63,428 nucleotides of DNA from an uncultured Chloroflexus sp. (lineage in GTDB: Bacteria > Chloroflexota > Chloroflexia > Chloroflexales > Chloroflexaceae), in contig NZ_CAKZNK010000015.1 in the NCBI RefSeq assembly GCF_937129525.1, positions 1 through 63,428 of the forward strand, given 5' to 3'. Below the pieces are notes generated by a model. It saw nothing but the letters and a program-made list of their open reading frames with translations. It did not search any database and had not been told where the DNA came from. Numbering within the stretch: position 1 is the stretch's first letter; every line of letters begins with the position of its first letter. This document shows, one piece after another, positions 1 to 63,428 of this stretch. Both the position numbers and the translations under genes were made by a program.

Positions 1-77
1 GAGCGCCAGCAACGCGCGTTTCCGGCCCAGCCCCCAACGAAAGCCGCGCAGATTGCCATCGGCGCCAAGCGCGCGAT
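1..77. repeat. First copy of a 77-bp direct repeat (ogt 3' fragment)
   Basis: These 77 bases are identical to 134-210, at an offset of 133 bp. The second copy lies inside the intact ogt gene and covers codons just after the active-site Pro-Cys-His-Arg. The first copy follows the ogt stop codon in the minus direction and is cut by the window edge, so its true length is unknown. It looks like a partial tandem duplication of the gene's 3' end. Confidence 0.9.
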
Positions 78-100
78 TTGAGGCGTGGTAGCAAGCCAGC

Positions 101-631
101 TCACAAATCGAGTTCAGGCAATAACACGCCTTCGAGCGCCAGCAACGCGCGTTTCCGGCCCAGCCCCCAACGAAAGCCGCGCAGATTGCCATCGGCGCCA
201 AGCGCGCGATGACACGGCACCACGACCGCCAGTGGATTGGCAGCGCACGCGCGACCCACTGCTCGCGCCGCAGTGACCGGCAGGCCGAGCGCGCCGGCAA
301 GCTGGCCGTAGGTGCGAGTGCTACCACGCGGAATGGCCCGCAATGCCTGCCAGACTTGCTGCTGAAAAGGAGTGCCCACCGGATCGAGCGGCAATGGCGG
401 GAGATCGGCTTCGTTGCGCAGGTAGGCTGTAATCGCGGCAATTGCCGCCGATGTCACCTGGGTTTCGGCGAGATTGATTGAGGCAAACGGGAACCCGGCG
501 CGTAGCGCATCCAGCAATGGAGAATCATTATCGCCCAGATAGACGGCGCACAGGCCGGTCGTGGTAGCCGCCACCAGCACCCGCCCCAACGGGCTGTCAG
601 AGAAGGCGACTGAGATTGTTTTGATCTTCAC
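101..631 (-). CDS. ogt: Methylated-DNA--protein-cysteine methyltransferase
   Basis: This suicide repair protein transfers the alkyl group from O6-alkylguanine in DNA to its own cysteine. The C-terminal half carries the family signature Pro-Cys-His-Arg, with the acceptor cysteine near residue 140, and the Arg-Ala-Val-Gly region upstream of it. I chose the GTG at 631 (176 residues, typical for the family) because an AAAGG element lies 7 bp upstream. The frame stays open to an ATG at 718 (205 residues), but the extra N-terminus does not resemble the family. It follows trpE on the same strand after about 100 bp. Its 3' part is duplicated just downstream (1-77). Confidence 0.9.
   Translation of the reverse strand: MKIKTISVAFSDSPLGRVLVAATTTGLCAVYLGDNDSPLLDALRAGFPFASINLAETQVTSAAIAAITAYLRNEADLPPLPLDPVGTPFQQQVWQALRAIPRGSTRTYGQLAGALGLPVTAARAVGRACAANPLAVVVPCHRALGADGNLRGFRWGLGRKRALLALEGVLLPELDL
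134..210. repeat. Second copy of the 77-bp direct repeat (inside ogt)
   Basis: This copy is identical to 1-77 and is part of the intact ogt reading frame. Between the two copies are 56 bp: the real 3' end of ogt with its stop codon, plus a short non-coding stretch. Confidence 0.9.
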
Positions 632-736
632 AACAGTGCCTTTTGCTGACGGGCGAGCTGCGCCATCGAGTAGCTCACCCGTCACATGCGGATAATCGTC
701 GCGCGTCCCCCTCAGCATGACGCAACGATCGACATA

Positions 737-2251
737 CTACGAGACACCAGATTGCAATTCTTCAGCCAGATCAATCGAGCGCAGTGACGCCGCCGCTTTA
801 TTACAGCTTTCATTGAACTCGTATTCAGGCGTGCTATCGGCAACCACGCCGGCGGCAGCCTGAGCGTAAGCGATGCCGTCCTTGACAATCAGCGTGCGCA
901 AGGCGATGCACGTGTCAAGATCACCGTTAAAACCAAGGTGACCGACTGCGCCGGCGTAGATACCGCGCTGCTCACCTTCCAGTTCGGCGATAATCTCCAT
1001 CGAACGGATCTTAGGCGCGCCGGTAACGGTACCGGCAGGGAAGCAGGCGCGCAAAGCATCAATCGGCTTGAGATCGGCGCGCAGACGACCGGTGACCTCT
1101 GAGACGATGTGTTGCACGTGACTATACTTTTCGATGGTCATAAACACCGGCACTTCCACAGTGCCAGGTTCACTGATCCGACCCAGATCGTTGCGACCCA
1201 GATCGACCAGCATCAGATGCTCGGCACGCTCTTTCTCATCGGCCAGAAGCTCGGCAGCCAGGCGCTCATCTTCGGCGGCATCACGACCACGCCAGCGCGT
1301 GCCGGCAATCGGGCGTGTCGTGACTTTGCCATCACGCACCTGCACGAGCATCTCTGGCGAAGCTCCAACCAGATCGCCCTCACCGGTGCGGATGTAGAAC
1401 ATATACGGCGAAGGATTGATGGTGCGCAAGGCGCGATAGATGGTGAAACTGTCGGCGCTCGTGGCCTTGCTGAAGCGCTGGGAAATCTGTACTTGAAAGA
1501 TGTCGCCGGCCATGATGTACTCTTTGGCGCGCAAGACTGCCGCCTTAAACTCGGCTTCGGTGCGATTCGAGGCGACCGGATTGGGCGACAAACGGGATGG
1601 CGTGTTGTGCGGCTCGTAGTTGCGCAGACTGAAACCGACGCTCGGCGGCAACGGTCTTTGCAGGCGGGAAATCAGCAGCTCGATCCGGTTGACGGCGCGC
1701 TGATACTCGGCAGCCAGATCCTCGACATCGAGATGGACATGCGAGATGACGATGATCTTGTGGCGGACGTGATCAAAGGCGAGCAGTGTATCGACAAACA
1801 TCCACCAGCTATCAGGCATGTCGTAAGGTCGTATCGACGGTATCGGCAACCGCTCGAAATAGCGGGCCGATTCGTAGCTGAGGTAGCCGACGGCGCCGCC
1901 AACAAAGATCGGCAGATTAGGGAGCCGAATCGGACGATAAGCACTGAGATAGCTCTCAAGCACGATGAGCGGGTCAGTATACGAGAGTGTCTGCTTATAA
2001 CCGCCGTGAGTGGCCTGCGCCACGCCATCGTGCATTCGTAACACCATGTACGGATCGCTGCCGATAAACGAATAGCGCCCGACATTCTGACCACCGGTGA
2101 CGCTTTCGAGCAGAAAACCGAGACCGCCCTGGGCAATTTTAAGATATGCCGAGACCGGCGTTTCGAGATCGGCCATGATCTCGCGGTAAATCGGGCAGAG
2201 ATTGCCCTGATGGCGCAATTCGTACATCTGGTCAAGGGTTGGATAGTACAT
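737..2251 (-). CDS. trpE: Anthranilate synthase component I
   Basis: TrpE converts chorismate to anthranilate in the first committed step of tryptophan synthesis, using ammonia delivered by the TrpG glutaminase, which is not in this window. The protein (504 residues) has an N-terminal anthranilate synthase domain followed by the chorismate-binding domain. Conserved stretches seen include PIAGTRWRGRD, DLGRNDLGR and FPAGTVTGAPK. The start at 2251 has a GGGGA element upstream; an in-frame ATG at 2281 would add ten unlikely residues. The gene lies 36 bp downstream of trpS on the same strand, so the two are probably co-transcribed. Isochorismate or aminodeoxychorismate synthase is the main alternative, but the length and N-terminal domain favour TrpE. 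Confidence 0.94.
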   Translation of the reverse strand: MYYPTLDQMYELRHQGNLCPIYREIMADLETPVSAYLKIAQGGLGFLLESVTGGQNVGRYSFIGSDPYMVLRMHDGVAQATHGGYKQTLSYTDPLIVLESYLSAYRPIRLPNLPIFVGGAVGYLSYESARYFERLPIPSIRPYDMPDSWWMFVDTLLAFDHVRHKIIVISHVHLDVEDLAAEYQRAVNRIELLISRLQRPLPPSVGFSLRNYEPHNTPSRLSPNPVASNRTEAEFKAAVLRAKEYIMAGDIFQVQISQRFSKATSADSFTIYRALRTINPSPYMFYIRTGEGDLVGASPEMLVQVRDGKVTTRPIAGTRWRGRDAAEDERLAAELLADEKERAEHLMLVDLGRNDLGRISEPGTVEVPVFMTIEKYSHVQHIVSEVTGRLRADLKPIDALRACFPAGTVTGAPKIRSMEIIAELEGEQRGIYAGAVGHLGFNGDLDTCIALRTLIVKDGIAYAQAAAGVVADSTPEYEFNESCNKAAASLRSIDLAEELQSGVS

Positions 2252-2287
2252 TCGATTTCCCCATTGATTGATCTGCCCCAACCGGCA

Positions 2288-3298
2288 TTACACACGATCG
2301 TTCGGCAACACAAACCCGACCCGTTCGAGAATCTGGGTCATCTTGGGTTCGGCGACAGCGCGAGCCTGGGCAGCGCCGATGGCGAGAATACGATCGAGTT
2401 CAGCCGGATCGTTCATCAACTGATAGTAGCGCTCGCGAATAGGCCGAAGCGACTCGATCACGACCTCGGTCAATTCACGCTTCAGCGTACCGTAGCCTTT
2501 ACCGGCGAAATGGGCCTCAATTTCGGGCCGGCTCTTGCCGGTCAGCAACTCGTAAATCTGCAAGAGGTTATTTACCCCGGCGCGCGCCGGATCGTCACTG
2601 AACCGAATTTCATTGTACGAATCGGTCACAGCCCGCTTGATCGCCCACCGAATCTCATCGGGATCATCGACAATCCGGATGGCGTGGCCGCGAGTGGTTT
2701 CCGATTTGCTCATCTTAACCGATGGATCGTTCAGCCCCATAATGCGGGCGCCACTCTCACGGATGACCGGTTTAGGAATGACGAACGTCTCACCAAACAG
2801 ATGATTGAAGCGCTGAGCCAGATCGCGGGTCAATTCAATATGCTGCTTCTGATCCTCGCCGACCGGCACCTCGTCGGCATCGTAGAGCAAAATATCGGCG
2901 GCCATCAGCACCGGATAGGTGAGGAGGCCAGTCATCACACTCTCTTGTTTTTGGGCTTTTGTCTTGTATTGGGTCATGCGTTCGAGCCAGCCAAGCGGCG
3001 TAACGCAGCTAAAAATCCACGAACACTCGGCATGCGCGCGCACGTGACTCTGGACGAAGAGCGTGGTCTGTTGCGGATCAATTCCACAGGCGATCAGCAA
3101 TGCGGCCAGTTCACGAGTTTGCTGGCGCAAAGCCGTCGGTTCCTGCGGAACGGTAATTGCGTGCAAATCGACGATACAGATGAAATTGGTTTTTTGCCCC
3201 TGACCGATTACCCATTGCTGGATTGCGCCCAGATAGTTACCGATATGCAGATTGCCCGAAGGCTGAATACCGGAAAAGACACGAGGTTTGCGATTCAT
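2288..3298 (-). CDS. trpS: Tryptophanyl-tRNA synthetase
   Basis: TrpS charges tRNA-Trp in the cytoplasm. The 336-residue protein is a class I synthetase with the Rossmann signature HIGN (HIGH equivalent) near the N-terminus and the loop KMSKS further on (PSVKMSKSE). The start at 3298 is set by a strong GAGGAG element 6 bp upstream; the open frame extends another 13 codons without support. The gene precedes trpE on the same strand, linking tryptophan charging with its synthesis. No T-box is visible in its roughly 110-bp leader, unlike the TrpB2 gene nearby. Confidence 0.96.
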   Translation of the reverse strand: MNRKPRVFSGIQPSGNLHIGNYLGAIQQWVIGQGQKTNFICIVDLHAITVPQEPTALRQQTRELAALLIACGIDPQQTTLFVQSHVRAHAECSWIFSCVTPLGWLERMTQYKTKAQKQESVMTGLLTYPVLMAADILLYDADEVPVGEDQKQHIELTRDLAQRFNHLFGETFVIPKPVIRESGARIMGLNDPSVKMSKSETTRGHAIRIVDDPDEIRWAIKRAVTDSYNEIRFSDDPARAGVNNLLQIYELLTGKSRPEIEAHFAGKGYGTLKRELTEVVIESLRPIRERYYQLMNDPAELDRILAIGAAQARAVAEPKMTQILERVGFVLPNDRV

Positions 3299-3345
3299 AC
3301 TATTCTCCTCAAGCAGATGACCTTTGTGCAGGCACATGCGATGAC

Positions 3346-3383
3346 AAAGCCATCAGAAAATTAATGATATACTAAAGCCATCA
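3346..3383. promoter_or_regulatory. Divergent trpS/glycosidase promoter region with direct repeat
   Basis: The decamer AAAGCCATCA occurs at 3346-3355 and again at 3374-3383, 28 bp apart. Between them, directly next to the second copy, is a plus-strand -10 box TATACT (3368-3373) that would serve the secreted glycosidase gene at 3413. The repeats could be an operator; the -35 is weak. Confidence 0.4.
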
Positions 3384-3412
3384 TTGTCTTTCGCGATAGT
3401 TACAGGGATGCG

Positions 3413-5365
3413 ATGAAGCGTTCGTTCCTTTGGTTGATGTTGATCGGGCTGCTCGGTAGCCTGAGCATACCGGCGACGCCGCTGCTGGCAAACACCTCCG
3501 CCAGTTTCACCAGTCTTCATCCAACCGTGCAACCATTGACACCCACGCCGGTCTTTGCGCGCATCACCGGCTACGAGGGGCCGGTCACGCTGCTTGTCTT
3601 CGACAGTCGCGGGCGCTTTGCCGGCGCCTTCCCATCGACTATTGCCAACGGCGAAGGCTGGATTGAGGTGATACCACGCGGCGCATTGGGTGAGCACTGG
3701 GCTGCGCTCTTCACCGCTGACGGGGAGATGGTCGCCAGTGGTCAGATCTATCGGCTTACTGCCGAAACCGCGCTGCGTAGTGGCGTGACCGGCTACGACC
3801 GCCTCTATCCAACAGTGCGCCAGTTTATGGCGGCAGACCGGCTGAGTTATCAGCTTGACGGGCAACCGGTGGCCGGCTACCGTTCGCCCGATAGCCCATT
3901 GCTCTGGTTGCGCGATCACTACTACCAGAATCGCGCCTTTCGCTACTTTGAGACCGATCTCTACTCGCTGCCGGAGGCCTTCGCCCGCGCGCAAGCGCCC
4001 GATGGCAGTCTGCCAGACTTTCTGGCCCGGCCAGAATGGGGCATTCCAGCGTTCCGCACTCCGGTCGAAGCCGATGTTGAATATCTCTTTGTCCAGTTGA
4101 TCTTTGAAACGTGGCAGGTCACCGGCAATACCGACTGGATGCTGAAGATGCTGCCTGCGGCTCAGCGGGCACTCGACTATACGCTGCGCGATCCGTTGCG
4201 TTGGGAACCAACGCTTGGCCTGGTGAAGCGTCCGTTCACCATTGACACCTGGGACTACGAATATGGCCCGGCGGTAGTAAATCCGAACACGGGTGAATTG
4301 GGGCCGCGTCACTGGATCGATGAGCAGACCAAATGGGGCATTTTCCACGGCGACAATACTGGCCTGGCAGCGGCACTCAATGCGCTGGCCCTGATGGAAG
4401 AGGCGGCAGGTCAGGCCGATCTGGCCGCGGTGCGCCGAATCATTGCTGCCGACATCATGACGCGCCTCAATGCGCTGAGCTGGAATGGCCGTTTTTACAC
4501 CCATCACGTCAAACTCATCCCCTACGATGTGCCCGGCGTGAATGAAGCCGAGCAATTGAGCCTCTCAAATGCCATTGCGCTCAATCGCGGTGTGCTGAGT
4601 GAATCGCAAGGGCAGGCGATTGTTGGTGAATATCTGCGCCGACTGAACGATCCCAACCGCGTTGCTTTTGCCGAATGGTACAGTATCGATCCACCCTTTC
4701 CCGCCAGCGCTTTCGGTATGAACAACCGGCTGGGTGAACGACCCGGCGAATACGTTAACGGCGGTGTCATGCCGCTCGTTGGCGGCGAGCTGGCGCGCGG
4801 CGCATTTCGCTTCGGGTACGAAGCCTACGGCTTCAACATTCTGCAACGTTACATTGATCTGATCGAGCGCACCGGCGCAACCTACCTCTGGTATTACCCG
4901 ACCGGCGGGATCGCGCCAGTGCGTGAATTTCTCCCCACTGACGGCTGGGGAGCCAGCGCTATGCTCGGCGCGTTGATCGAAGGCGCCGCCGGCATCGAAG
5001 ATCGACAGGTAAACTTCAACGCAGTCGTTATTTCGCCGCGCTGGCTGGCCGATCCCGTTCACGAGATTCGTGATGTCTACGCTGTTGCGCGATACGCTGC
5101 CGGCGATGGATACGTTGCCTACCACTGGCGCTTTACTCCTGCCATTGTCGGTCAGCCAGGGCGCATTGAGCTGGCTGTCACCGGGAGCGGCGAAACATTT
5201 CGGTTGCGACTGCTGCTCCCTGCCGGAGCCAATCCGCAAGCAGTTATCTTGAATGGCGCGTCAGCATCGCTCCAGATCGAGCAGATCGGCGCGAGTCGCT
5301 ACCTGATTATCGATGCAGCCGGGCCACTGAATACGGTACAGGTTATGTTCACCACCTCGCGTTAA
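3413..5365 (+). CDS. Secreted six-hairpin glycosidase-like protein
   Basis: This 650-residue protein begins with a classic signal peptide: two basic residues, a hydrophobic core of about 20 residues, then an Ala-X-Ala-type site near residue 27. A beta-rich N-terminal part is followed by a long helical region with features of (alpha/alpha)6-barrel glycosidases (WLRDHYY, QAPDGSLPDF, and a late block containing YYPTGG and TDGWGASAML). The C-terminus is again beta-rich. I infer an extracellular carbohydrate-active enzyme but cannot assign a GH family or substrate. The nearby stem-loop at 5375-5404 ends the gene. It sits alone on the plus strand between tryptophan genes, with no obvious functional link to them. 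Confidence 0.75.
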   Translation: MKRSFLWLMLIGLLGSLSIPATPLLANTSASFTSLHPTVQPLTPTPVFARITGYEGPVTLLVFDSRGRFAGAFPSTIANGEGWIEVIPRGALGEHWAALFTADGEMVASGQIYRLTAETALRSGVTGYDRLYPTVRQFMAADRLSYQLDGQPVAGYRSPDSPLLWLRDHYYQNRAFRYFETDLYSLPEAFARAQAPDGSLPDFLARPEWGIPAFRTPVEADVEYLFVQLIFETWQVTGNTDWMLKMLPAAQRALDYTLRDPLRWEPTLGLVKRPFTIDTWDYEYGPAVVNPNTGELGPRHWIDEQTKWGIFHGDNTGLAAALNALALMEEAAGQADLAAVRRIIAADIMTRLNALSWNGRFYTHHVKLIPYDVPGVNEAEQLSLSNAIALNRGVLSESQGQAIVGEYLRRLNDPNRVAFAEWYSIDPPFPASAFGMNNRLGERPGEYVNGGVMPLVGGELARGAFRFGYEAYGFNILQRYIDLIERTGATYLWYYPTGGIAPVREFLPTDGWGASAMLGALIEGAAGIEDRQVNFNAVVISPRWLADPVHEIRDVYAVARYAAGDGYVAYHWRFTPAIVGQPGRIELAVTGSGETFRLRLLLPAGANPQAVILNGASASLQIEQIGASRYLIIDAAGPLNTVQVMFTTSR

Positions 5366-5374
5366 CGGTTTGGT

Positions 5375-5404
5375 AACGGGCCGTGGCATTCCTCACGGCC
5401 CGTT
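5375..5404. terminator. Bidirectional stem-loop between convergent genes
   Basis: A perfect 11-bp inverted repeat (AACGGGCCGTG / CACGGCCCGTT) with an 8-nt loop fills most of the 49 bp between the convergent glycosidase and TrpB2 genes. The U-tract is weak on both sides. Confidence 0.65.
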
Positions 5405-5414
5405 CAAGTTGTTC

Positions 5415-6773
5415 CTAGCCGACCGACGGCAAACCGGCCAGAGCCATCGCGACTTCGGCATCGGAATATTCGTAGTCGCGCAGCTTGCCGGCCTGATAAT
5501 CCATATAGGCCTGCAAATCGAAATGGCCGTGGCCACAGAGATTAAACAGGATAACCTCGCTCTTGCCCTCCTCCTTGCAGCGGAGCGCCTCGCGGATGAC
5601 GCCGGCAATGGCATGATTGGCTTCGGGCGCCGGCAAAATACCCTCGACCCGGGCAAACTGCACCCCGGCGGCAAAGGTTTCGAGCTGCTGGATCGCGATG
5701 GCTTCGATAACGCCCAGCTCGAGCAGGTGACTGACCAGCGGCGCCATCCCGTGGTAGCGCAAGCCACCGGCGTGAATGCCGGGCGGCACAAACGTGCTAC
5801 CGAGGGTATGCATCTTGATCAGTGGGGTCAGATGGGCGGTATCGCCAAAGTCATAGGCATACTTGCCCCTGGTGAGTGACGGGCAAGCTGCCGGCTCTAC
5901 CGCAACGACGCGCAGCGGGCGCTCGCCGCGCAGTTTTGCTCCGATGAAGGGGAATGCGATACCGGCGAAGTTAGAACCGCCGCCGGTACAACCAACCACC
6001 ACATCTGGATAATCGCCGGCCATCTCGAGCTGGAGCAGCGCTTCCTGACCAATGACCGTCTGGTGGAGCAGCACATGATTGAGCACGCTGCCAAGCGCAT
6101 AGCGGGTATCGTCGCGTTGAGCCGCCACCTCAACTGCCTCAGAGATTGCAATACCGAGACTGCCAGTGCTATCGGGATGCTCGGCCAGAATTGCGCGACC
6201 GGCAGCCGTCTCGGCGCTGGGACTGGCGATCACGCGCGCGCCGTAGGTCTCCATCAGCGCCCGCCGATAGGGCTTCTGATTGTAGCTTATTTTGACCATG
6301 AAGACTTCAACTTCAAGACCAAAGAGCGCGCCAGCGAAGGCCAGCGATGACCCCCACTGACCGGCGCCGGTCTCTGTGACGAGCCGGCGAACACCCTCTT
6401 GCTTGTTATAGTAGGCCTGGGCGACGGCGGTATTAGGCTTGTGGCTGCCCGCCGGGCTGACTCCTTCGTACTTGTAGTAAATCTTCGCCGGCGTATCGAG
6501 CGCCCGTTCAAGACGACGCGCGCGGAAAAGAGGGGTAGGCCGCCACTGCCGGTAGATTGCCCGCACCTCGTCGGGGATGGGGATGGCGCGCTCGGTACTG
6601 ACCTCTTGTTTGATTAACTCCATTGGGAAGAGTGGCGCAAGGTCAGCCGGGCCAATCGGCTGGCCGGTTCCTGGATGCAACGGCGGCGGTGGCAACGATG
6701 GCAGATCGGCAGCGATGTTGTACCACGTCTCGGGCAGGCGATCTTCGCTGAGCAGATACTTGATGGTTTCCAC
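5415..6773 (-). CDS. trpB: TrpB2-type tryptophan synthase beta chain
   Basis: This PLP enzyme of the TrpB2 branch joins indole and serine to make tryptophan, often without a TrpA partner. The 452-residue protein is longer than classical TrpB (about 400) and has the N-terminal extension typical of TrpB2. The PLP-lysine motif is GSHKPNTA, and glycine-rich phosphate binding is seen in [12 protein letters not shown] chose the GTG at 6773, 8 bp after AAGGAG; the open frame upstream runs through the T-box leader and is not coding. The gene is alone on its strand and preceded by a complete T-box, so its expression should rise when charged tRNA-Trp is scarce. Confidence 0.93.
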
Positions 6774-6808
6774 GGACACCTCTCCTTCATGCACTGCAAT
6801 CAACCAAC

Positions 6809-6838
6809 AAAAAAGCTCTCGACCAGATTGGTCGAGAG
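6809..6838 (-). terminator. T-box intrinsic terminator
   Basis: On the minus strand a 9-bp stem CTCTCGACC / GGTCGAGAG with a 5-nt loop is followed by CTTTTTTG. It lies between the T-box core and the ribosome-binding site of the TrpB2 gene, as expected for attenuation. Confidence 0.92.
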
Positions 6839-7104
6839 ACGGGTAAACCGCGGTGCCACTCTCGTTCGCCGCTGCTCGCGCAAACGGCGCACTCTGCGGG
6901 TGCTGTCGGCTCTGCCGCTTCACACCCAGCGCCCTGATAACGGTGGCGTCTCCGGCAACGACTACTGCGGGAAAGATTCCCGGTTTGCCGCGCGACTCAC
7001 AGGCCCATTCACAAGCGCCGAACTCGCCGATCTCGCACCATCACCGGCTCGCTGGACTGTCGCCGCGCTTGCTACTCTTCCTGATCAACGTCGGCTATTT
7101 GCAT
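6809..7104 (-). promoter_or_regulatory. T-box leader of the TrpB2 gene (tRNA-Trp sensing)
   Basis: Read on the minus strand, the leader has the stem I signatures GGAAGAGTAG (about 7070-7079) and AGCGAGCCGG...GGTGCGAG. A specifier loop follows with GAA-TGG-GCC; the Trp codon TGG is at 7005-7007. Next is the conserved T-box core TGGCACCGCGG (near 6848-6858), which can pair with the tRNA acceptor end as an antiterminator. It ends in an intrinsic terminator at 6809-6838. Order and spacing fit a transcriptional T-box. That it reads tRNA-Trp is inferred from the TGG codon and from the gene controlled. Confidence 0.93.
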
Positions 7105-7112
7105 GTGGCGGC

Positions 7113-7141
7113 AGTATACCATTCTTGCCTACAGGTGTCAA
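7113..7141 (-). promoter_or_regulatory. Sigma-70-like promoter of the T-box/TrpB2 transcript
   Basis: On the minus strand a perfect -35 TTGACA (7136-7141) and -10 TATACT (7113-7118) are separated by 17 bp. Transcription would start near 7105, just before stem I of the T-box. Confidence 0.9.
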
Positions 7142-7166
7142 CGCATGTCGCACGATCACGCGCCAT

Positions 7167-7198
7167 CTGCGCCAGGCAAACCGGTCTGCCTGGCGCAG
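7167..7198. repeat. 12-bp perfect inverted repeat (stem-loop)
   Basis: CTGCGCCAGGCA at 7167-7178 pairs with TGCCTGGCGCAG at 7187-7198 around an 8-nt loop. No U-tract flanks it, so it is not an ordinary terminator. It lies just upstream of the T-box promoter. Confidence 0.75.
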
Positions 7199-7660
7199 GT
7201 GTCATTCACGCCGGCATTGATCCGGCGCTTGAGCAGAACATAGTGCCTACCGCAGTAATGGCACGATCAGAATCACCAAGATCGCTCGCGTAGTCGTGGC
7301 GCGTTTTCAGGTAACACCAGCAATCGAACCTGAGCGAGAAACAACCGCCAGCCCCGACTGTCTGTCATTACGGCCTGCAGAAAACATGCACACCGGATTC
7401 ACAGGACAAATTGACAGTATTACAGATTCAGTGCTATTAGCGGAAGGCAAGAAGTGCAAGAATCAACAACGGCCACCCTTCGCGGGTAGCCGGAGAGAGG
7501 GGATGAGGGCGGTGGGCAGATTGAAAACTTATCTGTCGCGCGGCAACCACCGCAAATCACTCCGCTTGACGATGGTAAGTGTAACAGTCTTGTATTAGAT
7601 CTTGATTAATCGAAGATTAGACGAACGTTAACGCTGATCAGGTTATGAACATTCCCCATG

Positions 7661-7688
7661 TTATCCACAATTCCACCAGTTATCCACA
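7661..7688 (+). promoter_or_regulatory. Pair of consensus DnaA boxes
   Basis: Two exact TTATCCACA nonamers start 19 bp apart (7661 and 7680), same orientation, in AT-rich intergenic DNA upstream of crtI. They match the larger cluster at 14.3-14.5 kb. Confidence 0.65.
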
Positions 7689-7818
7689 ATCCAATAGCGG
7701 ATCTCCATTGTCTGCCGGGAACCGAATCGAACCAGGGCGTGACCGGCACCGAAAAGCGGTGTATACTCAAACAGGAGATAGTGCAACAAGAGTTTGCTAC
7801 ACGGCAGAGGAGTAGTTT

Positions 7819-9345
7819 GTGTCACAACGGATTGTGATTGTTGGCGCGGGACCTGGAGGTTTGGCCACGGCCATTCGGCTGGCCGGACGCGGGTATCAGG
7901 TCGAGATCTTTGAAGCGGTTGACAGGCCAGGGGGACGCATGCGGGGATTCTCCCTCGGCGACTATCATTTTGATACCGGGCCAACCATCTTGCAGGTACC
8001 GCGGGTCTATGATGAGTTGTTCGAGAGCGCCGGGTTGCGTTTCAGTGATTATGTCTTGCTGACACGACTGGATCCCAATACCCGGATTCGTTTCTGGGAT
8101 GGCGAACATCTCGATCTGACCTCAAATGTTTCCGCCTTCAAAGCGCAACTGGCCCGCTTCGACCCGGAGCTACCGGCAGCGTTTGAACGCTGGTACATCG
8201 AGCATATTCGCAAGTATGTAGTCGGCTACGAACCATACCTTGGCACGCCGGTGCGAACGCCTCTCGGCTATCTGAAGCCGCGCGAAGTGGCAGCGGCGCT
8301 GGCATTCCGGCCATGGGAAAGTCTGTACGATCACTTCAAGCGCTTCTTCCGCGATGAGCGGGTTGTGTATGCGCTCTCGTATCAGGCAAAATATCTGGGA
8401 ATGCATCCGACGGCATGCTCGAGCGTCTTCAGCCTGGTGACCTTCCTGGAATTTGCCGAAGGGATCTGGCATCCGATCGGTGGGTTTCGCGCTCTGGCAG
8501 CGGGACTTGCCAGAGCGGCGACTGATCTAGGCGTGGTCATTCACTACAATCAGCCGGTCAAGCAGGTACTGGTCGAAAATGGCCGGGCCTGTGGAGTCGA
8601 ACTGGTTAGCGGAGAACGGGTACCTGCTGACGCCGTGGTGGTTAACGCCGACTTTGGCTATGCCCTCAGTCACATCATTCCGCCTCACGCGCGCGGCACG
8701 TATACCGATCAGAAACTCAACTCGATGGAGTTTTCGTGCTCGACGTTTATGCTCTACCTGGGGGTGAATCGACGGTGGGATGATCTGCCGCATCATCAGC
8801 TCTACCTCTCGGCGAGCATTCGGCGCAACGATCCGCTATGGGCGAAGAGCGCAGTGCTTGATGAAGAAGATCCGTCATTCTACGTTTGCAACCCGACAAT
8901 TGTTGACCCGGGCAATGCTCCGCCTGGCCATAGCACACTGTTTGTGCTTGTGCCCGTTCCCAATCTGCGCTACCCGGTTGACTGGCCGGCAGTCGAGCAA
9001 CGCTACCGTGATCTGATCATTCGCCAGATGGTGAAATTAGGATTTGAGGATGTCGAGCGGCACATCGTGGTTGAACGACGCTACACCGCCGAGACGTGGC
9101 GCGATGAGCACCATACCTATCTCGGCGCAGTCTTCAATCTGATTCACAGTTGGAGTCAGCTTGGGCCGTTCCGCCCGCATATTCGACACAACGGCGCCCG
9201 TCAGCTCTACTGGATCGGCGGCGCAGTGCATCCGGGAAGCGGGTTGATGACCATCCTGGAAGCGGCAAAGAGCGCAGTCCAGTTCATCAGTGAAGACCTG
9301 CCGCTCACGCAACCGGCGCCGGTTGCGCGCCCGGTTCGCCTGTAA
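7819..9345 (+). CDS. crtI: CrtI-type phytoene desaturase (FAD-dependent)
   Basis: This 508-residue FAD oxidoreductase belongs to the phytoene desaturase family, which introduces double bonds into carotenoid precursors at the membrane. The N-terminus has the dinucleotide-binding motif GAGPGGLATAIRLAGRG followed by RPGGRM, and the C-terminus has the conserved GGAVHPGSGLMTILEAAKSA block that closes the FAD site. The GTG start is preceded by AGAGGAG about 9 bp upstream. Carotenoid synthesis fits a phototrophic Chloroflexota host. A related desaturase or ketolase (CrtD/CrtO type) cannot be excluded from sequence alone. No other crt gene is adjacent, so the pathway is dispersed. Confidence 0.85.
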   Translation: MSQRIVIVGAGPGGLATAIRLAGRGYQVEIFEAVDRPGGRMRGFSLGDYHFDTGPTILQVPRVYDELFESAGLRFSDYVLLTRLDPNTRIRFWDGEHLDLTSNVSAFKAQLARFDPELPAAFERWYIEHIRKYVVGYEPYLGTPVRTPLGYLKPREVAAALAFRPWESLYDHFKRFFRDERVVYALSYQAKYLGMHPTACSSVFSLVTFLEFAEGIWHPIGGFRALAAGLARAATDLGVVIHYNQPVKQVLVENGRACGVELVSGERVPADAVVVNADFGYALSHIIPPHARGTYTDQKLNSMEFSCSTFMLYLGVNRRWDDLPHHQLYLSASIRRNDPLWAKSAVLDEEDPSFYVCNPTIVDPGNAPPGHSTLFVLVPVPNLRYPVDWPAVEQRYRDLIIRQMVKLGFEDVERHIVVERRYTAETWRDEHHTYLGAVFNLIHSWSQLGPFRPHIRHNGARQLYWIGGAVHPGSGLMTILEAAKSAVQFISEDLPLTQPAPVARPVRL

Positions 9346-9361
9346 CGGCACACAACGTTGC

Positions 9362-9391
9362 GGGCGAGACACCGAAGTTGGCGTCTCGCCC
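9362..9391. terminator. Stem-loop between convergent crtI and CheW-like gene
   Basis: GGGCGAGAC at 9362-9370 pairs with GTCTCGCCC at 9383-9391 in the 56-bp gap between the convergent genes. The U-tract is poor, so termination strength is uncertain. Confidence 0.55.
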
Positions 9392-9401
9392 TTCGCGATC
9401 A

Positions 9402-9854
9402 TCAATCACGCGCACCGCCGTGAGCGAGCGCAAACAATTCATCGACATCAAGCAAGAGCGCAGGCTGGGGCAGATCGCGCACGACGCCACACGAGATACC
9501 ATCAATGTGTTCGAGTGGGGTGATCCCGTCTGCACCGACTCGATGCAGGCTTATCACTTCGTCAACCAGCAAACCGATTTCAGGAGGCTGATCGAACTCA
9601 GGAGCTGCAAGCAGGATGTGGCTGTCAAGTTCGTAACCGGGTGGCTCACCGAGAAGCGAACGACCATCGATGACCGGAACTGTCGCGCCATGGAGTGTCA
9701 CAATACCACAGACAACTGGCGGCGCATCACTGAAGGGCATCAGCTCACTGAGACGGGCCGTGTGAGCGACGTTCTGCATCGGTAACGCCACGTATTGACT
9801 GCCGATACGGCAGACCACAACCATCGTCGTGGGGGGTGGTTTGAGCAGGCTCAT
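9402..9854 (-). CDS. CheW-like domain protein
   Basis: The 150-residue protein is essentially one CheW domain, the SH3-like adaptor that couples chemoreceptors to the CheA kinase. Typical features are the N-terminal strand with YVALPMQNV, the central GIVTLHGATVPVIDGRSLLG and the later EIGLLVDEV. The start is set by AGGGAGG about 7 bp upstream. No CheA, receptor or motility gene is near, so it is an orphan. It may serve a distant chemosensory array, gliding control or another two-component system. Confidence 0.85.
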   Translation of the reverse strand: MSLLKPPPTTMVVVCRIGSQYVALPMQNVAHTARLSELMPFSDAPPVVCGIVTLHGATVPVIDGRSLLGEPPGYELDSHILLAAPEFDQPPEIGLLVDEVISLHRVGADGITPLEHIDGISCGVVRDLPQPALLLDVDELFALAHGGARD

Positions 9855-9915
9855 AGAGACCTCCCTGTCGTATATATTTGCTCATACTGTAGCGCATTGA
9901 CCGAGGTGACAGAGT

Positions 9916-9921
9916 TATAAT
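9916..9921 (+). promoter_or_regulatory. -10 box (TATAAT) of the DUF429 gene
   Basis: A perfect TATAAT ends only 13 bp before the ATG at 9935, predicting a leader of a few nucleotides. No Shine-Dalgarno sequence is visible, so translation may be (nearly) leaderless. The -35 is weak. Confidence 0.5.
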
Positions 9922-9934
9922 CGAGCAACCGGCA

Positions 9935-10735
9935 ATGAACGTTACACCTTCGCGCCAAACGCTCTATCTCGGCCTTGATCTGGCCTGGTCAGAGCGCAAC
10001 CCGAGCGGCTTTGCGGTCTGCGCCGGCACACCGGCAGGAGCGCAGGTTGTCCAGCCGCCATGTCGGCTACAAACGACCGCCGAGATTGTGCAAACAATTC
10101 GCCGGTTGATCGGTGACGCGCCGGCGATTCTGGCAGTTGATGCGCCGTTGCTGGTGCCCAATGAGACTGGCCGTCGCTCCGCTGAGGCCGAACTGGCTGC
10201 GGCTTTCCGCAAGTATGACGCCGGCCCACACCCGGCTAACCGGCGTTTGCTGGCGCGTTACGGCGGCGCGCGTGGTGAAAAGCTGCTGGATGAGCTGGCA
10301 GCGGATGGATTTGTCTACACACCGGCGATTGAAGCGGCGGCAAGCGGCAGGTTTGTCATTGAGGTTTTTCCCCACCCGGCGACCGTGGTCTTGTTTCGAT
10401 TACCTCGCATTCTCAAATACAAAGCGCGACCTGGGCGGTCGCCGATTGAGCGCCGTCGCGAGCTGGCACGCTACCTTAACCTGCTGGCCAGCCTGACAAC
10501 CGGCGATCCACCCCTGATTGGAGTCGATCAGCTCTGGCCCGTTCAATCACCCGACCGAATAGAGAGCAGAAACCTTAAAGCCATCGAAGACGAGGCAGAT
10601 GCGTTACTTTGCGCTTACATTGCGCTTTACGGTCACCGCTGGGGCGCCACGCGCTGCCGGAGCTTTGGCAGCGCAACGGGTGGAGCGATTTTCACCCCCT
10701 ACTGGCGAGAAGCGGACCACCTGACATCAGCCTGA
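9935..10735 (+). CDS. DUF429 family protein (RNase H-like fold)
   Basis: The 266-residue protein matches the DUF429 pattern: an N-terminal GLDLAWS block, AVDAPL in the middle, a conserved EVFPHPATVVLF segment, and a C-terminal DEADALLCAYIA block. The family is predicted to have an RNase H-like fold with acidic residues placed as in nucleases, but no biochemical role is established. The ATG is preceded by a TATAAT box and a very short leader. The gene stands alone between the CheW-like gene (divergent) and the MgtC-like gene (same strand after 340 bp). Confidence 0.8.
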   Translation: MNVTPSRQTLYLGLDLAWSERNPSGFAVCAGTPAGAQVVQPPCRLQTTAEIVQTIRRLIGDAPAILAVDAPLLVPNETGRRSAEAELAAAFRKYDAGPHPANRRLLARYGGARGEKLLDELAADGFVYTPAIEAAASGRFVIEVFPHPATVVLFRLPRILKYKARPGRSPIERRRELARYLNLLASLTTGDPPLIGVDQLWPVQSPDRIESRNLKAIEDEADALLCAYIALYGHRWGATRCRSFGSATGGAIFTPYWREADHLTSA

Positions 10736-11078
10736 CTTCTGGAACACATCAACAGCAAACGAATCGCGCGCGCGGCCCCGCTTGTCGGCAGTCATTGGGC
10801 GGCAACGCTGACTTTCGTCCGGTATCGCGAGCCAGAACCGGTGACTGATCTTGTCGCCTATGAATGCGAGCGTGACGTTAACCGATTGGACGCTTGCAGC
10901 GCCGCCACCGGCACAGTATGCTAGACAAAAGCCTTCGCCCTGGCGCGCGTGGCGGCAGTGTCGCCGATACCGGTACAGGAGAAGATGATGCCTGTCAATG
11001 GCTGTCATCCAGTGTCGCCGTAACGCTGACACGACCCAACGCGATGCTCAGGCGACCTGATTGTTTGGCAGGCGAATC
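10736..11078. other. Intergenic region, no recognised content
   Basis: About 340 bp without a convincing gene or RNA. A minus-strand open frame (10727-11032) overlaps the DUF429 3' end and has no protein-like pattern or ribosome-binding site. I see no clear promoter box. Confidence 0.6.
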
Positions 11079-12350
11079 ATGCTCGACAATACTGCGCAAA
11101 CCGAATTGTTTTACCAGTTTGGCCTGGCATTGCTGATTGGCGCCTTGATCGGCTTGCAGCGCGAACATGCGTATGGCGCAAGCGAGGATCTCTTTGCGGG
11201 TGTGCGCACTTACGCTATCGTTGGCGTGATCGGATGCGCCGCCGGACTGGCAGCACTGACATTGCAGGCACCGGAGATCTTTGCTGCGTTAACGCTGGTT
11301 GTCGGTGGATTGCTGATCGCAGCGTATATCTTGAGCAGCCAGCGCGAAGGGGTCGGATTGACCAGCGAGATGGCGGTACTGATCACGATGCTCTGCGGCG
11401 GTCTGGTAGCGTGGGGATACGGAACTGTGGCTACAGCGGTTGGGGTAGCTGTCACAGTGCTCCTGGCCCTCAAAGCGCGTTTACATGGACTGGCGCGTCA
11501 GCTCAGCGCGCAGGATATGCAGGCAGCCCTGACGCTGGCTGCGATCAGTCTCGTCGTCTTACCCGTCTTGCCAAACACCTCGATCGGCCCGGCGCCGTTT
11601 GAGGTAGTGAATCCACAGAAGATCTGGTTGCTGGTAGTCCTGATCTCAACGTTGAGTTTTAGCGGCTATGTTTTACATAAGATTATTGGCACAACTCACG
11701 GCATTGCGCTGACCGGTCTAATCGGCGGGATCGTCTCATCAACTGCTGTGACGCTCAGTAACACCCAACGCAGCCGACAAGCGCCAGAACTGAGCCGTGA
11801 GTATGCGCTGGCCATTATGCTGGCATGGTGCGTTATGTTTGCGCGGATAGGGCTACTAACCGGTACTGTCGCGCCGGCGGTTTTGCAGGCATTATGGCCA
11901 ACCCTGATTGTTGGGGGAGGTTGTTGCCTGTTGTGGGGAGGGTGGCTGGCCCGCCAGTCTCGTCAGCATGAGGAAACGCCACTACTGTTGGGCAATCCGC
12001 TGGAGTTGCGTTCAGCGATTGGCTTTAGCCTGCTCTACACTATCATCCTGGTTGGCGCCAATGTCGCCCGCGCGCAATTTGGCAATACCGGAATCCTTGT
12101 CAGCAGTCTGTTTGGTGGGCTAGTTGATGTTGATGCGATCACGCTATCGCTCAGCGAGCTGGCAATTGCCACAGAAGGTATAGATAGCACTACCGCCGCC
12201 AACGCCATCGGCATTGCCGCATTAACCAATACGCTGGTGAAAGGCGCCATTGCGCTATTCGGTGGTCACCGAAAACTGCGACACGCAATCGCGCCGGCGC
12301 TACTGCTGATCAGTGGCGCAATGATCGCCACGCTGGTTGGGACATGGTAA
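11079..12350 (+). CDS. MgtC/SapB family membrane protein with DUF4010
   Basis: The 423-residue integral membrane protein starts with an MgtC/SapB-like domain (LLIGALIGLQRE and GVRTYAIVGVIG are family hallmarks) and continues into a DUF4010 region with many transmembrane helices. About 11-12 hydrophobic segments can be counted. MgtC relatives are linked to magnesium homeostasis, but the transport role of this larger subfamily is unproven. I chose the ATG at 11079; a TTG at 11061 in the same frame is less likely. The next gene is convergent, ending 11 bp away. Confidence 0.87.
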   Translation: MLDNTAQTELFYQFGLALLIGALIGLQREHAYGASEDLFAGVRTYAIVGVIGCAAGLAALTLQAPEIFAALTLVVGGLLIAAYILSSQREGVGLTSEMAVLITMLCGGLVAWGYGTVATAVGVAVTVLLALKARLHGLARQLSAQDMQAALTLAAISLVVLPVLPNTSIGPAPFEVVNPQKIWLLVVLISTLSFSGYVLHKIIGTTHGIALTGLIGGIVSSTAVTLSNTQRSRQAPELSREYALAIMLAWCVMFARIGLLTGTVAPAVLQALWPTLIVGGGCCLLWGGWLARQSRQHEETPLLLGNPLELRSAIGFSLLYTIILVGANVARAQFGNTGILVSSLFGGLVDVDAITLSLSELAIATEGIDSTTAANAIGIAALTNTLVKGAIALFGGHRKLRHAIAPALLLISGAMIATLVGTW

Positions 12351-12361
12351 GATCGGGCAGG

Positions 12362-12805
12362 TTACCAAAGCAGTGGCACCAACCGCCAGGAACGCTGCTG
12401 ATACTCGCGATAGCCGGGAAGTTGCGCGAGGAGGAGGCGTTCTTCGTATTGCAGCTTGGCCACCAATACGACCAGCAAAAGCAACCATAACGTCCAACGC
12501 CAGATTTCTGGCGCCGCCAAAATCCAGCCAAGTGTGATGAGCAGAAGGCTGGCGTACATCGGGTGGCGAATCAGGCGATACGGTCCAACGCACACCAGTT
12601 CGGTCTGCGGCAACGGATCAGGCAAGACTGATAGACGACGCAAACGCATTGTGAGCAAAGCCCACAACCCGAGCGCAACGCCACCGATCAGCAGACCGAA
12701 CGAAATCGGCGAGGAAGGAAGCAATGGTCCAGTCAAGGCAATTGCACCCAGGCAGGAAAACTGAGCAAACACCAGACCAAACGAACGAAACGGCGAACGG
12801 ATCAT
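12362..12805 (-). CDS. Isoprenylcysteine methyltransferase-like membrane protein
   Basis: This 147-residue membrane protein has four hydrophobic segments and the C-terminal signature of the ICMT/phospholipid methyltransferase family: GPYRLIRHPMY, then EERLLL and a Tyr-Arg-Glu-Tyr segment. These residues bind S-adenosylmethionine in family members. The substrate in bacteria is unknown. The ATG at 12805 lies 9 bp after GGGAGG; an in-frame ATG 10 codons upstream lacks this. It is divergent from ruvA, whose start lies 42 bp away, so the two promoters must overlap. Confidence 0.82.
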   Translation of the reverse strand: MIRSPFRSFGLVFAQFSCLGAIALTGPLLPSSPISFGLLIGGVALGLWALLTMRLRRLSVLPDPLPQTELVCVGPYRLIRHPMYASLLLITLGWILAAPEIWRWTLWLLLLVVLVAKLQYEERLLLAQLPGYREYQQRSWRLVPLLW

Positions 12806-12847
12806 AACCGGTGACCTCCCAACAATAATGAACAAGGTTCTCTTCTC

Positions 12848-13435
12848 ATGATTGCATCAATTCGCGGCATTATTCAAAGCATAGGCAGTGATCACCTGGT
12901 CGTCGAAACCGGTGGAGTCGGATTCCTTATCTACGCGCCTCGAACGACACTGGCTGCCGCCGGCGCAGTGGGGAGTGAAGCGTTCTTGCATACAACGTTG
13001 ATCGCGCGGGAAGATGCGCTCACGCTGTACGGATTTAGTGATCTCGCTCAGCGCAGCCTGTTTGAGCAACTGATCGGCGTCAGTGGAGTTGGTCCAAAGC
13101 TGGCGCTCAGCCTGCTCTCGAGTGGTTCACCAGATGAAGTGCGCGCGATGATCGCCGGCGGCGACATTACCCGCTTGTCCCGGGTACCGGGTATCGGGAA
13201 GAAAACAGCTGAGCGCATCGTGCTCGAGCTGCGTGGCAAGATCGATTTACGCCAGCCGACCAGCGCAGTCAGCTCCAGTGTGGCTAGCATTGATCGTGAA
13301 CTGAGTGACATCCTGGTCAGTTTAGGTTACAGTGCCGCTGAGGCGGCGGCGGCGATTGCCGCCTTGCCGCCTGATGCGCCTGCGGCGCTGGAAGAGCGGT
13401 TACGCCTGGCGTTGCGCTATTTTGGCAGCGCGTGA
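12848..13435 (+). CDS. ruvA: Holliday junction branch migration protein RuvA
   Basis: RuvA binds four-way junctions as a tetramer and recruits the RuvB motor in recombinational repair. The 195-residue protein has the N-terminal OB domain ([10 protein letters not shown]), two helix-hairpin-helix motifs ([12 protein letters not shown] and [12 protein letters not shown]) and the C-terminal RuvB-contacting domain with [11 protein letters not shown]. Length and order are standard. RuvB and RuvC are not adjacent, so the genes are split in this organism. Confidence 0.96.
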
Positions 13436-13616
13436 CGGAGAAAATGCAGCTTCACCGCAAGCTTCAATCGCCAGGACATCGGTCAAGACGAACCGGTTCT
13501 CCTCTGCGAACGGAGGAATGGCATCGGCACGGATGAATGCATTGACCTGGAAAAGGAAGGCCAGCCTATCCCAAACTGCGACACGGTTAGCATTGCATTA
13601 ATCAGCTTACAGTCCT

Positions 13617-14234
13617 TCAACTACCCAGCGGCCAACCGGCCAATATCGGTTGACCGGCGACAAACCGCTCGATCTGCGCCAGCGCGACCACAGGAATACC
13701 CAACTCAAGCAACGGTTCGCGCCCCTTTTGAAACAATTTCTCAACCACAAATGCAGCAACAACCACTGTGGCGCGGGCTTCCCGAATCATTTCGGCCAGT
13801 GCCAGAGCGGTGCGTCCATTTGCAAGAAAATCGTCAACGATGGCTACCCGCGCGCCGGCAGGGAGAAAGCGAGCAGTAATGACCAGTTGGGTTTCGCGCC
13901 CTCTAGTTGGAGAGGGAACCCGGCGGGTCAACGCCGGCGTCGGCACGTCGGGATCATACTTTTTAGCGTAGACCAGCGGGAGCTGGGCGGACAGCGCCGC
14001 GGCCAATGCCGGTGGAATCCCGCTCGCTTCGGCGGTTACGATCAGATCGGGACAAAACCGATCCAGGCGAGTTGCCAGCTCCGCCCCGATCGCTTGCATC
14101 AAGCTCGGGTCAATGCGGTGGTTAAGGAAATGGTCGATTTTCAGAATCTGATCATCAACTACGACTGCTTCCTGAGCAATCCGGCTAACAAGTGGCGGGA
14201 AGGGAGCACACAACGTATCTTGCTGTGGGGCCAT
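13617..14234 (-). CDS. xpt: Xanthine phosphoribosyltransferase
   Basis: This 205-residue purine salvage enzyme would convert xanthine and PRPP to XMP. It follows the Xpt pattern: [20 protein letters not shown] near residue 30, the PRPP-binding loop [14 protein letters not shown] and the C-terminal [11 protein letters not shown]...[12 protein letters not shown]. The start is ATG with AGAGGTG somewhat far upstream. A purine riboswitch is common in front of xpt in Firmicutes, but I do not see one here. The spacer upstream instead carries the DnaA-box cluster. Confidence 0.88.
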
Positions 14235-14592
14235 AGAACAATTTACACCTCTAGCTGTAATTCGGTACCATAAGTTTCATGATAATAAACAAGTGATTTG
14301 GAAATCGCCGTGGTGATAGGGCTGTGGAAGATGTGGAAGAACCGGTAGATACAGCATATTGAGGCTAGATTCGGCATGTGGAAATCATGGGAACATGTTT
14401 CCACATGGGAAGAGTGCATGACACCATAAGCGGCAGCTTCCGCAAAGCGTCCACGAACTATACACGCGATATTCCGCAGGTTATCCACAAAGGTGACGAG
14501 TTTTCCACATAATATTGCCAGTTATCCACAAGGGGTAAAAACAGGAACAGGGCGGTTCACCCGCCCTGTTGCCGAGGCACTCTGAATACGCC
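14235..14592. other. Candidate replication origin (DnaA-box cluster)
   Basis: This non-coding spacer holds seven sites with a TGTGGA core. One group is TGTGGAAGA twice in tandem (14323-14340) and TGTGGAAAT (14377-14385). The group in opposite orientation is GTTTCCACA (14397-14405), TTATCCACA (14481-14489), TTTTCCACA (14501-14509) and TTATCCACA (14522-14530). AT-rich stretches flank them at about 14240-14300 and 14500-14520. A perfect 10-bp inverted repeat, CATGTGGAAA / TTTCCACATG, spans 14375-14407. parABS lies 2.5 kb away. dnaA is not in the window, so the assignment as oriC is inference. Confidence 0.55.
14536..14570 (-). terminator. Intrinsic terminator of the bifunctional nuclease gene
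   Basis: On the minus strand a 10-bp stem (AACAGGGCGG / CCGCCCTGTT, loop 5 nt) is followed by CCTGTTTTTA, about 20 bp after the stop codon at 14593. Confidence 0.85.
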
Positions 14593-15168
14593 TTACGATT
14601 TTTCCCCTGGACGATCGCGGTCGTCAAGATCGAGCGTATTAATGAAGTTACGGAAAATCGACAGTGAATCTTCGTTGAGTTCAGGCTCATTTTCCGAAGA
14701 GGTCTCAGCGGCTGGTTCTGCGCTGCGGCTCGGCGCAGGAGGCGTGACATCTTCGGACTGTTCTTCTTCATCAAACAGCACCCCAGCCTGCTCGAGCACG
14801 TGGTCAGCCACAAAGATCGGCGCCTGAACTCGTTCGGCAAGCGCGATGGCATCACTAGGACGGGCATCAAGCTCAATCGCGCGCCCGGCCTGGTCAATCA
14901 GAATCCGCGCGAAGAAGGTGTTATCGCGGATGTCATTGATATAAATGTGACGGACCAAACCGTCCAGTTCGCCGATGGCAGCCTTGAGCAGGTCGTGCGT
15001 CATTGGTCGTTGCGGCTCGTGACCCTGAATTGCCATCGCAATGGCATCGGCCTCAAACTGACCGATCCAGATGGGCAAGTAACGATTTCCTTCAGTTTCA
15101 CGGAGGACGACGACCCGGCTCTGCGTCAACAGGCTGACACGGATACTATCGACGACGACTCGTATCAT
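14593..15168 (-). CDS. Bifunctional nuclease family protein (DUF151)
   Basis: The 191-residue protein has the DUF151/BFN domain in its first 130 residues: VVLRETEGNRYLPIWIG, EADAIAMA, then LDARPSDAIALA. Members have been described with DNase and RNase activity, though the physiological role in bacteria is unclear. The C-terminal 60 residues are an acidic, low-complexity tail rich in Glu, Ser and Pro. I chose the ATG at 15168 (AAAGG upstream, and family members start with MI.V.VDSI); an ATG at 15183 is possible. Its promoter overlaps that of the divergent peptidase gene. Confidence 0.87.
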   Translation of the reverse strand: MIRVVVDSIRVSLLTQSRVVVLRETEGNRYLPIWIGQFEADAIAMAIQGHEPQRPMTHDLLKAAIGELDGLVRHIYINDIRDNTFFARILIDQAGRAIELDARPSDAIALAERVQAPIFVADHVLEQAGVLFDEEEQSEDVTPPAPSRSAEPAAETSSENEPELNEDSLSIFRNFINTLDLDDRDRPGEKS

Positions 15169-15246
15169 CGGCCGGCCTTTCATGAAACGCCCATCTCCGG
15201 CGCTTAAGTGGGATCCGGATCGGGCAGCGGAAGAATCAGCAGTTAT

Positions 15247-15276
15247 ATCTTATCATGCGACGAAAGATGCCGTCAA
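15247..15276 (-). promoter_or_regulatory. Promoter of the bifunctional nuclease gene
   Basis: Minus strand -35 TTGACG (15271-15276) and -10 TAAGAT (15247-15252), spacer 18 bp. The -35 is only 2 bp from the -35 of the divergent promoter at 15279. Confidence 0.65.
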
Positions 15277-15278
15277 GA

Positions 15279-15307
15279 TTGACAAACCAATCTGCCCGGT
15301 GTATGCT
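15279..15307 (+). promoter_or_regulatory. Promoter of the M23 peptidase gene
   Basis: Perfect -35 TTGACA (15279-15284), 17-bp spacer, -10 TATGCT (15302-15307). Transcription would begin near 15314, which rules out the upstream in-frame ATG at 15182 as the main start. Confidence 0.8.
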
Positions 15308-15334
15308 CTCCCGGTAAGAAGAGCGAGTACGAGC

Positions 15335-16732
15335 ATGCAGGTTATCTTTGATCGACCTCCCTGGTTTGAGCGATGGAACCGAAGTCAGCGCCGGCTGGCT
15401 GCGGCCCGTCAACTTGCGCGGCGTTTACGCGAAGGTCAATACTATCACTCATCTGGTGTGGCGGCAGTGTCGTTGGAGAGACGCGCGATTCGCTGGCGGT
15501 TTCAACCATCACGCCGAACAGGACATCTCCTGCTGATCGTTGTGATTGCGTTGATTCTTTCCATCGATCAGTTGCTTCCCTGGCAGGCTTTGATGGAGCC
15601 TCATCCCGTCACTAAAGTTGCCACTCTCGTTGTGACGACACCGGCGGAGCAGGCAGTGAAAATTGCGCCGGCGGTGCGACGATCATCGGTCAAAGCAGAT
15701 GAACCGGAGCCTGTAGCTCCGGCGCTTAGCGCTCCTATACCGGTTGTAACAGCGTTCCAGACTACGCACCTGTTGAGTGAGGGTGAGACGCTGGCCGAAG
15801 TAGCAGCACGCTACCAAATCCCATTAAGCACACTGGTTTGGACTAATCAGCTTGATCGTGGTGATGCTTTACGGGTAGGTCAACCGTTGCGGATTGCCCG
15901 TCTTGCGGGCGCTACCCATACGGTGGCCGCGGGCGAGACGCTGGCGGTAATTGCCGGGCGATACGGTGTCGCGCCGGAAGCGATTATCACGTTTGCCCCA
16001 AACCGACTGCAAGACGGGCAACTAATTGTCGGGCGCGAGATCTTCATTCCTGGCGGTCGCTTGACCTGGACGGTGACGCAGGAGGAGTCATTTGCGCAGC
16101 GCAAGGCCGAACTGGTTGGCGTCATTTTAGCTGATGAAACAAATGTTCGGTCTGGCCCCGGCACCGATTATCCGCGGCAGACGCAACTGGCAGCGGGGCG
16201 GCAGGTAGCGTTACGTGGTCGTTATAATGACTGGCTCAAGATAGAGATTGGTGACGTTACCGGTTGGATCCGGAGCGATCTGCTAGAGGTCGATCCGGCT
16301 GAGGTCGTTACGCTGCCAGAGGTTCGAGACTTCCCGCCGCCACCACCGCGATGGGTATGGCCAGCGCGCGGGGTGTTAACATCGGGGTTTGGGCCACGTT
16401 GGGGAGGGTTTCACAACGGGATTGACATTGCCAATGTGGCCTGGACGCCGATTGTTGCCGCCAGTCGGGGATGGGTCTACGAAGCCGGCTGGTGTAGCGG
16501 CTACGGATATTGCGTCAAGATTCGGCATCCCGGTGGAATTGAGACCATCTATGGCCATCTGATTGCGCGACCGGTGGTACGGGTTGGGCAGGAGGTGAGT
16601 GCCGGGCAATTGATCGGCCACATGGGGAGCACTTACGATCGCGCCGGAGGCGGTTACTCAACCGGTGTTCATCTCCACTTTACCATTCTCGTGAACGGAC
16701 GGGCGGTCAATCCACTACGGTATTTGCCGTGA
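15335..16732 (+). CDS. LysM-SH3-M23 peptidoglycan peptidase, membrane-anchored
   Basis: The 465-residue protein acts on the cell wall outside the membrane. An N-terminal basic cytoplasmic segment is followed by one membrane span (about 64-80), two LysM repeats (LLSEGETLAEVAARY and TVAAGETLAVIAGRY), a bacterial SH3 domain with NVRSGPGTDYP, and a C-terminal M23 (LytM) domain. The M23 zinc ligands are visible as HNGID and HLHF. The family cleaves peptidoglycan cross-bridges or, when regulatory, activates amidases. The start follows from the promoter at 15279-15307; a frame open from 15182 is not used. It stands alone. Confidence 0.88.
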   Translation: MQVIFDRPPWFERWNRSQRRLAAARQLARRLREGQYYHSSGVAAVSLERRAIRWRFQPSRRTGHLLLIVVIALILSIDQLLPWQALMEPHPVTKVATLVVTTPAEQAVKIAPAVRRSSVKADEPEPVAPALSAPIPVVTAFQTTHLLSEGETLAEVAARYQIPLSTLVWTNQLDRGDALRVGQPLRIARLAGATHTVAAGETLAVIAGRYGVAPEAIITFAPNRLQDGQLIVGREIFIPGGRLTWTVTQEESFAQRKAELVGVILADETNVRSGPGTDYPRQTQLAAGRQVALRGRYNDWLKIEIGDVTGWIRSDLLEVDPAEVVTLPEVRDFPPPPPRWVWPARGVLTSGFGPRWGGFHNGIDIANVAWTPIVAASRGWVYEAGWCSGYGYCVKIRHPGGIETIYGHLIARPVVRVGQEVSAGQLIGHMGSTYDRAGGGYSTGVHLHFTILVNGRAVNPLRYLP

Positions 16733-17070
16733 TAGGGTTTGAACCTGGAGGCAGCGGCTGATGCCTGGCCCTTTGGACTGATCTGAACGTCTTGTTTACC
16801 ATCCTCTGCACAGCCATTTCCTCAAGTATCACACGGTGGATGTGTGCAGCCGGCGCGCGCATTGCGTGGATGCAGCTTGCTGATGAAGCTTGCGTTGCCA
16901 ATTTCACCGGAAGGCGGGGCACTATCTATCCGGTTGCTCTCCTTTGAAATCTTGCCAGGCTGTTTCCTCGATAACCGGCGGGCATTCGCAAAGGAACTGG
17001 CCCTGTAACCGGGGCTCAGGTTCGTTCTGTCTGCTGCCTATGGTACAATAGCAGCCAGGGTAGCTGCTTA
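16733..17070. other. Intergenic region upstream of parA
   Basis: About 340 bp without a gene. The right end has an extended -10 element TGGTACAAT (17042-17049), about 15 bp before the expected transcription start and close to the parA start codon; its -35 is poor. I see nothing else structured. Confidence 0.6.
17044..17049 (+). promoter_or_regulatory. Extended -10 promoter element of parAB
   Basis: TACAAT preceded by TGG (TGnTACAAT) predicts transcription from about 17056, giving a leader of roughly 15 nt before the GTG at 17071. The parS site lies immediately downstream, so ParB bound there could repress its own operon. Confidence 0.5.
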
Positions 17071-17880
17071 GTGTGGGTGTTTCACGTGAAACAGCAAGCG
17101 ACAGGCTCGCAACCGCGCGTACTGGCAATTGCAAATCAGAAAGGCGGCGTTGGCAAAACCACGACTGCCGTCAATCTTGCCGGTGAACTGGCCCGTCGTG
17201 GCCGGCGGGTGCTCTTGATTGATATCGATCCACAAGGCAATGCAACAACGAGCCTGGGCATTGCCAAAGCAGCATTGACTGTCACGACCTACGATCTCCT
17301 CCTCGGTGGCGCGCCGCCGGAAACGATACCGCTCGCCAGTGGGCGTGAGCGACTCGATATTATTCCCGCCGATCAAGAACTGGCCGGCGCTGCCGTGGAA
17401 CTGGTCACATTGGAACGGCGCGAATGGCGCCTGCGTGATGGCATAGCGCCACTGCTACACCGCTACGACTGGATCGTGATCGACTGCCCTCCCTCGCTGG
17501 GATTGTTAACCCTCAACGCACTCTGCGCCGCTCAGTCGGTGCTGATTCCGTTGCAATGTGAATATCTGGCCCTCGAAGGCCTGGCGCAACTCAAAACAAC
17601 TCTAGAGCGGGTGCGCGAGCATCTGAACCCACTCCTGCGCATCCTGGGAGTCGTGATGACCATGTACGATGGCCGCACCAATCTGGCGCAGCAGGTTGTG
17701 GACGAAGTGCAACGTTACTTTCCACAGCTTATCTGTCGCACCCTCATCCCACGCAGCGTGCGTCTGAGTGAAGCGCCAAGCCATGGACGTATGGCTTATG
17801 AGTATGATCCCCATGGGCGCGGCGCGCAAGCCTATGCGCTGCTCACCGACGAATTGATTGGGCGAGAGGAGCGAGTATGA
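17071..17880 (+). CDS. parA: Chromosome partitioning ATPase ParA (Soj)
   Basis: ParA is the Walker-type ATPase that moves ParB-bound origins on the nucleoid. The protein (269 residues from the GTG at 17071) has the deviant Walker A motif KGGVGKTTT at about residues 24-32, DIDPQGNAT, and DCPPSLGLL (Walker B region). Starts at GTG 17077 or 17086 are also possible; the family core begins near residue 16. The first codons contain a perfect parS. It overlaps parB by 4 bp (ATGA), so the two are translationally coupled. Confidence 0.95.
   Translation: MWVFHVKQQATGSQPRVLAIANQKGGVGKTTTAVNLAGELARRGRRVLLIDIDPQGNATTSLGIAKAALTVTTYDLLLGGAPPETIPLASGRERLDIIPADQELAGAAVELVTLERREWRLRDGIAPLLHRYDWIVIDCPPSLGLLTLNALCAAQSVLIPLQCEYLALEGLAQLKTTLERVREHLNPLLRILGVVMTMYDGRTNLAQQVVDEVQRYFPQLICRTLIPRSVRLSEAPSHGRMAYEYDPHGRGAQAYALLTDELIGREERV
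17078..17093. promoter_or_regulatory. Perfect parS centromere site
   Basis: TGTTTCACGTGAAACA matches the 16-bp parS consensus exactly and is a perfect palindrome. It lies within the first codons of parA (Val-Phe-His-Val-Lys), just after the parAB promoter. Confidence 0.95.
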
Positions 17881-18977
17881 GCCGGAAACGTGGTTTAGGC
17901 AGCGGCCTGGATGCGCTTATTCCATCAACCACCACCGATCAAACCATGGTGCGCGAATTGCCAGTAACCGCCATCCGGGCCAATCGCGCTCAACCTCGTA
18001 CCTCCTTCGATGAAACGGCACTCGCCGAATTAGCGGCGTCTGTTCAAGCCCACGGTGTCTTGCAGCCCCTGATCGTGAGCGAAGATCCGGCAGGCGGCTA
18101 CGAACTGATCGCCGGCGAACGGCGCTGGCGCGCCGCCCGCATGGCCGGTTTGACGACAGTGCCGGCTATCGTCAAAAATGCTACCCCGCAGCAATTCCTG
18201 GAACTGGCTCTGGTCGAAAATGTCCAGCGTGCCGATCTCAACCCGCTAGAAGAAGCGCAAGCTTATGAGACACTGCGGCGAGAGTTTGGTCTGAGTGATG
18301 AAGAGATTGCCCGTCGGGTTGGCAAGAGTCGGGTGGCGATTGTCAACAGCCGTCGCCTGCTCCGCCTTACTCCAACCGCGCGACAGGCCCTCCTTGACGG
18401 TGTGATCAGCGCCGGGCACGGTCGCGCTCTGCTGCGCCTCGAGGATCCGGCAGACCAACAGGCTGCGCTGGAATTGATTAAGGCGCGCGAACTCTCGGTG
18501 CGCGATGTAGAACGGCTCGCCGAACTGGTTACTCAACCTGGATTGGTGGCTGCCACGCGCAATGCCCTGTGCGCTGGTCAGATCGAACCGGCACAGGCGC
18601 TGGCATTGCAACAACTGGCCGACCCGCAGCTTCAGGCGACAGCCTGCGAAGCGGTCATGACCCATCGTCTAAACCGCGCTGAAACCGAGCGATTCTGCGC
18701 CGCCCTGGCCGCGGGAACCGAGATCGGTGCAGCGCTGGCCGAGATACGTAGCCGGAGTAGTCCCATACCGCCCACGTTATCAACGCGAGAGCCTCCCGAT
18801 CGCATACGTTCACCAATGGGTGCTTCACCTGAAGACCGCATGGCTCAGCAAATGTTTGAAGAGTTGTTGCAAACACCGGTGCAGATTGCCCGGAGTGGAA
18901 AAACCATCAGAGTAACGATTACGCTGTATGGTGATGAACAGTTGCAAGGGTTGTACGATCGTTTAGCCGGAAGTTAG
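17877..18977 (+). CDS. parB: Chromosome partitioning protein ParB (Spo0J)
   Basis: ParB is the CTPase clamp that loads at parS and spreads on DNA. The 366-residue protein has the N-terminal Spo0J/ParB domain with the CTP-binding box GERRWRAAR and ENVQRADLNPLEEA, then the helix-turn-helix (EIARRVGKSRVAIVNSRRLL) that reads parS, a linker, and a C-terminal dimerisation segment. It begins inside the parA stop codon. The family function agrees with two parS-like sites in the window (17078 and 22320). Downstream genes follow closely and may share the transcript. Confidence 0.96.
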   Translation: MSRKRGLGSGLDALIPSTTTDQTMVRELPVTAIRANRAQPRTSFDETALAELAASVQAHGVLQPLIVSEDPAGGYELIAGERRWRAARMAGLTTVPAIVKNATPQQFLELALVENVQRADLNPLEEAQAYETLRREFGLSDEEIARRVGKSRVAIVNSRRLLRLTPTARQALLDGVISAGHGRALLRLEDPADQQAALELIKARELSVRDVERLAELVTQPGLVAATRNALCAGQIEPAQALALQQLADPQLQATACEAVMTHRLNRAETERFCAALAAGTEIGAALAEIRSRSSPIPPTLSTREPPDRIRSPMGASPEDRMAQQMFEELLQTPVQIARSGKTIRVTITLYGDEQLQGLYDRLAGS

Positions 18978-18980
18978 CGA

Positions 18981-19901
18981 GTGGATGCCCATATGACGAC
19001 AATTATTGCTTTTGGCAATCCTGTGTATGATGAGATTATCACGCCGGTCGCGCACACCGACGGTCGCGTGCTCTCTGGGTGTTCTACCAATGCCTGCCTT
19101 GCCCTGAGTCGCCTCGGTCGCGCGACCGGACTGGTTGGACGAGTGGGTCCGGATTACATCAACCGGTTTCAATCGGAACTTGTCCGCTATGGAATAGAGC
19201 CATTCGTTGAATTGTCGCCGCAAACGGGAGGGTTTAAACTCGTTTACGATGCGCGTGGCGATCGCACGCTCGATGTGCTTGGCGTTGCCGAACCGATTCA
19301 GACGGTACCGGCAGCAATCGTCAGCGCGGCAGCGGTGATCGTTGGCCCCATTTTGCAAGAGACACCGCTCGACTTGATCCAGGCGATTCGCGCTTGTACC
19401 GATGCGCCGATCTTTCTCGATCCGCAAGGTCTCCTACGACGGTTTGGCCCGGATGGCCGGATCGAGCATTTTCTCCCCGAGACCTTCGCCGCGATTGCTC
19501 CCCTCTGTCACGTCATCAAGGCCAACGAGGTCGAGACAAAGGTGATTACCGGTATCGACCCTCGCCATGATCCGGCACTGGCCGCGCGGCGTCTACGCGA
19601 AACCGGATGCGCAATTGCCATTGTGACTCTGGCTGAAGCCGGCTCGCACATCGATGACGGTGAGCGGTCGATCGCCATTCCTGCTTACGCGACCGAAGCC
19701 CGCGATCCAACCGGGGCCGGTGACACCTATCTGGCCGGTTTTCTCCATGCCTACCTGTCTGATCCCTTCGATCTGTTCCGCGCCGGTTGCACTGGCGCAG
19801 CTACCGCCTCAATCTGGATTGAGTATACCGGTCCTGACGCGCCGATCACATCCGCCGAAGTGGAGCGGCGGACAGCGTCACTGGTGCAGCAGTATCGCTA
19901 A
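18981..19901 (+). CDS. PfkB family carbohydrate/nucleoside kinase
   Basis: The 306-residue protein has the ribokinase fold: an N-terminal GCSTNACLALSRLG substrate-binding region and the C-terminal PfkB signature DPTGAGDTYLAGFL, with the catalytic aspartate in GAGD. The substrate (sugar, nucleoside or other) cannot be told from sequence. The GTG at 18981 starts 4 bp after parB; an ATG four codons later (18993) is an alternative. It lies in the parAB-gatC run of plus-strand genes and may be in the same transcript. Confidence 0.87.
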   Translation: MDAHMTTIIAFGNPVYDEIITPVAHTDGRVLSGCSTNACLALSRLGRATGLVGRVGPDYINRFQSELVRYGIEPFVELSPQTGGFKLVYDARGDRTLDVLGVAEPIQTVPAAIVSAAAVIVGPILQETPLDLIQAIRACTDAPIFLDPQGLLRRFGPDGRIEHFLPETFAAIAPLCHVIKANEVETKVITGIDPRHDPALAARRLRETGCAIAIVTLAEAGSHIDDGERSIAIPAYATEARDPTGAGDTYLAGFLHAYLSDPFDLFRAGCTGAATASIWIEYTGPDAPITSAEVERRTASLVQQYR

Positions 19902-19953
19902 TCTGGCAATGGATGGGGGTATGCGCTTGAGCAGCGCTCTAGCTAGAGGATGA

Positions 19954-20598
19954 ATGTCAATGATGCCATTGCTTGCCCGCTTTCGCCAATTTTATGAGCA
20001 GGCCTCGTTGCCGCTCGGTCATTTCTGCACTCGCTTGGGAATCCATCCCAACGCGCTTACCTACCTGAGTCTCCTCTTCAGTGTAGTGGCCGGCTACCTT
20101 CTCTCACAGCGCGCTTTTTTGTGGGGAGTAGCAGCTATCTTGTTGATGGGTCTAGCCGATGTCCTTGATGGCGCCACGGCGCGAGCCAGCGGCAAAGCCA
20201 GTGAGTATGGCACGGTGCTTGATCACGTGACCGATCGCTACGCTGAGGCGTTTGTCATGGGCGGGTTGATGCTCTCTGGCGTGGTAGCGCCGGTGTGGAC
20301 ACTCTTCGCTATCTTTGGCATGGTGATGGCCAGCTATGTGCGGGCGCGGGCCGAGGCTACCGGCAAGCTGGCGTCGTGCAATGTCGGATTTGCCGGTCGG
20401 CAAGAGAAGCTCGGTTTGTTGCTACTCGGCCTGCTGTTGATGCCTCTAATCCCCAATTTGCCTGTGCTAGAGTGGGCGGTAATCGCTGTTGGTGTCGCTT
20501 CGCATATTACTGCGGTGCAACGCTTGCTATACACTCGCCAGGTATTAGTAGTCTCAGGGCGTGATCAAAAGTTGCGCAAAGAATCAGGTGTTGCATAA
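19954..20598 (+). CDS. CDP-alcohol phosphatidyltransferase family protein
   Basis: This 214-residue integral membrane enzyme transfers a phosphatidyl group from CDP-diacylglycerol to an alcohol. The family motif DG-x2-AR-x8-G-x3-D-x3-D is complete (DGATARASGKASEYG followed by TVLDHVTD). About five to six hydrophobic helices follow. The acceptor (glycerol phosphate, inositol phosphate or other) is not predictable from the motif alone. An archaetidyl- or phosphatidylinositol-phosphate synthase type is possible. It lies 52 bp after the PfkB kinase gene. Confidence 0.87.
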   Translation: MSMMPLLARFRQFYEQASLPLGHFCTRLGIHPNALTYLSLLFSVVAGYLLSQRAFLWGVAAILLMGLADVLDGATARASGKASEYGTVLDHVTDRYAEAFVMGGLMLSGVVAPVWTLFAIFGMVMASYVRARAEATGKLASCNVGFAGRQEKLGLLLLGLLLMPLIPNLPVLEWAVIAVGVASHITAVQRLLYTRQVLVVSGRDQKLRKESGVA

Positions 20599-20615
20599 TT
20601 TTTAGTGAGGTGGCT

Positions 20616-20906
20616 ATGTCTCTCTCCGAAGCTCAGGTTCGCCACGTGGCTCGCCTTGCCCGCCTTGCCCTCACGGATGACGAAGTGGCCGTCATGCGCG
20701 CGCAGCTCTCGGCTATCCTCGATTACATCGCGATGCTGCAGGAAGTCGATGTCAGCGACGTTCCGCCTACGGCACAGGTGACCGGCCTGACCACCGTCTG
20801 GCGTCCAGATGTGGTTGGCGAGATGCTCACCCAGGAACAGGCGCTGGCCAACGCGCCCGATCAGCAAGATGGGATGTTCCGGGTTCGCGCCGTGTTTGAG
20901 GAGTAG
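20616..20906 (+). CDS. gatC: Asp/Glu-tRNA(Asn/Gln) amidotransferase subunit C
   Basis: GatC stabilises the GatAB amidotransferase that turns Glu-tRNA(Gln) or Asp-tRNA(Asn) into the correct amidated forms. The 96-residue protein shows the standard pattern: VRHVARLARLALTDDE, then LSAILDYIAMLQEVDVSDV, and the C-terminal half ending FRVRAVFEE. The ATG at 20616 has GAGGTG upstream. GatA and GatB are not in the window, so gatC is separated from its partners here. Confidence 0.95.
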   Translation: MSLSEAQVRHVARLARLALTDDEVAVMRAQLSAILDYIAMLQEVDVSDVPPTAQVTGLTTVWRPDVVGEMLTQEQALANAPDQQDGMFRVRAVFEE

Positions 20907-20929
20907 CGATTCCGCAGTTGCAACCGACG

Positions 20930-21946
20930 TTATTGCGGTTGGGCAGCGTCATCCCGGCGATGACCGGCCAATGTGTCTGGGGGGAAGGTGCGTACCAGCC
21001 GAACATCGACTTGTCCGTTGGTCTGCTCACGTAGGGCAAACACCTCTGGATACTGCGCACAGCAAGCTCTAACAAGCTTCGCCAGACTGCCGTAACCGAA
21101 CTGACCCGGCTTGAAGGCAGGATCGATCTGGCGCAGCGACTGGCCGAGCAAACCGGCGCTCACCCAATCGCCATCCCGTTTCGGCGCTGCATCGATAGCT
21201 CTGACCAGCCAGCAGGCGGCTACCTGCAATAGCTGGTCGTTCGTCGGTAAAGCTTCAGGCATGGTAGACGCTGGCGATCGCGCGATGATTGAGGCGGTCT
21301 GCGCGTGGGTTAGCGGCTGCATCATTGACCCATCCTGGTGTGGCTGAGTTAACTTTGGTTCTGATGCGTCACTACGAGCCAGCGGCGACTCCTGTGGCGA
21401 TGACTCACTCTGTCCTGGGCCGACCTTCTCCAGTAACACAAAGTGACTGGCTGCCGCTTTCAACGCGCCCGGTGTGTTCCCGTTCCCAATCACGACAACT
21501 TTGATACCCGCTGCCCGCAACCGCTTAATCAGCGGCGTATAGTCGCTATCACTCGCGGCGATACAGAAGCAGTCAATCCGGCCTTGAAACAGCAGATCCA
21601 TCGCTTCCACGGTTATCAGAATGTCAATCGCATTCTTGCCGGTCGAAACCCGTTCGTGGTGGATCGGACGCAAATCATAGCGGGCGATCGGTTCGATCCA
21701 GTTCTGATACGAGGGTAAGGCCCAGTTGGCAAAGACCCGTCGCTCGCACAGAATGCCTTGCTGACGAGCGATTTTCACCACCTGCTCGGCAAAGCTCGCC
21801 GATGTATTTTCGCCGTCAATCAGCAGTGCAACTCGTTGCGTGGGAGGTGGCGCAGCGATCGGAACCGGAGTTTTGGAGCGGGTAGTCAGCAGTGAGCGTA
21901 GCGCGCGCGCGATTGCTCGCCAGGTCAGGGGCAACAGTGATGGCAT
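20930..21946 (-). CDS. NYN domain protein with C-terminal OST-HTH/LOTUS-like domain
   Basis: The 338-residue protein has a PIN-like NYN nuclease domain at about 38-170: ALLIDGENTSASF, then AIDILITVEAMDLL and ASDSDYTPLIKRLRAAG, giving the expected acidic residues. A Ser/Pro/Gln-rich linker follows, and the last 100 residues resemble an OST-HTH/LOTUS domain (VSAGLLGQSLRQIDPAFKPGQFGYGSLAKLVRA, shown here only in part by position 260-300). Such proteins are predicted RNA-binding ribonucleases. The N-terminus is basic and hydrophobic. The ATG has GGAG upstream. It is convergent with gatC. Confidence 0.85.
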   Translation of the reverse strand: MPSLLPLTWRAIARALRSLLTTRSKTPVPIAAPPPTQRVALLIDGENTSASFAEQVVKIARQQGILCERRVFANWALPSYQNWIEPIARYDLRPIHHERVSTGKNAIDILITVEAMDLLFQGRIDCFCIAASDSDYTPLIKRLRAAGIKVVVIGNGNTPGALKAAASHFVLLEKVGPGQSESSPQESPLARSDASEPKLTQPHQDGSMMQPLTHAQTASIIARSPASTMPEALPTNDQLLQVAACWLVRAIDAAPKRDGDWVSAGLLGQSLRQIDPAFKPGQFGYGSLAKLVRACCAQYPEVFALREQTNGQVDVRLVRTFPPDTLAGHRRDDAAQPQ

Positions 21947-21986
21947 CTTGTTCTCCGAAACTTAATGCCGGGGATTGAGTGTCTGT

Positions 21987-21992
21987 ATTATA
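21987..21992 (-). promoter_or_regulatory. -10 box of the NYN protein gene
   Basis: TATAAT on the minus strand about 40 bp before the NYN start codon; no good -35. Confidence 0.45.
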
Positions 21993-22319
21993 GCAAAGCA
22001 AGGTAACTGTAACATAACCTGCTATCGCCTGGTAGCAGCCGGGAATACCTCTGCATAACAGTGTCTTGGCAGGAAAAGTGTAGTGGCACTGTTCCAACTA
22101 TCTCGCGATCTGCCTGGTCTAAGCCGGAGTGAAATTGATGAGATGGGCGCGCTCACAGCCGGAATGGCTGCGAAGGCGCTTTTCATATCCGATCTGCGCC
22201 TGATGTAATAGAGCTGTCACAACGGATCGCGCGTTCCCGTTCGTGTTCTGGCGGCGGGTACAGCCATGCGGTTTCATCAATGTCGTTAGCGCTGATTAAC
22301 CATCCTGTGACAGGAAAGA

Positions 22320-22335
22320 TGTTTCACGGGAAACA
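22320..22335. promoter_or_regulatory. Near-consensus parS site (one mismatch)
   Basis: TGTTTCACGGGAAACA differs from the parS palindrome by one base in the centre. It sits 15 bp upstream of a strong promoter and 5.2 kb from the perfect parS in parA. Confidence 0.75.
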
Positions 22336-22350
22336 TCTCGCGCCTTCTCC

Positions 22351-22379
22351 TTGACAACGTCTGGTAAATAGTGTAAAAT
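22351..22379 (+). promoter_or_regulatory. Strong sigma-70-like promoter
   Basis: Perfect -35 TTGACA (22351-22356), 17-bp spacer, -10 TAAAAT (22374-22379). It drives the small membrane protein gene at 22461 with a leader of about 75 nt. Confidence 0.85.
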
Positions 22380-22460
22380 TAACACCAAGCGGGTATAACC
22401 CCGTTTTTCAATCGCTATAGTTTAGTGTTAATTAGACACTTTTTACACAGGAGGCGCGCT

Positions 22461-22655
22461 ATGATGACCATGTTGCTGCTCGGCCTGACGGTGCTGCTTG
22501 GCGCGACGGCAATCGGATCGGCCTTACCGCGGCCTTCGTTGCCGCCGGTGGTCTATTTGCGCGCCGAAGCGCCATCTGATTCGGGGAACGGTGATTTGGG
22601 GTTTGCGCTGATTATCTTCGTCACCCTGGCGCTGGTGGTAGCAATGGCGGCCTGA
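22461..22655 (+). CDS. Small two-segment membrane protein, unknown function
   Basis: A 64-residue protein with an N-terminal hydrophobic segment (about 3-20) that may be a signal or membrane anchor, a short polar middle rich in Pro, Ser and Asp, and a second hydrophobic segment at the C-terminus (about 45-64). I do not recognise it. Coding status is supported by an ideal AGGAGG 6 bp before the ATG and by the strong promoter. The leader holds two weak U-tailed hairpins. Its transcription may respond to ParB if the near-parS upstream is bound. Confidence 0.75.
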   Translation: MMTMLLLGLTVLLGATAIGSALPRPSLPPVVYLRAEAPSDSGNGDLGFALIIFVTLALVVAMAA

Positions 22656-22880
22656 TTTGTAACAGGCTCTTCAGTCCGTGTTTGCTAACCTGAGGCTTGT
22701 TACCGGCGCAAGACAATGATCCGGGTGAGAAGTGTCGGTAAGCGTCAGCCAATGGGTATCTCGAGAGTTGGATCGCTGCCGGGGAGCGTTACGCAAGCGT
22801 GTCTGTCTTGCCATACGCTTCCCACTGTCTTGACACCCGGATGGTGAGCGGGGCTATTGCAGGAAGGTCACTTCGCGACG

Positions 22881-23939
22881 TTACCCGTCTCCCTGGCGCC
22901 AGTTCCAGATAATCACCGAGAGGTAGCCTGCCGCGCCAATGGCAACACCTACCGGCCATGAATTACTGGCTTGCATGCCAACGAGTCCGGCCAGTAGCGG
23001 TCCTACCGCTGCCAGCAGCGGGCGCAGATCATCGCCGGGCGGCAGGTGTGCTCGCCGGCGTCGCCGGCGATTGATAGGCTCAGCCTCAGGTAGCTCTGGT
23101 TGCCCGGTTTCGTCTTCATCATCCTCATCGTCTTCAGCCTCAAAAATTGCCGGCGGCAGCGGGTTCTCAACCGGCGGGTTTTCCCGCAGTTCGGCTCGAT
23201 AGGCCTTGCGCCAACGGTACGTTGGCCGACGACGGGTTTCGTAGAGATGGTATGCGGCTCGTTGCAGAAAAGCGGGCTGACCAGCGCTGAGCCTCATCAG
23301 CTCGCGCACCTCGTCGGCGCTAAACAATGCCTCACCTTCATCAAGGTAGCTGTCGAGCAGCAGACGCGCTTCGGCAAAGCTGAGCGGGCCGAGCCGCACG
23401 GTAGCAAACGGTTCACTGAGCAGCGGCGGCGTCCCTCGCACCGCGCCGACGACCATCAGATCGTAGGCCAGGCTTTGGCCGGTTGGGCCGGCAACACCGT
23501 GGTAGCCCGGCGCACTTCGCCGGGCCAATCGGCCCAACCGTTCAAGCAGGTCTTCCCCCCAGCCGGCTGCAATCGCTGCCTCAACGCCATCAAGACAGAT
23601 CAGCACCGGACGACCACTAGCCGCCAGGCGCTGTTCGAGCGCAGTGATGGTCGGTTCGGTGCCGCCGAGCGCGCGCACGATCAGGCTGTAGGTGGTGACA
23701 GCGTCGGGTAGCAGAGCTAAATCGAGGTAGAAGGCATTGAGGTTGGGAATTTCAAGCACTGCTCCTGCCGCCTGCGCCAGATGGGTAAGGAGCGACGAAC
23801 GTCCACTGCCGCTCGGCCCGTAGAGCAACAATGGCCGCCGTCGTTCGAGTTGTTCACAAGCAGCGCCCAGTTCTCGCCAACGTCCGACAAACCGACTCGG
23901 ATCGGTAATGCGACCGCGCTCGCCAAAAGGATTGCTCAT
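22881..23939 (-). CDS. AAA-type ATPase with altered Walker A, acidic and basic tail
   Basis: The 352-residue protein has an ORC/STAND-like ATPase domain at about 15-230: P-loop GPSGSGRSS at 41-49, where the usual lysine is arginine, Walker B LICLDGVEA and a later sensor-like region. After it come an arginine-rich stretch, a run of Asp/Glu (EDDEDDEDE near 275), a run of six arginines, and two hydrophobic segments at the C-terminus, suggesting membrane attachment. I infer a membrane-tethered ATPase of unknown role. The missing lysine may mean weak ATP hydrolysis or binding only. Confidence 0.75.
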   Translation of the reverse strand: MSNPFGERGRITDPSRFVGRWRELGAACEQLERRRPLLLYGPSGSGRSSLLTHLAQAAGAVLEIPNLNAFYLDLALLPDAVTTYSLIVRALGGTEPTITALEQRLAASGRPVLICLDGVEAAIAAGWGEDLLERLGRLARRSAPGYHGVAGPTGQSLAYDLMVVGAVRGTPPLLSEPFATVRLGPLSFAEARLLLDSYLDEGEALFSADEVRELMRLSAGQPAFLQRAAYHLYETRRRPTYRWRKAYRAELRENPPVENPLPPAIFEAEDDEDDEDETGQPELPEAEPINRRRRRRAHLPPGDDLRPLLAAVGPLLAGLVGMQASNSWPVGVAIGAAGYLSVIIWNWRQGDG

Positions 23940-23990
23940 CGTGACGCCCTTTCTCTACCAGGCGCAAGCGCGCAGGCGACCAACGAAAGT

Positions 23991-25700
23991 CTACGGTTGC
24001 AGGTACCAGCGCTCGATATTCCACAAATAACGCGGTGTGCTCAGGTCAATCGGCCCGTCAAGTGTATGCAGACGGGTGTTGATCACCACTGCCGAACGAT
24101 CCACCCACAGATACAGATAAGGCAATTCACTGGCGAGGCGAGCCTGCAATTGGGCTATCGCGCTACGTCGTTCCTCGCGACCATACAACTGGCGCGCGAT
24201 CAGGGACTGCTCATCATAGACCGGATCGTTAAAGCCAACAAAATTGCGTGTGGCCCGGGTATCTTCTGGCCCCTGGGCAAGTTGGCTGGAATGGAAAAGG
24301 GCGAAATCATCGGGATCGTAGAACATGGTATCGGCAAACGCAGGATCGCCGGCGCCGTTGATCCAACTGCCGAGCAAGAGGTCGAAATCGTAAGGCGCGA
24401 CATAGCGGGCGAGGATGACGGTGGCAAAATCAGCCGGTTCGACAACAATCTGAATGCCGATGCTGGCGGCAATTTCAGCGATACGTCGCGCAGCCACCAA
24501 TCGCCGTTCGTCATCGTTGCGCGCGTAGAGATGGGCAATCAACGGCACTCCCTCGCGTTGGCGGATGGTCGCTCCCGGCGGCAGCGTCCATCCAGCCGCA
24601 TCAAGCATTTCACGCGCCGCCGGTAGATCGCCGGCGGTTACCGGCGCCGTCAGATCGGCCCAACTCCCCGGTAGCGCGCCATTGCCAACCGGGATGCCTG
24701 CTCCCTTGGTGGCTGCTTCAACCAGGCGCGGCAAATCGATAGCAGTGGCAAGCGCCTGGCGCAAGCGTACATCGGCGAAAGGACGACCGGGTCGCAGGTT
24801 GAAGGCGAGAAAGTACACGCCATTTTCCGGGATACTTCCAGTCCGCAGCGTGGGAACATCGGCCAGAACTGCCTGCTCACTCCAGTCTAGTTCTGCCGCC
24901 AGCAGGCGGCCATCGCGCAACGCGCTTTGAGCAACATCGGTTTCGGGGATGACCGTCAGCGCTACTTTATCAAGCAGAGGCGCCCCATGATGATACTGCT
25001 CGAAACGCTCAAGGATGAGACCGATGCCGGGCTGTCGCTCAACCAGGCGAAATGGCCCACTGCCAATTGGTTGTTCGAGAAAGTTGATCTGGCTCAGATC
25101 GCGCCCGCTTAAGAGGTGACTCGGCAAAATCGGCACTGCCAGCAAGCTCAAGATCGGCGCGTAACGACTGCGCAGTTCGATCACCACCGTGCGTTCATCA
25201 GGAGCAGACGCGGTACTGATATAACGCAGGTCGGCGAGCAGGGCAGTACTGGTTTCAGGCAGGCTCCGCAATGCTTCAAGGGTAAAGAGCACGTCGGTGG
25301 CTGTCAGGGGCTGGTTGTCGTGCCAGCGCAGATCGGGGCGCAGCGTAAAGGTCAGTATCCGTCCGGACTCGTCGATGTCGAGCCGCTCGGCCAGATCTGG
25401 TGTCGGCCACAAATCGGCATCAAGTCGCATCAGACCGCTGTAAAGTAGCCCGATCAGGGATTCTTCGTCGCGCGAGCGCGGTTGCCATGGGCGGAGGGAG
25501 CTAATATCAGCAGCGATTCGCAGAGTCAGGGTGCCGCCGCGTGGTAAAGGGGTAGCGGTCGGTGGCAGCGTGGCGGTCGGCGGCAGGGTAACAGTAGGAG
25601 TGGGAAGTGCCGGCATTCCACAGGCAATCAGCCAGCTACTAACCAGCATAAGCCAGATGAGATACAATCGGTATTGCCGGAGCGGGTTGTGATGTTTCAT
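23991..25700 (-). CDS. ABC transporter substrate-binding lipoprotein (SBP family 5)
   Basis: The 569-residue protein is an extracytoplasmic solute receptor of the peptide/nickel-binding family 5. A lipoprotein signal ends in Leu-Ile-Ala-Cys, with the lipidated cysteine at 27, followed by a Thr/Pro-rich linker. The mature domain has the family features SLRPWQPRSRDEESLIGLLYSGLM, cut here by position 90-115, LRPDLRWHDNQPLTATDVLFTLEA and FNLRPGRPFADVRLRQALATAID. No permease or ATPase gene is adjacent, so its transporter partners lie elsewhere. A TATAAT 6 bp before the ATG suggests a leaderless mRNA. The upstream open frame to 25775 is not used. Confidence 0.88.
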   Translation of the reverse strand: MKHHNPLRQYRLYLIWLMLVSSWLIACGMPALPTPTVTLPPTATLPPTATPLPRGGTLTLRIAADISSLRPWQPRSRDEESLIGLLYSGLMRLDADLWPTPDLAERLDIDESGRILTFTLRPDLRWHDNQPLTATDVLFTLEALRSLPETSTALLADLRYISTASAPDERTVVIELRSRYAPILSLLAVPILPSHLLSGRDLSQINFLEQPIGSGPFRLVERQPGIGLILERFEQYHHGAPLLDKVALTVIPETDVAQSALRDGRLLAAELDWSEQAVLADVPTLRTGSIPENGVYFLAFNLRPGRPFADVRLRQALATAIDLPRLVEAATKGAGIPVGNGALPGSWADLTAPVTAGDLPAAREMLDAAGWTLPPGATIRQREGVPLIAHLYARNDDERRLVAARRIAEIAASIGIQIVVEPADFATVILARYVAPYDFDLLLGSWINGAGDPAFADTMFYDPDDFALFHSSQLAQGPEDTRATRNFVGFNDPVYDEQSLIARQLYGREERRSAIAQLQARLASELPYLYLWVDRSAVVINTRLHTLDGPIDLSTPRYLWNIERWYLQP

Positions 25701-25706
25701 ACAATT

Positions 25707-25715
25707 ATTATACCA
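25707..25715 (-). promoter_or_regulatory. Extended -10 promoter of the substrate-binding protein gene
   Basis: Minus-strand TGGTATAAT, with the TATAAT at 25707-25712, ends 6 bp before the ATG at 25700. The predicted first transcribed base coincides with the start codon, and no Shine-Dalgarno element exists. Confidence 0.65.
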
Positions 25716-25753
25716 ATGCTCGATAGACAAAACGGCGAATTGGCACAAGCTTG

Positions 25754-25762
25754 TGGTACAAT
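25754..25762 (+). promoter_or_regulatory. Extended -10 promoter of the Crp/Fnr gene
   Basis: TGGTACAAT predicts transcription from about 25769, some 54 bp before the ATG at 25823. It is back-to-back with the substrate-binding protein promoter. Confidence 0.5.
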
Positions 25763-25822
25763 ACCATAGCGGCAATAAAACACAATGATGGCCGGTTGCA
25801 ATGGCGTGGAAGGGATAAGGTT

Positions 25823-26479
25823 ATGACCTCACGGTTGCAAGAAGCGGAAGCGTTAGTCTGGCACCGATTGGCCCCATTGGGCCAATCCCAATCATTCCGC
25901 CGTCATAGCTCGATCTACACCCCGGCCCAACCGGCGCAGACGATCTATTTGCTGGCGAGTGGTCAGGTTGGTTTACACCTTGCGTCACGTGAAGGCCGGC
26001 TGTTAACGGTGCGCGTGGTTGAGCAGGGGCAGACGTTTGGTTTGAGTGCCATCGAGCGCGATGTAGCGTATGATACCTTTGCTGAAGCATTGACGCCAGT
26101 GCGGGCGCTGGCCGTGCCACGCGCTGAGGCGCTGCGAGTGATGGCTACCGATGGCGATCTGGTTGCTGCAATGCTCGAACTACTCGGTCAGCAGCGTTTG
26201 CTCGTCAGCCGCCGGATCGAAGAAGTGGCGTTTAAGTCGGTGCCAGCCCGGCTGGCTTCCGTATTGCTGGAAATGTCGGAAACGCAACCACTTGCCGCGC
26301 CGCAGCCGGCTCGCTTACCGCGTCGCACTCATCAACAACTGGCTGACATGATCAATGCGTATCGCGAGACGGTTACCAAGGTGATCAATCAGTTTCGCGA
26401 TGCTCGCCTGCTTGATGTTGATAGCTCAGGTATCACTCTGCTTAATCCGTCGCGCTTGCGCGAGCTGGCGCAAAGCTAA
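25823..26479 (+). CDS. Crp/Fnr family transcriptional regulator
   Basis: The 218-residue protein has an N-terminal cyclic-nucleotide-binding-like beta barrel (about 20-130, with IYLLASGQVGLHLASREGR, a partial match at 45-65) and a C-terminal winged helix-turn-helix, with the recognition region HQQLADMINAYRETVTKVI. There are no cysteine clusters of the Fnr iron-sulfur type, so the ligand is unknown. The ATG follows AAGGGATAAGG. It is divergent from the substrate-binding lipoprotein gene across about 120 bp and may regulate it. Confidence 0.87.
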   Translation: MTSRLQEAEALVWHRLAPLGQSQSFRRHSSIYTPAQPAQTIYLLASGQVGLHLASREGRLLTVRVVEQGQTFGLSAIERDVAYDTFAEALTPVRALAVPRAEALRVMATDGDLVAAMLELLGQQRLLVSRRIEEVAFKSVPARLASVLLEMSETQPLAAPQPARLPRRTHQQLADMINAYRETVTKVINQFRDARLLDVDSSGITLLNPSRLRELAQS

Positions 26480-26549
26480 CCAGGTTGTTTCTTACCGGAT
26501 AACACGATCCGAAAATTAAATTACTTACAATGCGCCTGTTCGATCCTGA

Positions 26550-27308
26550 TCAGCGCATTGTCTGCTCGGTCTGAGCGCGCGCTTTGCGTTGACGCAGGTG
26601 CTCGCGTCGCACAACCAGTTTCCACCATAACCCGATTAATTGTACGAAGGTGCGCCAGAGGCGAGGAAAGTTGAAAAATTGGCTCTTGCCGTAGGTGCGA
26701 TGATAGTGATGTACCGGAACTTCGGCAAAGCGATAGCCGGAATCTTGCAGTTTTTTCACCAGTTCGAGACAGATCGTGCCACTATCCGACTCTAGCTCAA
26801 TATTGTCAAAGACGTGGCGTCGAATCAGGCGAAAATCACAATCAACGTCGCGTAGTTTAAACCCAAAGAGGAATTTGACCGTGTGATGGTAGATTCGGCC
26901 AATAATGATCCGATGCAGCGGATCGCCGCGATCAATCTTCCAGCCGTTGACAATATCGATGTCTTCACGCAATGCCGGCAAAAGCAACTTTAGTTCACGC
27001 GGGTCGTATTGCGCATCGCCGTCGGTGTAAAAAATCAGGTCTTTGGTCGCTTTCGCAAAGCCTACCCTGAGTGCTCCCCCATAGCCGAGCGCTTGCCGAT
27101 GAGTGTAGACCCGCAGTTTGTCGTAGCGCTTCGCTAACGACTCAAGCACCTCAACAGTATAGTCAGTGCTCCCATTCTCAACGACGATTACTTCATAATC
27201 GTCGGTAATCTCTTCGAGCGTTTCAATCGCTGCAACAACCATGCTGCCAATTGTGCCGGCATCGTTGCAGGCGGGGAAAAAGACGCTAATACTGGGCCGG
27301 TTATTCAT
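26550..27308 (-). CDS. Family 2 glycosyltransferase (DPM1-like)
   Basis: The 252-residue protein is a GT-A fold glycosyltransferase with SVFFPACNDAGTIG at the N-terminus, VVENGSTDYTVEV, and the metal-binding DGD in YTDGDAQYDP. It most resembles dolichyl/polyprenyl phosphate mannosyl- or glucosyltransferases without the C-terminal membrane spans. It would transfer a sugar from a nucleotide donor to a lipid phosphate at the inner membrane face. The ATG at 27308 has GGGAG upstream. The open frame to 27485 is unlikely to be used. It is convergent with the Crp/Fnr gene. Confidence 0.86.
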   Translation of the reverse strand: MNNRPSISVFFPACNDAGTIGSMVVAAIETLEEITDDYEVIVVENGSTDYTVEVLESLAKRYDKLRVYTHRQALGYGGALRVGFAKATKDLIFYTDGDAQYDPRELKLLLPALREDIDIVNGWKIDRGDPLHRIIIGRIYHHTVKFLFGFKLRDVDCDFRLIRRHVFDNIELESDSGTICLELVKKLQDSGYRFAEVPVHHYHRTYGKSQFFNFPRLWRTFVQLIGLWWKLVVRREHLRQRKARAQTEQTMR

Positions 27309-27560
27309 ACCGTGAAACTCCCTGCACCATTGAGTTGATTGCCGGCTGATTATAGCACACTGTTGCCTGCTAGATAAGCCGGCACAAGGTTGTTGTGTGG
27401 CTGCTGTTGTGCCGGTAGCGTCAGGACTGCCACGTCGAGATGTCGTATCCGCAATGCGCAGTAACGCAATGTGGTAACGATGCACAGAACTGTCCGTGGT
27501 AGCGCTGGCGTGAGTATGTTATCATGCCTGTAACAGGCGCGTGGCGGAGCGAGGACGTTT

Positions 27561-27911
27561 ATGGAAACCATTCTCTCATGGCTGTTGCTCATGATGATCC
27601 TGCTTTCGATCTGGTATGTAGTGGCATATCTGGTCGCGTTTTACTATCTACGCGAACGGATGTTGTTTTTGCCGGTGGCGCAGTGGTTGCTGGTTGGGAT
27701 CGGCCTTGGTTCGATCATTATCACCAACGGTACGCCGGTGCTGTTATGGGTGATGGCGCCGTTGCTGATCGGTCTGGCGCTGGCCGGGATCTGGCGACGA
27801 CATCCGCGCGGTCTGGCTCTGGTGCTGCGTTCGTACCCGCGTGGCACCCTCGATCTGCTGGCGTTTCGGCGGCCCGTGTTCGATTTGAAACGTCGCGTGC
27901 GCACCAAGTAG
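27561..27911 (+). CDS. Small membrane protein, unknown function
   Basis: A 116-residue protein with three hydrophobic helices (about 5-30, 36-55 and 62-78) and a basic cytoplasmic tail. I do not recognise a family. Coding is supported by its regular hydrophobic pattern and by a GAGG element upstream of the ATG. It is divergent from the glycosyltransferase gene and about 100 bp upstream of glcD. Confidence 0.65.
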   Translation: METILSWLLLMMILLSIWYVVAYLVAFYYLRERMLFLPVAQWLLVGIGLGSIIITNGTPVLLWVMAPLLIGLALAGIWRRHPRGLALVLRSYPRGTLDLLAFRRPVFDLKRRVRTK

Positions 27912-28013
27912 CTGCTATTGCGCTGCCGCCACGGCATGCCTGATGATGCCCGCTCAGGCAAAAAATGCCCAATCGCGTGTTCGCTCACCTGTCTGGCAGG
28001 ATAATAACCGATA

Positions 28014-29459
28014 ATGAGAGATGAATTGATCGCTGCACTATTGCGCGTCGTCGATCCCGTCATCGTACTGCGACGTCGCGAAGAGTTAATCCTTTACGAA
28101 TACGATGGTTCAGCACTCGATCAGGGCATGCCAGAGGTCGTAGTCGTGCCGCGCACTACGGCTGAAGTTGCTGCATGTGTGCGGGTAGCAGCGCAGCTTG
28201 GCGCGCCGATTGTGGCGCGCGGCGCCGGTACCGGCCTGGCCGGTGGTTCAGTTCCCGAACAAGGGGGATTGGTCATTTCTCTCACCCGGCTTAACCGCAT
28301 TCTCGCCATCGATCCCCTTGCCCGCACAGCTCGCGTTCAACCCGGTGTGATCAATGCCGATCTGAGCATGGCAGCGGCGCCTTACGGCCTTCACTTCGCC
28401 CCTGATCCAAGCAGTCAACGCGCCAGTACGATTGGCGGCAACATTGCGACGAATGCCGGCGGGCCACATTGCCTCAAATATGGCGTAACAACCAATCATG
28501 TTCTGGCCGCTACAGTCGTGTTGAGTGATGGCCGCGTGATCGAGGTGGGCAGCGCTGCTCTCGATACGCCTGGCTATGATTTGCTTGGTGTGATTGTCGG
28601 AAGTGAAGGGACCCTGGGGATCGTCACCGAGGCTTTAGTCAGGCTTACCCCCAACCCGGAAGCAATTCAAACCTTTCTGGCCATCTACGACGATCTTGAC
28701 GCCGCTAGCGCGACAGTCTCGGCGATTATTGCGCGTGGAATTATTCCCGCTGCGCTTGAAATGCTGGTCGGTCAGGGGATTGCAGCAGTTGAGGCGGCAG
28801 TTCACGCCGGTTACCCGGCTGATGCGCGGGCAGTGTTGTTGATCGAGATCGATGGTCTGCGGGAAGAGGTCGCAGCGCAGGCAGTCCAGATCGATGCCCT
28901 TTGCCGTCAGTACGGCGCGCGTGAATTACGCGCGGCCCGCGATGAAGCGCAGCGGGCAAAATTGTGGGCCGGGCGGAAAGGCGCCCTGGCCGCTTGTGCC
29001 CGGATCGCACCACACTATCACATCCAGGATGGAGTTGTGCCTCGCTCGCGCTTGCCTGAACTGCTGCGCCTGACCGAAGCGGTTGCCAATCGTCACCAGA
29101 TTACCATTGTTAACATCTTCCACGCCGGTGATGGTAATCTTCACCCGCTCCTTCTCTTCGACCTGCGCCATCCCGGTGCGCTAGAACGAGCCATTGCCGC
29201 CGGTGAAGAGATTTTGCAGGCCTGTGTTGCTGCTGGCGGTACCATCAGCGGTGAGCACGGTATCGGGATCGAGAAGCGTGATTATCTGGGATGGATCTTC
29301 AACTCAGCCGATCTGGCCGCTTTTGCCGATCTGCGAGCCGTATTTGATCCCTCTGGCGTGATGAATCCCTGTAAGTTGTTGCCTCACGGTAGTAGTTGTG
29401 CCGATATTCGTTACGCCCGTGGCGCGTTGCGGGCAGTGGATCGAGGAGCCTGGATCTGA
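28014..29459 (+). CDS. glcD: Glycolate oxidase FAD-linked subunit GlcD
   Basis: GlcD oxidises glycolate (or D-lactate-type 2-hydroxy acids) to the 2-oxo acid using FAD. The 481-residue protein has the PCMH-type FAD-binding domain (PIVARGAGTGLAGGSVPEQGG, shown over 61-81, and PDPSSQRASTIGGNIATNAGG over 118-140) and the FAD-oxidase C-terminal domain with NIFHAGDGNLHPL and ISGEHGIGIEKRDYL. The stop overlaps the glcE start by one base (TGATG). In this lineage glycolate oxidation would handle products of photorespiration or of the 3-hydroxypropionate cycle's glyoxylate. Confidence 0.9.
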   Translation: MRDELIAALLRVVDPVIVLRRREELILYEYDGSALDQGMPEVVVVPRTTAEVAACVRVAAQLGAPIVARGAGTGLAGGSVPEQGGLVISLTRLNRILAIDPLARTARVQPGVINADLSMAAAPYGLHFAPDPSSQRASTIGGNIATNAGGPHCLKYGVTTNHVLAATVVLSDGRVIEVGSAALDTPGYDLLGVIVGSEGTLGIVTEALVRLTPNPEAIQTFLAIYDDLDAASATVSAIIARGIIPAALEMLVGQGIAAVEAAVHAGYPADARAVLLIEIDGLREEVAAQAVQIDALCRQYGARELRAARDEAQRAKLWAGRKGALAACARIAPHYHIQDGVVPRSRLPELLRLTEAVANRHQITIVNIFHAGDGNLHPLLLFDLRHPGALERAIAAGEEILQACVAAGGTISGEHGIGIEKRDYLGWIFNSADLAAFADLRAVFDPSGVMNPCKLLPHGSSCADIRYARGALRAVDRGAWI

Positions 29460-30658
29460 TGCAGAGATATGACGCGCAGATGAAGACGCCGTCAATGCTG
29501 TCGCCAACTGCTTACATGCTGGGTGGGAAGGCGCCACAGCGAGTTGCCCAACCGGCAACAATTGCTGATGTCGCCACTATCGTGACCGAAGCGGCTCGCA
29601 CTCAAACCGCAGTGGCGATCTGGGGAGCTGGTACCCGGCAGTTTGTCGTCAATCCGCCGCAACGCTACGATCTGGCGCTCGATCTGCGCTGTCTTACTCG
29701 GGTCGTTGAATACCAGCCTGCCGATCTGGTGGTCACGTTCGAAGCCGGGTGCCCGCTTGAAGCTGCGCAGGCAGTTCTGGCCGAACACGGGCAGTGGTTG
29801 CCCTGGGATCCGCCAGTTTCGGCAACGGCCACTATCGGTGGTCTGCTGGCCACAGCGGCATGGGGGCCGTTGCGGCTCGGCTACGGTGGGCCGCGTGAGT
29901 GGTTGCTCGGCATGCAAGTTGTGCTTGGTGATGGCCGGATCGTGCATAGCGGTGGACGAGTGGTCAAGAATGTCGCCGGTTATGACACTCATAAATTGCA
30001 CCTGGGGGCCTGCGGCACGCTAGGCGTGATCGTGGCGGCAACCTTCAAAGTGGCCCCACTGCCGGAATACAAAGCTTCGTTGCAGGCAACCTTTCCTACG
30101 CTGGCCGCCGCTTTCCAGGCCGCAGCAGCCATCCGGCAACCACCATTGCAACCGGTGGCGCTCACCATCCGGCTCACCGATGCGGTGAAGCTGATCGCTC
30201 GATTTGCCGGTGTGGCGACTGCAGTGGAACGTCAATTAGCGCAGGCGATAGCGATATGTTCCCAAACGGGTGAGGTAACGAACTGCGCAGATGATCAACA
30301 CCTATGGGAGTCGCTCTATCTCATACCGGCGGTTGACGATCTTTTGCTACGCATTGGCGTGCCTGATGATAAACTGGCTGCTGCGGTGGAAGCGGTGCGG
30401 CTTGCCGCGCCGCCCGATCTGGCCATCTTTCCCGGCCTGGGCTTGCTGATAGCGCGATGGCCAGTCACGGTAGTAGACAATCTGGCGACATTACGTCAAA
30501 CCCTGGCTATCGCGGGTGGATATGTCGTTGTTGAACATAGCCCGGTCGGAATCGATCGGTGGGGTCCGCCGCCGCCAAACATCGATCTGATGCGCTCGCT
30601 GCGGCAGCGCTGGGATCCGGCAGGTATTCTCAATCCGGGTCGCTGGATGGTAGCCTGA
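29459..30658 (+). CDS. glcE: Glycolate oxidase FAD-binding subunit GlcE
   Basis: The 399-residue GlcE is the second FAD-binding subunit of the glycolate oxidase complex. It shares the PCMH-type FAD domain (VAIWGAGTRQF, ATIGGLLATAAWGP, GGRVVKNVAGYDTHKL) but has a shorter C-terminal part than GlcD. The ATG overlaps the glcD stop, and GAGGAG lies 10 bp upstream. The usual third subunit GlcF (iron-sulfur) is not next to it: the following genes are a tiny membrane protein and gpmI. Confidence 0.9.
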   Translation: MQRYDAQMKTPSMLSPTAYMLGGKAPQRVAQPATIADVATIVTEAARTQTAVAIWGAGTRQFVVNPPQRYDLALDLRCLTRVVEYQPADLVVTFEAGCPLEAAQAVLAEHGQWLPWDPPVSATATIGGLLATAAWGPLRLGYGGPREWLLGMQVVLGDGRIVHSGGRVVKNVAGYDTHKLHLGACGTLGVIVAATFKVAPLPEYKASLQATFPTLAAAFQAAAAIRQPPLQPVALTIRLTDAVKLIARFAGVATAVERQLAQAIAICSQTGEVTNCADDQHLWESLYLIPAVDDLLLRIGVPDDKLAAAVEAVRLAAPPDLAIFPGLGLLIARWPVTVVDNLATLRQTLAIAGGYVVVEHSPVGIDRWGPPPPNIDLMRSLRQRWDPAGILNPGRWMVA

Positions 30659-30730
30659 CCAGGACAATACCGACACCTGTAGCTGGAGGAGACTTCGGCA
30701 TCTGCGTTGGAATATTGACTGAAGGAGAAA

Positions 30731-30982
30731 ATGATGGCGCTGCTCGGTTCTCTGATTGCGTTAGGCGCGGCCCTGGTCTTCGCCGCGCTCGCGGTTGCAA
30801 CGCTCTGGGGTGGCTGGCAGGCAGTGCGACGGGAATTAGTGCGCGGGTTTGTAAGTGCCAATCCTTCAACTGTCGAACGACTCTGGAGCCTCTTCTTAAC
30901 CGTGGTGCCGTTGTTGGGTGCTGTGCTGCTCGGCTTGCTGGCGGCATGGCGCATTTTCCAGGTGGCCCTCGGTCTTGGATAA
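30731..30982 (+). CDS. Small membrane protein between glcE and gpmI
   Basis: An 83-residue protein with two hydrophobic helices (about 5-27 and 53-76) separated by an amphipathic stretch. It is unrecognised. A strong AAGGAG 4 bp before the ATG and tight spacing to gpmI (13 bp) argue that it is real and co-transcribed. Confidence 0.7.
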   Translation: MMALLGSLIALGAALVFAALAVATLWGGWQAVRRELVRGFVSANPSTVERLWSLFLTVVPLLGAVLLGLLAAWRIFQVALGLG

Positions 30983-30995
30983 AGGAGAAATGTGT

Positions 30996-32618
30996 ATGAC
31001 TCGTCCACGTCCGGTGGTGTTGATTATTATGGACGGATGGGGGATTGCCCCACCCGGCCCCGGCAATGCAGCCGATCTGGCCGATACACCGCGCGTTGAT
31101 GCCTGGATGGCGACTTGTCCTTTTACCACGCTGGGAGCATCCGGTTTAGATGTAGGTCTGCCAGAAGGGCAGATCGGCAATTCTGAGGTCGGCCATCTCA
31201 ATATCGGCGCCGGATTTGTGGTGTATCAGGAACTCACGCGGATTAGTAAAGCTATTGCCGATGGCGACTTTTTCCACAACCCGGCCTTGCTCCAGGCTAT
31301 CGAGCATGTCAGGCAGCACAACTCGGCTCTCCATTTGATGGGGTTGTTTGGGCCAGGGGGTGTTCACGCTCACGAAGATCATCTGCACGCGCTTCTCGAA
31401 TTAGCCCATCGCCATCATCTTCGCCGTGTCTATCTCCATCTGTTCCTTGATGGGCGTGATGTGTTACCGCGTAGCGCGCTCGGTTTCCTTGACACCCTGG
31501 AAGGAGTTATCGCTCGGCTGGGCACGGGTGAGATTGCCTCGGTGTCGGGTCGGTATTACGCCATGGATCGAGATAAGCGTTGGGAGCGCACCGGTCGCGC
31601 GTATGCCGCGCTGGTTGATGGAGTGGGGGAAAAAGCGACTTCGGCGCGCGCAGCTATCGAGGCCTCTTACGCTGCTGATGTCAGCGATGAGTTCGTGTTG
31701 CCAACAGTTATTGTTGATGCCGAGGGCGCGCCGGTGGCAACAGTGCGCGATGGCGATGCGGTGATCTTCACCAACTTTCGCCCGGATCGCGGTCGCCAGT
31801 TGACCCGTGCTTTCGTCGATCCCGAACTCAATCAGCGAATTACCCAGCACTATGAGCGTCAGCGCGCCGAAGGTCAGCCACTGCCGGCGCAGATCTGGCA
31901 GCGTCCACGTCAGTTGCGCGATCTCTGCTTTGTAACCATGACCCAGTATGAAGAGGGTCTGCCGGTATTGGTGGCTTTCCCGCCGCGGTATGTTACAGAC
32001 CCACTGGCAGCAGTGATTAGTCAGGCAGGAATGCGTCAGTTCCATATTGCCGAAACCGAGAAGTATCCTCACGTGACCTTCTTCCTCAATGGCGGGCGTG
32101 AGGAACCATTCCCTGGCGAGGATCGCCAGCTTATTCCCTCGCCGAAAGTCGCCACGTATGATCTCAAGCCGGAAATGAGTGCGCCAGAAGTGACCGACGC
32201 GCTCTTACAGGCGATTGAACGTGATCAGTACGATTTCATTGTCGTCAATTACGCCAATCCCGATATGGTTGGTCATACCGGCAGTATTCCTGCCGTGATC
32301 AAAGCCTGTGAAGCGGTCGATGCCGGGCTGGCGAGAGTGGTTCCGGCGATTCTGGAACGAGGTGGCGTAGCGCTGGTCATCGCCGATCACGGCAATGCCG
32401 AGCAGATGATCGACCCGGAAACGGGTGGGCCGCATACTGCCCACACGACCAATCCGGTGCCATGCTTCTTGATCGGTGGTCCTGGCTACAGCAAAGACGA
32501 GATCAGTCTGCGGAGTGGCGGTCGCCTGGCCGATGTCGCGCCGACATTGCTTGAGCTACTGGAATTGCCGCCAGCAGCCGACATGACTGGCCAGAGCCTG
32601 ATCGCGCGACGACAATAG
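30996..32618 (+). CDS. gpmI: 2,3-bisphosphoglycerate-independent phosphoglycerate mutase
   Basis: GpmI interconverts 3- and 2-phosphoglycerate in glycolysis and gluconeogenesis, using two manganese ions and a phosphoserine. The 540-residue protein shows MDGWG near the N-terminus, the catalytic serine in QIGNSEVGHLNIGAG, HLFLDGRDVLPRS, and the late metal ligands in NPDMVGHTG and ADHGNAEQM. The ATG at 30996 is 8 bp after AAAGGAG; an ATG two codons earlier is too close to it. Length is slightly above the usual 510-520. Confidence 0.95.
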   Translation: MTRPRPVVLIIMDGWGIAPPGPGNAADLADTPRVDAWMATCPFTTLGASGLDVGLPEGQIGNSEVGHLNIGAGFVVYQELTRISKAIADGDFFHNPALLQAIEHVRQHNSALHLMGLFGPGGVHAHEDHLHALLELAHRHHLRRVYLHLFLDGRDVLPRSALGFLDTLEGVIARLGTGEIASVSGRYYAMDRDKRWERTGRAYAALVDGVGEKATSARAAIEASYAADVSDEFVLPTVIVDAEGAPVATVRDGDAVIFTNFRPDRGRQLTRAFVDPELNQRITQHYERQRAEGQPLPAQIWQRPRQLRDLCFVTMTQYEEGLPVLVAFPPRYVTDPLAAVISQAGMRQFHIAETEKYPHVTFFLNGGREEPFPGEDRQLIPSPKVATYDLKPEMSAPEVTDALLQAIERDQYDFIVVNYANPDMVGHTGSIPAVIKACEAVDAGLARVVPAILERGGVALVIADHGNAEQMIDPETGGPHTAHTTNPVPCFLIGGPGYSKDEISLRSGGRLADVAPTLLELLELPPAADMTGQSLIARRQ

Positions 32619-32667
32619 TTCTGCCAGCCAAAGGGTAGTATGCTTCGCGCTGTGAGACCGTTTTCGA

Positions 32668-32695
32668 CCCGGTAGGAATGCGCATTCCTACCGGG
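32668..32695. repeat. Perfect 28-bp palindrome
   Basis: The bases 32668-32695 form a perfect palindrome with no loop (arm CCCGGTAGGAATGC). It lies between the convergent gpmI and hybrid sensor genes. It could be a terminator without a U-tract or a protein-binding site. Confidence 0.8.
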
Positions 32696-32775
32696 CTGGC
32701 AGCGGCAAACGGATGCAGGTCAGGTGTCACCGTGAGAGGAAATGGGAATACGCTGGTCAGAACAGTTCCTGCCGT

Positions 32776-35700
32776 TCACTGCGCCAGCTTGCGCACATAC
32801 GCCAGCAATTCGTCGCGTCGATACCGACCCTTATACAACACAACCGCTCCACATCTGGCCAGCACACTTAATTCATCGGCTTGTAATGACCTGGCCGTGA
32901 CAACAATCACCGGTGTTGATAATTCCGACCGCAGCTCGCGGAGTAAATCGATCCCATCGCCGTCGGGCAGCATCAGGTCGAGGATGACCAGCTTAGGCCG
33001 GGCGTTGCGCCACAACATAGCCCCCACCGCCACACTACCAGCCTCGATCACATTCCATCCTTCCCTTTCCAGAACACGCCGGATCATCAATCGAGTTGAT
33101 ACTTCGTCTTCAATGACCAGAATTGACGAGGCTGTCGATTGTGATCGGGCAATCAAGCTATGCAATGTCTCGACGACAGCGGTCGCTTCGCCGGGCCAGA
33201 CTGCCCGTCCTGTTCCAGGTTCACCTTCATCAGTCGGCGCAAGCCAGACAATCGGCACCTGCAACCAGCCGGCTGCGTGCAACATCGCCTCGGTTGACGC
33301 GCGATCCGGCGGGAGATCGATCAGGAGCGCAACCGGTGGACGGTGCAGATGGGCAATTGCCTCCTCAAGACTGGCAGTCTGTCGCGCGTGCCAGCCAACC
33401 TGCTCGAGCGCGGATTGCAACGTATGTGCCTCAGTTGCAGTTATCAGCACCAGATCAGGTTGCGGCAAGGCGCTCGTCGATATGGGACCATCTTCTGATG
33501 TTTGTGGAAAGGTGATTGGAATGCGAATTGTGAAGGTGAGACCGCCCGGATGCTCTGATCGCGCCGACAACGTTCCACCCATCAACTCACACAATCGGCA
33601 ACTCAGAGCCACTCCTGTGCTTTCGTCTGAGCGACGTGGTTCGGCAGGCGACAGGGCAAAGGGAGTGAGCAGAGCGCGTAGATGTGATTCGCTCAGCGCC
33701 GGACCGGTATCGCTGATGACCAGTTCAAAGAACGTACCCTGGTCGGCGACAGTGAACCGCCGGGCCTGCACAGTTACGACTCCACGATGAGTGGTAGCAG
33801 CCGCAAACCGTAACGGATGGATCAATATCTGGCGCAATCGTTGCAGGTCAGCAACAATCATGCCTGAATGCGGAGAACGATTGATGACCAGCCGGTTGTA
33901 ATTGCTGTCGATCAGAGGCTTGATTTCATTCAGCACATCATCAAGCAGCGAATCAATTGCGAAAGGCTCTGGTTGTAACGCAAGCGTTCCGGCCTCGATC
34001 TTGGCGCTATCAAGCAGAATGTTCAACTGCGCCAACAACTGCCGACCGGCGCGCATAATCTTTGCTGCATCTTCTGCCGCTGCCGGTTGACCGGCGAGCG
34101 CTTCATGCAGCACTTCTCCTATCGACACGATAATATTGAGACGATGGCGAACAACCTGATCAAATCGCGCCAGGAAAGCCATCCGTTCACGGTTGACAGA
34201 CTCGGCAATCTCTTTAGCCTGCTGCAACGATGCCATCAAATGTCCGCGCGTGATGGCATGTCCGGCCAGTTGCGCAGCAATATTCAGATTGGCAATTTCA
34301 TCGTTCGTAAAAGCGTTAGGCTGCGGACGGTAGATCACCAGCAGGGCATGCGGTTGCTCGTGGCAGTGAATGATAGCAACAATAGCTGATCCTTGCGCGT
34401 AGGGCAGGGATTTGATCTGATGCTGGCTGAGATCGTCGATGTAGAATGGGCTACCCGACCCGGTCATCAGAAGCGGTGGCGCTGACAGTTTCAACAGCGG
34501 ATTGTGCCGATAGCCATCGGTCGCGCGCGGCGACCAGAAACCATCTGAATCACGGACGTAAACTCCAATTCGATCATCTGGCTCTTTGCCGGTTGCCAGG
34601 GTTTCAACCAGTCTGCGGTAAATGGTGCCTTCATCATTCAGTCCACTCAAGACCAGACTCAAATCGATCAAAACCTGCTCGCCGCGACTACGACGGCGCT
34701 CGCGCGCCAGTAGTGCTTCATTGTTGGCCAGCGTGCGCTGCAACTGGGCGGTGCGCTGATTAACCCGCTCTTCAAGATGGGCAATCGTATCATTCAGGTC
34801 GGCAGTTAGTCGCGCCAGGGCGCGCGCCAGTTCACCGATCTCATCGGTGCCGATAAGAGGAATTGGTGTATCGCGCCAACCGCTGGATACCCGGCGGGCT
34901 GCGGCGGTGAGGGTTATCAATGGGCGGGTAAAGTAGCGGTGAATCAACCAGCCCAACGCGATAAAGATAGCCGCGCTGCTGCCGATCATCCAAAAGATCA
35001 GGCCGTATGCAATGAATGTTGCTTGTTCAAGCAGCACCGTTATCTGTGCCTGCTCTGTGGCTGCTATCAGAGCCGCCTCCTCGATGGTGTGTAACAACGT
35101 ATCAAGGTGTTTGTGCAGATTGCCAGAAGAGATCGCTAGCTCGCGCTCAAACTCGATCAGTTGTAAAAGGGTGTTGCGGTAATCGGCAATGCTCTGCTGC
35201 GCAGTAAAGCTTTCAGCAGCAAGCGCGTTGGTGGCAGCAGCCTCTAACTGATTGAGCAGGTCGAGCACATCGTCGATGTGTTCCGGCTGTCTGCCAGTCA
35301 GGTATGCAAACTCCGCCAATCCAAGCTTGCGCTCCAGTTCTCGCAGGTCAGGTTCGTTATGAGACAGGATCGCCGCAAGCTGTTGTCGCGCCGCTTGCAG
35401 GCGCTCGATCAGTTGATCGGGCCGGCGTTGTTCAAGCTGAAACGCTATCTGGTAGAAAGTAGTTTGATACTGCCAGATCAGGTGGGCAATTTGTTGCTCT
35501 AACGCCGCTAGCGAGGGAATGTCAGCGCTGAGCGCGCTGAGTTTTGCTTGCGCCTGGAGTGCGTTGAGGATTGATGTGGTGTAGTTAACGATCGTTTGTG
35601 GATCAACTGACCGATGATGAGCTGCTGCCTCAATGAGAAGGTGGTCATGAAGCTGCGCAGTTAGCAGAGCGATGTTCAATTGTTGTGTCGCTTCAAGCGC

Positions 35701-35850
35701 TTGCGCTACCTGTTGCAGGCGGTGATTGGCCTGTTGGTTGAGCGTAGCATAACGCCAAAAGATCACAATCGAAACTAACAGAACGCATGCAATGACGCTG
35801 ATAAGGCCGGCTGCCAGGCGACGACGAAGTTTTGGCGTAGCTGGTGTCAT
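32776..35850 (-). CDS. Hybrid sensor protein with degenerate histidine kinase core
   Basis: The 1024-residue protein has a membrane span (12-33), a long helical extracytoplasmic sensor, a second span (278-302), HAMP, a coiled coil and a GAF-like domain (about 400-540). A kinase region follows in which essential residues are missing: the H-box position is Gln565 (DQVVRHRLN for SHELRTPLN), the N-box Asn is His678, and the G boxes read DTGPALS and STGVALS. A degenerate receiver (about 800-905) is followed by a standard receiver with Glu914, Asp915, Asp958 and Lys1007. I infer a pseudokinase that controls its own receiver or is phosphorylated by another kinase. The ATG at 35850 has AGAGGTG upstream. 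Confidence 0.85.
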   Translation of the reverse strand: MTPATPKLRRRLAAGLISVIACVLLVSIVIFWRYATLNQQANHRLQQVAQALEATQQLNIALLTAQLHDHLLIEAAAHHRSVDPQTIVNYTTSILNALQAQAKLSALSADIPSLAALEQQIAHLIWQYQTTFYQIAFQLEQRRPDQLIERLQAARQQLAAILSHNEPDLRELERKLGLAEFAYLTGRQPEHIDDVLDLLNQLEAAATNALAAESFTAQQSIADYRNTLLQLIEFERELAISSGNLHKHLDTLLHTIEEAALIAATEQAQITVLLEQATFIAYGLIFWMIGSSAAIFIALGWLIHRYFTRPLITLTAAARRVSSGWRDTPIPLIGTDEIGELARALARLTADLNDTIAHLEERVNQRTAQLQRTLANNEALLARERRRSRGEQVLIDLSLVLSGLNDEGTIYRRLVETLATGKEPDDRIGVYVRDSDGFWSPRATDGYRHNPLLKLSAPPLLMTGSGSPFYIDDLSQHQIKSLPYAQGSAIVAIIHCHEQPHALLVIYRPQPNAFTNDEIANLNIAAQLAGHAITRGHLMASLQQAKEIAESVNRERMAFLARFDQVVRHRLNIIVSIGEVLHEALAGQPAAAEDAAKIMRAGRQLLAQLNILLDSAKIEAGTLALQPEPFAIDSLLDDVLNEIKPLIDSNYNRLVINRSPHSGMIVADLQRLRQILIHPLRFAAATTHRGVVTVQARRFTVADQGTFFELVISDTGPALSESHLRALLTPFALSPAEPRRSDESTGVALSCRLCELMGGTLSARSEHPGGLTFTIRIPITFPQTSEDGPISTSALPQPDLVLITATEAHTLQSALEQVGWHARQTASLEEAIAHLHRPPVALLIDLPPDRASTEAMLHAAGWLQVPIVWLAPTDEGEPGTGRAVWPGEATAVVETLHSLIARSQSTASSILVIEDEVSTRLMIRRVLEREGWNVIEAGSVAVGAMLWRNARPKLVILDLMLPDGDGIDLLRELRSELSTPVIVVTARSLQADELSVLARCGAVVLYKGRYRRDELLAYVRKLAQ

Positions 35851-36362
35851 TGCTGCACCTCTGTCGAAACCGGGCCGTGATGGCAATCACACGCAGTCAA
35901 CGTGCTATGAATTGCGCAGAGTGCTTCGTCGATACGCGCGATCTGCGCTCTGGAAGCTTGATCTGGCCTCGTCTTCGGGCGGTTTCTTGAGACATCGAGC
36001 AGCTTGTTCCACCTGCGCCTGAAATAATCCGGCGCGGGCTGACGATATCCCGCGCCGAAACGGTCTCGCTGGCGCCTCTGTGAACGCTGTCCGGTCAGAT
36101 CGAGCGAATAATGGCTGATTGCAGAAGCAAGCAGACAGCGTGTAACTAATGGTTGTGCGTCATCACACTGAGTGCCTTTGTGATTGATAAGAACCTGGGT
36201 ATACAGTAGTAGCGCGACAATCGACAGGCCAGCAGATTTTATGTCAGCGCTGGCGAAAACACGCAGCGTCGTTTGCTGATGGTTGGAAGCGCGCGACAGA
36301 GAGGGCCTCCATCCGATCATGATGAAGTGCAGGCGGAGATGTTGTGCAGGAAGCAGCATCAT
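35847..36362 (-). CDS. Possible small gene overlapping the sensor start
   Basis: An uninterrupted 171-codon frame ends in an ATGA overlap with the sensor gene's start codon, a geometry typical of coupled genes. Against it: no ribosome-binding site, several rare AGG/AGA codons, no recognisable domain and no clear composition bias. It may be non-coding leader DNA. I list it as doubtful. Confidence 0.2.
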   Translation of the reverse strand: MMLLPAQHLRLHFIMIGWRPSLSRASNHQQTTLRVFASADIKSAGLSIVALLLYTQVLINHKGTQCDDAQPLVTRCLLASAISHYSLDLTGQRSQRRQRDRFGAGYRQPAPDYFRRRWNKLLDVSRNRPKTRPDQASRAQIARIDEALCAIHSTLTACDCHHGPVSTEVQQ

Positions 36363-36477
36363 GAGAAGGTATAAAATTTTCGTGTAACGCCAGATAATCT
36401 CACGCGGTTTAGATCATAGCATAGTTGTATTACCAGTTTTTGTCGTAGCGATGCATCGGTATCGCCCAAAAGCAGAG
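35887..36477. other. Intergenic region between sensor and recJ
   Basis: Apart from the doubtful frame at 35847-36362, nothing recognisable is seen. The right end has a TATAAT (36478-36483) for recJ. Confidence 0.5.
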
Positions 36478-36483
36478 TATAAT
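36478..36483 (+). promoter_or_regulatory. -10 box of recJ
   Basis: A perfect TATAAT about 40 bp before the recJ ATG; the -35 region is weak. Confidence 0.5.
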
Positions 36484-36523
36484 GAAAGTCGCCTGTCCGA
36501 CCCGGCAAAGGAGAGAGAGGAAT

Positions 36524-38233
36524 ATGTCTGCTCGCCGTCAGCGCTGGGAGTTTCGTCCATCGGCGCCTGCTCCCTTTATCGAACAGCTTGGCTTACCGCC
36601 ATTGCTGGCTACACTACTCTATCAACGCGGCCTGCGTGAACCTGCGGTAGCCAGCGCCTTTCTCACTGCCGACTACAGTACTGGCCTGCACGATCCCTTG
36701 CAAATGCGCGGGATGGCGGCAGCCGCAGCGCGGATCGCAACCGCCATCGATCGCGGCGAAGTGATGGCAGTGTATGGCGATTTCGATGTTGATGGCGTGA
36801 CGGCAGTTGCGTTATTAACCCAGGCGATTGGCGCTATGGGTGGAAAGATTCGACCCTACATTCCTCATCGTGCCCGGGAAGGCTATGGTCTTAACAATCT
36901 CGCCATCAACCAGCTAGCTGCCGATGGGGTGCGCGTGCTGATTACCGTTGATTGCGGTATCTCTAACTATACCGAAGTTGCGGAAGCGAATCAGTTGGGG
37001 ATGGATGTCGTTGTTACCGATCACCACCATCCACCAGCAAAATTGCCACCGGCGCTGGCGGTAGTCAATCCCAAACAACCTGATTGCGCCTACCCCTTCA
37101 AAGAACTGGTCGGGGTTGGGATCGCCTTCAAGCTGGTGCAGGCGTTGGCCCGCTATGGCAAGCGTCCGGCTCACTTGCGCGGACGCGATCTGCTCGATCT
37201 GGTGGCGTTAGGAACCGTGGCCGACATGGGGCCATTGCAGGGCGAGAATCGGGTGCTGGTGCGCGCCGGCCTGATAGCGCTCAACGAAACCTCTCGCCCC
37301 GGCGCGCGCGCATTAATTGCGGCAGCCGGACTGACACCGGGGTTAATCGATAGTGGTTCCATTGCGTTTGCGCTGGCGCCGCGCCTGAATGCGGCTGGTC
37401 GGCTGGATGAAGCGCGGCGCGCTTACGAACTACTGCTTACAAATGATCGCAGCAAGGCTGAAGAGCTGGCTATTGGATTAAACACGACTAACCGCGAGCG
37501 GCAGGCGCTGACCCGTCAATTGCAGACGATGGCCGAAGAGCAGGTAGCGCAGAGCGGGAAAGCCGAACAGCCATTGATAGTGCTTTCCAGTCCGCATTTC
37601 AACGCCGGAGTGATCGGTCTGGTTGCCGCGCGCCTGGTTGAAACGTATCACCGCCCTGTCGTTGTGATCGAGCAGGGTACGGAAACTTCACGCGGATCGG
37701 CCCGTTCGATCCCCGGCTTCAGCATCATCGATCTCTTCGATCAGTGCGCCGACCTCTTTGTGCGTTACGGTGGTCATGCCGCTGCCGCCGGCTTTACGAT
37801 TGCCACGCCGCAACTGGCGGCGCTCGAACAACGGTTGCTGATGTTAGGTCACCAGCATCTGAGCGAAGAGCAACTTGTGCCGCGACTGATGCTTGATGCG
37901 ATTGTGCCGCTCGATGAGCTATCGTGGGAGCTATATGCCGGTATCCAGCAGCTTGAACCGTTTGGGCAGGGTAACCCACAACCGGTATTCATGGCGCCGA
38001 ATGTCAAGGTGCTCGATCCGCAACCAACCGGCAATGGCGCGCATCTCCGTATGCGCGCGCAGGTTGGCAAATCTGTATTCGAAGCGATTGGTTTTCATTT
38101 TGGTCGTTTTGCCGAGGCGCTCCAGCGCCACTCAACTATCGACCTGGCCTATCAGCTTGCAGTAGACGAATGGAACGGCCAGCGGCGCATGCGTTTGCTG
38201 GTGCGCGATTTTCGTCGCGCGGCAAAGATGTGA
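36524..38233 (+). CDS. recJ: Single-stranded-DNA-specific 5'-3' exonuclease RecJ
   Basis: RecJ degrades single-stranded DNA 5' to 3' in mismatch repair, base excision and RecF-pathway recombination. The 569-residue protein carries the DHH phosphoesterase motifs: YGDFDVDGVTA, VDCGISN, TDHHHPP (the DHH triad) and the later GGHAAAAGFTI of the DHHA1 domain, then a C-terminal OB-like part. The ATG at 36524 is preceded by GGAGAGAGAGG; the frame opens 14 codons earlier without support. It stands alone, with a terminator 30 bp after the stop. Confidence 0.94.
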   Translation: MSARRQRWEFRPSAPAPFIEQLGLPPLLATLLYQRGLREPAVASAFLTADYSTGLHDPLQMRGMAAAAARIATAIDRGEVMAVYGDFDVDGVTAVALLTQAIGAMGGKIRPYIPHRAREGYGLNNLAINQLAADGVRVLITVDCGISNYTEVAEANQLGMDVVVTDHHHPPAKLPPALAVVNPKQPDCAYPFKELVGVGIAFKLVQALARYGKRPAHLRGRDLLDLVALGTVADMGPLQGENRVLVRAGLIALNETSRPGARALIAAAGLTPGLIDSGSIAFALAPRLNAAGRLDEARRAYELLLTNDRSKAEELAIGLNTTNRERQALTRQLQTMAEEQVAQSGKAEQPLIVLSSPHFNAGVIGLVAARLVETYHRPVVVIEQGTETSRGSARSIPGFSIIDLFDQCADLFVRYGGHAAAAGFTIATPQLAALEQRLLMLGHQHLSEEQLVPRLMLDAIVPLDELSWELYAGIQQLEPFGQGNPQPVFMAPNVKVLDPQPTGNGAHLRMRAQVGKSVFEAIGFHFGRFAEALQRHSTIDLAYQLAVDEWNGQRRMRLLVRDFRRAAKM

Positions 38234-38261
38234 GATCGGTGGATGAGAACGCGCCGTTATG

Positions 38262-38297
38262 CAAAACGCCGCCCTGCACGCCATCCGTGCAGGGCGG
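38262..38297 (-). terminator. Strong terminator between recJ and the gmd operon
   Basis: A perfect 12-bp stem (CCGCCCTGCACG / CGTGCAGGGCGG, 5-nt loop). On the minus strand it is followed by CGTTTTGC, so it mainly ends the gmd transcript; it may also stop recJ. Confidence 0.8.
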
Positions 38298-38321
38298 TAT
38301 CGTGAGACCGGACGCGAGGCG

Positions 38322-39499
<1,178 letters not shown>

Positions 39500-39562
39500 T
39501 CATTATCCTCTCACTTTAGCAGCGCGAAACGCCAGTGGGCGCACTATGCCCCGGCGCACTAA

Positions 39563-41233
<1,671 letters not shown>

Positions 41234-41319
41234 GCCAGTTCTCCGCTGCCCGTTGCAGGCTTTGTGTGTCGTTCAGATACAGCTATACCTGATGAGATCT
41301 GGACGTAATAACTTTGGGC

Positions 41320-41349
41320 ATAGTAGCATAATGATCGGTGAACTGTCAA
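41320..41349 (-). promoter_or_regulatory. sucC promoter overlapped by CTGTCAAA repeats
   Basis: Minus-strand -35 TTGACA (41344-41349), 18-bp spacer, -10 TACTAT (41320-41325). The -35 is part of the inverted repeat described next. Confidence 0.6.
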
Positions 41350-41448
41350 ACATTTTGTCTGTGCAAAAGCTGTACATGGTATTGATCTTTGCTTGATTTC
41401 ATGCTTTGTTGATCTGTCAAAGGCTGCGACGAAACGTTTGACAGTTCA
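41339..41448. repeat. Inverted 13-bp repeat upstream of sucC
   Basis: TGAACTGTCAAAC (41339-41351) recurs inverted as GTTTGACAGTTCA (41436-41448), with 84 bp between. A third half-site GATCTGTCAAAG lies at 41411-41422 in direct orientation. The first copy overlaps the sucC -35. The pattern suggests operators for a looping regulator. Confidence 0.65.
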
Positions 41449-41623
41449 AGCGACGGAATTGCCGGTTGGCGATAGCTGGCTCTGGTGACGTGGTCAGCTC
41501 TGCCCGGTAACATCACGCCGGTCGATTGCCCGTTCAGCAATCATGGCACTTGATCGAGACCAGATGGTGTTCACGTTACAGCAGTAACCCGTGTTCAGCG
41601 CAATCAGGGTGGCGTGGCGATGT

Positions 41624-42565
41624 TCAGTCGCTGGCCATCTGGTAGCGATTCAGGGCATCGACCGGGAAACTGCATGCAATGAGTTCCTTGACCAGCCCAC
41701 GCCGTTTGCCGTCGCAGTTGATTTTCCGACTGGCCAGCACGACATCGACTTCGCAGGCGTTGGCATACAGTTGATGGGCCAGTGTCGTTGATGAGTTTGA
41801 CAACATGACATAACAATTTCGCGCGGCCAGTTGATGAAAGACTGTCGCTAACCGACGCTGTTCGGTTTCATCAAAGCCGCGTCGCGTGTAGCTGGTAAAC
41901 GATGCTGTCGGGCTGACCGGCACGTATGGCGGGTCGAAGTAGATGAAATCACCCGGTAATGCGCGCTCAAGTACGGTGGCGAAGTCGGCAACACACAGTT
42001 CGGCGCTGCTTAAAGCCCGGCTCACTTCACGCAGATTGTCGCTATCCACAATCTGGGGATTTTTGTAATAGCCGAACGGGGCATTAAATTGCCCTTTGTT
42101 GTTGAGACGATAGAGGCCGTTATAGCAAGTGCGATTGAGAAAGATAGTGCGCGCTGCCCGTTCTACCAGTGATCGTTGGGCAAAGTCGGGCTGGCGATCC
42201 CAGGCCCGAATCTCGTAGAAAAAGTCACGGTCGGTCGCGTATGGGCGCAAATTCTGGAGAAGATCGATCAGTTCGGCAACATGATCGCGTACAGCGCGAT
42301 AACAATCGATCAATTCAGGATTGAGATCGCTCAAGATGGCGCCATGCCGCAAGCGATCTTGATTCCATAAATAGAAAAAGAGCGCGCCGCCGCCGACAAA
42401 TGGTTCGTGATAGCGACCAAAGCGCTCGGGAATTCGCTGTGATAGCTCTGGCAAAAGCTGACTTTTGCCGCCAGCCCACTTTAGAAACGGACGCGCAGGC
42501 ACACACAACCCCCCGGCAGGCACGCTAGACGTACCTGTCCCGCAGACGCGATTGTAGCTCCGCAT
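41624..42565 (-). CDS. dam: DNA adenine methyltransferase (Dam family)
   Basis: The 313-residue protein methylates adenine N6 in a short recognition site, classically GATC. It has the N-terminal FLKWAGGKSQLLPEL (SAM binding), EPFVGGGALFF, and the catalytic DPPY with Asp at 211, in the order of alpha-class D12 methylases. No restriction partner is nearby, so it is probably an orphan methylase. Its ATG overlaps the stop of the upstream DUF885 gene (TAATG), indicating coupling. The first 25 residues are not conserved, so a start further in is possible. Confidence 0.9.
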   Translation of the reverse strand: MRSYNRVCGTGTSSVPAGGLCVPARPFLKWAGGKSQLLPELSQRIPERFGRYHEPFVGGGALFFYLWNQDRLRHGAILSDLNPELIDCYRAVRDHVAELIDLLQNLRPYATDRDFFYEIRAWDRQPDFAQRSLVERAARTIFLNRTCYNGLYRLNNKGQFNAPFGYYKNPQIVDSDNLREVSRALSSAELCVADFATVLERALPGDFIYFDPPYVPVSPTASFTSYTRRGFDETEQRRLATVFHQLAARNCYVMLSNSSTTLAHQLYANACEVDVVLASRKINCDGKRRGLVKELIACSFPVDALNRYQMASD

Positions 42566-44145
42566 TATAGCATATCGACTGTCTTTAACAGACGGTTAAG
42601 CACAGGCAGCGGCGGCGCACCAAACGATAACAAGGTATCGTGGAAGCGTTGTAACGAAAAAGTTTCTTTCCATCGTTGCCGCATCCGCTCACCCAGTCGT
42701 TCGATAGTCAGTCGGCCCAACGTATAGCAGATCACCGCCGGATCGAGCGCCGATCGCCGCGCTTCCCGTTGTGCCAGCAGCGGATCAAGACCGGCTTCAT
42801 CGCGAAATCGTTCGGTGGCGGTAGCAAGATCGATTGCGCCGGTATGCAGCTCAACCCCTACAACCAGCCGGCATGCGCGTAATAGTGCTTCGCCGGCAAC
42901 TGCTGCCAGCAGGTGTGGATTGCGTTCACCGAATTCGGCAGCGAGCGCAATCTGCTCACTGTAGTGCGCCCATCCTTCCAGGTGGCAACTGCTCCAGAAG
43001 TGACGGGCTAATCGCCCCGGCGCGTGGGCGATATAGGTCAGATGAAGGTAGTGTCCGGGGTAGGCTTCGTGGAAGGCAGCGATAGTCAAGGCTGTCCGTC
43101 CAAATCCGCGTAACCAGGCTGCCTGCTCACCGGTTGGCCAGGTCGGATCGGGCAGGCTCACCGCTATTTCTGCTCGACCGGTTCGACCGGGCGGAATCAG
43201 GCTCAAAGTCGCCCAGCGCGCAAATGGTGGCGCGACCGTAGCCAGCGGTAATTCGGCATCGATCAGACTCACCAAGGCATGGCGGGCGACAAGGTTGCGC
43301 GCATGCGCAATTGCTGCGCGTAATTCATCAAGGATCTGTTCTGACGGTGGATGATCGGCTGCCAGCGCGCGGAGGAGGTGACGATAATCACGGTTTGGCG
43401 CCAGCGCAGTGAGGAGGTCTTGTTGCCGGCGAATCTCGGCTTCACCCAATGCGCGCAGCCGTTCCGGCGCGAGGTTGATCTGCTCGGCGAAACGTAACCA
43501 GCCGATGAAGTGTTCGCGACCGAGACCAACTTCGTCAACTGCGGCAGGCAGATGTTCGACCTGCAAAAAGTGACTGAATGCCGCGAGACTGGTCAACGCT
43601 GCGCGCGCGGCAGATCGGAGTTCGCGCGTGGGCAGGTGTTCGTGGCTGAGGGTTGTTGCATTAAGCTGTAATGCGATCAGGGCTTCTTCAATGTCCAGCC
43701 GGCTCAATGGTCGGCGTAAATTGGCGCGAGCCGTTTCCAACAGGCCGGGAATAGCGCGTAACTCGGCCAGCACTGCCTCCTGTTCAACAGCGTCAGTACT
43801 CCGCGCGCGGCGTGGATCGAGAAATACCAGTCCGACGTAATAACGAGGATCGTGTCGTTGTGGCTGCCATTGGCCTAGTTGCCAGATTGCCCATTCAAGC
43901 TGCCAGCGCAACAATTCACAGTCGAGTTGCTCGTCGATTGTCTGGGGCGTGATATGGTGTAATGCTGCAGCAAGTGCCCGATAACGCGCCAGGCGCGCAA
44001 TCAGCGCCGCCGGGCTGTGTTCGCCAATTGATGCTGGCGGTGGCAATCCCAGGGCAGCCGCTTGCGCCGGATGCGCTGCGGTATATTCGGCCAGAAAATC
44101 GTCAATCAGATCGGCCAGCGTTGTCGCAGAGCGAGGCGCTACCAC
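42565..44145 (-). CDS. DUF885 family protein (predicted metallopeptidase)
   Basis: The 526-residue protein belongs to DUF885, whose members have an M32/M3-like zinc motif. Here it is HEAYPGHYLH starting at His359, followed by EGWAHYSEQIAL, which supplies the third ligand glutamate. The fold is predicted all-helical. Activity as a carboxypeptidase-like enzyme is inferred, not proven. The start is a GTG with no ribosome-binding site; a TATTAT box lies only a few bases before it, so a short or absent leader is possible. It is translationally coupled to dam downstream and divergent from the GNAT gene. Confidence 0.84.
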   Translation of the reverse strand: MVAPRSATTLADLIDDFLAEYTAAHPAQAAALGLPPPASIGEHSPAALIARLARYRALAAALHHITPQTIDEQLDCELLRWQLEWAIWQLGQWQPQRHDPRYYVGLVFLDPRRARSTDAVEQEAVLAELRAIPGLLETARANLRRPLSRLDIEEALIALQLNATTLSHEHLPTRELRSAARAALTSLAAFSHFLQVEHLPAAVDEVGLGREHFIGWLRFAEQINLAPERLRALGEAEIRRQQDLLTALAPNRDYRHLLRALAADHPPSEQILDELRAAIAHARNLVARHALVSLIDAELPLATVAPPFARWATLSLIPPGRTGRAEIAVSLPDPTWPTGEQAAWLRGFGRTALTIAAFHEAYPGHYLHLTYIAHAPGRLARHFWSSCHLEGWAHYSEQIALAAEFGERNPHLLAAVAGEALLRACRLVVGVELHTGAIDLATATERFRDEAGLDPLLAQREARRSALDPAVICYTLGRLTIERLGERMRQRWKETFSLQRFHDTLLSFGAPPLPVLNRLLKTVDML

Positions 44146-44214
44146 GTATAATAGACCTCTAGCAGCACTTATTCACCGCAATTGATTTCCAGTTTACGCA
44201 CACATGAGGATACC

Positions 44215-44988
44215 ATGCAGATCACCATCCGACCAGTCGCTACGTATGCCGAATATCAGGCATGCTATCAGCTTCAGCAATTGGTATGGGGCGCGGAGTT
44301 TGCAGTGCCGGTCAACTTGCTTGTGACCGCGCAACGTAATGGCGGCCTCGTGCTCGGCGCGTTTGACGGTGACGAACTGGTTGGCTTCGTCTTCGGGTTT
44401 CTGGCCCGTACTTCTGATGGACGGTTGAAACATGCCTCGCATATGGCGGCAGTGCGACCTGATTTGCGCGATGCGCGTATTGGTGAGCGGCTGAAGCGGG
44501 CGCAACGCGAATTTGCGCTGGCGCAAGACCTTGAATTGATGACCTGGACGTATGACCCCTTGTTGGCCCGCAATGCGCATCTCAATCTGCGCAAGCTAGG
44601 TGCGATCTGTCGCACTTATATGCGAAATGTGTACGGCCCAGAACCGGAGCTGCGCGATGGTAAGTTACCGACCGATCGCTTTCAGGTCGAGTGGTGGCTG
44701 GTGCAATCACCGGTGGCTCGTCCACCAGCCGATCAGGTGACCGAGGCTCCGCTTATCAATCCGGCGCTCGACGTGCCGCCGGTGATCCCCGCCGAACCGG
44801 TCGCGCGCCTGCGTATTCCGCTTGATTTTGAGGCTATGCAGCAACAGGATCCTGCCACTGCCAAGGAATGGCGTTACCATTTCCGCGCCTGTGCCGAAGC
44901 GGCGTTTGCTGCTGGCTACGTTGCGGTCGATTTTGCCCGGGTTGATCGATTCTACGGATATTATACGCTGGTGCGTCATACATCGTAG
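44215..44988 (+). CDS. GNAT superfamily acetyltransferase-like protein
   Basis: The 257-residue protein has a GNAT fold in its first 150 residues: a beta-alpha start (ITIRPVATYAEYQACYQLQ), GDELVGFVFGFLA, HMAAVRPDLRDARIGERLKRAQRE (the acyl-CoA loop, read in two parts) and LELMTWTYDPLLARNAHLNL. It matches a group of predicted acetyltransferases without known substrate. The last 100 residues hold a second small domain. The ATG at 44215 follows TGAGGA. It precedes the glucan/trehalose locus but is separated from it by a promoter. Confidence 0.82.
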   Translation: MQITIRPVATYAEYQACYQLQQLVWGAEFAVPVNLLVTAQRNGGLVLGAFDGDELVGFVFGFLARTSDGRLKHASHMAAVRPDLRDARIGERLKRAQREFALAQDLELMTWTYDPLLARNAHLNLRKLGAICRTYMRNVYGPEPELRDGKLPTDRFQVEWWLVQSPVARPPADQVTEAPLINPALDVPPVIPAEPVARLRIPLDFEAMQQQDPATAKEWRYHFRACAEAAFAAGYVAVDFARVDRFYGYYTLVRHTS

Positions 44989-45115
44989 TCGGGATGCTGT
45001 TCGATTGGTCACCAGATACGTCGGTAACGAGATTGTAAGTGGTGTTCAAACAGGATCCGGTGATCTGTATCTGAAATGCCAGACCATGCGGGGTATAGCT
45101 GCCATTACCCGGCAA

Positions 45116-45137
45116 ACCTGCGCTAGAGAGCGCAGGT
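45116..45137 (+). terminator. Stem-loop, possible terminator of the GNAT gene
   Basis: A 9-bp perfect stem with 4-nt loop about 130 bp after the GNAT stop; the tail CTAACCTTG is only weakly U-rich. Confidence 0.45.
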
Positions 45138-45190
45138 CTAACCTTGTCGTTCTGGCAATAGCCGTGTAATCGGTACCGCATGCAACCAGT

Positions 45191-45219
45191 TTGACACATC
45201 CTGATTGGCAACGTACAAT
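45191..45219 (+). promoter_or_regulatory. Strong promoter of the glucan/trehalose operon
   Basis: Perfect -35 TTGACA (45191-45196), 17-bp spacer, -10 TACAAT (45214-45219). It predicts a start near 45226 and a leader of about 157 nt before glgE. Confidence 0.85.
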
Positions 45220-45382
45220 CGTAGGGGTGATGCTTTCGTCTCCCCAAGATGTAGCTCGCATCGCCTGTGACGTTCAATCTCATCCGTGTTAACCCCAACC
45301 GGGCGAGTAGCGCAATGGACGAGATTGAGTGTGTCAACATTTCAAGATCAAAGACCAGCCATTGTTGTGTTGAGGAGGCTCC

Positions 45383-47413
45383 ATGACCGTCAAGGCGCCA
45401 CGCTCTCGCCGCGCAGCGGCAGTCGCTCCCGATCTGGCAGCAGTTGGTGAGGGGCGGCGGCGGGTTATTATCGAGGCGGTTGAACCGATTATTGATGGCG
45501 GGCGGTATCCGGTCAAGCGGATTGTCGGCGATCCACTCATTGTTCGCTGCGATCTGTTTGCCGATGGTCACGACGAAATAGCCGCAGTGGTGCGACATCG
45601 TCCGGTAGGGGCGCGACAATGGCACGAAGCGCCGTTGCGTCCACTCGTCAACGATCGGTGGGAAGGGCAGTTTACCCTCAACAGTATTGGTCGCCACGAG
45701 TTTCAGATCGTGGCCTGGATCGATCGCTTTGCCACCTGGGTTCATCAGCTCGAGAAGCGGCTGGCTGCCGGGCAAGACGTGCGGGTTGATTTACAGATCG
45801 GCGCGGCGCTGGTCGGTGAAGCGGCGCGCAATGCCAGTGGCGCGGATGCGGCGGTGTTGCACGTGGCTGAGGCCGCTTTGATCGCCGGCGATGTTGATAC
45901 GGCCTTCGCCAGCGAAATTTACACGCTGATGGTAGCTCATTTGCCACGCCGTTTTGCGACCGAATCTGAGATCTACCCGGTGACGGTCGAGCGTGAGCGA
46001 GCGCGCTTTTCGGCATGGTACGAACTCTTTCCCCGTTCGACCGCCGATGAGCCGGGACGCCACGGCACTTTCCGTGATGTGATAAAGCGGTTGCCATATG
46101 TGGCCGAACTGGGATTTGATATTCTCTACCTGCCGCCGATCCATCCTATCGGCTATACATTCCGCAAAGGGAAAAACAACAGTCTGACTGCCGGCCCGAA
46201 TGATCCTGGTAGCCCCTGGGCCATTGGCAATGCCGATGGCGGCCACATGAGCATTCATCCCGAACTGGGCACGCTCGACGATTTTCGCGCGCTGGTTGCC
46301 GAAGCGCGGAACTATGGGATCGAGGTTGCGCTTGATATTGCGTTCCAATGCTCGCCCGATCATCCGTATGTGCGCGAGCATCCGCAATGGTTTCGTGCGC
46401 GTCCAGATGGGACGATCCAGTATGCCGAAAATCCGCCGAAGAAGTATCAGGATATCTATCCATTCGACTTTGAGTCGGAGGATTGGCAGGGGTTATGGCG
46501 TGAATTGCGCCAGATCTTCTTGTTCTGGATTGAGCAGGGAGTGCGTGTATTTCGGGTCGATAATCCCCATACCAAGAGCTTTCGGTTTTGGGATTGGTGC
46601 CTTAATTCGCTGAAAGCGACGTATCCTGATCTGATCTTTCTCTCTGAAGCTTTTACTCGGCCAAAGGTGATGTATCATCTGGCCAAGATCGGCTTCACTC
46701 AGAGCTACACCTACTACACGTGGCGCACGACAAAGCATGAGCTGACGCAATATCTGCGCGAGCTAACCACGCCGCCGGTGAGTGATCTCTTTATTCCTAA
46801 CTTCTGGCCCAATACACCAGACATTCTTACTCCGCAGTTTTACGGCGGGCAGCGTTCGGTCTTTATTACGCGAGCCGCTATGGCAGCGACGCTGACGGCA
46901 AGCTGGGGAATGTACGGGCCGGCTTACGAGTTGATGGAACATACGCCGGTGCCGGGGCGAGAAGAATATATCGACAACGAGAAATACGAGATTCGGTGCT
47001 GGAACCTCGACGCGCCGCATAGTCTGCGCAACTTTATTGCCCAACTTAACCGCATCCGGCGCGCGCATCCAGCGCTGCATCGCAACGATACTCTGCGTTT
47101 CCATCGGGTTGATATCGATTTCCGCGAGCACGAGTGGTTGCTGGCCTATAGCAAAACTTCGCTTGATGGGCAGGATATTATCCTGGTGGTGGTGAATCTC
47201 GATCCCGATCGGTCACATAGCGGTTGGGTTCAGGTGCCGGTAGCAGATTGGCAACTCAATGGTGTCTACCAGGCCCATGATCTGTTGACCGATGCCCGCT
47301 ATACCTGGTCGGGAGAGTTTAATTATGTCGAACTTCACCCGCAGGCGCCGGTTCACATCTTTTGCATTCGTCGCCTGCGGCGTGACGAGCGCGGATTTGA
47401 GTATTTCGCGTAA
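45383..47413 (+). CDS. glgE: Alpha-1,4-glucan:maltose-1-phosphate maltosyltransferase
   Basis: GlgE extends alpha-1,4-glucan by transferring maltosyl units from maltose-1-phosphate. The 676-residue GH13_3 protein has an N-terminal DUF3416 domain, then the catalytic barrel with LYLPPIHPIG, the nucleophile Asp393 in FRVDNPH and the acid/base Glu422 in LSEAFTRP. These positions match characterised actinobacterial GlgE almost residue for residue. A GAGGAGG lies 5 bp before the ATG. It is the first gene of the locus, and the next gene makes its substrate. Confidence 0.95.
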   Translation: MTVKAPRSRRAAAVAPDLAAVGEGRRRVIIEAVEPIIDGGRYPVKRIVGDPLIVRCDLFADGHDEIAAVVRHRPVGARQWHEAPLRPLVNDRWEGQFTLNSIGRHEFQIVAWIDRFATWVHQLEKRLAAGQDVRVDLQIGAALVGEAARNASGADAAVLHVAEAALIAGDVDTAFASEIYTLMVAHLPRRFATESEIYPVTVERERARFSAWYELFPRSTADEPGRHGTFRDVIKRLPYVAELGFDILYLPPIHPIGYTFRKGKNNSLTAGPNDPGSPWAIGNADGGHMSIHPELGTLDDFRALVAEARNYGIEVALDIAFQCSPDHPYVREHPQWFRARPDGTIQYAENPPKKYQDIYPFDFESEDWQGLWRELRQIFLFWIEQGVRVFRVDNPHTKSFRFWDWCLNSLKATYPDLIFLSEAFTRPKVMYHLAKIGFTQSYTYYTWRTTKHELTQYLRELTTPPVSDLFIPNFWPNTPDILTPQFYGGQRSVFITRAAMAATLTASWGMYGPAYELMEHTPVPGREEYIDNEKYEIRCWNLDAPHSLRNFIAQLNRIRRAHPALHRNDTLRFHRVDIDFREHEWLLAYSKTSLDGQDIILVVVNLDPDRSHSGWVQVPVADWQLNGVYQAHDLLTDARYTWSGEFNYVELHPQAPVHIFCIRRLRRDERGFEYFA

Positions 47414-47540
47414 TGATTGCGCAAAGAGGCTGTGGAGCAAAAGGGGCGGTGTTGCCGGGATCGCAGTATCTGGCAGCCACTCAGTCTTGCCGACAACGTC
47501 GCCTCTGGTGATCGACTGAAACGAACGATGAGGAAGCGCC

Positions 47541-50500
47541 ATGATCCGTACCCGCCCGGCCAAGTCGCCGACGATTCTGGCCGATGATCCGCTCTGGTAC
47601 AAAGATGCGGTCATCTACGAGCTGCACGTGCGAGCCTTCTGTGATAGCAATGGTGACGGGATAGGGGATTTTCCCGGTTTGACCAGCAAGCTTGATTATT
47701 TGCAGGATCTGGGAGTAACGGCGATCTGGCTGCTTCCCTTCTATCCCTCGCCGCTGCGGGATGATGGCTACGACATTGCTGACTACACCAACATTCACCC
47801 GAACTACGGCACACTGACCGATTTCAAAGTCTTCATTCGGGAAGCGCATCGGCGCGGCTTGCGCGTGATCACCGAGCTGGTTTGTAATCATACATCCGAT
47901 CAGCATCCATGGTTTCAGCGTGCCCGGCGCGCCAAACCTGGCTCATCAGCGCGCAATTTTTACGTCTGGTCGGATACGCCTGACCGCTATAAAGATGCTC
48001 GCATCATCTTCAAAGATTTTGAGACCAGTAACTGGACGTGGGATCCGGTGGCGCAAGCCTATTACTGGCATCGTTTCTACAGCCATCAGCCTGATCTCAA
48101 CTTTGAGAATCCTGCCGTGCAGCGGGCAGTGTTCAAGGCAATGGAATTCTGGCTTGACCTTGGTGTTGATGGCATGCGATTAGACGCCATTCCGTATCTC
48201 TACGAAGCTGAGGGTACCAATTGCGAGAATCTGCCCGAAACCCATGCTTTTCTCAAACGCTTGCGCCGGCATATGGATGAGAAGTATCATGGTCGGATGT
48301 TTCTTGCCGAGGCCAATCAGTGGCCGGAAGACGCCGTAGCCTACTTTGGTGATGGTGACGAATGTCACATGGCCTTCCACTTTCCGGTGATGCCGCGCCT
48401 CTTCATGTCGGTGCATCTGGAAGATCGCTATCCGATCATCGATATTATGCGCCAAACCCCTCCCATTCCCGATAACTGTCAGTGGGCGATCTTTTTACGC
48501 AATCATGACGAGCTGACGCTCGAGATGGTGACCGATGAAGAGCGGGATTATATGTACCGGGTGTACGCTCGCGATCCGCAAGCCCGCATCAACCTTGGCA
48601 TTCGCCGTCGCCTCGCGCCCTTGCTCGGTAATCACCGACGCAAGATCGAGCTGATGAACGGCCTGCTCTTTTCGTTGCCGGGCACGCCGGTCATCTATTA
48701 TGGCGACGAGATCGGCATGGGTGACAATATCTATCTCGGCGACCGCAATGGCGTGCGCACACCGATGCAGTGGAGCGGTGACCGCAACGCCGGTTTTTCG
48801 CGGGCTAATCCGCAGCAGCTCTATCTACCGGTGATTACCGATCCCGAATACCACTACGAGACGGTGAACGTTGAGACGCAGAGCGCCAATCAGCATTCGC
48901 TGCTTTGGTGGACGAAGCGCCTGATTGCCTTGCGCAAGCGCTATACAGCATTTGGTCGTGGCACGCTCGAGTTTCTCTACCCTGAAAACCGTAAGGTGCT
49001 CTGTTTCTTGCGCAAGACCGAAGATCAGATTCTGCTCGCCGTCTTCAATCTCTCGCGGTTTGTGCAGGGTGTTGAATTAGATCTCTCTCCTTACCGCGGT
49101 CTGATGCCGGTTGAGTTGTTTGGTCAGGTTGAGTTTCCGCCCATCGGTGATCATCCCTATTTCCTGACTCTGGGGCCACACAGTTTCTACTGGTTTACGC
49201 TGGTGCCACAGCGGGTGGAAGGGGTGCGTGTATTGTTGCCGCAACCCGGCGCTGAACTCGAGGAGATTCCGGTTGATGCCATCGAGTGGGATGCCATCTT
49301 TTACGATGGACGCCAGGCTCGCCTCGAACGAGTGTTGCCCGAATATCTACGCTACCGACGCTGGTTTGGCGCCAAGACGCGCAAGATCAAGCAGGTCACA
49401 ATCGGCGATTTTGCCCGTCTCGATTACGGGGGTGGGCCGGCATACCTGACGCTGCTCAATGTGCAGTATGTCGAAGGCAGTCCAGAAACGTATCTGCTCC
49501 CAATGGCGTATGCTGAGGGTGAACGGGCCGATCAGATTCTGGCCGATCAGCGTCATGTAGTCATTGCCCGTCTGCGGGTCGGTCGCCGGCCTGAAGCGGG
49601 CATTCTCTACGATCCGATCGGAGAACGTCGATTTGCATCGGTCTTGCTCGAAATGATTATCGGTCGCCGGCGGCTGCGTGGTGAAGCTGGCGGCGAATTG
49701 CTCGGCGGCACCACGCGCGCTTTGCGCCGGCTACTCGGCGGTAGCGATGGACTTGAGCCGAGTTTGATGCGCGGCGAACAGAGCAACTCGTCAATCAATT
49801 TCGGCAGTCGATTGATTATGAAGCTGTTCCGCAAGATCGATGCGGGCCGCAACCCCGATCTCGAGTTGGGACGGTACTTGACGGAAGAGGTTGGTTTTCC
49901 CCATACTCCGCCGGTAGCCGGGTATCTGGAATACGCTCGGGGCAAGGAAGAGCCGTTGACGCTGGCAATTGTGCAGGGGTATGTTCAGAATGAGGGTGAT
50001 GCGTTCGATTATGCGCTGGATGTGGCGCGCCGGTATTACGATACGGTGTTGACGCGGGTTGACCTGACTCCGCCGCAGGCGAATGGTAGCATTCGCGAGC
50101 TATTGGATGCTGTTGATCAGCCGCCGCTGGCGCTGGCCGAAGAGTTGATCGGTGGCTACCTTGAAGCGGCGCGTTTGCTTGGCCAGCGCACTGCTGAGAT
50201 GCATCAAGCCCTGGCGAAGGGTAGTGGGCCGGCGCTGGCGCCAGAACCCTTCTCGACGCTGTATCAGCGCTCGATTTACCAGAGCATTCGCAGCCTGATC
50301 GGGCAGACCATGCAGGATTTACGGAAGTTGTTGCCTTCGCTGCCTGCGACAGTGCGTCCGCTCGCGGAAAGGGTAGCTCAGAGCGAGACGACATTGCTGG
50401 ATCGGCTACGCCGTATTACCGGCGATAAAATTGAGACGGTGCGCATCCGCATTCACGGCGACTACCACCTTGAGCAGGTGCTCTTCACCGGCAAAGACTA

Positions 50501-50915
50501 CATGATCATTGACTTCGAGGGCGAACCGTTACGCCCGATCAGCGAACGACGGATCAAACGTTCACCGTTGCGCGATGTGGCCGGCATGTTACGCTCATAT
50601 CAGTATGCGGCCTATGCTGCGCTCTTTACTCGTGATAATACCGCCAGCAGTTCCGATGAATTCGAACGTCTCCGGCAGTGGGCCGACTTTTGGAACTTCT
50701 GGGTCAGTGTTTCATTCCTGCACGGCTATCTGAACACGGCGCGCAATGAACCATTTGTGCCGGTCAATCGCGCCGATCTCGAGTCGTTGCTCGAAACATT
50801 TTTCATCGAGAAGGCGGTATATGAGCTAAACTACGAGATGAATAATCGTCCCGACTGGTTGCCGATACCGATCAATGGTATTTTGCGCCAGCTCGATTCG
50901 GAAGCGGGCAAATGA
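47541..50915 (+). CDS. treS: Trehalose synthase / maltokinase fusion protein
   Basis: The 1124-residue protein joins TreS (trehalose-maltose isomerase, GH13) to maltokinase, so one chain converts trehalose to maltose-1-phosphate for GlgE. The N-terminal barrel (about 15-555) has DGIGDFPGL, nucleophile Asp215 in [10 protein letters not shown], acid/base Glu257 in [10 protein letters not shown] and Asp323 in RNHDEL. The C-terminal kinase (about 590-1124) has the aminoglycoside-phosphotransferase-like HGDYHLEQ with Asp974 and IDFEGEP with Asp991. GAGGAA precedes the ATG. Fusions of this kind are known from other bacteria. Confidence 0.95.
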
Positions 50916-51026
50916 TCGAGGTCAGACAGGCATGCTCGCTGACATGGCCGCCGTGCTTAGGGCCAGTTGTGATCGACATCGCTGTGGCGCGTGGTTGCCG
51001 CAGCCGCCTATTTAGAGGAAATCGCT

Positions 51027-53060
51027 ATGAGTGATACCGACAAACCACGCCGTACCCGGCGCAAGAAGGAGACCGCGGTCGAAGAGCCGACTGCGCCGAT
51101 GATTACACCTGCTACCGAGACGCCAACGGCGGTGACAGAGGAGCCTTCAGCCGCAACCAAAGCGATGATGACCAGCATCTTGAGCGAAGATGATATTTAT
51201 CTCTTCAATCAGGGCACCCACTATCGCCTATACGACAAATTTGGCGCGCAACCGGTGACGATTGAAGGAGTTCCCGGTACCTATTTTGCCGTCTGGGCGC
51301 CAAATGCTGAATATGTGGCTGTGATCGGCGACTGGAATAACTGGGATGCCGGCGCCAACCCGTTGCGTCAGCGCGGTTTTTCCGGGGTGTGGGAGGGTTT
51401 CATCCCCCACGTCGGCAAGGGTATGCGCTACAAGTTTCATATCGCCTCGCGCTACTACGGCTATCGTGAAGATAAGACCGATCCCTTCGGCAGCTACTTT
51501 GAAGTCGCACCGCAAACGGCAGCCATTGTGTGGGATCGCGAATATACCTGGTCAGATCAGCAGTGGATGGCCGAGCGGGGGCAGCGTCATCGGGTTGATG
51601 CGCCAATCTCAATTTATGAAGTTCATCTCGGTTCGTGGCGACGCAAGCCGGAGGAAGATAACCGGCCCCTGAATTATCGCGAGCTGGCTCACGAGCTGGT
51701 TGAGCATGTGAAAGAGTGCGGCTTCACCCACGTTGAGCTACTGCCGGTGACCGAACACCCCTTCTATGGTTCTTGGGGCTATCAATCAACCGGTATGTTT
51801 GCGCCGACCAGCCGTTACGGCACGCCGCAAGATTTCATGTACTTCGTTGATTATCTGCATCAGCACAACATCGGCGTCATTCTCGATTGGGTGCCGAGCC
51901 ACTTCCCGACCGACGGTCATGGGCTGGCATATTTCGATGGCACACATCTCTATGAACATGCTGATCCGCGCAAGGGCTACCATCCCGATTGGGGAAGCTA
52001 CATCTACAATTACGGTCGCAATGAAGTGCGCAGTTTCCTAATCAGCTCGGCGCTCTGCTGGCTCGACAAGTTCCATATCGATGGGCTGCGCGTTGATGCG
52101 GTGGCGAGCATGCTCTACCTCGACTACTCGCGCCGGCCCGGTGAGTGGATCCCCAATCAGTATGGCGGTAACGAGAATCTGGAGGCGATTAGCTTCTTGC
52201 GCGAGTTGAATACGCAGATCTATAAGTACTATCCCGATGTGCAGACTATCGCTGAAGAGAGCACGGCCTGGCCAATGGTCTCGCGTCCGGTTTACGTCGG
52301 CGGGTTGGGGTTCGGTTTCAAGTGGGATATGGGCTGGATGCACGATACGTTGCAATATTTCCGCCGCGATCCCATCTATCGCCGCTTCCATCACAACGAG
52401 CTAACCTTTCGCGGTCTATACATGTTCACCGAGAACTACGTGTTACCGCTTTCCCACGATGAAGTGGTACACGGTAAAGGTTCATTGCTCGACAAGATGG
52501 CCGGTGATGTCTGGCAGAAGTTTGCCAATCTGCGCCTGCTTTACAGTTACATGTTCGCGCAACCCGGCAAGAAGTTGCTCTTCATGGGAGGCGAGTTTGG
52601 TCAGTGGCGTGAATGGTCGCACGATACCAGTCTCGACTGGCATTTGCTCATGTTCCCATCGCATCAGGGAGTAATGCGTTTGATCGGCGATCTTAATCGA
52701 CTGTATCGTGACGAACCGGCCTTGCACGACTCCGATTGCGACCCGCGCGGGTTTGAGTGGGTAGATGCAAATGATGCCGATGCAAGCGTGTATAGCTTCC
52801 TGCGCAAGAGCCGGAATGGTGAGACGATTTTGGTGGTGCTGAATGCCACGCCGGTCGTGCGGGAGGATTACCGGATCGGTGTGCCGGCGGGCGGGTGGTG
52901 GCGCGAGTTGCTCAACAGCGACTCGGAATACTATTGGGGGAGCGGACAAGGCAATGCTGGTGGGGTGATGGCCGAAGAGATGCCATTGCATGGCCGTCCG
53001 TTCTCATTGCGGTTGCGATTGCCACCACTGGGTGCATTGTACTTCAAGCATAGCGGATAG
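51027..53060 (+). CDS. glgB: 1,4-alpha-glucan branching enzyme
   Basis: GlgB forms alpha-1,6 branches in glycogen-like glucan. The 677-residue protein has a charged, disordered N-terminal tail (about 1-55), a CBM48 domain with [20 protein letters not shown], then the GH13 barrel: nucleophile Asp357 in [11 protein letters not shown], acid/base Glu410 in IAEEST and Asp478 in [10 protein letters not shown]. The ATG at 51027 has AGAGGAAA upstream; an earlier in-frame start is unlikely. In this pathway it branches the linear product of GlgE. Confidence 0.96.
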
Positions 53061-53118
53061 GGAGGAGCCCAGGGGAACCGGCTCGCTGTCTTGCCCTCCC
53101 TACCAACCTGAAAAGCTT

Positions 53119-54900
53119 ATGTTCAATCTTCCTCGACCTGGCGCAGTGTATCGCACAGATGGAATGACAGAGTTTACCCTGTGGGCGCCGGCAGCAATGA
53201 CAGTCGAGTTAATTGTGCTCGATCCGACGCCGCATGCGGTAGCAATGAAGCCGATTGGTTACGGTTGCTGGCACGCGGTGACTACTGCCCCTCCCGGCGC
53301 TCGCTATCGTTATCGGCTTGACGGCACTCGCGAACGACCCGATCCGGCGTCGCGTTGTCAGCCTGCCGGTGTTCACGGCCCGTCAGCCGTCATCGATCAT
53401 CGCTTTGACTGGAGTGATGCATCCTGGCGTGGAATACCTCTTTCTGATCTGGTGATTTACGAGCTGCACGTTGGCACATTCACCCCGCAAGGCACTTTCG
53501 AAGCGATCATCCCCTATCTGCCCATGCTCTGTGAGCTGGGCATTACCGCTATCGAATTGATGCCGGTAGCGCATTTTCCTGGCACGCGCAACTGGGGTTA
53601 CGATGGAGTCTACCTCTATGCGCCACATTCTGCTTATGGCGGTGTGAATGGGTTGAAGCGCCTGGTTGATGCAGCCCATGCCCACGGTCTGGCGGTATTG
53701 CTCGATGTCGTCTACAACCATTTCGGCCCCGAAGGAAACTATCTGTGGGAGATCGCGCCGCCAGCGTTTACCGATCGCTATCGGACGCCTTGGGGCGCAG
53801 CGATCAATTACGATGGTCCTGAGAGCGACCTGGTGCGCTGGCTAATCATCGAAAATGCCCTCGAATGGTTGCGCGAATATCACATCGACGGACTGCGTCT
53901 CGATGCCACCCAAGCGATTTTTGACGCGTCGCCGTACCATGTCCTGGAAGAACTGGCCGACCGGGTGCGAGAGCAGGCAGTGCGTTTGGGCCGACCCGCT
54001 TACCTCTTCGCCGAGCATCCGCTCAATGACCCGCGCTTTGCCCGTGTGAAAGCATTGGGTGGATACGGCCTAAGCGGGATCTGGTCGGATGACTTTCACC
54101 ACGCGCTGCACTCGTTGCTGACCGGTGAGCGCAATGGGTATTACGAAGGGTTTGGCAGCATCGAACAGATGGCGACGGCGATTGAGCGAAGTTTTGTCTT
54201 CGCCGGGGAGTATTCGCCCCACGCCCGCCGCCGGTTTGGCCGCGATCCGGCTGATCTGGCGGTTGAGCAGTTTGTTGTCTTCGCCCAAAATCACGATCAG
54301 GTTGGCAACCGCGCAGTTGGTGATCGGCTGGGTGCCACGCTGATCGAGGCTCAATTGCGCCTGGCCGCCGCAACCGTGCTACTCAGTCCGTATACACCGT
54401 TGATCTTTATGGGTGAAGAGTACAATGAGCCGGCGCCGTTTCAGTACTTTACCGATCACAGCGATCCGGCATTGATTACCGGTGTGCGCGAGGGGCGAAA
54501 GCGCGAATTTGCTTACTTCCTCCAACCCGGTCAAGAGGTGCCCGACCCGCAAGACCCGGCGACTTTCCAGCGCTCGAAGCTCAATCACTCGTTGCGCGCG
54601 GTGGGGCGGCACGCGGCGCATCAGGCTTTCTACCAGGATTTGTTACGGCTACGGCGCGAATTGCCCGGGTTGCGACAACGACCGCGCACACGGGTGCAGG
54701 GGAAAACGATCATTGTCGAATGGCCGGCAATTCGGTTAGTGCTCAACTTTGGCGCCGATCCGGCTCAGGTTACGCTACCTGAGAAGCCATGGCAGATACA
54801 ACTGGATAGCGCTGATCCGCCAATGGCGATGGTGCGCGGCGCCAGTCTGACGTGTGGCGGACATAGTGCCGTGCTACTGACGGTAGACCAGCCAGGTTAA
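53119..54900 (+). CDS. treZ: Malto-oligosyltrehalose trehalohydrolase
   Basis: TreZ releases free trehalose from the trehalosyl end of a maltodextrin made by TreY. The 593-residue protein has an N-terminal CBM48-like domain (FTLWAPAAMTVEL) and a GH13 barrel with GYDGVYLYAP, VVYNHFGPEGNY, nucleophile Asp262 in GLRLDATQAI, acid/base Glu299 in LFAEHPLND and Asp393 in QNHDQVGNR. The start at 53119 fits the family N-terminus, although the ribosome-binding site is weak. It lies 58 bp after glgB, so it probably shares the transcript. Confidence 0.93.
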   Translation: MFNLPRPGAVYRTDGMTEFTLWAPAAMTVELIVLDPTPHAVAMKPIGYGCWHAVTTAPPGARYRYRLDGTRERPDPASRCQPAGVHGPSAVIDHRFDWSDASWRGIPLSDLVIYELHVGTFTPQGTFEAIIPYLPMLCELGITAIELMPVAHFPGTRNWGYDGVYLYAPHSAYGGVNGLKRLVDAAHAHGLAVLLDVVYNHFGPEGNYLWEIAPPAFTDRYRTPWGAAINYDGPESDLVRWLIIENALEWLREYHIDGLRLDATQAIFDASPYHVLEELADRVREQAVRLGRPAYLFAEHPLNDPRFARVKALGGYGLSGIWSDDFHHALHSLLTGERNGYYEGFGSIEQMATAIERSFVFAGEYSPHARRRFGRDPADLAVEQFVVFAQNHDQVGNRAVGDRLGATLIEAQLRLAAATVLLSPYTPLIFMGEEYNEPAPFQYFTDHSDPALITGVREGRKREFAYFLQPGQEVPDPQDPATFQRSKLNHSLRAVGRHAAHQAFYQDLLRLRRELPGLRQRPRTRVQGKTIIVEWPAIRLVLNFGADPAQVTLPEKPWQIQLDSADPPMAMVRGASLTCGGHSAVLLTVDQPG

Positions 54901-54989
54901 CATCATGCGGCGCGAGATAACGATGCACGCTCTGGCGATGACCTATGCGTCGCTTGCGACCGGCTTGAACTGTAATTGGAGTTGTCATT

Positions 54990-57428
54990 ATGGCCGAGCG
55001 GCTGATCTGTATTCACGGCCACTTTTACCAACCGCCGCGCGAAAATCCGTGGCTGGAGGCAGTTGAACAACAAGACTCGGCTTATCCATATCACGACTGG
55101 AATGAACGCATCACTGCCGAATGTTACGAAGCGAATGCTGCCTCGCGCATCCTCGACAGCAAGAATCAGATTGTCCGCATTGTCAATAACTATAGTCGGA
55201 TCAGCTTTAACTTTGGCCCCACCCTGTTGACCTGGCTGGCTGCTCATGCGCCACAGGTCTATCAGGCCATTCTCACCGCCGATCAGGAGAGCCAGCGCTA
55301 TTTTGGCGCCGGTTCGGCGATGGCGCAGTGTTACAACCATATCATTATGCCGCTGGCGGCGCGACGCGACAAAGAGACGCAGGTGATCTGGGGTATCCAG
55401 GATTTCGTCCATCGCTTCGGTCGCAAACCTGAAGGAATGTGGCTACCCGAAACGGCGGTCGATCTCGAAACGCTCGACATAATGGCTGAGCACGGAATTC
55501 TCTTCACTGTTCTTGCGCCAACTCAGGCCAGCCACACGCGCAAGATCGGTGAAATGATCTGGCATGATGTAAGTGGTGGTCGGATTGATCCAACTCAGCC
55601 GTATCTGGTGAAATTACCGGGTGGGAGATCGATCACTGTTTTCTTTTACGATGGCCCGGTCTCGCGAGCGGTAGCGTTTGAACGTCTCTTGAGTAGTGGC
55701 ATCGGTTTTGCCAACCGCCTGGCCAGCATTTTTAACGATCAGCGTCCCTGGCCACAACTGGCCCATATTGCGACCGATGGCGAAACCTACGGTCATCATC
55801 ATCGTTACGGCGATATGGCACTGGCGTATGCTTTGCACTACATCGAAGAGACCGGCCTGGCCCGATTGACGAACTATGCAGCATATTTGCAGCGATACCG
55901 TCCAACTCACGAAGTGCAGATTATCGAGCGCACCTCGTGGAGCTGCGCGCACGGAGTCGGGCGCTGGTCAATGGACTGTGGCTGCAACACCGGCGGTAAC
56001 CCCGGCTGGAACCAGACCTGGCGGGCACCCTTGCGCGCGGCGCTTGACTGGCTGCGCGATACGATTGCCCCACGCTTTGAAGGGTATGCCCGCCGTTTAC
56101 TGGTTGATCCATGGGCGGCGCGCAACGACTACATCAGTGTGATCCTTGATCGCTCACCGGAAAACGTTGCTGCGTTCATCGGGCGGCATGGTCGCAGCCG
56201 CCTCGATGATGGTCAACGCATCGCGGTGCTGAAGCTCATGGAGTTGCAGCGCCATCTGATGCTGATGTATACCTCGTGCGGCTGGTTTTTTGACGATCTG
56301 GGTGGAATCGAGACCATCCAGGTGATGATGTATGCCGGACGAGCCATTCAACTGGCGCATGATCTGTTTGGTGACGATTTTGAGAGTGAATTCCTCGACC
56401 GGCTTGCGCAGGCGCGCAGCAATGTACCGATTCGGGGTAATGGGCGTGATCTATATGAGCGCCACGTTCGTCCGGCGATGGTTGATCTGCGCAAGGTTGG
56501 CGCGCATTACGCCATGACCTCGCTCTTCAACGGCGTCGGCGAGCGTGAGCAGATCTATGCCTACACGGTTGATCGAGAGGATTATCATCTGTTGCTGGCC
56601 GGTAAAGCGCGGCTAGCGTTGGGGCGAATTCGGATTCAGTCGAACATCACCGGCGAATCAACCCGGCTGAGTTTCGGAGTGCTGCATCTCGGTGATCACA
56701 ATATTTCCGGTGGTGTTCGTGAATATCAAGGTGAGCAACCGTATCAAAAATTGATCGACGAGCTGAGTGAACTCTTCCTGCGCGCCGATATTCCCGGTGT
56801 TATTCGCATGGTTGACCGCAACTTCGGTCAGGAGCAGTATTCGCTCAAACTCCTCTTTGGTGATGAGCAACGCCAGATCCTCAACCGTATTCTTACCTCC
56901 AGTCTTGCCGATGCTGAAGCGGCGTACCGTCAGATCTATGAGAATCATGCTCCACTGATGCGGTTCCTGGCTAGTATGGGTATGCCGGTTCCGCGCGAGT
57001 TTCAGATCGCTGCTGAATTTGCCATCAATACCGAATTGCGTCGCCTGTTCGAACACGAGCCGCTCGATTTCGACCGGATCAACAGTCTCTTGCGCGAAGC
57101 GCAGCGTTCAGGGGTAACGCTCGATGCTGACGGGCTGAGTTATGCGTTGAGCGGCACCATTCGGCGCATTAGCCAAACTTTTCATCTCACGCCGGAGGAT
57201 CGCGCGCTGCTAACCCAGCTTGATGCAGCAGTGGGTTTAGCGCGCAATCTGCCGTTTGAAGTTGATGTCTGGCACGCCCAAAACGTCTACTACGAGTTGT
57301 TGCAGACGGTTTATCCGCAGATGAAAGCCGAAGCCGATGCGGGATTCGCCGACGCCTATGCCTGGATGCGGCTCTTCCGCGCGCTCGGCGCGAAATTGCG
57401 CTTTCGTCTGCCAGCAGGAGAGCCATGA
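54990..57428 (+). CDS. GH57 family glycosidase with DUF3536 domain
   Basis: The 812-residue protein starts with a GH57 barrel (about 1-320): [13 protein letters not shown], the probable nucleophile Glu154 in WLPETAVD and Asp263 in [11 protein letters not shown], the typical acid/base region. A long DUF3536 domain follows to the C-terminus, including a SCAHGVGRW...DCGC cysteine-containing stretch near 320-335. The substrate is not established for this subfamily; an alpha-glucan-acting enzyme is inferred from GH57 and from its place between treZ and treY. Its stop overlaps the treY start (ATGA). Confidence 0.88.
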
Positions 57429-60382
57429 TTGACCCTGAACCTCGCATTCCTCGCGCAACCTATCGGTTGCAATTAAATGCCGACCTGACCTTCACCGATG
57501 TAGCCACCCTGGTTCCCTACTTCGCCGATCTCGGGATCAGCGATCTCTACTTCTCGCCGATCCTGACCCCTCGCGCCGGTAGCCGGCATGGTTACGATAT
57601 TACCGATCATTCTCAACTCAATCCCGAATTGGGCGGAGAAGCAGCCTTTGCCCGCCTGGCCGAGGTATTGCGCGCGCATCGACTCGGCCTGATCCTCGAT
57701 GTGGTGCCCAACCACATGGGGATCGGCGATCTGCGCAATACCTGGTGGCGCGATGTGCTCGAAAATGGGCCAAGCTCAATCTATGCCCCCTACTTCGATA
57801 TTGACTGGGATCCGGTTCCGCCCGAATTGCAAGGTAAAGTGTTATTGCCGGTGCTGGGTGATCAGTACGGTGTCATTCTCGAACGAGGTGAGTTGCGCCT
57901 GTACTATGATGACGATGGCGGTTTTAGCATTGGTTATTGGGATCATCGCTTCCCGCTCAATCCACGCAGTTATGCCGACATTCTTGCGCACCGCCTCGAT
58001 GATCTGTTGACCGAACTCGGCTCTGATCACCCTGATGCCATTGAGTTGCAGAGCATCATTACTGCTATCGGCTACCTGCCGTCGCGCCAGGAGACCGCTC
58101 CTGAACGGGTGATCGAGCGCAACCGGGAGAAAGAGGTAATTAAACGCCGGATTGCAGCGCTGGTGGCGGCCAGTGCGCCGGTGCGTCGCATGATCGAGCA
58201 TGCGTTGGCTGATTACAACGGTGATCCCGCTGACCCGAAAAGTTTTGATCTGATGGATGCGTTGATCGCGCGCCAATCATATCGGTTGGCTTTTTGGCGC
58301 GTAGCGACCGAAGAGATTAACTACCGCCGCTTCTTCGATATCAATGAACTCGCGGCCATTCGGGTTGAGCTTCCCGAAGTTTTGCAGGCGACTCACGATC
58401 TGATCTTGCGCTTGCTGGCCGAGGGTATTGCCACTGGCGTGCGGATCGATCATCCAGATGGTTTGTGGCATCCGGTGGCTTATTTCCGCCAGCTCCAGGA
58501 GAGTTATCTCCGCTATGCCGCAGCAGTTCGATTTGGCGGTAGTGTTCCGCCCGATCTCGATGCGCAAATCCGGCAACGGTTAGCGCTGGGCGAACGTGGC
58601 GAGCAGATGTGGCCGCTCTACGTGGTAGCTGAAAAGATCCTCAGTCACGGCGAGTCACTGCCTGCCGATTGGGCTGTGGCCGGCACAACCGGCTACGATT
58701 TTCTCAACCAGATTGGTGGCGTCTTGATCGACCGCAGCAGCCAGCGCGCGCTCAACCGTCTCTACAGCCAGTTTGCCGGGCCGCAGCCAACCTTCGCCAA
58801 TCTGGTCAACAGCAAAAAGAAAGAGATTATGCTGGTCTCACTGGCCAGTGAGGTCAACACGCTGAGCCATCTCCTCGACCGGCTGGCAGAACGCACGCGC
58901 CGCTACCGTGACTTTACGCTCAACAGTCTCACATTCGCCATTCGCGAAGTCATTGCCGGGATGCCGGTCTACCGTACCTACATTGGTCCCGATGGGATTG
59001 TCAGCGAACGTGATGAGCAGGCGATCCGCTACGCCACGCGCGAGGCGAAACGGCGCAATCCGCGCACAGCAGCCCAAATCTTTGACTTTCTCGAAGATAC
59101 GCTGCTCTTGCGCAATCTCGATCACTTTGCCCCTGAGGTGCGCGATGATGTGGTGCGATTTGTGATGAAGTTTCAACAGTTGAGCGGCCCGGTGATGGCG
59201 AAAGGCGTAGAAGATACGGCATTCTACGTCTATAACCGCCTGGTAGCCCTTAATGAGGTGGGTGGACATCCTGAACTCTTTGGTTGCGACGTGGCCGAGC
59301 TGCATCAGGCGGCGCAAGAGCGTAAACAGCGCTGGCCGCACAGCATGGTCACGACTTCGACCCACGACACCAAGCGTAGTGAGGATGTGCGGGCTCGGAT
59401 CAGCGTGTTGAGCGAGCTACCCGACGAATGGCGCAAGCATGTTTTGCGTTGGAGTCGGCTCAATGCGGCTAAACGTAGCCGGATCGAGAGTGGCATGGCG
59501 CCGAGTCGTAACGATGAGTATTTGCTGTATCAGACGCTGATTGGAACATGGGAAGGAATGGAGCATCTGCCGGATTTCACTGCGCGAATCGCCGCTTACA
59601 TGGAAAAGGCAACCCGTGAAGCGAAAGTCAATACGAGCTGGATTAATCCGAATGCTGAGTATGATGCTGCCATTCAGCGGTTTGTGACCGGTATCCTCGA
59701 TCCGCGCCGCTCGCGCCGGTTTCTCGAAAGTCTGGATGCATTTGCCAATCGGGTCGCCTTTTTTGGTCGTTTCAACAGCCTGACCCAAACGCTGGTGCGC
59801 CTGACCACCCCCGGCGTTCCCGATCTCTATCAGGGCTGCGAGTTATGGGATTTTAGTCTGGTTGATCCAGACAACCGGCGGCCAGTCGATTTTCAGCGCC
59901 GGATCGCATTGCTGTCTGAACTACGCGCCCAACGCGCGGCGCGTGGCGCAGCAGTTCTGGCCGAAGAGTTGCTGGAGACTGCTGCCGATGGTCGGATCAA
60001 GCTCTACATCATCGCTATGGCGCTTGAATTGCGCCGAAACCGGCCTAACCTCTTCTGCTCCGGCGCGTATATACCTTTGTCTGCTGCTGGTCTGGCTGCC
60101 AATCACGTGATCGCCTTTGCCCGCCGTCACGCCGATGGTGGTGAAGCGATAACGGTGACGCCAAGGTTGACTGCGCGACTCAGCGGTGGCAGACAACAGC
60201 CGCCGATCGGTGAGCTTTGGGGTGAAACATGGCTGCCGATCCCAGAGGCGACGCCAGGGGTGTGCTACCGCAATCTCTTCACCGATGAAAGCCTGACTGT
60301 CACGAACCATGCAAATGGCCCAGGTCTGGCGCTGGCCGAGATGTTGCGTCGCTGGCCGGTGGCGTTGTTAGTGCGAGAATAG
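57425..60382 (+). CDS. treY: Malto-oligosyltrehalose synthase
   Basis: TreY rearranges the reducing end of a maltodextrin from alpha-1,4 to alpha-1,1, giving the substrate of TreZ. The 985-residue protein has the GH13_26 pattern: [38 protein letters not shown], nucleophile Asp342 in [10 protein letters not shown], acid/base Glu403 in VAEKIL and Asp648 in [14 protein letters not shown]. Length exceeds many TreY proteins (700-860) because of inserts in the middle. It begins inside the stop codon of the GH57 gene, so the two proteins are probably made in step. Confidence 0.95.
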
Positions 60383-60704
60383 CAACCATTGCGCCGTATG
60401 GACGGCAAGACGCTCTGTAACACGCGCCTCATCGGGTTTGGTCTGACGCCGCGATAGAGATAAGGTGTCCGTTTGTTGTTAGTCGGTGAGAGTGGCGACT
60501 GCTGGGTGTGAAACGGGCGCGCATTCCTCAACCTGCAACCCAATTTTCGGCTATACTATTCATGGTTACCCGATCTCACGATCGCCGTCGATGGGGACGG
60601 AACGTAAGCGCTGTGATCGCGTTTCTGCGTTGTCGCGCCCCGCTACGGCGAACCGTGGCGGGGCATGGGTATTGGCGCATCTACACAAGAGGGAGGTATG
60701 ACTG
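60383..60704. other. Leader/intergenic region of the 2-oxo acid dehydrogenase operon
   Basis: About 320 bp without a gene. It has a -10-like TATACT (60552-60557) with a weak -35, then a strong stem-loop (60637-60664) in the predicted leader, and a good GGGAGG before the first gene. Confidence 0.6.
60637..60664 (+). repeat. 12-bp hairpin in the E1 alpha leader
   Basis: GCCCCGCTACGG pairs with CCGTGGCGGGGC (one G-U) around loop CGAA, ending 40 bp before the start codon. There is no U-tract after it, so it may affect mRNA stability or regulation rather than termination. Confidence 0.65.
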
Positions 60705-61733
60705 ATGACCGTCTCGATCAATGAAATTAGCGCCAGTCCGGGATTTGGACATGACCTGCCAGCGCACACCCTGCGTGACATGCTGCGGTACATGATGTTA
60801 GCGCGCGCGCTCGATGAGCGGATGTGGGTGTTGAACCGGGCCGGGAAAGCGCCGTTTGTGATCAGTTGCCAGGGGCATGAAGCGGCGCAGGTCGGGGCAG
60901 CCTTTGCGCTGAGTCGCGGCAAAGATTTTATTTTGCCGTACTACCGCGGTCTGGCAATGGTATTGGTTATGGGTATGACCCCAACCGAGGTCATGCTCGG
61001 TCTCTTTGCTCGCGCGACCGATCCCAGTTCAGGTGGACGGCAGATGCCGGCTCATTATGGCTGTCGGCGGTTGAAGATTGTCACCCAGTCGTCGCCCGTT
61101 GGCACACAGATTGCCCACGCGGCGGGGATCGGGCTGGCCGAAAAGATTAAAGGCGGCGATGCGGTAGCGTGGGTATCGTTTGGCGAGGGAACCACCAGCC
61201 AGGGCGATTTTCACGAAGCCCTCAATCTGGCAGCCGTGCATCGGCTGCCGGTCATTTTTCAGTGCGAGAACAACGAATATGCTATCAGTGTTCATCAGCG
61301 CCAACAGATGGCCGTAGCCAGCGTAGCCGACCGCGGCGTAGCTTACGGCATTCCCGGCATCAGTGTTGATGGCACCGATGTACTGGCTGTCTATGAAGTC
61401 ACCCGTCGCGCTGTCGAGCGCGCCCGGCGAGGCGACGGCCCAACCCTGATCGAAGCGCGGGTAGTGCGCATGACTGCTCATTCCAGTGACGACAACGACC
61501 GCACCTATCGACCGCCGCACGAGATTACGCTGGTGCGCCACCAGGATCCGATTGTGCGTTTTGTTGCTCAGTTGCGCGAGCACGGCATTCTCAGTGAAGC
61601 CGAAGAGCAAGCAATGCGCGCCGAGGTGGCGGCAATTGTTGACCAGGCTACCGAAGAGGCTGAACGCGCGCCAATGCCAGAACCGGAAACGCTCTACGAC
61701 CATGTCTACGCGCCACCGCGTCCGCGGCGTTAA
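60705..61733 (+). CDS. 2-oxo acid dehydrogenase complex, E1 alpha subunit
   Basis: E1 alpha with E1 beta forms the thiamine-diphosphate enzyme that decarboxylates a 2-oxo acid and acylates the E2 lipoyl group. The 342-residue protein has QGHEAAQVG, the DPSSGGRQMPAHYG loop, the TPP-binding motif GEGTTSQGDFHEALN...ENNEYAIS and SSDDNDRTYR, which recalls branched-chain (2-oxoisovalerate) enzymes more than pyruvate enzymes. A pyruvate or acetoin substrate cannot be excluded. GGGAGG precedes the ATG. It is the first gene of an E1 alpha-E1 beta-E2 operon. Confidence 0.9.
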   Translation: MTVSINEISASPGFGHDLPAHTLRDMLRYMMLARALDERMWVLNRAGKAPFVISCQGHEAAQVGAAFALSRGKDFILPYYRGLAMVLVMGMTPTEVMLGLFARATDPSSGGRQMPAHYGCRRLKIVTQSSPVGTQIAHAAGIGLAEKIKGGDAVAWVSFGEGTTSQGDFHEALNLAAVHRLPVIFQCENNEYAISVHQRQQMAVASVADRGVAYGIPGISVDGTDVLAVYEVTRRAVERARRGDGPTLIEARVVRMTAHSSDDNDRTYRPPHEITLVRHQDPIVRFVAQLREHGILSEAEEQAMRAEVAAIVDQATEEAERAPMPEPETLYDHVYAPPRPRR

Positions 61734-61880
61734 GACAAGATGCAAAGGTATGCAGAGACTATGCCAGGCTGCCTGTATGCCGTTGGGTGAGCTTGTCTGG
61801 CCTTTGTGGTCGATGTGCCGGTAGATTTCCGGTTACCGCAACCGGGCCGTTCTATGTCATCAACCTCCAGGGAGGAAACA

Positions 61881-62864
61881 ATGCCTGAGATGAATCTCCT
61901 CGAAGCAATCCGGCAAGGTCTCGACGAGATGATGGCTGCCGATTCGCGCGTGTTTATTTTTGGTGAAGATGTTGGTAAGCGCGGTGGGGTCTTTCGCGTC
62001 ACTGAGGGTCTGTACGACAAGTATGGGCCGATGCGAGTGATCGATTCGCCCCTGGCCGAGAGTGTGATAGTGGGTGCCTGCATCGGCGCAGCGATGAACG
62101 ATACGCTGCCCGTTGCTGAGATTCAATTCGCCGATTTCATTGCTCCGGCATTCAATCAAATTGTGCAAGAGGCGGCTCGCATCCATTACCGTTCTAACGG
62201 TGATTGGGAAGTGCCACTGGTGATTCGCGCGCCCTATGGTGGTGGTATTCACGGCGCGCTCTACCATAGCCAGAGCGTCGAAGCCTTTTTCGCTCATGTT
62301 CCCGGTTTGAAGGTCGTCACGCCATCAACCCCTTACGATGCCAAGGGTTTGCTGAAGAGCGCGATCGAAGACCCCAATCCGGTACTCTTTCTCGAACACA
62401 AAAAGACCTATCGCCTGATCAAGGGCTTTGTGCCAGAAGAGGATTACCGGGTCCCGATTGGGCCGGCTGACATCAAGCGCCCCGGCGAAGACCTTTCGGT
62501 CTTTGCTTATGGCCTGATGCTGCACTACTGCCTTGAAGCGGCGCAAACCCTGGCTGCCGAAGGAGTAAGTGTTGAGGTCATCGATCTGCGCACACTGCGC
62601 CCACTCGACACCGACACGATCCTGGCGAGTGTCCGCCGCACCGGTAAAGCGCTAATCGTCCACGAAGACAACCTGTTTGGCGGGTTTGGCGGCGAAGTGG
62701 CGGCGCTAATCGCCGAGCACGCTTTTGAGTATCTCGATGGGCCGGTGATGCGAATCGGTGGGCCTGATGTTCCGGCAATGCCGTTTGCCCATTCACTGGA
62801 AGCTGCGTTTATGCCGTCGCCAGCTTCGATTGCTGTCGCGATGCGGCGGTTGGCGGCATATTGA
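61881..62864 (+). CDS. 2-oxo acid dehydrogenase complex, E1 beta subunit
   Basis: The 327-residue beta subunit pairs with E1 alpha and contributes half of the TPP site. Family features are FGEDVGKRGGVFRVTEGL, DSPLAESVIVG, RAPYGGGIHGALYHSQSVEA (quoted in part), EHKKTYRL and VIDLRTLRPLDTDTI. The ATG at 61881 is set by GGGAGG 7 bp upstream; an open frame from 61806 is not needed. It follows E1 alpha after about 150 bp and precedes E2 by 21 bp. Confidence 0.93.
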   Translation: MPEMNLLEAIRQGLDEMMAADSRVFIFGEDVGKRGGVFRVTEGLYDKYGPMRVIDSPLAESVIVGACIGAAMNDTLPVAEIQFADFIAPAFNQIVQEAARIHYRSNGDWEVPLVIRAPYGGGIHGALYHSQSVEAFFAHVPGLKVVTPSTPYDAKGLLKSAIEDPNPVLFLEHKKTYRLIKGFVPEEDYRVPIGPADIKRPGEDLSVFAYGLMLHYCLEAAQTLAAEGVSVEVIDLRTLRPLDTDTILASVRRTGKALIVHEDNLFGGFGGEVAALIAEHAFEYLDGPVMRIGGPDVPAMPFAHSLEAAFMPSPASIAVAMRRLAAY

Positions 62865-62885
62865 GGGCTGATAGGGGTGAATTCC

Positions 62886-63428
62886 ATGATCGACATCAAA
62901 ATGCCCCAACTTGGCGAGAGTGTGACTGAAGGCACAGTGGGTCGCTGGTTGAAACAGCCAGGCGATCCGGTAGCAAAGTACGAGCCGTTGCTGGAAGTCG
63001 TAACTGATAAGGTCGATACCGAGGTGCCGGCCCCTGAAGCCGGTATCCTCCACGAAATTCTGGTGCCTGAAGGCGAAACGGTGCGCGTGGGCACGGTGAT
63101 TGCCCGGCTGACTCCAGCCGGTTCAACCGTTGCAGCGCCGGCTCCGGCGGCCAGTCCGGTAGCGGCGACCGTAACCGCGTCGGCAGCGGCTACGGTCACG
63201 GCGGTTGTGTCTGCGCCGCCGCCTGCTGATGGCCGCAACACCTACCTCTCGCCAGTAGTTGCTCGTCTGCTCGCCGAACACAATCTCGATCCGGCCCAGA
63301 TCCGTGGCAGCGGCCAGGGTGGACGGATCACGAAACAAGATGTGCTCCGCTTTCTCGCCGAACGGGAGCGCCAGCCTTCAACCCCGGTGCCGGCAGCCGC
63401 GCCAGCGCCCACCCCGGCAGTTGCGCCG
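62886..63428 (+). CDS. Dihydrolipoamide acyltransferase E2 (partial, cut by window)
   Basis: The first 181 codons of the E2 core subunit are present. The lipoyl domain (1-80) starts MIDIKMPQLGESVTEGTV and has the lipoylated lysine at 42 in TDKVD. An Ala/Pro-rich flexible linker follows, then the peripheral subunit-binding domain (YLSPVVARLLAEHNLDPAQI, then GGRITKQDVLRFL), and a second Ala/Pro linker. The acyltransferase domain lies beyond the window edge. There is no stop codon in the window. It completes the E1-E2 operon; E3 is not seen. Confidence 0.93.
   Translation, partial: MIDIKMPQLGESVTEGTVGRWLKQPGDPVAKYEPLLEVVTDKVDTEVPAPEAGILHEILVPEGETVRVGTVIARLTPAGSTVAAPAPAASPVAATVTASAAATVTAVVSAPPPADGRNTYLSPVVARLLAEHNLDPAQIRGSGQGGRITKQDVLRFLAERERQPSTPVPAAAPAPTPAVAP

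Follow-up and report, generated by a model that had tools for sequence, protein, structure and literature searches.

The stretch of DNA under study, 63,428 nucleotides from an uncultured Chloroflexus sp. and hereafter called the window, contains a spacer of 358 bp (14235-14592) flanked by two genes on the minus strand. On one side stands a gene for a bifunctional nuclease (BFN; 14593-15183; Pfam BFN_dom, 2.8e-42), which is the constant neighbour of the DnaA-box array described below; on the other side stands an xpt-like phosphoribosyltransferase gene (13617-14234; Pribosyltran, 1.3e-10), which is its variable neighbour. A first-pass annotation had named these two neighbours, and not dnaA, and both are recovered by their Pfam domains. 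The dnaA gene of the same assembly is located on a different contig (C135) with upstream boxes of its own. Hence, adjacency to dnaA, a usual, non-defining feature of oriC, is not displayed by the spacer.

Beyond BFN and an M23/LysM gene, parA (17071-17880, plus strand; AAA_31, 2.1e-58) and parB (17877-18977, plus strand; HTH_ParB, 3.1e-35; ParB_N, 5.1e-34) are found, and a perfect parS site, TGTTTCACGTGAAACA, lies at the start of parA (17078-17093), 2.5 kb from the array. The earlier claim of a parA-parB pair with parS at this distance is thus upheld. The arrangement is that of an origin-proximal ParABS system, with parS by parAB near the site, and it is not confined to the window: a single perfect parS was detected in each of four genomes searched, 2.3-2.5 kb from the array in all four. 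parB was found inside the fetched flanks (up to 10 kb, many loci being shorter) in 20 of 48 loci. A second parS-like site with one mismatch is present in the window (22320-22335), 5.2 kb from the perfect one; the genomes G006, G007 and G009 have no one-mismatch site.

The box cluster of the spacer

Seven TGTGGA cores are found in the spacer within 208 bp, as the first-pass annotation had noticed, three in one orientation (14323, 14332 and 14377, plus strand) and four in the other (14400, 14484, 14504 and 14525, minus strand). The window as a whole is not enriched in this hexamer (27 occurrences, 26.4 expected), and the local concentration is far beyond chance: in 300 dinucleotide shuffles of the window, the best cluster contained one core in 36 cases, two in 239, three in 24 and four in one, and never more than four. 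These shuffles, together with the conserved spacing of three of the boxes (absent from a reversed control), led us to reject a chance cluster. Of the seven sites, only three are consensus-like (TTATCCACA at 14481, TTTTCCACA at 14501 and TTATCCACA at 14522), and the remaining four differ from TTATCCACA at two positions. In the whole assembly, the pattern TTWTNCACA occurs at 129 sites, compared with 87 for the backwards pattern, and no second trio within 300 bp was found among the matches listed.

Along the minus strand, the BFN gene is followed by the hairpin, the three-box array, the weak head-to-head boxes, the tandem box pair, the unstable DNA and finally the phosphoribosyltransferase gene. 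The hairpin (14546-14570, minus strand) is terminator-like, with perfect 10-bp arms that show matching changes in six of seven genus sequences (judged by eye, from the letters only). The array (14481-14530, minus strand) has the form TGTGGATAA-12-TGTGGAAAA-11-TGTGGATAA, its boxes beginning at 14481, 14501 and 14522 on the plus strand. The head-to-head pair (14375-14407), reported earlier as a perfect inverted repeat, indeed has two perfect arms of 10 bp, separated by 13 bp, and its box cores are invariant in an alignment of seven genus sequences. The 9-bp tandem (14323-14340, minus strand) is an exact repeat, TCTTCCACA-TCTTCCACA, that adjoins the unstable region. AT-rich flanks had also been described. 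This is true on the xpt-like side (14235-14322), which has 39% GC and where the 60-bp segment of lowest stability in the window starts at 14233; the opposite flank (14531-14592), with 60% GC, does not fit the description.

Close pairs of boxes are also detected outside the spacer. Two perfect TTATCCACA boxes 19 bp apart are found at 7661-7688 of the window, near its second least stable 60 bp (7571) and upstream of a gene of the FAD amine-oxidase type (CrtI-like); a pair with the same spacing lies near the orthologue in two other loci (L137 and L139). In another genome (G000:C67:92202-92231, locus L012), two perfect DnaA boxes with the 21-bp spacing of the first step of the array lie upstream of an open reading frame at about 92427.

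Conservation of the three-box array

The exact pattern TGTGGAWAA-12-TGTGGAWAA-11-TGTGGAWAA was searched for in 150 genomes of the class, with the reversed pattern as control. It was found once per genome in 49 of them, and the control was never found. A BFN match is present in 135 of the 150 class genomes and in 36 of 41 family genomes, and 44 of the 49 arrays lie on the same contig and strand as BFN, 34-569 bp past the end of the match; the exceptions are G042, G045, G047, G054 and G058. The 44 BFN-side arrays are distributed among the window's own family (f1, 29 of 38 genomes), f3 (10) and f4 (5). At the level of the order, the exact array is therefore present in 44 of 74 genomes and absent from 30, including all eight of family f2. 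One member of f2, G071, carries nine boxes (up to one mismatch) within 660 bp after BFN, compared with 23 in the whole 20-kb stretch.

When up to three mismatches were allowed, the array was detected in 67 of 78 BFN loci, a collection made of 30 loci of one set and 48 of the 80 of another in which some genomes are counted twice. The loci without it are L164, L169, L174-L181 and L183, and among these L174-L180 and L183 have three to nine boxes within 300 bp. A survey of box spacing covered 57 of the 80 loci; in the nine of these named Thermomicrobiaceae, Sphaerobacteraceae, Anaerolineae/-lineales or Caldilineaceae, two boxes within 300 bp were never found. Comparison of the spacer across relatives, a check proposed at the outset, thus shows an array that is conserved in the window's order.

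DnaA regulates some promoters, and the xpt-like gene has the spacer as its 5' region. One may accordingly wonder if the boxes belong to a transcription-control region of that gene or of BFN. An xpt-like homologue follows the array, however, in only 10 of the 78 rows, all ten being Chloroflexus genomes or the nearest MAGs (8 of the 78 rows end within 0.8 kb after BFN), and in other genomes different genes stand behind the conserved array: a response regulator in L157, a phosphofructokinase in L148 and an opposed iPGM gene in L171. Because the gene after the array varies between genera, a single promoter does not account for the conservation, and a role as xpt promoter was rejected. As to BFN, the array stands after its end, with BFN upstream. 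Altogether, a transcription-control region seems extremely unlikely.

In the wider phylum, the exact array was found in 43 of 400 genomes, again once in each and never in the control, and 13 of these genomes are outside the class (the BFN search was confined to class genomes). In G045, G170, G174 and G260, the array lies 670-1025 bp past the end of a DnaA-domain match on the same strand. This position, deduced from domain matches, probably places it just past dnaA, between dnaA and the next gene, which is a usual location of oriC. A different situation is found in 14 of the 18 arrays that belong either to the five class genomes mentioned above or to the 13 genomes outside the class, as these are not near dnaA. 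Array and dnaA are on separate contigs in G054 and G058 within the class and in G343, G245, G329, G301, G452, G488, G217, G476, G179 and G232 outside it, while in G042 and G047 they share a contig but are about 91 and 135 kb apart. The arrays of these 14 genomes may mark further displaced origins. At scattered places in its genome, G042 also has nine frames of 271 aa that match the DnaA domain with one and the same score, which we take to be, perhaps, an IS21-type helper ATPase.

Tandem boxes, triplets and unstable DNA

The tandem pair was examined in 42 distinct arrays, a set that leaves out the 11 of 78 loci without an array (up to two mismatches) and repeats of the same 50-mer. It was found in 36 of the 42 (at most six mismatches in 18) and fell below the cut-off in L159, L160, L165, L171, L172 and L173. 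Its distance is nearly fixed: the pair starts 188-191 bp from the array start in 27 of 36 cases, at 186 bp in two, at 198 bp in one and at 227-258 bp in six.

In the window, the pair is followed after 3 nt by a tract of five YNR triplets, CTATCACCACGGCGA (14305-14319, minus strand), that resembles the DnaA-trios of the basal unwinding system (BUS). The same short gap is found in the relatives. CT[AG] starts at a distance of 3 nt from the pair in 30 of 36 arrays and of 4 nt in four, so that in 34 of 36 the tandem boxes lie a few bases from triplets, as in BUS; in the other two, CT[AG] is absent from the next 10 nt. The commonest bases in the 35 rows aligned (of 42) spell five YNR triplets, the first of which is fixed by construction since CT[AG] was required for the column counts. 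A run test made without that requirement gave a mean YNR run of 3.81, compared with 1.47 (sd 0.14) in shuffles; the run of the window itself is 5. Strict trios with A in the middle show no excess (mean run 1.83, compared with 1.78 in shuffles, in 36 arrays), and three or more consecutive 3'-NAN-5' trios, the BUS rule, occur in only 5 of 36. As the strict rule is not obeyed, we do not file the spacer as a BUS member, though its layout is BUS-like.

Beyond the triplets lies a probable unwinding element (14233-14298), in which a nearest-neighbour scan places the 60-bp segments of lowest stability in the entire 63 kb and which reaches the start codon of the gene that follows. Easily melted DNA beside the boxes, as in an oriC, is thus seen in the stability scan. 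The scan was extended to 38 orthologues, arrays with too little flank being left out. In 33 of them the 50-bp segment of lowest stability, sought over 500 bp from the array start, falls at +205 to +310; in L027 it falls at +476, and in L039, L157, L167 and L168 it overlaps the array. The mean stability profile has two peaks, one at the array itself (8.01) and another at +225 (8.11), so the array is as unstable as the region proposed to melt.

Strand composition and the probable place of the origin

The five complete or nearly complete relatives examined here all start at dnaA. In G006, a single contig of 4,684,931 bp, dnaA lies at 0.6 kb; dnaA also opens the numbering in G007 and G009, and the array starts at 2,627,651, 1,967,010 and 1,889,153 in the three genomes, respectively. 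Array and dnaA are therefore about 2.06 Mb apart in G006, about 2 Mb in G007 and 1.9 Mb in G009. As the assembly to which the window belongs consists of 157 contigs, genome-wide skew was taken from the relatives, using stretches of 20 kb (40 from G006 and 20 each from G007, G009, G079 and G071). Regressions included gene strand as a covariate, assumed balanced replichores and used a 10-kb grid; 5-kb bins with fewer than 30 sites were dropped. Within the window, no change in the sign of the skew was seen at 14.4 kb.

The clearest signal was obtained in G006. Raw GC skew in the first 20 samples was negative in 11 of 11 at 0-2.4 Mb and positive in 9 of 9 from 2.64 Mb onwards. In the contiguous region 2.42-2.74 Mb, the cumulative four-fold skew (minimum sought above 2.5 Mb) reaches its lowest value at 2,627,223, only 428 bp from the orthologous array. 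The trough is, however, level between about 2.616 and 2.632 Mb, and the raw curve, read in steps of 4 kb, bottoms out at 2.620-2.624 Mb; the true precision is therefore one of kilobases. The balanced fit places the origin at 2,620,000, compared with 2,627,651 for the array; all of 200 bootstraps are closer to the array than to dnaA, and 150 of 200 lie within 250 kb of the array. With origin and terminus both free, the fit shifts to 2.20/0.28 Mb. The replication-strand coefficient at dnaA is -0.059, which is the sign of a terminus. Thus the minimum of G006 is found at the orthologous spacer and not elsewhere, for example next to dnaA. A second set of samples around coordinate 0 (4.64-0.14 Mb) gave -0.003, +0.015, +0.040 and +0.001, three of four positive. 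An island of reversed (positive) skew is also seen at G006:C1:2420001-2500000, some 130 kb from the proposed origin, and is perhaps a recent inversion or insertion.

In G079, where dnaA is at 0.8 kb, the local minimum (searched at 100-180 kb) lies at 137,047, and the array, at 135,640, is 1.4 kb distant. The local minimum is thus found at the array here as well, in a genome where no more than 136 kb separate this minimum from dnaA. The balanced fit gives 140,000, compared with 135,640 for the array; only 146 of 200 bootstraps are closer to the array than to dnaA, the coefficient at dnaA is positive (+0.034) and the free fit gives 0.92/2.84 Mb. In G009 the best fit, 1.48 Mb, is 0.41 Mb from the array. 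There the array is worse than the best position by 11.7 units and dnaA by 21.2, the dnaA coefficient has the terminus sign (-0.021) and 197 of 200 bootstraps are closer to the array. G007 gives little signal (dnaA coefficient -0.006; 138 of 200 bootstraps closer to the array). G071 has a strong gene-strand effect, a dnaA coefficient of +0.024 and an even split of bootstraps (103 of 200), and its fit is slightly better at dnaA (3.7 units from best) than at BFN (6.2 units). A minimum of strand composition is therefore found at the site in two of five genomes, clearly in G006 and locally in G079. A search with a pattern based on the E. coli dif sequence, allowing up to three mismatches, gave one chance-like match in four genomes and thus did not place the terminus.

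These results bear on the view that replication starts at dnaA and that the spacer of the window is something else. The genome paper of C. aurantiacus draws the origin at twelve o'clock on the map with dnaA, Caur_0001, at the start of the numbering (PMC3150298). A tandem box pair is indeed present upstream of dnaA in five of six genus loci (L050, the sixth, is truncated where its contig begins), and the slightly better fit of G071 at dnaA also agrees with this view. Against it stand the terminus sign of the skew at dnaA in G006 and G009 and the features of the dnaA region itself. By eye, the dnaA pair lies about 100 bp upstream of a promoter-like stretch, TTGCTTGAAA...TATGAT, a position that suits autoregulation of dnaA; no CTA tract is seen by eye after the pair, and no perfect parS was found at dnaA in the four genomes searched. 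We tentatively read this upstream pair, from its sequence context, as a site for autoregulation. The dnaA upstream region was rejected as origin on the basis of skew; we keep it as a rival and consider it very unlikely.

As tandem boxes are found at both places, spacer and dnaA boxes might also take part in a bipartite origin. Bipartite origins exist in B. subtilis and H. pylori, with parts that lie within a few kilobases. The two regions discussed here are, however, about 2.06 Mb apart in G006 and about 135 kb in G079, far beyond that range, and the dnaA boxes are arranged differently in G079. Such an origin is highly improbable, to an extreme degree.

Clusters of DnaA boxes outside oriC are also known as datA- or DARS-like sites, which titrate or reactivate DnaA and regulate an initiation that takes place elsewhere. 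Conservation alone cannot separate such a site from an origin. A site of this kind does not predict, however, a skew minimum, a sole perfect parS nearby or an unstable tract at a near-fixed distance, and we regard it as very unlikely.

Altogether, we propose that the 358-bp spacer is a DnaA-type oriC displaced from dnaA in the Chloroflexus of the window, and we give this reading a probability of roughly 87%. The candidate origin without dnaA beside it that was proposed in the first-pass annotation is thereby well supported by the skew minimum of G006, the local minimum of G079 and the conservation of the array in the order. What is observed is the box arrangement, its conservation, the position of the unstable DNA, the parS linkage and a skew minimum, seen in one complete relative and, at the local scale, in another; DnaA binding, melting and initiation at the spacer are inferred from them. 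A tentative course of events is that DnaA would bind the rigid three-box array, whose boxes are about two helical turns apart, and the weaker head-to-head boxes. The complex would then reach the tandem pair, about 18 helical turns away, and would be led onto a single strand of the triplet tract beside that pair. The AT-rich DNA bordering the downstream gene would melt, so that the helicase could be loaded there, and segregation of the newly made origins would fall to ParB bound at parS, at a distance of 2.5 kb. A broader and rather doubtful speculation is that the origin of Chloroflexota is a conserved cassette that moves apart from dnaA (after dnaA, after BFN or elsewhere) and that, in the window's order, has deviant YNR trios often devoid of the middle adenine.

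Should replication start at the BFN spacer, dnaA of G006 would be situated about 0.3 Mb from the position diametrically opposite, and estimates of growth rate from read coverage as well as studies of strand bias would have to be re-anchored. The group would provide a deep natural series in which the departure of an origin from dnaA could be followed, and the 42 distinct arrays would allow one to test directly which positions of a DnaA-trio tract are important.

Comparison with known origins

Literature searches on Chloroflexus, Chloroflexi and Roseiflexus origins gave no paper with a description of this site in its title or opening abstract. DoriC predictions for 17 Chloroflexi rest on skew and DnaA boxes (PMC5291525), the same kind of evidence as that used here, and the site may already be listed in DoriC. 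In a study of strand composition, 15.3 + 62.4 = 77.7% of leading-strand 10-kb segments of C. aggregans have G above C; origins are stated to have been checked against DoriC, the GenBank start being the origin apart from a few exceptions (PMC4070872). As the value of 77.7% is difficult to square with an origin located at dnaA, the authors of that study probably used the skew minimum, and the approximate displacement in C. aggregans is therefore probably known in an implicit manner.

A cluster of DnaA boxes with easily melted DNA away from dnaA is described for E. coli (PMC8287927) and for Synechococcus lividus PCC 6715 (PMC6323995), and the spacer is similar in this respect. Unlike those origins as described there, it has BFN and parAB as neighbours, a rigid array of three boxes with steps of 21 and 20 bp that is kept in 44 of the order's 74 genomes, and, in G006, a skew at dnaA with the sign of a terminus. 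With incC and the BUS of B. subtilis (PMC6669920 and PMC8287927), the spacer shares tandem boxes, a short gap, a triplet tract and DNA that melts. The sense of the triplets is also the same (CTA on the top strand is 3'-GAT-5'), and locus L182 has CTACTATTACTAC. The published rule demands three or more trios with A in the middle, and deviant forms of the trio are suspected to be possible (PMC8287927). Most tracts of the 36 arrays differ from BUS in this point, as they are made of YNR triplets with other middle bases, and at least three middle-A trios are found in 5 of 36. Our verdict is that the spacer is very probably a DnaA-dependent origin of a known kind, but with a notably rigid layout and in a position that is unusual and contrary to what is printed for C. 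aurantiacus.
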